A stretch of 60,000 bases of DNA, taken from Bolinopsis microptera. Its lineage: Eukaryota; Ctenophora; Tentaculata; Lobata; Bolinopsidae. The notes beneath the pieces are model-generated. The model saw only the letters and a list, made by a program, of their open reading frames with translations. It had not been told where the DNA came from and did not search any database. Position numbers and translations under genes: made by a program. The stretch covers positions 21,606,103 through 21,666,102 of the forward strand of contig NC_087072.1 of assembly GCF_026151205.1 (NCBI RefSeq), read 5' to 3'. This document shows, piece after piece, positions 1-60,000 of this stretch (within the stretch, counting starts at the first letter, position 1; every line of letters starts with the position of its first letter).

Positions 1-2
1 GA

Positions 3-1247
3 CGGTACATTGACGATGGTGCAGGTTTCTTCTACAGCACTGAAAGGAAATTTGACCAGTGGATTTCCGATGTAAACAAATCCTTGAAAGAATATGGGCT
101 ACTCATTGATGAATCCCAATGGAAGGAAGTTGGCACGCCTGTGGCTTTTCTAGATATCGAGTTTTGTTTCGACCCTGAGGGAAACTTACAAACTGACCTC
201 CATATCAAGGAAACAGATTCAAGGAGCTATCTACATTTTAGCAGTGCACATCCAAACCACATTTATAGTGGAATAGTTTACAGCCAGTGCATCAGGCTCA
301 GGAGAATAATCAACTCGCAAGAACGACTGGAAACCAGATTGAGTGAATTAAGCCAAGCATTCAAGGCAGCTGCATATCCCTCAAAAATGGTGAACAACAT
401 CAGCAAAAAAGTTCTCAACTCAGAAAGAAACCTTGAACGAAGATCTCCCAAGGACAACACACTGAAGCCAGAGATCCTGCCAATAAGGGTTGTCTCAACC
501 TACGGAAGTGACTCTGATATCGTCACCACAGTGATTAAGTATGAGGAGAACTTAAAGAAGACCAGAAGTTTTTGTAACCTGAGTGACTCAAAACAACAGA
601 GTAACACCCTTGAAGAAAAGAAGAATGGCAAAAAGTTCTTCCAGTTTGTCAAGAAAACAGGAAGCAACTTCAGAAGACGGTTGGTTAAGGTGAAAGACAT
701 AGCTCTGGGGAATAAGCACGGTCAAACAAAGCCGTGTAGAAAGAAGAACTGTGCAACGTGTGAGTCTATTGATAGTGCTACACAAATCAGCATCAATGGG
801 AAACGGGTAAAACCAGCACCAGGTACATGCATCACTTACAACATCATATATTTGATCAGATGTAAACTGTGTGAGAAACCATACGTAGGCAAATCCACCA
901 GAATGCTACGGGTAAGGTTTGGCGAACACAGAAGAGCATTCTACAAGATCATCAGTGGGCAAAAGGTTGACACGGATGATGACTCAAACTGTGTAGGACT
1001 CCACCTCCATATAGAGCATGGACTGTCTCAGAAGGAAAATTTTAACAATAGTGTTTCAGTGTGTATCCTAGAAAATTCAAGTCCTAGTAGTTTAGATGTA
1101 AAGGAGCACCGATATATACAATGATTCCTGATTATTCGGAATAAAAAGTGTTTTGTGAACCACACTAATATACATGCCTTAAAGTCCCTTCGCCCCTCAG
1201 GAATGAATAGTACAAACCCTTTCAAGATTCCTTTACTGCATAATTAA
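3..1247 (+). pseudogene. Penelope-like retroelement, RT 3' part plus GIY-YIG endonuclease
   Basis: The frame is open from the window edge and enters at the RT catalytic motif RYIDDGAG, so the element starts left of the window. The thumb region follows (SYLHF, HPNHIYSGIVYSQC), then a basic linker, a cysteine cluster (KPCRKKNCATC) and a GIY-YIG nuclease core: IYLIRCKLC, YVGKST, and R and EH residues further on. This RT to GIY-YIG order is characteristic of Penelope-like elements. The frame stops at 1122-1124 (KEHRYIQ stop). It resumes in the same frame and ends LKSLRPSGMNSTNPF...LLHN at 1247. That matches the tail of the related minus-strand copy at 22.3 kb, so about 57 bp with a stop appear inserted just before the conserved end. 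The copy is probably dead. Confidence 0.88.
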
Positions 1248-1591
1248 TTTTTATTTTGTCCGAGGGGCTTTCCATAAATTATTTATAAAAAAATACTTGG
1301 TCCATTTATTGATGTTTCATTTACCACAGCAGTTTCCTTTTCAGAGTTTGAGTTTATATTTAGAAACTAACCATACTATCTTTTAGATGTATGTCACTTA
1401 TGATGGCTCCGGCTGAAAGTACCATGACTCATTTTATTTAGAAGATCGTAGTTTCATTGCTTCTGAAGTAGCTATCAGTTCGCCGGACATTGTTCGGTAT
1501 AATACTCTGATAACATCATTATATTTAAGGGGACATTTTGAAAGTGTGTACTCTCAAAAATTTGTTCAATGTATCAAATCTTATTGTTTTT

Positions 1592-1902
1592 ATCTATACT
1601 TTCATATAATTCAGAGAATTCTTTCTGCTGTACGACCGCCCACGTGCAAATTAGACGAGAAATAGGTAGTTGCAAAGTAACCATGGTAACGAGGATTGTT
1701 AAACGCACGTGCACGTGCAATGATTGTATTAAGTTTTAACGTCATTTTGATCGGTTTTGTTGATATTACGCTGTGTTTAGTACAAGCAACATTTTAATTG
1801 GCTGTATCTTCGGTTGTGTAAGATATTTTTTGACGCGATTTAAACTTACTAACAAAAATACTTTCAATATTAGCTTCCTCCCTGTGACCACGGGTTTTCT
1901 AG
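1592..1902 (+). mobile_element. Helitron-like non-autonomous repeat, copy A
   Basis: About 310 bp beginning TCTATAC and ending TTTTCTAG before a T. It is closely similar over its length to three tandem copies at 22.42-23.24 kb. Shared landmarks are CCGCCCACGTGCAAATTAGA, GTAACCATGGTAAC (1677-1690) and CACGGG just before the CTAG end. TC...CTAG termini followed by T fit the Helitron pattern. No coding capacity is visible. A terminal hairpin is only weakly supported, so the class is tentative; the repeat family itself is certain. Confidence 0.6.
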
Positions 1903-2034
1903 TACTTTCATAATATGAAGTCAAATCCCGAATCTCATCAAAAAAGGTTTTGGTGTATGTCCCCTTAAAGTAAGTCTAGGATTTCCAATTCGGGAACTCG
2001 ATTCACTAAAACTATCCATCACCATTTTTCATCA
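1903..2034. other. Unannotated spacer
   Basis: AT-rich sequence between repeats; nothing recognised. Confidence 0.5.
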
Positions 2035-2830
2035 AAATTAGTGAACACTGAACATGGTGAGAAAGGTACATTGAAAATGGTAACTTTAAGTGAAAAAGGT
2101 GAGAAAGGTACATTAATACTAGTAAATTTTGGTGAAATTGGCGAGTAAGGTACATCAACAAGAATTTTGCCGCGGTTAAACCACGCACGATCTATTTTCC
2201 CTATGATGTACTTGTATCTTGTACCATTAATTCTTTCGAGTGAAAAGTGTGACTGGAAAAAGTGCAAAATATTTACATTATACTATGTTTTTAATAAATG
2301 AGTGGGATTCGCGTCGTGCATGGTAAAAATTGACGATTTAATTTGACCAATGTAGCGCAGTATAACAGACGCTTCCAATACACATAATTATAGGGGAATG
2401 GTCTATATTGCGAAGGAGCAGACTTTTGTCGTCACCGTAGGACCGTCGGGCCACCTCATACAGCTGTATATCCAAACCCGATTACTTATTCCCTACGATC
2501 TTTTTGCCTTCGGCAAGAGTAGAGAAAAAAATTGTAACTTTTAGTGAATATGGTGAGAGAGGTACATCGAAACTGGTAACTTTTGGTGAACATGGCGAGT
2601 AAGATACATCTAAACTTGTAACTTTTGGTGATCATGGTGAGTAAGGTACATAAAAACTGTTTACTTATAGTGAACATGAAGAGTATGGTACATCGGAACT
2701 GGTAATTTTTGGTGAACATGGCGAGTAAGATACATCAAATCTAGTAACTTTTTGTCATCATGGTGAGAAGAGTACATCAAAACTGGTTACTTATAGTGAA
2801 CATGGCGAGTAAGGTTCATCAAAACTGAGC
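2035..2830. repeat. 42-bp degenerate minisatellite in two blocks
   Basis: A unit of about 42 bp (GTGAACATGGCGAGTAAGG, then TACATCAAAACTGGTAACTT) recurs about three times at 2035-2155 and about seven times at 2543-2825. Unrelated sequence at about 2160-2540 separates the blocks. Because 42 is a multiple of 3, the array leaves spurious open frames on the minus strand. Copies diverge at many positions. Confidence 0.8.
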
Positions 2831-4031
2831 TCTTGGTATTGTCGCAGAAAACACATTTAATACCTCAATTTGATACTTTGAAAATAAAAAACTAAAATGG
2901 TGTAAAATGGTGAATGTTTTTTATGGTGAATCGGGTTTCCAAATTGTAAAATTTCACCATTTTTCACAATTTTTCACAATTTTTCACCATTGGATACCCC
3001 CGTGCAATCTCTTGATGTTGCTAAGTAACGATGCAGGTAACCTCTGATGAAATTACGCCGTTATTCTAACGTTTATTTTACCTCAGTTCTGAAGTTAATT
3101 ATAGAAAATCTAAAGCCTTAGTCAAAATTCTAAGAATGCTTATCTCCTATTCCTATCCTTTTTTACAACCCTGCTAAAAAATCGCGAGGTTTCAACCCCA
3201 TTTGCGAGCTGAAATTGGTCACGCCAGAGGGTCGGCTTTTTGGTCGATTTTCAGTGTTTTTATCGGGGGGATTTCGTCACGTTTAAAATATATTATAGAT
3301 GTCGTCCCTGGGCACTTGATAATTAATTGAAGCAAACTGTAGTGTGAGGGATGAGTCTCAGAAGTAGATTGACATAAGAGCACTTGAACCACTATCTGAA
3401 CTGCTAAACGTCCCGAAGCACCTTACAAATGCTATAAACCCCATGAACGCCATCAGAGGGCCGAGGGGGCCGCTTTTCTCCTGAATTGTGGGTTGACAAA
3501 TTTATTGATAGAGATATCAGATACTGTACAGTCGGAGTGTCGAACACACTGGAAGCGCCCCCGGTCTCTCCCCCTCTCCACACAGTCTTCCTGCACCTAT
3601 GTTTTGAGTATTATCAGGAATATATTTCTGGCCAGCGTTGTGACAGAATAGATTAGATCGTCTTAATTGTTTCTTCTCGAAACTGCATCACATCTCGAGC
3701 CCGAATGTAGCTGCTCTTTTTCAAGCGTGACTTGGCCCAACAGGTTAGCTAGCAGTAAAATCAATAATGCATGCAATTCCCAACGTTTTCGTTCTATTCA
3801 TGTCAATTCTCGGCGACGCGACGGGAAGATAATTAATTAATGATTATCATGGCAAAATATTGCGCGCGGCAATATGCGCGTTACTTGCGCTGCAAAGTAA
3901 TAAATTTAGTATGCCCGCGTTCCGTTAAAGACACCAAAATTGGGGCATTTTGTGTCGCTTTTTGTTTCGTTTCTAATAGTTTTGTAAACGTGTATTAGTA
4001 ACTGGATTGCAAGAGAGGGGGCTTTGTTTAC
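2831..4031. other. Gene-free stretch with minor repeats
   Basis: Positions 2890-2995 are rich in a TTTTTCACCAT/TTTTTCACAAT microrepeat. A GC-rich segment at about 3440-3500 (GGGGGCCGCTTTTCTCCTGA) resembles 16320-16360, so both are probably remnants of one unidentified transposon. No convincing coding exon seen. Confidence 0.5.
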
Positions 4032-4370
4032 ATGAGACACGATAATACCAGAGACTTCATTGCAGGACTCCCCGAAATAGTGCAACATGATGTTCAAACT
4101 GAGCCATCTCTTCAGCCAATAATAGAGGCTCAATCCGACCAATTCAGAAACACGGACGATGCAGCGAGACTGACATCAGGGCGAAAAGCTTTTGGAGAGC
4201 TGGCCAAGACGCCGATTTTGGTGTCAGAATAACATATCTCCTGTCATCAACAGCTGTGAAGACTTCACTGTCTTCACTCTATGATCACAATGAGAAAGAA
4301 AAGAAACGATCGTACAATCATAGAGTTATGACAGTGGAGCAGGGAAAGTTTGTGTCTGGTTTCGTGGGGA
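4032..4370 (+). pseudogene. Decayed transposon-associated ORF fragment
   Basis: The first frame reads MRHDNTRDFIAGLPEIVQHD, then EPSLQP and NTDDAARL. After a frame change near 4180 it continues with a DADFGVRI-like stretch and SLSSLYDHNEKEKKRSYN, then VEQGKFV. The order (EPSLQP, NTDD.ARLD, KGFW-like, D.RV, Y..HE..KKR.Y, VE.G.F) matches a tail seen in retrotransposon-derived ORFs of cnidarians and other invertebrates, recognised from memory. One frameshift and lost residues mark it as a relic with no expected activity. Confidence 0.55.
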
Positions 4371-5936
4371 CATATTACACATATAGTAAGTGGATAAGTT
4401 TCTCTCAGTCGCTATAACGTTCATTATGAACGTAATAACTCAGTCACTCAGTCACTCAGACACTCAGTCACTCAGGTAGTTGATAAATGACATATTGATA
4501 TATAACCCTCAAAGTCAACTGACAATGACAACAGCTATAACATTGACGCACAAATGCGATTCAATTGTACACATTCGCTGTTTATAACATTAAACCATTA
4601 GATCGCAGTGATTCAAAATCGAACTCCATGTAAAAATTGGTTTATCGACATTGCTTTATAAGAAGCTGATCCCATTTAAGTTCAATCATTTATGATTCTC
4701 TGAAATCTTCTGAAGAACTACTATATACTGGCTAAATTCCCAGAGTTCTATCACCATTCACCAGCATAGTCTTAGACTGAAATATGTTATTTGAATCAAA
4801 CTAATATTGGTCAAAAACTCAGCACTTATCCTTTGGAAACTTTCTTTCAAGTCTCAACCTGGGCTCACATCCCTGACCAAAGATAAACGTGTTTAAATGT
4901 CCAACATTCACTAATTCAGTACAAGTTTATACATACAATTAGTCTAACCCGTGCCTACGGCCGGAATTTCACTATCGCAGTTGAAATGCAAAAGTATAAA
5001 CCTGCCTATTATATTTGAAAACACGCATTACATTGTCGTATGACACACATAAATCGAGAATCTCCGAGATAAATTTGTCGATTAAAAGGATAACGTTAAT
5101 GACAGCTCCCCAACACAAAGCCCCAGCCCCCCTCCCCAGGTGAGGTAGATAAAGACGGCACATCATCATTCATCACAACATGAACAATTGAACATGGCTA
5201 TTTCAGTACGAATTAACAGAAGACGATCGAATCAGCGACCAGGTGAGCCTTAACGGATGTGTTAACAATATGCCGTGAAAATATTATAATATGTTACGTT
5301 ATTTCCTCTCATGCGTACATGTTTATTGTTCATGAATATCCATTTATAAGGCCGCTTCTCTCCTGCGGGGCTTTACAAGTTCACCTCCCGATTTCTTCAT
5401 AATAGGAGAACCTTTAAGGTTAGTTTTACAAACTATTTAGCTAAATAGAGTTCTAGGCTATACGGTACATTTTAGTTAAATGGTCCTTGGCTAGTCCAGT
5501 TATCTAGCATATTACCTAATGAGGAATAACTCGTACAAAGTAGCCTTATCTCTCGCTTATTTGTTAAGAAAGATTATGTTGAGCTCAATTCTCAGAAAAG
5601 CCTTATCTCTCGCTTTTTTTGTTGAGTGGGAGCTCAAAAAATTAACATGTCTACCATGCCAGATGCCCAGATGGACAGCTTATTCTTCACTGGCATAATG
5701 AGTTTAGAAAAGTTTAGTTTACAAACATCTAAACTTTCATTGGATAACACCGTGCCTGATGGCGCATTATAATCCGTTCAAACATTTTTATTCTTTGGGA
5801 GCATTTTGTTCTATTTCCTACAGTGACGTACCAGGCCTTTTTCTTCTAGATTTGTTTCTTAAAGGTCAAATCATACCATTTTCAATAATTAAGATTGAAC
5901 GTTATATGATAAAAAACAAGCCCCTGACAGGATAGA
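4371..5936. other. Gene-free stretch upstream of the GPCR
   Basis: Holds a CACTCAGT microsatellite at 4438-4475 and a short direct duplication (GCCTTATCTCTCGCTT) at about 5543 and 5601. An upstream 5' exon of the GPCR could lie here, but none was identified. Confidence 0.45.
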
Positions 5937-6977
5937 ATGTTAATGATCCCTTTAACCACAGTCTCCATCCTCATCAGCCTTGTTGGGATCATCGCAAACT
6001 GTCTATCTCTCTCTTACTTCATCAGACGACAGAATAAAGGGCTCGCAAGTAGACTGCTGATGTTACTTAATACATGTGATTTAGTTGTGTGTGTGGTTTA
6101 TGTACCCAGAGCAATCCTGGAGAGATTGTATACATACGACAGTATTGGAATGGGTTTTATTGTCACCAATATCATATATTCCATATGTTTTGATTGCACA
6201 GGATTTTCAACGTGTCTCGTTAGTATCACCAGAACGATTAAAGTGTATCGACCTTTCTATTCTTTAAAAGGAGTTTGGATTGCAGGAAGTTTTGTTCTCT
6301 ATTCCATTTGCTCAACAATAAGGGAAATTTCTTACTACTACTATTGGTTTAAAGAAAATACTAATTTTGATACAAACTATCATCTAATAATCTTTTCCTC
6401 GATGACAACTTGCAACGTCAGCGCTGTTTTCATCTCAACAGTCATTACGGCTTATTGGTTGTTAAGGAAAACCCAGATTAAAGGCAACATCTCGAAGAGT
6501 AATCACCATGCAACCATTACTATACTAATCCTATCAACAGTATTCTGCCTTCTTAATGTCACAACCATCGTCTATCTAGCGCTTCTGTTATTCGGAGATT
6601 TCAGGGCAATTAATGAAAATGGAACAATTTCTACATCAAAAGAATTGTTCTATCAGATAGCATGGAATGTTATGATTTGTCTCAATTCAACAGTTAATCC
6701 CATTATATACCTGACAAGAAAAGAGGAGATGAGACGACATGTATTAGAATTCTGGAGGTCTCTGGTTGATAGATTCAGAGCTAAATCACAGGGAACTGGA
6801 TTACAACAAATGAGACTAAATGAAACGGGGCGACAGGAATTTAGGCCACAAGAATATGGACCACACACTAGACCACTAGAAAATGATTTAGAGTTCACCA
6901 CTAGAAGCCCAAACGACAAAGAATCCCGTGTAGGAGTAATCCCTGGCATAACTCCAGATATTTCTACTAGTGTGTGA
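5937..6977 (+). CDS. Orphan class A-like G-protein-coupled receptor, intronless
   Basis: A 346-residue ORF with seven hydrophobic segments. Rhodopsin-family marks: asparagine in TM1 (N21 in GIIANCLS), aspartate in TM2 (D48 in NTCDLVV), a TRT triplet (98-100) at the DRY position, and an NPIIY motif (254-258) in TM7, then a basic helix-8-like stretch and a polar tail. The CWxP motif of TM6 is not evident, so it is a divergent receptor whose ligand cannot be assigned. The extracellular N-terminus is only about five residues before TM1, so a short upstream exon may be missing. It runs opposite to SLU7. If SLU7 continues left of the window, this receptor is nested in its intron. Confidence 0.85.
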   Translation: MLMIPLTTVSILISLVGIIANCLSLSYFIRRQNKGLASRLLMLLNTCDLVVCVVYVPRAILERLYTYDSIGMGFIVTNIIYSICFDCTGFSTCLVSITRTIKVYRPFYSLKGVWIAGSFVLYSICSTIREISYYYYWFKENTNFDTNYHLIIFSSMTTCNVSAVFISTVITAYWLLRKTQIKGNISKSNHHATITILILSTVFCLLNVTTIVYLALLLFGDFRAINENGTISTSKELFYQIAWNVMICLNSTVNPIIYLTRKEEMRRHVLEFWRSLVDRFRAKSQGTGLQQMRLNETGRQEFRPQEYGPHTRPLENDLEFTTRSPNDKESRVGVIPGITPDISTSV

Positions 6978-8325
6978 TTTATAAATTATTGAGAAGAATT
7001 CAGAGTGAAGTTACAATTTCCTTGGTCGATATCAATGATAATAATACACAGATTAACCTTGAGTTAACTTGATCAAATCATAAGCAATGACGAGAGAAGA
7101 CTGAGGGAAGCCTTTGAATGACTTTCAACCGGCGTGAAATATAAAACTACAAAGCAACGTTTGTCCTCGAAGGACACCATAGCGGAGTTGGAGTTGAGCT
7201 TAGGCTCAACTCAAAGGTGTCTTTATAATGGTTGTGTTGGACAATCTAGCAATAGAGAGTTAAGGGCCTTCGGAGATACATGCCTCTGCCAGTCAAACTA
7301 GATATCGTGAAAGAACATATTATGGAGTCAGTCAGGTTTGTTGTGCCGCCTCAGCTATTAATATGAAGTAAGCTGTTTTGTTGTTGTATGCTATTATCAG
7401 AAACTGTGAATTGCTTTAATTTGATTGTAGAATTTACCTGGTAGAAATTTTAATTTAACCGGAAAATTTCATGTTAAGGTATATCCCATTTTACCACAAA
7501 AAAGGGCACTTCATTTTAATAAATTTTATTCTTTTGTAAATAAATTTCAAAAGTAGTTGTGTGTATACAATTACTACACATTACAGCAGTTACAAGACTT
7601 AGAGTAATGAGTTGGCTGGATTTTTATGTTAAGTTGTACAATTATTGTATATTATATAAGACAAAAGTATTCTATAGCTTCCATTCCTGAGCGTGCTAAA
7701 TCACTCTACAATCGATCTTCTAATTTTCTAAAAGGGCCCCCGACAGTTGAAACCAACTTGGATCGATGTATTTTCGGACGCTGATTCCGAATCACCCCCA
7801 TGACATAGGGTAAAAATGCTCCCCAGGCGAGATATTGGCGAAAAACTGTCTCGATCACGTGATATGACCGTATAAGGAAGTTGGTCTAATTTCTCGTCGG
7901 AGTTAGGGTTTCAGCATATGCTTTTGTTAGGGATTGGGTTAGGGTTAGGTTGGGATCAGATTAGAGTTTTAGGGTTTCGAATAGTCGTTCAGGGCCAGCA
8001 AGAGAACGGGTTGAAAAAGTCACGTGACAGTCGAGTGTAGAGTGATTATTGATTAATGATCACGCTTCCATTCCACAAAAATGACATTTTTTATACTATG
8101 TAGTGTATACTGTATATATAATGCTCTATTATGCTCTATTTCCATTTAATTACCACATTATCATTGCTCGATTGTATGTATCATTACTTGAGTAAGATAC
8201 ATAAAATAAGCTAAGAAGCTTTTCTAAATGTCACTTCTAGTTCTACGCTTTCTACCTACGCCAGTCAAATTGATCAGAAAAAGATGTCGTATTTATTAAG
8301 TTCGTTTAAATAGTTTAAAGCGTAC
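6978..8325. other. Gene-free stretch left of SLU7 exon 5
   Basis: Contains a hairpin (GAGTTGAGC / GCTCAACTC around 7191-7212) and a telomere-like patch (7911-7979). I looked on the minus strand for the next SLU7 exon, expected to start in phase 0 with a sequence like YLRNLDPNSAYYDPK, and found none. Confidence 0.5.
7911..7979 (+). repeat. Degenerate TTAGGG-like interstitial telomeric patch
   Basis: About 70 bp with irregular repetition of GTTAGGG, GGGTTAGGGTTAGG and TTTTAGGGTTT, resembling the metazoan telomere repeat TTAGGG. Only a few units are exact, so chance or a short telomeric insertion are both possible. Confidence 0.4.
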
Positions 8326-9716
8326 CTTTGCAGTATCCTCTCTGATCCTCAAGTTTCTGACTGTTTGACGCTTCTTATTATCAAACTTAGTACCCGGCAT
8401 GTTGGCTTGTTCTGTGTATTTGTATTCGTCAACATCTTCCTCATCTTCTGGGTCACTGAAACAAAGAGGGTTCTGATAAAATGTTCATAAATTATTAACT
8501 TTCTGATAACAAGTATGTACATTATTACATAAAGTATGTACATTATTACATATTACATAAAGTATGTACATTATTACATATTACATAAAGTATGTACATT
8601 ATTACATAAAGTATGTACATTATTACATAAAGTATGTACATTATTACATAAAGTATGTACATTATTACATAAAGTATCTGTACTAATAATATAGAAACCT
8701 GTCACTCTTTGACTCGGTCTGCTGCCTTATCCTTTCATTGTTGTTTAAAGATTCAGCTTTCAGCTGTTGTTTCACTTTCTCTACTTTAGAAAAATCATCT
8801 AGTAGCTCGTCGTGAGTAGTCGTATCATATCCAATCCATCTATCTCGCTTTCCTTCAAAATCCAAGTTGGGCAACACCTAAAATCAGAGTTCTAGAACAG
8901 TTAGCTCAGTTATCACGTTATCATTATCAATTGTTAATCACTAGAAAAGTTTGCCCAAAAGCACAAAAACTTGTCTAGAATACTACTATTAAATATAACA
9001 ACGTCGAAATATTAATTAAGTGTTCAACCGGAAATGAACTTACAGGAATAAGTTCATCAGGAGCATAATCTTTACCCGACCACCTAGCACCAACTTTTCT
9101 AGGCTTCTCCAAACAGTCGATCTTCTTATGAGTAATTGCTCCACAATTTGTACACGCACCTTTGCGAAACTTAGTCGCCACTTTCTGGAAATTATAATTG
9201 TTTTATTGACTTAAACAATTATAAAAGTTTTAATTCGGTATTTTCCACAATCACACGGTTAACAATATTAAAGAGACAGCAATTAATGAAATAAGTATTA
9301 AAAATTATAAAAAGGAAGCAACAGTTTCTTACATTAGTGAGTCCTTTTTGATAGAGTCTAGAAACATCGTCAAATGTTTTTACTGTTTCTGGCTGTGTCC
9401 TTTGATGGGTAAGAGTTGGCCCATCCATCTCCAGGTACCATGGAGAGTCCTTGATATATTGTGGTATGTGGGGGTTGATGTCACTGTAAGTAGACAAGTT
9501 AGTAACATGACAGAAAATAGAGTCATGAGAAATAATTTAATTGGAAACCTTTATGTAAGAACAAAAAATAAAGTAAAACGTAAAATTAACTTACACTCCA
9601 AATTCATCTTGTTCGGCAGGTTCAAGACCTGATTTTCTTGCTTCATCTAATTCTTTTTGTTTTCTGTAGTCCTCCCTACTTTTCTTTGGCGGACCATCTT
9701 CTCTGACTTCAGCCAT
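8326..9716 (-). CDS. SLU7: Pre-mRNA splicing factor SLU7, 5' five exons (partial)
   Basis: SLU7 is a second-step spliceosome factor that helps select the 3' splice site. Exons in transcript order: 9595-9716 (ATG at 9716), 9333-9483, 9044-9184, 8699-8877 and 8326-8455. All junctions are GT-AG and phases agree, giving 241 codons without a stop. Visible signatures: [10 protein letters not shown]...PWYLEMDG (exon 2); a CCHC zinc knuckle C102-X2-C105-X4-H110-X4-C115 ([16 protein letters not shown]); [21 protein letters not shown]; an acidic segment ([11 protein letters not shown]); and [20 protein letters not shown]. The last exon ends RIREDTAK before a GTACGC donor. Vertebrate SLU7 is about 586 residues, so more than half is missing. 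The next exon is either left of the window (intron over 8.3 kb) or lost. A TAG acceptor-like site 7 nt upstream of the ATG could end a 5'UTR intron or accept a spliced leader. Confidence 0.93.
8511..8682. repeat. 21-bp AT-rich tandem repeat in SLU7 intron 4
   Basis: GTACATTATTACATAAAGTAT is repeated about eight times. Some copies have an 8-9 bp internal duplication of ATTACATA. The array lies between SLU7 exons 4 and 5 and ends about 16 bp from the exon 4 donor. Confidence 0.9.
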
Positions 9717-10650
9717 GATGTGACTAGCAAGAAGCATGACATTATGTTAATTTAAAAAACGCACAAAGGAGTAAAAATCAAATATTAGCATTTTGTTAAA
9801 TGAAGTGATCCCAGAAATCAAGCTGTCACCCTTTGTTTGAGTTTAAAATTTCAGCCTTGAAATGTACGGCTGCTGCTGTTTGTTTCTTCGAATGACACAT
9901 GACTAATAATTTGGTGTTCGTCAAGAATTTGAAATATTTTATTGACAATATAGTAACCAATATCAAAAACTTAACCTTCATATTAACAATCAATATTGAA
10001 ATCGTTACTGAAAATTGATAGACCTATATGAAGATACAAGTTAAAAATATTGGGTTAAAATCTGTAAAATTAGCTCTTGTCAAATTATTAATTAGAAATA
10101 TATTTAATGTGTTTAATGTATATTTACTATATAATTTAGATCCATCATATCTATTCAAAACATAAATTACAAATACACACTACAAGAAGTATATAAGAAC
10201 ATTAAGTTGGTAAGGCTTCTTTAATGTAGCCTAGTATATAGATGATCTAAAGGAATCACACATAATTAACAATTTGTAAAGGACTGTTCAAATACATAAC
10301 GACAGCAGCCTAATGTAGGAGGGAGCTTGGAAATGCTGACAGTTGCTTGTCTTTTTTTTCTAAAATGAGGGTGGGTCTAGCAGATGCTGACGTAATAAGA
10401 AAGGGGGTTGGTTGGTCATGACTGTTGATGACATAATATGATAACAATCCTACATATCATATCATAATTAAAATTGGCTTTATCAATAACGGAAAACTAA
10501 TTGGTTCTTAAGAATAGAACCAGTGCGAAATACCAACTATATCATGCAACACCAATAGAGAAATAATATGGTAAAGCAAATGCATGCACATCTTCTGCCT
10601 TAAAATATCCTATAAATCATGTGGTCACTAGTCTGAACTGGGTCATAAGG
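9717..10650. other. Intergenic region between TMUB and SLU7
   Basis: Separates two co-directional minus-strand genes (TMUB stop at 10651, SLU7 ATG at 9716). It should hold the TMUB 3'UTR and the SLU7 promoter or 5'UTR. A minus-strand AATAAA-type signal occurs near 9950. No further ORF of substance. Confidence 0.5.
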
Positions 10651-11890
10651 TCACGTGATCGAACTAACAAGTGCGATAACGTATAGAACTGAGAGGAAGA
10701 GGAGACCTACGTAAACGTTTGCAGAAACTGAGGCTGTCAGAGACATCGCCACCATCCAGGAGCAGAACAATATCAGTCCTAAAACTGGCAATAATAATCC
10801 TGAAGAAGGACAATGTTAGTATCAAAACTGGTTTTACAATAATTAGGTCAATATTAGTACTTAAACAAGTAGTAATAACCATGAGTAAGAGAAATATTAT
10901 TCCCAAACACTGATGTAAGGATAATTTTATAGATCCAACTCTCGGTGACTTCCTCTTATTAACAGACCTGATATATCAAGATCCTCCACGTTTGCTGAAC
11001 CAGCAGCACTATTATTAAGATTACTAGAACTAGAGTTAGCAGAGTGAGATATCTGACAGATAAAAGTCGAGGGATTGTCCAATGTGAACTCTGACAATGG
11101 AGCAGAGTCGGGTCGCAACAGATGTCCCTGGTAAACCATGTGGACACGTTTTCCCTCCTCCAGAACTTTTTGGAAACAGTACCTGTTGGGATATGGGCTA
11201 CAGTTCAACCTGATAGACTTTGAATGGATACAATATAACTTTTTTTTCTGTGCATAGTTACTGAAGTTTGGAAATAATTTTCATATGCTTAAACTTTAAA
11301 CAATAACTCTTTTCTTAACTGACTTCTTGAGATCTAGTAAAGATTTGTTTTCTGGAATAAAAACGGTCCGAGAACTTTCTCTGTATCTGACTGTTATCTC
11401 CATAGCACCATGGTGGGGCTCATCATAGCTCCCCCTCCGGCCCATATCAAACAAACTACCAGGCTGTGAGTTTCCAGGTTGTGAGGTTCCAGGCTGTGAG
11501 TTTGATGGAGTCGAGTTCTGATCATAATTATATTACAATTGTTACTTAATATTAATATTACAATTGTAAGTTACCTACTTAAAACTGGGATACCATTAAT
11601 CAAAAGAACTAGGAGGATTGTAAGGAAGACGTAGTAAGGAGGATTTTTAAGCACTAATTGCCATTAATGTCAGTTATTATAATGAGTTGGGGCACATCAA
11701 AGATAATTAATATTACTTTCAGATCACTAACCTCAGATTCTTGAGCAGATTGCTGTTGAGCCACATCGTTGAAGGTGGCACCAGGTTGCCAACTGCTAAT
11801 AAACTTGTAAACAGAGAAAGCCAATAGCCCAGAAAGGACTAAGAAACATACTGTCACCTCATTCCCTACCCCTTCTATCCACTGGTCCAT
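10651..11890 (-). CDS. TMUB: Transmembrane and ubiquitin-like domain protein (TMUB1/2 family), complete
   Basis: Four exons join in frame to 238 residues: 11732-11890, 11324-11517, 10968-11182, 10651-10799. The N-terminus (WIEGVGNEVTVCFLVLSGLL) has the conserved IEGVG(D/N)EVTV motif leading into TM1 (about 13-31). A linker repeats (N/T)SQPG three times. A ubiquitin-like fold covers about 92-163 (MEITVRYRESSRTVFIPENK, then LEEGKRVHMVYQGHLL). The final exon encodes two membrane helices (LLLPVLGLILFCSWMVA and YVGLLFLSVLYVIALV) and stops at 10651-10653. Length and order match TMUB1 (about 246 residues), an ER/Golgi membrane protein linked to ER-associated degradation and receptor trafficking in vertebrates. 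The exon 2 donor is the less usual GTCAGT; accepting it keeps frame and alignment. Confidence 0.92.
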
Positions 11891-12586
11891 AAAACTTTTA
11901 TCACATCTTTCTACTTTAAAATGGATGTTTCAGGAAACAAAAATAAGAGATGGCAATGAAAATTGTGAATATGTCCTACTCAAGAAAACAACAATTCAAG
12001 ATAACAACAATTTTATTTAGTATCAATTAAAGCAGACAAAAATATATTTTATACATATAACTAGCATGAACTTTTGACCAGATATTTTAGGGGACTTAGA
12101 GTAGCAAGAGAGTGACTAAAATACTAGCAATCCTTTAAATTCGCAATGAATAAATTCGTTCAATGTCATAAAATTCTTAAAACCACATATACGTGACCAG
12201 TAAATAATTTAATTGGTCTATAGACTACTGTATAAAATTCTCAATATTAACTTTTAAACAATAATAAATTAATTAAAAACACACAACAACCTTTGGTGTG
12301 TAAGAATTATTAATTAAACAACCTCATTTTGACACAAAATATCTTTCATAATATTATAGTATATGCTATAATATTAAAACTGTTTAGTTGAGTTCAGGTA
12401 ACAGAATTTAACTGTAATTGCACCTCTGCTGTGTTATCCATTGTTGAGATGTAGCCATATTTTCGTCCGGTCTAACATTGAACCGGGCTCACTAATCATA
12501 GGGGTGGTGTAGTATAATAGTTGGAATATGATCAACTTTTTATAGTTGTATCTCTATTCGAAGGAATTCTTCTGCATCCTTTGTTA
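11891..12586. other. Upstream region of TMUB
   Basis: AT-rich; presumably the TMUB promoter and 5'UTR. Nothing else recognised. Confidence 0.45.
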
Positions 12587-12913
12587 TTAAGTAAAACAAA
12601 ATTCATTCATTATGTTGTTCGGATAGAACAGGCTAAGAAAGAAGGTTTCAAGTTGCCTTGATGTTTTGGGCGGAAACTTGAGCTTTGTGGCGCTCACTGT
12701 AGGTGCCTTTGTATACCCTTCCAGCTGGTACTGGCTGTTTATGGAGGATTGCCAAAGCTGTTCACTGTAATGTTTCATCACTGATTTACTGTAGCTGCAT
12801 CCTTTTATTGATAGACTGGTTAGTTTTTCTAGATCATAGTTATTTATGATTTTTAGATCCTCATTAGTGAAGTGTTCAGGAAGTATCGAAGATTTCCACA
12901 ATAGATTAAACAT
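12587..12913 (-). CDS. Small LRR-like ORF, possibly ZER1/ZYG11-type fragment
   Basis: A 108-residue ORF. The segment LPEHFTNEDLKIINNYDLEK followed by LTSLSIKGCSYS has the leucine and cysteine spacing of a leucine-rich repeat. It resembles the N-terminal LRR of ZER1/ZYG11 substrate receptors of CUL2 ubiquitin ligases, which have a similar D.DL..I...DL..L.L..C pattern. The rest (TKLKFPPKTSRQLETF) is not diagnostic. No partner exons were found nearby on the minus strand, so it may be one exon of a larger gene, a retained fragment or an unrelated small protein. The assignment rests on pattern memory only. Confidence 0.35.
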   Translation of the reverse strand: MFNLLWKSSILPEHFTNEDLKIINNYDLEKLTSLSIKGCSYSKSVMKHYSEQLWQSSINSQYQLEGYTKAPTVSATKLKFPPKTSRQLETFFLSLFYPNNIMNEFCFT

Positions 12914-14350
12914 TTATAAATTAACATTTATAAATTAAGATATTTAATAATTAAAACATTACAAGTGGTTAAAAATGCCCAAAATCGATCTGAGAGTTTT
13001 TTAGTCTATAGTACAATCATGATGGTAATAGTAAATGTGTGCTTGCTCTATCCAGAACCCTTGCGCTTGCAGTATCACGCGCCCACCTCACGGCGGTAAA
13101 AAGGGCTCTAGCCACCAACCCCCCATCGATTTTAGCAACCATATATTGCCAAAATTTCCCGCGCTTTGCAGTTTCTATAGCTATAGGGGGTAATTAGGTA
13201 TAAACTACAGTACAGCTGTACTTACACTCACATTCACAAGCATGCAACCTCGCCTGGAGAACAAGCAATGGTTACGTCATAGTCACGTGACCTCAGGCTC
13301 ATAATCACGTGACCTCAGACCCAATTAATTGGGTTCTGGCCGCGCCTGGTCAGCCCCTGTCACCCGATCTTGAGGTGACGTACAAAACCTCGTTAAACAA
13401 ATCAATTAAAGAGTTGTGCGAGATGACGATACATAGAGGCCGCAGAATTATGAAGACTACCAGATCGTGGTGGAACTTAATTAGCAATCCATGATATCAC
13501 GACAGGCCCTACACGAGGCATTTATCATAGCCTCCGATTAAAGTATTCAATCATCACACCAAGTACGTCACTTGAGCTACATAAACGCCGTTGTCAGCAC
13601 TGCGCGCGCGCACGAACCTTCCAATCGGGTTCGTGGATATGTGCTTTTCTTGACTTGTGAAACAAGCGCGCCCGCAGCGGCGCGAAAGCACATGGTTAGG
13701 TGAATGTGTGTGCCGCTGCAATTAGATTAGATTACTGGAAGGACATATTTGAATTTCAGCTTTCCGCAATCCTAATTTCACTGTTTTGGCTGTATTTTTT
13801 CTTGAATGACCATCTTACAAGGTCAATGAGTATGGCACAAGACACGATTGACGTACTCGAAGTTCCATTCACAAAGAAAGCTTTGATAAACGGAAAATCA
13901 TCAGAATATAAAATGACATTTTAAAAGATTTTTGAAGCGAAGCTTTTCTGCCATCAAGGTTCTATAGTAGAGGCTCTTACGGGCAAATAAGGCACTCTTC
14001 TGGTGGAGCCCCTAAGCTCCTAAGATGATTGTTTTATGGACTAGTAAGTAGTGCCGCATCGATAGCCGATCTCAGATGCCACTATGGAGGCTGTATGGCC
14101 ATGTGCTGACGGTTATTTGCTTTTTCCCGCGCACCTTGCTAAATCACAAAGTAAACGCTCGAATTTGATTTCACAACTTCTAGATACCTACTAGTAACAA
14201 TATAATATAATGTGAGTTGTATATCGACCAGTAATTTCATGTTGATAATTCAATCCAACAGATTTACATTTGCATGATCTTTCGATCTTTAACGAAAGCT
14301 GGGTATGATAATGCAATAATGATAATGTTATAAAGTTAAATTGAAAATAA

Positions 14351-14425
14351 AGTGAATAAAGTGAATAAAGTGAATAAAGTGAATAAAGTGAATAAAGTGA
14401 ATAAAGTGAATAAAGTGAATAAAGT
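14351..14425. repeat. 9-bp microsatellite (GTGAATAAA)n
   Basis: About eight near-perfect copies of GTGAATAAA. Confidence 0.95.
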
Positions 14426-14865
14426 TAAAGACTGTAAAGTACAGTGAAGAAAAGTAAAACAAGACAATCTAACAAAGCAATGACAAATGTATACTGGCGC
14501 TCGATTTTCAAAATATTTTTAGAAATTTGCGCGCGGCTCCTATCATATTTTGATCTTTTGCTATTGCAAGCGAGATCGAAGGCCCTGCAGTTTAGTTAAA
14601 GCAATGCAAATTTTTTGTGGGTAATAAATTAATAACAAAAATACACAATATTCTTGACTTAGCTTTAATTCGCGAGACTATAAGACTTAAAAATTCAAAT
14701 TGTTTATGCAAACAATAAAAAGCATGTTGCATGTATTGCTATATATTTTTTAATAAATATTGTATTTGATAATTAATTAATGTTGGTGGGGAAATATTTA
14801 TTATATATTTTTTCACACAGTGCGATGATAGTTTGTAGACATGTGTGATAATGTGATGTCATAAT

Positions 14866-14900
14866 TTTTACTTTACTTTACTTTACTTTACTTTACTTTA
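14866..14900. repeat. (CTTTA)n microsatellite
   Basis: Seven consecutive TTTAC/CTTTA pentamers. Confidence 0.95.
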
Positions 14901-15493
14901 TATGATGTTAACCTAACGTGCACAATAACAATTAGTTACAAGTGCGGCACGCGTCAAATATGAAATAGCCACATGCACAAAGGCCAAGGCTGCGACTAAT
15001 TTTAAAATCAGTAATTATTGCAACGTGAAAAAGGTTTGTAGTTAACGTTGTAATTATGATTATGTTTTAAATAAGGGTCAACTGCTGCTGCGTGAATGTT
15101 AGGCTAAGCAAAATATAGAAAAACTTACTAAAATGGCACTTAGCCTGCCATTTTCCATATCTTCAATTTTATATTTATTAACATTAAGCTTTTGGTTCAC
15201 GGGTAATATATTTTGCGCCGCGCACTTTACTCATAGTTCCCGCATTTGTAGCGCTATGCACTACTGGGCCGCGCCGCGCATCTTCTCGCAACCACGTAGT
15301 ATGCAGATCGGCGAGATGCGAAGGATTGACATTGTGAATCAATTCCCGCATTGAAAACAAGATTCGGATATTAAAATTGAGCGATATTAAAACCATTTTT
15401 TAACAGTTACTGTATGGCAGGACATCTAATATCGTTTTGCATGATTTTAGGATCGATACAATTTTACTTTCATCGGCAGTCTAGCTATAGCGG

Positions 15494-15529
15494 CAAGGAT
15501 ACAAGGATACAAGGATACAAGGATACAAA
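15494..15529. repeat. 8-bp repeat (CAAGGATA)n
   Basis: Four consecutive copies. Confidence 0.95.
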
Positions 15530-15820
15530 AGTGATAATTACTTTATTGAGTACACAATAGTTGTAATTCTGAAATAATTTAAGTTACACAATTCTAATTA
15601 TTTACAAGTGTGTAGGGATAATTTAGAAATGTTATATAATGCTAGTTTTAGAAAAATAGATAAATCGAGTTTGTATGGTTCAATCTTATTTTAAGGTCCT
15701 ATAGCATTATGCACTTGCCAGTATTTGAGTGGAAATCTGGGCTCTTATAATAGGCTGTATAATTTTCGTTCACAGAGAGAATTGAATGGATTGCTCTTGC
15801 TGTGGCAGTGAGTGTGGTAG

Positions 15821-15860
15821 GATCTAGAGTTTTGTTGGAGAGCAAACAAAACTCTAGATC
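15821..15860. repeat. Perfect 16-bp inverted repeat
   Basis: GATCTAGAGTTTTGTT at 15821-15836 and its exact complement at 15845-15860, with an 8-nt loop. Confidence 0.9.
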
Positions 15861-15975
15861 TTAATCATGTTTGAAATGCTAAAGTGGGAAAGTCATTTGC
15901 ATTATCACAACGTTTAAGCGATTGTTTTATATATGCATTCACCACAGGATTTCGGATAAAGGTGACTACTGACGG

Positions 15976-16022
15976 AGTCTACTGTCCACGTCCAAAAAGT
16001 TGTTGGACGTGGACAGTAGACT
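15976..16022. repeat. Perfect 19-bp inverted repeat
   Basis: AGTCTACTGTCCACGTCCA at 15976-15994 pairs exactly with 16004-16022; 9-nt loop. Confidence 0.92.
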
Positions 16023-17226
16023 GTTGGCAACAAGTGCTTCATAAATTATTATCAGACTGTTGATCTAAATCAGATCTGTAAAACTATTGTCTGAGAATGA
16101 TCAATGCAATGGTATTTGTGAGAGTCTGGATGTTCTAAGGCAAGCTGGACCTGGATGGCCCACAAGAGGATAGCATGTGATGCTCCACCTGCTCTTAGTT
16201 GTGGCAAGCATCCATGAAGTGCAGAAGATAAAAGAGGTAAAGTGGCAAAGGATATGAATCTTGATGTTTCAAGCAAGCAGTGGCATAACGACCGCCCCCG
16301 CTACCCCTTGGGGGCGGCACCTTAGGGGGGGGGCGGCATTTTCCTGGATTGTAGGTCTGATTTCACGGAAAAAGCGCCTTATTGGTGTACTGCTCTGTCG
16401 GATTTAGCGTTCGTTATATGTGGAAAAATATTTGGGGTACCATTTTTGCTTCAGGGGGCGCCAAAAAAGTACCCAACGTTTTTTTAGGGACACAAAATTT
16501 TAATAGAAAAAGTCAGTTCTCACCAAAATGAAGCACAAAGTTCCTCCAAAATGTCTTTTGTGAGCTCTATCTAGCTGTCATGAGGGAAAACAGTCAGTAA
16601 GGGCAACTGCAGACCCACTAGGAGGCCATTGAACCAGAAACTCTGCCAGATTTCACTACATGATTACATGCCATTTTGCATGATCATCTGATCTATTATT
16701 GCCTGTTCTTGTGTGATCAAGTTGGACTATCCCAGCTTCTCAAGTCCCAGTGCCTTCTTTTCTAGTGTTGTCTGTCATACTGTCTTCTGTCATACTGCTG
16801 TCTTTACTAGTGACCTCGTAATATCCTAAATAGTCATGCTATCCTTATAAAGCAATGAAAGGCCTTAGTTTGGTCAAATCAAACAGAACATATGCTATCA
16901 GACTTTCAACTGACTAAGGTAGGGTTAAAACAGTTTCGACGCTAGCAACAATCCCCTTTTACATAGTTCCACTAAAATGATAATTTAAGATTAAATATGT
17001 ATAGTGATAGGTAAATAAAGTCAAAAATGTAATAAAACGGTAGGGATAAAGTATACTGAAACTAAGAAAATAAACGTCATAAAACGAAATGACCCAAATT
17101 AAACTGAAAGATCTCCCGCGTAATTTTAAAACTCCATTTTGCGCCGCTGCAAAGTTATTTAAAAACTAAATTCAACACGTGCGACAAATATTTCGCAACA
17201 TTAGAAAAAGATGCCAACAGGTCAAG

Positions 17227-18153
17227 CTATGGCATTAATATATTTCCACACCCAATACCAAACTTATTCTTTAGCCCATGCCTCTTTACCACTGATAAGT
17301 ATATTTTACTAAGACGATCCCGTCTAAAACCCAACTCAATTAAATCATCAGTAAACTTCAAAACCCTATCAGAAAAAGCAACAACGTTATTACAGATCCT
17401 AGAATATCTCACAACCTGTGAACAGTACGTGCCTTATAATACACTACTAGCTTGATTACTCACCAAAGGTTGAAACTTGACCACTTTAAAACCAAACTTA
17501 TCCCTTTTATCATAAACTCTACAAGAAAACTTCCCCTCTCTATTTATCGAAATATCAAGATCTAATACATTGGCGGCACTATCTACTTCATTTTCCTTAT
17601 TAAGAGTAAGTGAGTCTGGATATATTAACTTAAAATATTCCTCTAAGTAACCATCAGAGTTAAGGGTAGTAATATCATCTATAAGTCTAAATGTATTATA
17701 TAACTTCTTTACAATATAGTATCTACTTTTATACGTACTATCTAGGAAACTGTTCTCAAAATACCAAAGTGTTAAGTTAGCAATATATGGACCAGGGTTG
17801 ATTCCAATAGGTACACCGATATGTTGCCGATATAAGATCTCTCCTACTTTAAAGTAACAATTATCCAGTAGAAACTCAACACATTTAATCAACTTAACTT
17901 CATCAAAAGCCACAGTCCCATCTCTAAAGCTATTAACCCAAGCAGACCCTTTATCGTAAACAGCTATAAACTTCTTCTTACTATTCCTAAAGGCTAATTT
18001 AACAGTAAACTTGAGAGCATCCTTGATATCTTTATGGGCTAAATTCGTGTATAAAGTAGAAAAGTCAAAAGTTTGGATGTTTCTCGCTAAGCTAGTATCA
18101 TTAATTTTATCTAAAGCTTCTAGGTATGTTCTAGGTACCTCGTTTTTTCAGTA
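17227..18153 (-). pseudogene. Reverse transcriptase fragment, second Penelope-like family
   Basis: Reading down the minus strand from about 18153: VPRTYLEALDKIN, then RT block A (TFDFSTLYTNLAHKD), block B (GVPIGINPGPYIANLTLWYF), catalytic block C (FRLIDDITTLN) and a conserved thumb (SQVVRYSRICNN, GFRRDRLSKIY). One in-frame TAA at 17434-17436 interrupts the frame just before GTYCSQVVRYSRIC, where family members usually read through. The N-terminus is missing, and an in-frame TGA lies just upstream of 18153. The blocks differ from the two GIY-YIG PLE copies in this window, so this is a separate lineage. No endonuclease domain is visible downstream. It abuts CFAP90 exon 1 in opposite orientation. 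Confidence 0.85.
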
Positions 18154-18180
18154 TAACTTATAGTGTTACAGATATAAACG

Positions 18181-21100
18181 ATGGCACTCTCAGAAGGTGG
18201 CAGCATGTCGACATATGGCAAGACCATTTACAACCCCCACGAGGAGAGCTCTCAGTGGATTGAGCAGATCAAAGTTAGTGAGATAGTGTCTCTGTTATAT
18301 AAAATTTGTGGTGTTTACAGTTAATGTTTGATTCTGAATGTTTTGTGATATTATTACATGTGATGTGTGTATTCATGTGATCAAGTCAGGGCTTAAATAT
18401 TCGTGTTGTGAACTTTTATAATTCAAAGGCTAGTTAAACACTAGACTATGGAATCTAGACACCATGTACATTTAATTTGTCCAAAAATGTCATAGCATTA
18501 ATACTATTTTTAAGGTGTTGAAGAAATTAGGTTTGAAAATATGGTTTTGAAGTTCAAAATGATAAAGTGATAAAAACAGATTATACTATCTTATCTGTTT
18601 AAAGCTATTTTGACGTGTTAATTGTTAACTAGACATAAACCGTTATCAGAGAGAGGAGAAGCAGAGAAAGAATCACAACGTTGTAAACGGAGACGACACA
18701 GTGGTTGCTACCTACTTCAAAGGAAAGAAACCTGATCCTGGTCCAGATCCTGCCAAGAACATCAGCTACTACAACAATTACAAAGAGGTACTTCCATCAA
18801 ATATTAATGTTTATACTGGTTAATATATTATATCGTTTGGAAACTATTAAAGCTAATTGCACCATTTTTACATATTAATTAATTCATGGGGGATGAGCGA
18901 CTTAATGACTCTGGATAAATTTAGGATAGTTTGTCAGGAATTGTTTCTGGACAACAATATGTAGAATGATAATTGTTCATTTTAGTGCAATGAAGTGTGA
19001 TTTTTATCTTGAATTCTCAAATAGATCTTAAGGCTGAGCGTGAGTTTGAGACGAATTTAGCTTTCATTTTAGACTTCACGTCTCCCGAAATAAAACTGCG
19101 AACAAAGTGAAACAAGGAACTAAGTAAACTGTAAAACCAAATTTTCGTCACGCATTGGACCTTGATAAAGTCCAATGCGTGACGAAAATTTGGTTTTACA
19201 GTTTACTTAGTTCCTTGTTTCACTTTGTTCGCAGTTTTATTTCGGGAGACGTGAAGTCTAAAATGAAAGCTAAATTCATCTTGAATTCTAACATTATCCC
19301 AAATATTCAGAGACCCACAGAGACACTATACGAGAGAACGTTTAAAGTAGATCTCGACTACGAACCTAAACTTCACCGGGATGATAGACATCACAAAGTC
19401 GGCCTTGATCTCCACTCTGAGGTTTGACACTTTTCTGTGAAGCTCTTTATTTTCCATAATTTGGACTTATAATTTCGTAAATCCTCAATACTGTAGCTTC
19501 TTTCAATAACTAGTACTTGTTAATGACGAGTCTGTGCGCTAGGACAAGGGGAAGGGTGTGTCGACTATTCGATCTAACAGCGTGTATGGGGCAAGAATTC
19601 ACGCCCCAATTGACAAGATGGGCGTGGCCACCACTCATGCTAAACGCCAGATCGTTGCTGAGGAGTTCTTTGATCACGGCCCGGAAGTCAGGCAAAGATA
19701 ACTCTATTTGTACGTCAGATTCATAATCTCATTCGGTGAAGCATTGTGCCAAAGTGAGCACTTTGAAGGCTTATAAGTTATGGGGGCAGTGTTATCCCAG
19801 CTCTCAAAACTTTTAACTATATATGGCCGTCTTTGTCGCCCATAAAACCTCCCGTTTTTAAGTGAATAATCATCTATTGCATGATTGGTCTTCACATGGA
19901 TTTCACAGTTCTTTGTTTGTTAAAGTAACTGTAATGCTTCAATTAATCAATGCCTCAATTAAATCAAATATAAAATGTCGTGTAAACCTAAAAAGTTACA
20001 AATCGTTCAATCATCTACATCCCTCTTCGACCTTTATTCGACAATCACGATCTTTTATCTGTCTTTATTCGTAAGTATGACGTGCAGCACATTCTCTGAA
20101 TTCTCAACATTCTATGATCACAGGTCACATCTTCTGACATACAGCTACAGTTTCATCACATGTTAAGTTAGTTTTGTCATGTACACAGATACTGGAACAA
20201 ATGTCATCATGCACAGTCTACACCACAAAAATAACTTGTTGTAAATGTAAAACTGAGACAGTCCAGTACTACAGGACGTTGGAAAGTCGGTGTTTGTTCG
20301 GAGCTCAAGTGTGTACGGAAAAAGAACTCCGTTTGATCCGGCCCTCAAGGAACACGTAAGAGTGCAGGTTACGAAGCAATTCTTCAGGGGAAACGACAAC
20401 AGATAGCGCTGTGAACTAACTAATGTTTTATCTCTTTACAGCTATAAACTTATGTTTAACGTATGCTTTCGATCTTTTGTGGACCGAAACATGATCCATG
20501 AGTTTTGTTTAACATTTACGATTATCAAATTGTAGAGATCTTGGTAAAAGAAAATTTTCTTCAGTAACTTAAATCTGGGATAATTTGGCCAAAATTTGAC
20601 AAGAACACTGTTCTTTATTTGCATGAATACAATTATTTATTATCTGTGGGTGATTTCTGTTGTTTGTTTATAAGTTATTGTAAAATTAATCACTCAGTCA
20701 TGAAAAGATTAGCTCTTCTTTTTATTAAACTGTATAATGCACTAGTATATAGTGCTGTAGCGGAGGGAAAACATTATTGTTTTTACTTAAAACCAATTAA
20801 TTCCATAGCGATTGATAACAAATAGCCTTTATTTATAAAATATAGATCATGTGATGGGTCCAGATATGAACCCATCATTATGAACCCATTGCATCATTAT
20901 AAACACTAAATGCAGTTTATGGAATAAGCAACAGAAAAATAAATACATGTTGCATAACTCTGCATAAGGCATATTAGTGCAAAACTAGGTTTGTCCATTT
21001 GATTCTACAAAATGTCTTACAATCACAGCAAGAAGACGTCTAAAACAATATCTCACAAATTTCCCAGATAATATCCCCATTCCACCAGATATCAAACAAA

Positions 21101-21226
21101 ACAGTGACGACCACTACGACTGCTGAGTACGGTAAGAGAAAACCACTTGAGGGCTCATCTCGACAGTTTGCTCGCATCAACATCATCAATAAGGAGTTCT
21201 TCAGGAGCTCCGGAAATGTGATTTAG
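18181..21226 (+). CDS. CFAP90: Cilia- and flagella-associated protein 90 (C5orf49-like) with three alternative terminal exons
   Basis: CFAP90 is a small protein of axonemal microtubules. Exons: 18181-18273 (ATG, MALSEGGSMSTYGKTIYNPH), 18650-18787 (ATYFKGKKPDPGPDPAKNIS, YYNNYKE), 19311-19421 (ETLYERTFKVDLDYEPKLHR, DDRHHK), then one of three last exons: 19543-19701, 20275-20406 or 21089-21226. Every internal junction is phase 0. The signature LDY(D/E)xKLHRDDR(E/R)H is the family's hallmark. The predicted products are 166, 157 and 159 residues (human about 147). Exon 1 is less certain because its sequence is not conserved. A TTTTTTCAG acceptor lies about 35 nt before the ATG, consistent with a 5'UTR intron or spliced-leader site. 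The gene sits between an RT fragment and a PLE pseudogene. Confidence 0.9.
19053..19277. repeat. Perfect 108-bp inverted repeat in CFAP90 intron 2
   Basis: 19053-19160 is, base for base, the reverse complement of 19170-19277, with a 9-nt spacer. The right arm ends 33 nt before CFAP90 exon 3. A transcript would fold into a 108-bp perfect stem. It is either a real recent palindrome or a fold-back assembly artefact. Confidence 0.95.
19543..19701 (+). CDS. CFAP90: CFAP90 alternative terminal exon a
   Basis: Acceptor TGCGCTAG, phase 0, 52 codons plus TAA. Encodes DKGKGVSTIRSNSVYGARIH, then APIDKMG and AEEFFDHG. The SNSVYGxRI core corresponds to the family's SSVYGKRI motif. Immediately follows the exon 3 donor by 121 bp. 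Confidence 0.85.
   Translation, partial: DKGKGVSTIRSNSVYGARIHAPIDKMGVATTHAKRQIVAEEFFDHGPEVRQR
20275..20406 (+). CDS. CFAP90: CFAP90 alternative terminal exon b
   Basis: Acceptor AGTACTACAG, phase 0, 43 codons plus TAG. Encodes DVGKSVFVRSSSVYGKRTPF and ends TKQFFRGNDNR. It shares SSSVYGKR and the QFF(R) element with the other two terminal exons but differs at most other positions, so the duplication is old. Confidence 0.82.
   Translation, partial: DVGKSVFVRSSSVYGKRTPFDPALKEHVRVQVTKQFFRGNDNR
21089..21226 (+). CDS. CFAP90: CFAP90 alternative terminal exon c
   Basis: Acceptor ATTCCACCAG, phase 0, 45 codons plus TAG. Encodes a threonine run (TVTTTTTAEYGKRKPLEG), then FARINIINKEFFRSSGNVI. It keeps YGKR, an aromatic and arginine, and EFFR, in the spacing seen in CFAP90. 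A plus-strand AATAAA occurs downstream near 21815. Confidence 0.82.
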   Translation: MSNKTVTTTTTAEYGKRKPLEGSSRQFARINIINKEFFRSSGNVI

Positions 21227-22301
21227 GGAAACTGGGTGGATTAGATCTCGAAGCATTGATGTGTTTAATGGACCTTTTTTTGCCATTTAACAATTAATTA
21301 AAGTTGAATCAAATTGTGTACTTTTAAATGTTATATTTCGAATGTTTTGAAAAATTTATGATTTGTAGAATATGACATCCTTGTTGATCTGGCCCCATGA
21401 ATCTGTCAGATATAGACGACAGCTCATCTAGATCTGCCCCTATCTTTAGTCAGCAATTACTCTATTTCATGATTGAAACACTTTTTCATTTAATGCATGC
21501 CAATGTTATCGTTTAAACTATGAGGGATTTCGTTTATTACATAGATTTATTTTCCAAACCACATTCGGTTGTTGATCATATTTATACCATGTAGAAAAAC
21601 ATCATTGATTTTTTAAATGCCTCTATCATTTATTCCGGCATCAATATTTAAAAACTATACAACATATTTGATCTGAAACCAACCGCTATATCTCGGTATC
21701 TTCAACAAAATAATTTGATCTAACGTCGAAATATTGCTTTAAATGTTTCATGTAAGCGGTACCAGACCAATACAAGTAGAATATTTCATCCCCAGACAGT
21801 TTCTGTCACACACAATAAATACCGTAAACGTAACGCGCGAAGCGTTTTGCAGTATGAAATGTTTCACTGCAAGGTCAAAATTTGCGTAGCCATGGTAACA
21901 AAGCCGCGCATACCTCACGCTTCTTATATTTTTGTTCAATTGAACATTGATGCATATCTCACGTTTCTTCTTTATGATGCATATCATGCATATCTTAAAA
22001 TAAAGAATGATAACTTGAATCAGCTATTTTTATATTTTCAACAAGCAACATCCTGCACGTAAATGGACTTCCCATTAAGAGTTTGAATCCAGAGGAATTT
22101 TTTCTCCCTTTGAATCAATCAAGCTAGATAATTTGTTGTAAATACTGAGATCAAACTATCAATTTACAGGCTATCGTCAAACATGTTGCAAGGCGTCATA
22201 TTCAGTGACATAAGCCTACAAATTGTAAAAAGTTAGTAAACCCCAAAATTCCTTTACACTTTAAAAATCTTAACACTCTTAAAACGGTTATAAAATTAAA
22301 A
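21227..22301. other. CFAP90 3' flank
   Basis: Likely 3'UTR of the longest CFAP90 isoform, then AT-rich spacer. It contains an X-box-like motif, GTAGCCATGGTAAC (21886-21899). No other gene seen. Confidence 0.45.
21886..21899. promoter_or_regulatory. X-box-like (RFX) motif
   Basis: GTAGCCATGGTAAC fits the RFX consensus GTNRCC-N(0-3)-RGYAAC. RFX factors drive ciliary genes in animals, but this site lies downstream of CFAP90, so its function is unproven. Confidence 0.35.
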
Positions 22302-22422
22302 TTAAGATGTTAGGAGTAAGGGAAGGCCAAAAGGATTTATAGTGTTTATTCCCAAAGGTTTTAAAGTCTTGAGTAGTTGAATACATTTATGTTCACGGAC
22401 TTCCAAAGTTTTAGGACTAGAA
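22302..22422 (-). pseudogene. C-terminal tail of the interrupted PLE (GIY-YIG end)
   Basis: Reads DSSPKTLEVREHKCIQ then LLKTLKPLGINTINPFGLP before a stop. It is homologous to the tail of the PLE at 1.0-1.25 kb (SSPSSLDVKEHRYIQ ... LKSLRPSGMNSTNPF). Repeat units at 22423-23241 separate it from the rest of the element. Confidence 0.75.
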
Positions 22423-22739
22423 TCTCTACTATAATTCAAAGAATTATTTCTGATGTAGAATGTATGTATGTACGACCGCCCACGTGCAAATTTGATGAAA
22501 AATAGGAATTTAGGTAACAACCAAAAGGTTCCATAGCAACGGTGTTTTAATGCACACATGCACGTGCAAAGATTGTTTTAACGTCATTTTGATCGGTTTT
22601 GTGGTAATTACGTTGTGTTTAAAGTGTTTTATATTTAAATCGGCTGTATCTTCGGTTGGGATGGATATTTTTTGATGCGATTAAAATTTTCTTTCAAAGA
22701 ATACTACTAGCTTCGTCCCTGTTACCACGGGCTTTCTAG
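22423..22739 (+). mobile_element. Helitron-like repeat, copy B
   Basis: Starts TCTCTACTATAATTC directly after an A and ends TTTCTAG before T. First of three head-to-tail copies. Its X-box-like motif is degraded. Confidence 0.6.
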
Positions 22740-23036
22740 TCTTACTTATAATTCAGAGAATTCTTTCTGTATGTAGAATGTATGTACGACCGCCCACTTG
22801 CAAATTAGACGAGAAATAGGAAATTTCACAGTAACCATGGTAACGGTGCTCAAAAATGCACGTGCAAAGATTTGCGAGCGAAATTTTGATCGACTTTGTG
22901 GTAATTATGTTTTTTTTATTGCGAGCTACATTTTAATCGACTGTATCTTCGGTTGTGACGGATATTTTTTGATGCGATAAAAACTAACTACCAAAGAATA
23001 TTATTAGCTTTCTCCCTGTCACCACGGGATTTCTAG
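22740..23036 (+). mobile_element. Helitron-like repeat, copy C
   Basis: Starts TCTTACTTATAATTC exactly where copy B ends and ends TTTCTAG. Carries GTAACCATGGTAAC at 22831-22844. Confidence 0.6.
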
Positions 23037-23241
23037 TCTCTACTATAATTCAAAGAACTATTTCTGTATGTAGAATGTATGTACGACCGCCCACGTGCAA
23101 ATTAGACGATAAATAGGAAGTTGCGTAGTCACCATGGTAACGAGGATTGTTACACGCACGTACAATGATTGTTTTAACGTAATTTTGATCAGTTTTGTTG
23201 ATATTACGCCGTGTTTAGTACGAGCAACATTTTAATCGGCT
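23037..23241 (+). mobile_element. Helitron-like repeat, copy D (3' truncated)
   Basis: Starts TCTCTACTATAATTC directly after copy C and is lost after ATTTTAATCGGCT. The remaining third of the unit is missing where PLE sequence resumes. Carries GTCACCATGGTAAC at 23128-23141. Confidence 0.6.
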
Positions 23242-24306
23242 CACTGTCCATCTCTTGCGAACTTTCCTAATGACCAGGGTCTGTAACTGAATATTTTCTT
23301 CCTAGGCGTGGCAGCTGTTGAGGTCTATTGGGATGTTTCAACAGTGTCACTTTCACTGAAACTCCTTGTTCTTGAGAGGTGTTCTTCATACTTCTTAGTC
23401 ACAGACACCAGATCATCATCACTACCATAAGTAGATATGACCATGATTGGAAGGTGTAAAGATGTCTGGTCATCAGGAGCCTGAACTTTGCGTAACAGTG
23501 ATCTTGCTGAATTGAGAACCTGATTACTAATTTTCTCAACCATTTTTCTAGGGTAACACGCGGCAAGGAAGGCTTTTTTGAGGTTGGTGAAGGTGTTCTT
23601 TGAGGCGTTCTTGGTAGTTGATGATCCCTCTGAGTCTAAGGCATTGAGAGTACACGATACCGGAATAGATATGGTTTGGGTGGGAGATTTTAAAGTGTAT
23701 GTATGAACGAGAGTCCGTTTTCTTTATGAACAAATCCGTTTGGAGGGAGCCTAAGGAATCGAAGGTGAACATTATGTCAAGGAAAGATACGTATTTACCA
23801 CGATCTTCTATTTGGTACTCATCAATGATTAGGCCATGGGAGAGGAGTGCTTTGTTAACATCTGCAATCCAAATTTTGAACTCATCTGTAGTTCTCTCAA
23901 ACAAACCTGCTCCGTCGTCAATGTAACGCTTGGCTGATACGATCTTCTTCATGAGCTCTGGGTCGCTATAAACACATTTGTTCATTAGGTAGTAGACAGC
24001 TATGTTTGCGATTTGGACATATAATAGTGATCCACCCGTAGGGATATCAATGAGCTGTATGAACCAATTTTGATCCAACACCCCAACAGAGGATCGGAGG
24101 TTCAATTCCACCAGTTGTGTGAGCCATTGGCAGAAGTCTTCAGACCAATCTTTTCTGCATGATGACATAGCGGACCTTAAGGCCTCTATGACGAGTCGAG
24201 GGGTGGTGTTAACTGTTAAAGAGTCATAGAGGGCCTTAAAGTCGTAGGTAAAAAGAGTTTGAATCCACTCACTAATCATCAGGGAAACTTTAGCCTGGGG
24301 TAACAC
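23242..24306 (-). pseudogene. Penelope-like element, RT core (interrupted copy)
   Basis: The minus-strand frame from about 24306 down to 23548 encodes RT block A (FTYDFKALYDSL), block B (IPTGGSLLYVQIANIAVYYL), block C (SAKRYIDDGAGLF) and the thumb shared with the PLE at the window start (DSRSYIHF, HPNHIYSGIVYSQCLRLRGI). A frame change near 23545 leads into MVEKISNQVLNSARSLL and VISTYGSDDDLV. A stop follows after SDTVETSQ. The cysteine cluster and GIY-YIG core are missing; the tail reappears at 22302-22422. The 5' side ends at the MITE-like unit at 24307. Confidence 0.85.
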
Positions 24307-24858
24307 GACTTCTGTCCGACAGCGAATTTTTATCTTGTCCGAATCAGTGATCAGGTGAATGAAAAAACTGACTGTTGTCCGAAATTGTCCGAATACAACA
24401 AATTTCCAATTAGAGATATGATCTAAAATGTTACTTGCTACATTTGCATTTGATACCGAATAATTGGACATAGTGTAATTGATTGAAGTTATTGTCATAT
24501 AAAATGTTGGGGATCGAAGTTAGGATTTGTGGTTAATGTCCCGATCCAGGCGTTTTCTTAGTAGGGTGCAACATTCCGAATTTCGATATGCAGCCATCTG
24601 CCCATGTTGATAGGTTGCCGGGGTGGCAGTATCCAGATAGCCCGACACGTGTTCGCGAACAGTTGTAACACGTGTCGGGCTATCTGGATACTGCTGGAGG
24701 GCTTTCAGGTGTCTCCAGGTTCGGGAGTCTCCGGTAGGATCACATCAGCATCAGGACAGTGGACAAAATTGGAAATTCAGACAACAATCGCCGATAAGGA
24801 CTCTTGTCCGAAAACCCTAATTTCTGATTCGGACAAGAGTTGCTGTCGGTCAAAAGTC
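24307..24858. mobile_element. MITE-like element with about 35-40 bp imperfect terminal inverted repeats
   Basis: The left end (24307-24346: GACTTCTGTCCGACAGC ... CTTGTCCGAATCAG) is the imperfect complement of the right end (24824-24858: CTGATTCGGACAAG ... GCTGTCGG ... AAAGTC). Further inner segments also pair (around TTTCCAATT and TTGTCCGAA). It contributes spurious codons to the open frame of the adjacent RT and marks the RT's 5' boundary. It contains the perfect hairpin at 24627-24693. No transposase. Confidence 0.6.
24627..24693. repeat. Perfect 27-bp inverted repeat
   Basis: 24627-24653 pairs exactly with 24667-24693 around a 13-nt loop. The arms contain CCCGACACGTGTT and lie inside the MITE-like unit. 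Confidence 0.95.
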
Positions 24859-24891
24859 GCCCAATCATGTAGCATGGATCCCAGTTTGTTC

Positions 24892-24924
24892 GTATGGCCC
24901 TTTCATGTCATGAAAGGGCCATAC
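24892..24924. repeat. Perfect 16-bp palindrome, 1-nt spacer
   Basis: GTATGGCCCTTTCATG at 24892-24907 and its exact complement at 24909-24924. Confidence 0.95.
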
Positions 24925-25307
24925 TAAATGCTTGTGAGTTGTGAGGTTCTAAATGAGTAAAATGTCTGATTAAGGCACATCATATTATAACCTTACTATT
25001 GTTATCGTAACCCTACAATTGTTAACGGCTCAATAATTAACATACTTGGTTGAATTCTGCTATATCTCACGAACAAATAGGAGAGAATTGTCTGTTTATA
25101 ATCAACGGTTGGTAAAGGTGGAGATATAGTTACCTACCTGAGCTGCAATTGCAACTGGATTTTGTGTCAAGAACATAGTCCATATTCTGATAGAATAAAG
25201 GGTTGCTAACTCTGGCGACTTGTCGAGTTAGAGGAACACTTGCTACAAGGGCAACCATTAATTGTCATGATATTAGGTTCCAGTGTCACATATACAACTT
25301 TGCTTCC
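24925..25307. other. Unannotated spacer
   Basis: AT-rich; nothing recognised. Confidence 0.45.
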
Positions 25308-25630
25308 GAAGTTTTTTTTATATTGAGCGATATTTTACCTAATAAGTATGAAGTAGTTGAAGACTGAAGAAGAATGTTTGATTGGGGACTGGTTTATCAA
25401 TAATAATATTAGTGTTAAAATGGTCGGCACTAGGAACTCCGGTCAAGAAATATTTCGGTAATATTGCACAAAGGAAGTTTTCAGATTGAGCGATATTTTA
25501 ACTAATGTGTCGAAAGTAGTTAAAGAAGAATGTTTGATTGGGGACTGGTTTATCAATAATAATATGAGTGTTAAAATGGTCAGCAATAGGAACTCCGGGT
25601 AAGAAATATTTCGCTAATTGCACTAAGAAC
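25308..25630. repeat. Direct duplication of an about 160-bp unit
   Basis: Unit 1 starts at 25308 and unit 2 at 25474 (GAAGTTTT...). They share AGAAGAATGTTTGATTGGGG, ACTGGTTTATCAATAATAAT, GTTAAAATGGTC and AGAAATATTTCG with few differences. Confidence 0.85.
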
Positions 25631-25658
25631 TTAATAAATTAAAGCAAAGCAAAACTTT

Positions 25659-26343
25659 GCAGCAAATCTGCCATACTTCACCGCTGTATCCTAGCTAATG
25701 TTGCTTTCGAAAAGTACAACAAAGTTTGGCTGGAAAAGTCCCGAATTTCACTGGATACCAAAATGAAATTATACGAGGCCCTTGTTACCCCAGTACTACT
25801 GTATAACTGCAATAGCTGGGCCGCTCCAGAGAAAATCCTTCAGAAAGTGGATGTGTGGCAGCGCAAACATTTGAGGCGGATCATGAACTCCACTTATCCC
25901 CGAATCATCAGTAACCGAGACCTTTATGCTCGTTGTGGGGTGACTCCATTAACAGAGAGGGATGCTAAGTCTCGCTGGAAAATGCTCGGTCATATTCTTA
26001 GAAGTGATTGTAACTCCCCACCCCAACTAGCATTGAGTTTTACTGTTGAGAGTATGGAGAATATGAAAGGGAGAATTGGTAGACATCAGATCAGTATTTT
26101 CAAAACCATTTTGAGTGATTTAAATAAAAGAAATATGAATTTATGTAATTTGACAGATTTGACAGAACTTCGACATATAGCCTCGAACAGAAACCATTGG
26201 AGAAATTTGTTTAGTTTTTGATACTTTAATTTTTTTGGGTTAAATATTTAAGTTTGTTTTCAGAGTTCTTCACGTAGACTTATCAGATCCCTAGGATGTT
26301 TTTATATTACTACTTCGGATTTGTGTAAAGTTTGATAATAAAA
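25659..26343 (+). mobile_element. 5'-truncated LINE (non-LTR retrotransposon), RT C-terminal domain
   Basis: The ORF, open from the truncation point to 26221, encodes the C-terminal region of a LINE reverse transcriptase: SAILHRCILANVAFEKYNKV, KLYEALVTPVLLYNCNSW, VWQRKHLRRIM, SRWKMLGHILRSDCNSPPQL and HWRNLFSF at the stop. The pattern K..LYEALV.PVLLY...W, then LRRI and R...LGH.LR, is typical of the region after the polymerase core. The insert is flanked by the 11-bp target-site duplication AGCAAAACTTT (25648-25658 and 26344-26354) and ends in an A-rich tail (GATAATAAAA). That supports target-primed insertion of a truncated, now inactive copy. Confidence 0.9.
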
Positions 26344-26354
26344 AGCAAAACTTT

Positions 26355-26643
26355 ATTTTCTCTTACTTGAACATATTGGATGCATAGTATAATATAAAAT
26401 ATTTATTTTATTACTGAAAGTAATGATCATCTACCTCTCATACTCCTATAGTACACTGTCTGGTATTGGCTCTTATGTTCTAATTCCTTGATCAATGATC
26501 ATTGATGTATAATAGCAACCATAGATTTAACGTTAATGCTGATGTAGGGTAAAAACCACGTTTTAGACGTCAATTGGACACAGTCCACAGATTCAGGAAC
26601 CAAAGGTCACGAAATTACTCCTGTTTAATGTTCAGTTCTGAAT
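26355..26643. other. Unannotated spacer
   Basis: AT-rich; nothing recognised. Confidence 0.45.
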
Positions 26644-26890
26644 GTGAGGTGCAAAGTTATGAGGTGCAAAATTGTGAGGTGCAAAGTCGTGAGGTGCAAA
26701 GTTCAACCACACAGCTTTGAAAATTGTGAGGTGCAAAGTTGTGAGATGCAAAGTTCAACCACACAGCTTTGAAAATTGTGAGGTGCAAAGTTGTGAGATG
26801 CAAAGTTCAATCACACAGCTTTGAAAATTGTGAGGTGCAAAGTTGTGAGATGCAAAGTTCAGCCTCAAAACTTTGAAAGTTGCGAGGTGA
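26644..26890. repeat. 52-bp composite minisatellite
   Basis: Higher-order unit of about 52 bp: two GTGAG(G/A)TGCAAAGTT subunits followed by CAACCACACAGCTTTGAAAA. Repeated about 3.5 times, with extra monomers at the left end. Confidence 0.9.
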
Positions 26891-29823
26891 GAAGTTGCTA
26901 AAGCGAAGGTTCGAGGTCATAGCCTCTTGACCTCATCGTCACTTGTGCAAGAAGAACTGGGCCACACGGCACATTGTTCTAGGGGACAAAGAACTACAGT
27001 TCTAAGATACAACATTCAAGTCAATTACTTTCCGACATCTCGTACAGGATTTTTCTTAATTTTCATTAAGTTTTCTTCTTCTTCAGATAATAAATGTTTT
27101 GAACAAGTGAAACATGATTTTTTTACAAAATTTGGACAGCTGAAACAGTCGATATTGACATGTTTAACTTCGTAAAATCATATTAACTTAGCCATCAAGT
27201 CACCTTCTTCAAGTCAGTCTCATACGGAAAGATTTGGATTGAATTTATTATGTGACCTTGTCTCGTAAACTTGGTAAAAGTGACTTGGTGGTATAAAGTA
27301 AATCATTCATTAGATCGAAATCTATTGTACAATATTGTTGCACTTGTAATTTCAACTCTATTTATCATAATTTATAATTTCAAAACCAAATTCTAACGCT
27401 TAAGTTGTCTTTTTATAGATCTAAATCGAAACAAAACTTTTTTCACGCTATCACTATAACTTCTCAAAACTTTATAAATGTCGTCACTGCTTAAATGAAA
27501 ATGGCAATATATGTTACAAGTAAATATTCATCAACATTTAATAAGTTACGATTTAACAATCAGCTAAGCTGATAAATCTTGTCTAAATCTCTGTTATATA
27601 TCAACGACACTTTTCACGCTAAACATTTTATCAGTTATATATTTTAGCGTAAATTTAAAGTATATAGGCTTTCAGTGGATCACTGAAGTCGAAAGAAAAC
27701 TTCCTGTTGTATAAATATCAATTAACGCTTAAAAACATCGTCCACACGAATGGCAAGGTACTCTATAGTAGCGGTTAAAGTCTATGAAAAGTCGGAGGAA
27801 ATGGGTTTTGTTCTTGACTCCAATTCCTGCCAGACCTTTAAAAAGTATCAAAAAGTGGGCTATTCGTGTGGCAGATTTGCTTTATAGCATCTAAAAAGGC
27901 ACGGTTACTACTCTCAAAACAAAATGTTGCCCGGTTTCCCTGTGGTTACAAAAGACACATATCTTAAACAAGGGCTGGTTTAAAATCAGTATAAATAAAT
28001 CTTTGGTGAAAAAATAACAAAACCTGAAATATCTGACGCTAGCCAAAGGATCCCTGCGGAACTTGGTAACCATGGTAACTTGGTAACCATGGTAACTTGA
28101 GTTTCGCATAAAATACATGTCACGTGACAACTTAAAACCTTCAAAAGGTGAAGTTAAGTATTTATATACGGCAGTAAGTTTGACATGACCACGTCTACTA
28201 CATTCTATCATTTACAACTTTTTATATCAGTTACTAAAACCTTTTTTGGTCATATCATGACCAATCGATTACGTGGCCACACCAAATCACACTTTACCAA
28301 AAGCGAGTAAAATCTTACAAAAGTACGTTAAATTAATATATCAATTAATCATAAACGTCCAAGAACTCAAAATCTCAAAATAACGGTCGTCCATCTGACG
28401 ATACTGCTTGGATAATTTTACAATTCTTTCCATTTCAAACTGCAACTAGATTTATGGATTCAGACATAATTTAAGCTCATATCATCAACTGTCAGCAAAT
28501 ATAATGTGATGATGTAATCTTGGTCTTATCACGAGAACGATATAACATAAGACGGCTCCGAAAGCGCTGCTAGTTTTTAAAATTTGAACAGGAAATGGCC
28601 CTTATGTATAAACTATAAGGGGAAACATCAAAATTAAGAACATACTTTGTCAATTAACCTTAACAGATTGCAAACTTTCGTAGCCATCTTCAAAAACAAC
28701 TCGTGTTGTTAACCAAGTTTTAGTTACTAATTGTTCCTAACAAATACGTCTAAGTTACGAAGGGATGAAGCTTGATAATAACACGAAATTAACATTACAA
28801 CAATAAAATGTGGAGAATGAATATTTTGAAACAATACTTATGGAGGGGCAAATGGCACAAGTCGGAAAATCTTTATCATTCCAAGGATCATGTTTAAACA
28901 ATTATTGTATTACATAATATTATCAAACAAAGCTTATAAGGTTATATAATTTAACAATCGCGAGTTACAATAAATAGGTCGCTACATTTTAACTAAGCTG
29001 AGTTAAACATCAAAATAATAATATATCATATCGGAATCAAAGCAGAAATAATAAATAAAGATGCATCTTCATAAAACTTTAAACCTATTTTCGTAGGGGT
29101 AGCTATCAGAGCTATTAACAACTATAACAGTCGCCCTTGTGACGCGAAATCAATCTCGTACGGGCACTCAGCCAAAATGCCTAACGAACTTGTCAGACAT
29201 ACTAACGAATCTTGTTTGTCACGCTCTCCTCTCTCTCTTTCAGTGTCTCCGACATGTGAAGATGGAATACTGTCCGGCCCTCTAACATTCGATCATATCA
29301 CACGATCATGCCGAGGGCTGAGCACGTTAAAAATATCATCACCTCGCAAGATATCATCTGGAGATGTGAGATGTCTCTTGAGATATGATCGGAGTCAGGA
29401 CACATTGCGGCGGTAAGTTCAGGATTCAGAGCTCCCTCATCTTTTTATCATGATTAGTGGGTATATGCAGCGTGCCTGAAACGAGGGTTATCGTCACTAA
29501 TCTATAATCTATATCATACCCCCTGTCAATTTCAAACTGACTTATAAATTTATAAAATTTCATTAAGGTCTAATTCGCTGTCAAATAATTACAAGAAATA
29601 CAGTCAGGTGGCAAACAAGATTATAATTTCAGATCTGGAGGTTTTCAAATATCACGTTAAGGAGCTGTCGGGTGAAGTTTTCATTTTGTTTAACAGTATT
29701 TATAAAGGGGAGGGGACTGATCATTCGTGAGGTCTTGTAAGAAGGCCCACTGTTACATATGATAATTGCAGAGTAATATACAGACTGCCCCCCCCCCCCG
29801 ACTCTATATTACAGAGTATAAAC
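26891..29823. other. Gene-free stretch 3' of ESRP
   Basis: The part nearest 29823 should be ESRP 3'UTR. The rest is AT-rich with no convincing exon. ORFs at 26927, 27891 and 29177 show no family features. It contains the tandem X-box-like pair at 28066-28096. Confidence 0.45.
28066..28096. promoter_or_regulatory. Tandem X-box-like (RFX) motifs
   Basis: Two exact copies of GTAACCATGGTAAC at 28066-28079 and 28083-28096, 17 bp apart, each a self-complementary match to GTNRCC-N2-RGYAAC. Confidence 0.4.
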
Positions 29824-59915
<30,092 letters not shown>

Positions 59916-60000
59916 CTGAAAAATGTATATAATTATAACTTTAATAAATTTTATAAAATTAACAATCTACCAATCACCCGGTTGTTTTTTTTGCCATTAT

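Follow-up and report, generated by a model that had tools for sequence, protein, structure and literature searches.

Three candidate alternative terminal exons in a CFAP90 gene of the comb jelly Bolinopsis microptera

Close parallels to the gene reported here have been described in the actin system. The tropomyosin genes TPM1, Tm1, and lev-11 are described as carrying three tandem duplicated 3′ exons that encode homologous C-termini, and the same report counts swapped C-termini in 77 of 236 human tandem-exon events (PMC9741552). In the muscle myosin genes of Capitella and Lottia, C-terminal exons are differentially included, according to EST evidence (PMC3912159). These genes resemble ours in having three 3′ exons, but tropomyosin and myosin are actin-system proteins and not microtubule inner proteins. 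Diversified microtubule inner proteins such as Pierce1/2, the tektins, and RIB72/EFHC1-2 are described as separate paralogous genes (PMC8595878). Pierce1 and Pierce2 are alike to our case in that one varied end of a small microtubule-wall protein alters binding along the doublet; they differ from it in being two genes with a varying N-terminus, whereas here it is the C-terminus that would vary, within one CFAP90 gene (PMC8595878). The arrangement as a whole had originally been put forward as apparently undescribed. Given the tropomyosin precedent, the architecture itself is known, and only its occurrence in CFAP90, or in a microtubule inner protein at all, looks unreported: titles and the beginnings of abstracts in the open-access literature yielded neither alternative CFAP90 ends nor a microtubule inner protein with three ends.

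The window is a 60,000-nucleotide stretch of the B. microptera genome with a GC content of 38.2%, and all coordinates given without a contig refer to it. Its plus strand carries a CFAP90 gene whose first three exons, joined with a splice-frame script, comprise 114 codons with every junction in phase 0. Exon 1 (18181..18273, plus strand; 31 codons, from MALSEGGSMSTYG to EQIK) ends in phase 0 at the donor GTTAGT and aligns near the N-terminus of the solved CFAP90 chain 8snb_9D. Exon 2 (18650..18787, plus strand; 46 codons) and exon 3 (19311..19421, plus strand; 37 codons, from RPTETLYERTFKV to HRDDRHHKVGLDLHSE) have both ends in phase 0; the donor of exon 3 is weak (GAG/GTTTGA), and reading through it leads to a stop one codon later. 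Three candidate terminal exons follow, each with an AG acceptor in phase 0: exon 4a (19543..19701, plus strand; DKGKGVSTIRSNSVYGARIHAPIDKMGVATTHAKRQIVAEEFFDHGPEVRQR; stop TAA at 19699-19701), exon 4b (20275..20406, plus strand; DVGKSVFVRSSSVYGKRTPFDPALKEHVRVQVTKQFFRGNDNR; stop TAG at 20404-20406), and exon 4c (21089..21226, plus strand; ISNKTVTTTTTAEYGKRKPLEGSSRQFARINIINKEFFRSSGNVI; stop TAG at 21224-21226). The original prediction had placed the phase-0 end of exon 3 at 19421 and AG acceptors directly before 19543, 20275, and 21089, with an open frame and its own stop in each segment, and our reconstruction agrees with it on all of these. The modules are 52 (4a), 43 (4b), and 45 (4c) residues long. 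Exon 4a ends in EEFFD and lacks the arginine of FFR; for exon 4c, a further acceptor lies in frame at 21068 and would add 7 amino acids.

Since all junctions are in phase 0, each of these homologous, neighboring 3′ exons is in frame with exon 3, and since each has its own stop, no protein could contain more than one of them. From the DNA and its translations, we propose, with a probability of about 0.72, that they are alternative terminal exons of one CFAP90 gene which, through splicing and alternative polyadenylation, gives rise to three C-termini. The last CFAP90 exon would have been duplicated twice long ago; exons 1 to 3 would encode a common body, the first 114 residues of every form; and the exon 3 donor would be spliced alternatively to 4a, 4b, or 4c, presumably coupled with alternative polyadenylation. 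The three resulting proteins would share their body and differ in their C-terminal modules, which are homologous.

The assignment to CFAP90 was examined with the Pfam profile (PF15074; curated cutoff, 32.6 bits). The joined proteins scored 68.6 (4a form), 74.0 (4b form), and 78.0 (4c form) bits, all above the cutoff. Searched alone, exon 4a (18.4 bits; E = 0.0034; profile positions 54-88), exon 4b (25.2 bits; E = 2.6e-5; positions 51-90), and exon 4c (29.2 bits; E = 1.4e-6; positions 50-91) fell on the same half of the profile, each below 32.6 bits, as expected of half a profile. The top solved-structure match of all three joined forms was chain 8snb_9D, with E values of 8e-18 (4a), 3.8e-22 (4b), and 1.7e-23 (4c), and it spanned residues 4-159, 4-153, and 4-157 of the respective queries. 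We take 8snb_9D, 7ung_L1, 8otz_L1, and 8iyj_L1 to be the sea urchin, human, bovine, and mouse CFAP90 chains. The window gene is like the solved CFAP90 (C5orf49) chains in its HRDDR core, in its C-terminal YGxR...F[YF] module, and in its whole-length similarity to 8snb_9D; the solved chains have one C-terminus each, whereas the window gene has three candidate ends.

A second, independent profile was built from the C-termini of the four PDB CFAP90 chains only, with no sequence from the B. microptera genome, and was run against 4001 open segments of at least 15 amino acids, taken in six frames from the window and from 29.6 kb of three other loci. Four of these segments matched at E < 0.001, namely the last exon (B4) of a second CFAP90 gene, CFAP90-B (36.3 bits), exon 4c (31.6 bits; E = 3.1e-8), exon 4b (30.7 bits; E = 6e-8), and exon 4a (19.5 bits; E = 1.9e-4); the fifth segment had an E value of 1.7, and no extra copy of the terminal module was found by this profile in the window or the 29.6 kb. 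Exon 4a was the weakest CFAP90 match of the three ends. Together, the two profiles support both the CFAP90 call, for which a profile comparison of the three peptides had been suggested at the outset, and the idea that 4a, 4b, and 4c are variants of one C-terminal module, that is, homologous versions of the C-terminal part of CFAP90.

CFAP90-B was located via a weak genome match (E = 0.098) on the minus strand of contig C11, near 6223.9-6225.3 kb. This contig belongs to a genome of 264.65 Mb in which C1 to C13 (15.2-26.2 Mb) hold 97.5% of the bases and C14 has 0.2 Mb. CFAP90-B encodes 155 amino acids, scores 77 bits against the Pfam profile, and consists of three exons. It is alike to the window gene in family, with MSNYG near its start and a single SSSVYGSR..FYR end; it differs in its phase-2 introns, which lie in other places, and in having one terminal exon instead of three. 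No further terminal exon was found in the ∼5.9 kb scanned downstream of CFAP90-B. Genome-wide searches gave no extra copies of the terminal module among 5 scored candidates with the 4a-form protein, 4 with the Pfam profile, and 3 with exon 4c alone. Among its four scored candidates, the Pfam profile showed no CFAP90 loci other than these two, but of the three ends this search recovered only 4c and missed 4a and 4b, so that further weak copies may exist.

A first tree of eight C-termini grouped the three ends (72 of 100 bootstraps in IQ-TREE; 0.87 in FastTree); this grouping was rejected because the alignment held four residues that are common to the three ends merely through being encoded by exon 3. 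Without these residues, the group of three was unsupported, with 4c set apart by IQ-TREE (26) and a FastTree value of 0.30, and 4a and 4b were nearest each other (66 in IQ-TREE; 0.79 in FastTree). The triplication may thus have come before or after the two CFAP90 genes separated.

The open frame of 4a opens at its acceptor, that of 4b at 20257, and that of 4c at 21044; none of them has an in-frame ATG upstream of the motif, and the 4b and 4c frames contain no ATG anywhere. Each end must therefore be preceded by another coding exon that finishes in phase 0, as exons 1, 2, and 3 all do. Exons 4b and 4c might instead be parts of separate tandem genes with their own upstream exons or a trans-spliced leader: the gaps between the terminal exons (573 and 682 bases) leave room for small exons, and spliced-leader trans-splicing has been reported in comb jellies. 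We consider this highly improbable, as nothing resembling exon 1, 2, or 3 was found between 4a and 4c by tblastn at E values up to 10, the gaps are GC-poor and intron-like, and a trans-spliced leader alone could not start 4b or 4c, given the lack of an ATG in their open frames. The same search revealed no second copies of exons 1 to 3 anywhere between positions 17500 and 28000; their other matches in the window had E values of 0.27 or more and lay before 17500 or beyond 28000. A genome search with the 4a-form protein (5 scored candidates) showed no retrocopies that would reveal the splicing.

Splice sites were scored with a generic matrix rather than one built on the B. microptera genome. On this scale, the acceptors of exons 4a, 4b, and 4c ranked at percentiles of 0.82, 0.91, and 0.97 among the 3941 AGs of the window, compared with 0.74 for exon 2 and 0.87 for exon 3. 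The exon 3 donor, which would be common to all three ends, is weak on this scale, ranking at 0.85 among 3638 GTs and below the other four donors that were scored. All three terminal exons were richer in GC than their flanks (0.52 versus 0.34-0.36 for 4a, 0.48 versus 0.31-0.36 for 4b, and 0.44 versus 0.31-0.32 for 4c), and the introns and gaps of the gene had GC contents of 0.28-0.36. Weak candidate poly(A) signals, all ATTAAA on the plus strand, follow 4a (19958..19963, 257 nt past the stop), 4b (20724..20729, 318 nt past the stop), and 4c (21297..21302, 71 nt past the stop). Such hexamers lie within 350 nt of all three ends, yet this is not above chance, as AATAAA or ATTAAA occurs in 45% of 350-nt windows. 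A large hairpin in intron 2 proved to be a dispersed repeat and was therefore dropped as a candidate splicing switch.

Over 37 to 38 aligned codons, identical residues numbered 18 of 37 for 4a-4b, 12 of 38 for 4a-4c, and 11 of 37 for 4b-4c, with pN values of 0.38, 0.53, and 0.49 and pS values of 0.75, 0.70, and 0.89, respectively, i.e., with saturated synonymous sites. We simulated neutral decay in 2000 runs, starting from 4c only and scoring a copy as passing if it retained the acceptor, the frame, and at least 19.5 bits, which is 4a's own score. At 0.1 substitutions per site, 673 of 2000 copies passed without indels and 189 of 2000 with indels; at 0.25, the counts fell to 34 and 1, and at 0.5 and 1.0 no copy passed, with or without indels (0/2000). 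Twelve columns do not vary among five relatives, which include three mammals and CFAP90-B; of these columns, 4a has kept 7, 4b 9, and 4c 8. When extra neutral change of 0.5 per site was applied, all kept columns were retained in 1 (4a), 0 (4b), and 1 (4c) of 1000 runs. The saturation of synonymous sites, the persisting protein identity, and the rapid decay in the simulations argue for long purifying selection on all three, and support the view that 4a, 4b, and 4c are old and that each has been under purifying selection for most of its history. The original prediction, which had judged the ends too diverged to be recent copies and had taken their intactness as a sign of selection, is supported in both respects.

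Long selection in the past is also compatible with only one or two ends still being in use, the others being relics that recently ceased to be transcribed and whose decay is yet to come. In favor of this, exon 4a is the weakest family match, and at 0.1 substitutions per site between 189 and 673 of the 2000 decayed copies still passed on every count. We nevertheless rate this as unlikely: all three ends have kept their acceptor, frame, stop, exon-like GC content, and 7 to 9 of the 12 family-invariant residues after synonymous saturation, so a loss could only have happened very recently. Continued use of all three as alternative ends of one gene is the reading that we prefer.

Human CFAP90 binds in a cluster of inner proteins close to the inner junction of the B tubule, together with CFAP45, CFAP52, and ENKUR (PMC9564825). 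CFAP90 is also listed among the SNYG-module proteins, in which the motif and the helix C-terminal to it are proposed to contact alpha- and beta-tubulin, the strict motif being [ST]-N-x-x-[ILVY]-G (PMC10973386). Exon 4a fits this motif (SNSVYG); 4b (SSSVYG) and 4c (TTAEYG) lack the N, and so does the 7ung chain (TSSVYG), though its family is listed. The last exon of CFAP90-B resembled the C-terminus of SPMIP1 (E = 0.0017) more closely than 4c did (E = 0.18), both below the SPMIP1 cutoff, and a profile search gave no SPMIP1 match for 4a or 4b. From the fit of 4a, the looser fits of 4b, 4c, and 7ung, and the resemblance of the CFAP90-B last exon to SPMIP1, we infer that exon 4 encodes the SNYG module. 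SPMIP1, another SNYG-type gene, itself had two strong loci in the genome, arranged head to head, with no tandem ends among those listed.

The stretch that starts at YG and runs to the last aromatic pair has 27 residues (4a), 22 (4b), or 23 (4c); the corresponding lengths are 26 for CFAP90-B, 23 for 8snb, and 25 for all three mammal chains. Given these different lengths, the three ends probably grip the microtubule lattice differently. If the module does contact tubulin, swapping the end would retune the grip of the protein on the lattice, and the body would keep its partners.

The ends may be used in different cilium types or at different positions of the doublet repeat. The second possibility, with all ends in one cell type as positional variants within the repeat, is itself a form of the alternative-end reading, and its odds overlap with those given above; we rate it as fairly unlikely. 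It has a counterpart in Pierce1 and Pierce2, which have a similar C-terminus and whose diverged N-termini attach to separate segments of CFAP53, a 48-nm protein (PMC8595878), but isoforms from tandem duplicated exons are described as generally highly tissue-specific (PMC9741552). More tentatively, and against the odds by our estimate, each of the three lattice-gripping ends could serve a different ciliary machine (the compound cilia of the comb plates, the balancers of the statocyst, and sperm or other cilia), with the set fixed before the lobate and perhaps the cydippid split. Ctenophores, which bear compound cilia on their comb plates, are described as the largest animals that swim with cilia (PMC7017327). 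Were the ends divided up in this way, the microtubule interior of cilia would be specialized through exon choice and not through gene duplication. Under the broader reading of three expressed alternative ends, one gene could, by choosing among exons, change the part of an inner protein that contacts the microtubule.

For Mnemiopsis, a member of the same family as Bolinopsis, RNA-seq data exist, with 84 samples mapped (PMC11797021). Similarity of its glutamate receptor genes to those of this genus places the genome studied here among the comb jellies; mitochondrial COX1, tried for the same purpose, gave no match. For the receptor L016, kainate receptors were on top among the best 60 matches, and ML032222a of Mnemiopsis was not shown ahead of them; for the receptor L015, ML032222a ranked above vertebrate receptors. 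In the three best genes, pieces of the ligand domain were 68-75% identical to ML032222a.

The start of CFAP90 (plus strand; exons 1 to 3 at 18181-18273, 18650-18787, and 19311-19421) is closely flanked by a reverse-transcriptase-like open reading frame (ORF) on the minus strand (17434-18147), whose end is separated from the CFAP90 start codon by 33 bases, with TTTTTTCAG located between the two. Owing to this short distance, the CFAP90 promoter or 5' untranslated region must lie inside the ORF or past it. We take the ORF to be Penelope-like from its appearance; Pfam gave no support for this reading. Two further retroelement-like fragments (3-1124 and 23325-24519) seem, again by appearance, to be of the same kind, and the first presumably carries a GIY-YIG-like end, as read by eye.

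Intron 2 of CFAP90 contains a near-perfect inverted repeat (19042-19288) with arms of 122 nucleotides (nt) that are 96% complementary and separated by a 3-nt spacer; exon 3 begins 22 nt past its end, and folding of the intron gave a z score of −23. The arm has at least 48 matches in the genome, with identities of 97 to 100% among the matches listed (63 candidates, 40 scored), several of which form opposed pairs spaced up to ∼4 kb apart. The repeat looks like a terminal-inverted-repeat or foldback element that was active recently.

Within exon 4c (21089-21226), the last of three homologous 3' exons, a strong donor-like site (ACG|GTAAGA) was found at 21132. It arises because the YGK codons there are TAC GGT AAG, whereas exons 4a (19543-19701) and 4b (20275-20406) use different codons at this position.

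SPMIP1, a family of sperm microtubule inner proteins listed, like CFAP90, among the SNYG-module proteins, is present elsewhere in the genome as two head-to-head copies (L023 and L024, C8:684780-688280; 109.8 and 102.8 bits). Loci L014 to L020 gave 32 glutamate-receptor ligand-domain matches, part of them clustered; 22 of the 32 lie in open frames of 431 to 989 amino acids and thus apparently have few introns or none. An intronless frame of 349 amino acids in the window (5928-6977) appeared seven-helix receptor-like by eye, its sole Pfam match being a weak one to PIG-F. Several reading frames, from the two strands, stay open across the tandem repeats at 37934-38452 and 59014-59638, the first with a unit of ∼42 bases by eye and the second an extended (RE)n/(SL)n run.

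Follow-up and report, generated by a model that had tools for sequence, protein, structure and literature searches.

Does the CFAP90 gene in this stretch of ctenophore DNA carry three exchangeable ends, each encoding its own version of the protein's C-terminal module? The window, by which we mean the whole 60,000-base stretch that was analyzed (C1:21606103-21666102, GC 38.2%, in a genome of 264.65 Mb and 232 contigs), contains this gene on the plus strand at 18181-21226, where three exons are followed by three candidate last exons. Our preferred reading, to which we assign a probability of roughly three in four, is that this is one CFAP90 gene with three homologous last exons that are likely joined singly to exon 3, giving three C-terminal modules. 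The parts of the gene are:

18181..18273, plus strand, coding exon 1 (MALSEGG...IEQIK; donor GTTAGT); translation, with residues identical in database protein P0001.
18650..18787, plus strand, coding exon 2 (REEKQRK...YNNYKE; donor GTACTT); boundary set by the exact P0001 match.
19311..19421, plus strand, constant exon 3 (RPTETLYERTF...KLHRDDRHHKVGLDLHSE); phase 0, weak donor GAG/GTTTGA.
19543..19701, plus strand, alternative last exon 4a (52 aa); SNSVYG module with an MGVA insertion and a DHGPEVRQR tail, identical in P0001.
20275..20406, plus strand, candidate alternative last exon 4b (43 aa); SSSVYG module in an intact frame, 48.0 bits, Pfam E 2.6e-5.
21089..21226, plus strand, alternative last exon 4c (45 aa); canonical-like module EYGKRKP...EFFRSSGNVI, of a type seen in relatives P0002 and P0006.

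The coding start at 18181 and the start of exon 2 at 18650 are both fixed by P0001, which equals isoform a letter for letter. A single contig of 965 bases is given for the P0001 cluster, and as the genomic distance from the start to the stop of 4a is 1,521 bases, that contig is spliced. The predicted proteins have 166 (isoform a), 157 (isoform b) and 159 (isoform c) residues. Immediately 5' of the start codon, at 18145-18171, a T-rich stretch and an AG have the appearance of an acceptor, for which reason a 5' non-coding exon of CFAP90 may lie upstream, past a transposon-like frame.

A preliminary description of the window had taken the gene for CFAP90 and proposed comparing the three peptides with that family by HMM, and both the identity and the comparison held up. 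Against the Pfam CFAP90 family (PF15074, curated cut-off 32.6 bits), the full isoforms scored 68.6 (a, as P0001), 74 (b) and 78 bits (c), all over the cut-off. Each last exon was also matched alone, with E-values of 0.0034 for a, 2.6e-5 for b and 1.4e-6 for c, all at scores below the cut-off. The nearest solved relatives of every isoform were CFAP90 chains, with 8snb, 7ung, 8iyj and 8otz as the first four (isoform a was tested with six wrong residues at the start of exon 2), and the best of them, 8snb, matched isoform b at 82.5 and isoform c at 86.8 bits. When single ends were compared with solved structures, 4a retrieved no CFAP90, 4b retrieved CFAP90 at E-values of 0.025 to 1, and 4c did so at 0.00054 and 0.049.

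The separate ends were distinguished more sharply by a profile of the module itself, built from the C-terminal modules of 14 of 23 database relatives with no window sequence included. Left out of it were P0001 (the window's own protein), P0002 (incomplete end), P0020 (end the same as that of P0019) and the six fragments P0007, P0010, P0011, P0012, P0016 and P0022, none of which shows a spliced end. Among the 1,938 stop-to-stop frames of at least 20 residues in the window, this profile scored 4a at 72.9, 4c at 53.2 and 4b at 48.0 bits, with the next frame at 4.4 bits and a best value of 10.5 bits from 20 windows shuffled in two-base blocks. The three segments are therefore variants of the CFAP90 module, as had been proposed, and the same profile found no fourth module in those frames. 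A profile of nine non-a-type modules, run on the window frames, gave 17.1 (a), 32.4 (b) and 55.0 bits (c), the next frame reaching 5.3.

The layout around these modules is also as first described. Exon 3 ends at 19421 in phase 0 (LDLHSE/GTTTGA), and 4a, 4b and 4c are each preceded by an AG, open in phase 0, and closed by their own stops at 19701, 20406 and 21226, with 573 bases before 4b and 682 before 4c. They are homologous exons in tandem that share a phase, have their own stops and follow a single upstream donor. That donor scored 3.1 with a generic matrix, compared with 5.3 for exon 1 and 5.1 for exon 2. Within the gene, identical residues number 20/43 between a and b, 14/45 between a and c, and 13/43 between b and c, in line with the earlier judgment that the exons are too diverged to be recent copies. 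No repeats of 16 bases or longer are shared among the three exons, and this is consistent with their age. Poly-A-like words, which are expected by chance in AT-rich DNA, follow each exon: ATTAAA at 19958 past 4a (the sole such signal between the stop of 4a and 4b), ATTAAA at 20724 and AATAAA at 20938 past 4b, and ATTAAA at 21297 past 4c.

To what extent the three ends are used can be read in part from database proteins. A search with isoform c gave 7 matches, and a search with an alignment of the isoforms and relatives gave 23, including those 7. End a is present in five of the 23 (P0001, P0003, P0004, P0005 and P0008) and end c in two, P0002 and P0006, which join it to constant exons of the type in the window gene; P0002 stops after 19 residues of its c-type module. 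The remaining 16 consist of six fragments and ten canonical single-ended proteins, the named ones being from sea anemone, rotifers and flukes. End b occurs in none of the 23 matches, and a search restricted to that end returned no candidate either. In the window species itself only end a was seen in database proteins, end c being seen only in relatives. Thus, more than one last exon is joined to the same upstream exon across species (a in P0001 and four relatives, c in two relatives), and not within one. The original claim that all three exons are used stands for types a and c, which have exact or close database proteins (c in relatives only); for b it has no protein, and the evidence consists of frame, module score and tree. 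We infer use of end c in the window species, some use of end b, and regulation of the choice among the ends.

Comparison with the relatives revealed that ends a and c are kept as distinct sequences. End a is identical to that of P0003 at 44/52 residues, P0004 at 34/51, P0005 at 31/49 and P0008 at 34/49, the constant exons of the same proteins giving 95/114, 88/114, 83/114 and 68/106. For end c the values are 16/19 in P0002 and 32/45 in P0006, with 92/114 and 42/65 in the constant exons. The ends evolve about as slowly as the constant part, and somewhat faster in comparison with P0004 and P0005. The MGVA insertion of end a reads MGRA in P0008.

A tree was made of 16 modules, comprising those of 12 of the 23 database proteins, the three window modules and one from a second CFAP90 gene on contig C11. 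Its five end-a modules form one clade (99/96), 4c groups with P0006 (98/98) adjoining Nematostella (87/90), and the nearest module to the a clade is its sister 4b, with support of 92/92, which is under the strict mark; overall, two of the 13 inner branches reach that mark and seven are open. If the tree is right, the position of 4b would make it older than the split of the window species from the P0008 species (64% identical in the constant part), and it would have stayed intact since.

End b is the point at which the preferred reading can most readily be challenged. It may be that only ends a and c are in use, 4b being either a relic that fell silent recently or an exon that is seldom used and has no function; this reading we consider unlikely, though it deserves to be taken seriously. 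Such a relic would explain why end b is in no database protein when a is in five and c in two, although the sample is small, at seven end-bearing proteins. The exon itself does not look decayed, as its frame is open, its acceptor is in the right phase and its module scores 48.0 bits; the tree, moreover, dates its origin before the P0008 split, with the 92/92 support that is below the strict mark. We simulated drift with point changes only, from starting scores of 72.9 (a), 48.6 (b) and 54.5 bits (c). Of 1000 copies taken to 0.2 changes per site, those still open with at least 45 bits numbered 42 for a and 1 each for b and c, the 45-bit mark being strict for b. The 4b module would already be ruined by 0.1-0.2 neutral changes per site. 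The simulation argues against 4b having been neglected for long, but does not argue against a recent loss of use.

Codon positions were also compared. Differences at third versus first and second positions were 26/43 versus 36/86 for a and b (p=0.06), 32/43 versus 43/86 for b and c (p=0.009), and 28/45 versus 49/90 for a and c. We give this bias small importance, as it would arise even if only a and c were constrained. The earlier suggestion that the intactness of all three exons reflects selection is supported for a and c by their conservation in relatives; for 4b the evidence comes from its sequence, namely an intact frame, the 48.0-bit score and the 92/92 branch.

A search of the genome with PF15074 found four places: exon 3 and 4c of the window, and two on C11. 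This search missed 4a and 4b, and so would overlook other diverged ends too. The C11 places belong to a second CFAP90 gene (L006, C11:6219500-6229400, minus strand, at about 5841-4398), which scores 77 bits with PF15074 and 59.9 bits with 8snb, and for which one last exon was found in 9.9 kb. By reading, its introns lie at other positions, inside the codon after YD and after PVPT, and the window and C11 genes are therefore not recent copies of one another. A genome search with isoform b returned, among the best candidates, window exons 1-3 and 4b, and C11 weakly; a DNA search with 19400-19700 returned only itself, likewise among the best candidates. No other copy of exons 1-3 than the distant C11 gene was found among the best candidates of the genome searches.

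The presence of this second gene lends something to the view that splicing picks among the ends by chance, with no consequence for what the protein does. We think this improbable, since ends a and c are each 63-85% identical to their counterparts in relatives compared with 31% between a and c within the gene, and since all five end-a proteins retain the DHGPEVR tail (as DHGPKVR in P0008). Even less probable is that 4b serves also, or only, as an inner cassette, in which a GTAAGA at 20356 would join 27 of its residues in frame to 4c and produce tandem modules. The site, CAC/GTAAGA, is in phase 0 and scored 6.4 with the generic matrix, compared with 3.1 for the exon 3 donor. However, the same bases encode V-R where other modules have H-V-R or H-A-R, a donor-like site with the higher score of 8.9 by that matrix occurs inside 4c too, and the end-b-restricted search, in which a protein of that length would have been accepted, gave no match. 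That 4b and 4c are last exons of separate genes or independent transcripts is hardly credible: the 573 and 682 bases before them leave room for other starts, but P0002 and P0006 link the c-type end to this gene's type of constant exons, and apart from the distant C11 gene no further copy of exons 1-3 was among the best candidates of the genome searches.

We return to the reading of one gene with three exchangeable ends. Exon 3, with its weak donor, would be joined to 4a, as in P0001, and to a c-type end, as in relatives. Human CFAP90 sits inside the B-tubule of the ciliary doublet, close to the inner junction and together with CFAP45, CFAP52 and ENKUR (PMC9564825), and the constant part of the ctenophore protein would presumably anchor it there as well. 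The exchanged end would be a module of the SNYG type. According to PMC10973386, proteins of the SNYG group, which includes the CFAP90 module, contact two tubulins through a motif, [ST]-N-X-X-[ILVY]-G, and the C-terminal helix that follows. As the motif and helix contact both tubulins, a swap of ends likely alters the hold on tubulin or on neighboring inner proteins. The strict consensus is fitted by end a (SNSVYG), while SSSVYG in b and TTAEYG in c are without the N; the solved CFAP90 chains are also without it (TSSVYG, MSSVYG, SSSVYG and SSSAYG). Structure models were made from 16-row alignments. That of the end-c relative P0006 has a helix at 93-105 (mean pLDDT 58.8) and that of P0001, with end a, has no helix in the end (mean pLDDT 53.1); at these values the models are too poor to serve as fold evidence on the module. 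The DHGPEVR-type tail of end a is the best candidate for a new contact.

With regard to history, end c would be the animal-wide end, a first duplicate of it would have given rise to the a/b line, and a second duplication would have separated a and b at a time when the window species and the P0008 species still shared one lineage. As to how one end might be chosen over another, six comparisons of intron 3 and the regions before 4b, before 4c and after 4c revealed no competing RNA pairing, each being matched by 13 to 42 of 60 shuffles, and Rfam had no match in 17000-22500.

Why would an animal keep three ends? One tentative answer, which we regard as rather doubtful in this specific form, is that comb-plate cilia, sensory or balancer cilia and sperm each receive a tail of their own, which would let the wall of the B-tubule vary among cilium types without separate genes. 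Some components, CTENO64 and CTENO189 among them, are particular to ctenophore comb plates (PMC11184263), and this makes tuning by cilium type in ctenophores plausible as a general notion. Elsewhere, variants of one axoneme part are supplied to cilium types by paralogs, for example CIMIP2A/CIMIP2B, RSPH6A/RSPH4A and CCDC63/ODAD1 (PMC11779644). Those paralogs are separate genes, whereas here the variants are last exons of one gene, with a second gene on C11, and the cilium-type role of the ends is predicted. In that source, the reason for cilium types carrying different versions of a few axoneme parts is described as unclear despite the structures. The CFAP90 gene would offer a clean natural swap in this respect, pairing three ends with one unchanging body, and its owner likely swims by means of compound cilia.

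The gene has its constant part and C-terminal module in common with CFAP90 elsewhere (C5orf49; PF15074; solved in 8snb, 7ung, 8otz and 8iyj). It differs in that each solved chain has a single end, as do the proteins matched in Nematostella, rotifers and flukes (a comparison of proteins), whereas three ends follow exon 3 here, and in that the insertion and DHGPEVR-type tail of end a were not seen in any of those chains or proteins. Tandem alternative terminal exons have been described for Drosophila pip and PGRP-LC, where, as in the window gene, they are homologous and in tandem; in those genes they are chosen one at a time, and the source treats pip under UTR duplications and PGRP-LC under competing RNA structures (PMC9013439). 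The window exons differ in encoding a predicted tubulin-binding module, and in that no competing structure was found. The novelty claimed at the outset is thereby narrowed: the architecture is known from pip and PGRP-LC, but no tandem alternative last exons for a microtubule inner protein were found in the literature searched, which was without most subscription journals. Within that coverage, the arrangement was absent from the publications listed on CFAP90/C5orf49, on isoforms and alternative last exons of inner proteins, on ctenophore cilia, on ctenophores together with inner proteins, and on tandem exon duplication.

During the analysis we noted several other features of the window and genome. 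By eye, P0016, a genomic read-through, resembles exon 3 of another species running on into a 4a that is out of frame. Intron 2 contains a foldback element at 19042-19288, with arms of 122 bases that are 96% complementary and 3 bases apart, which ends 22 bases before exon 3. Two minus-strand frames, of 237 codons at 17437-18147 and 323 codons at 23551-24519, resemble by eye the reverse transcriptase of Penelope-like elements, and neither had a Pfam match; the first is separated from the start codon of CFAP90 by 33 bases. A plus-strand frame of 349 codons at 5928-6974 has hydrophobic stretches and the appearance, by eye, of a seven-helix receptor, with no Pfam match.

Crystal structures exist for two ctenophore receptors, ML032222a and PbiGluR3 (PMC12226733). 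In the genome searched here, ionotropic glutamate receptors were matched at 32 places. These lie on C1-C9 and C12, with clusters on C3, C6, C8 and C12, and several fall within open frames longer than 900 codons. Two of them were compared with solved structures to place the animal. For one receptor (L012), kainate receptors were nearest, and no ctenophore chain was among the best 60 matches listed. For another (L017), the first half of the binding domain matched ML032222a at 118 bits and 4zdm, which we take to be PbiGluR3, at 82, with the next at 55; by this evidence the animal is very likely a ctenophore. Over its whole length, L017 matched full-length kainate receptors at 195 bits and ML032222a, a chain of 256 residues, at 181.
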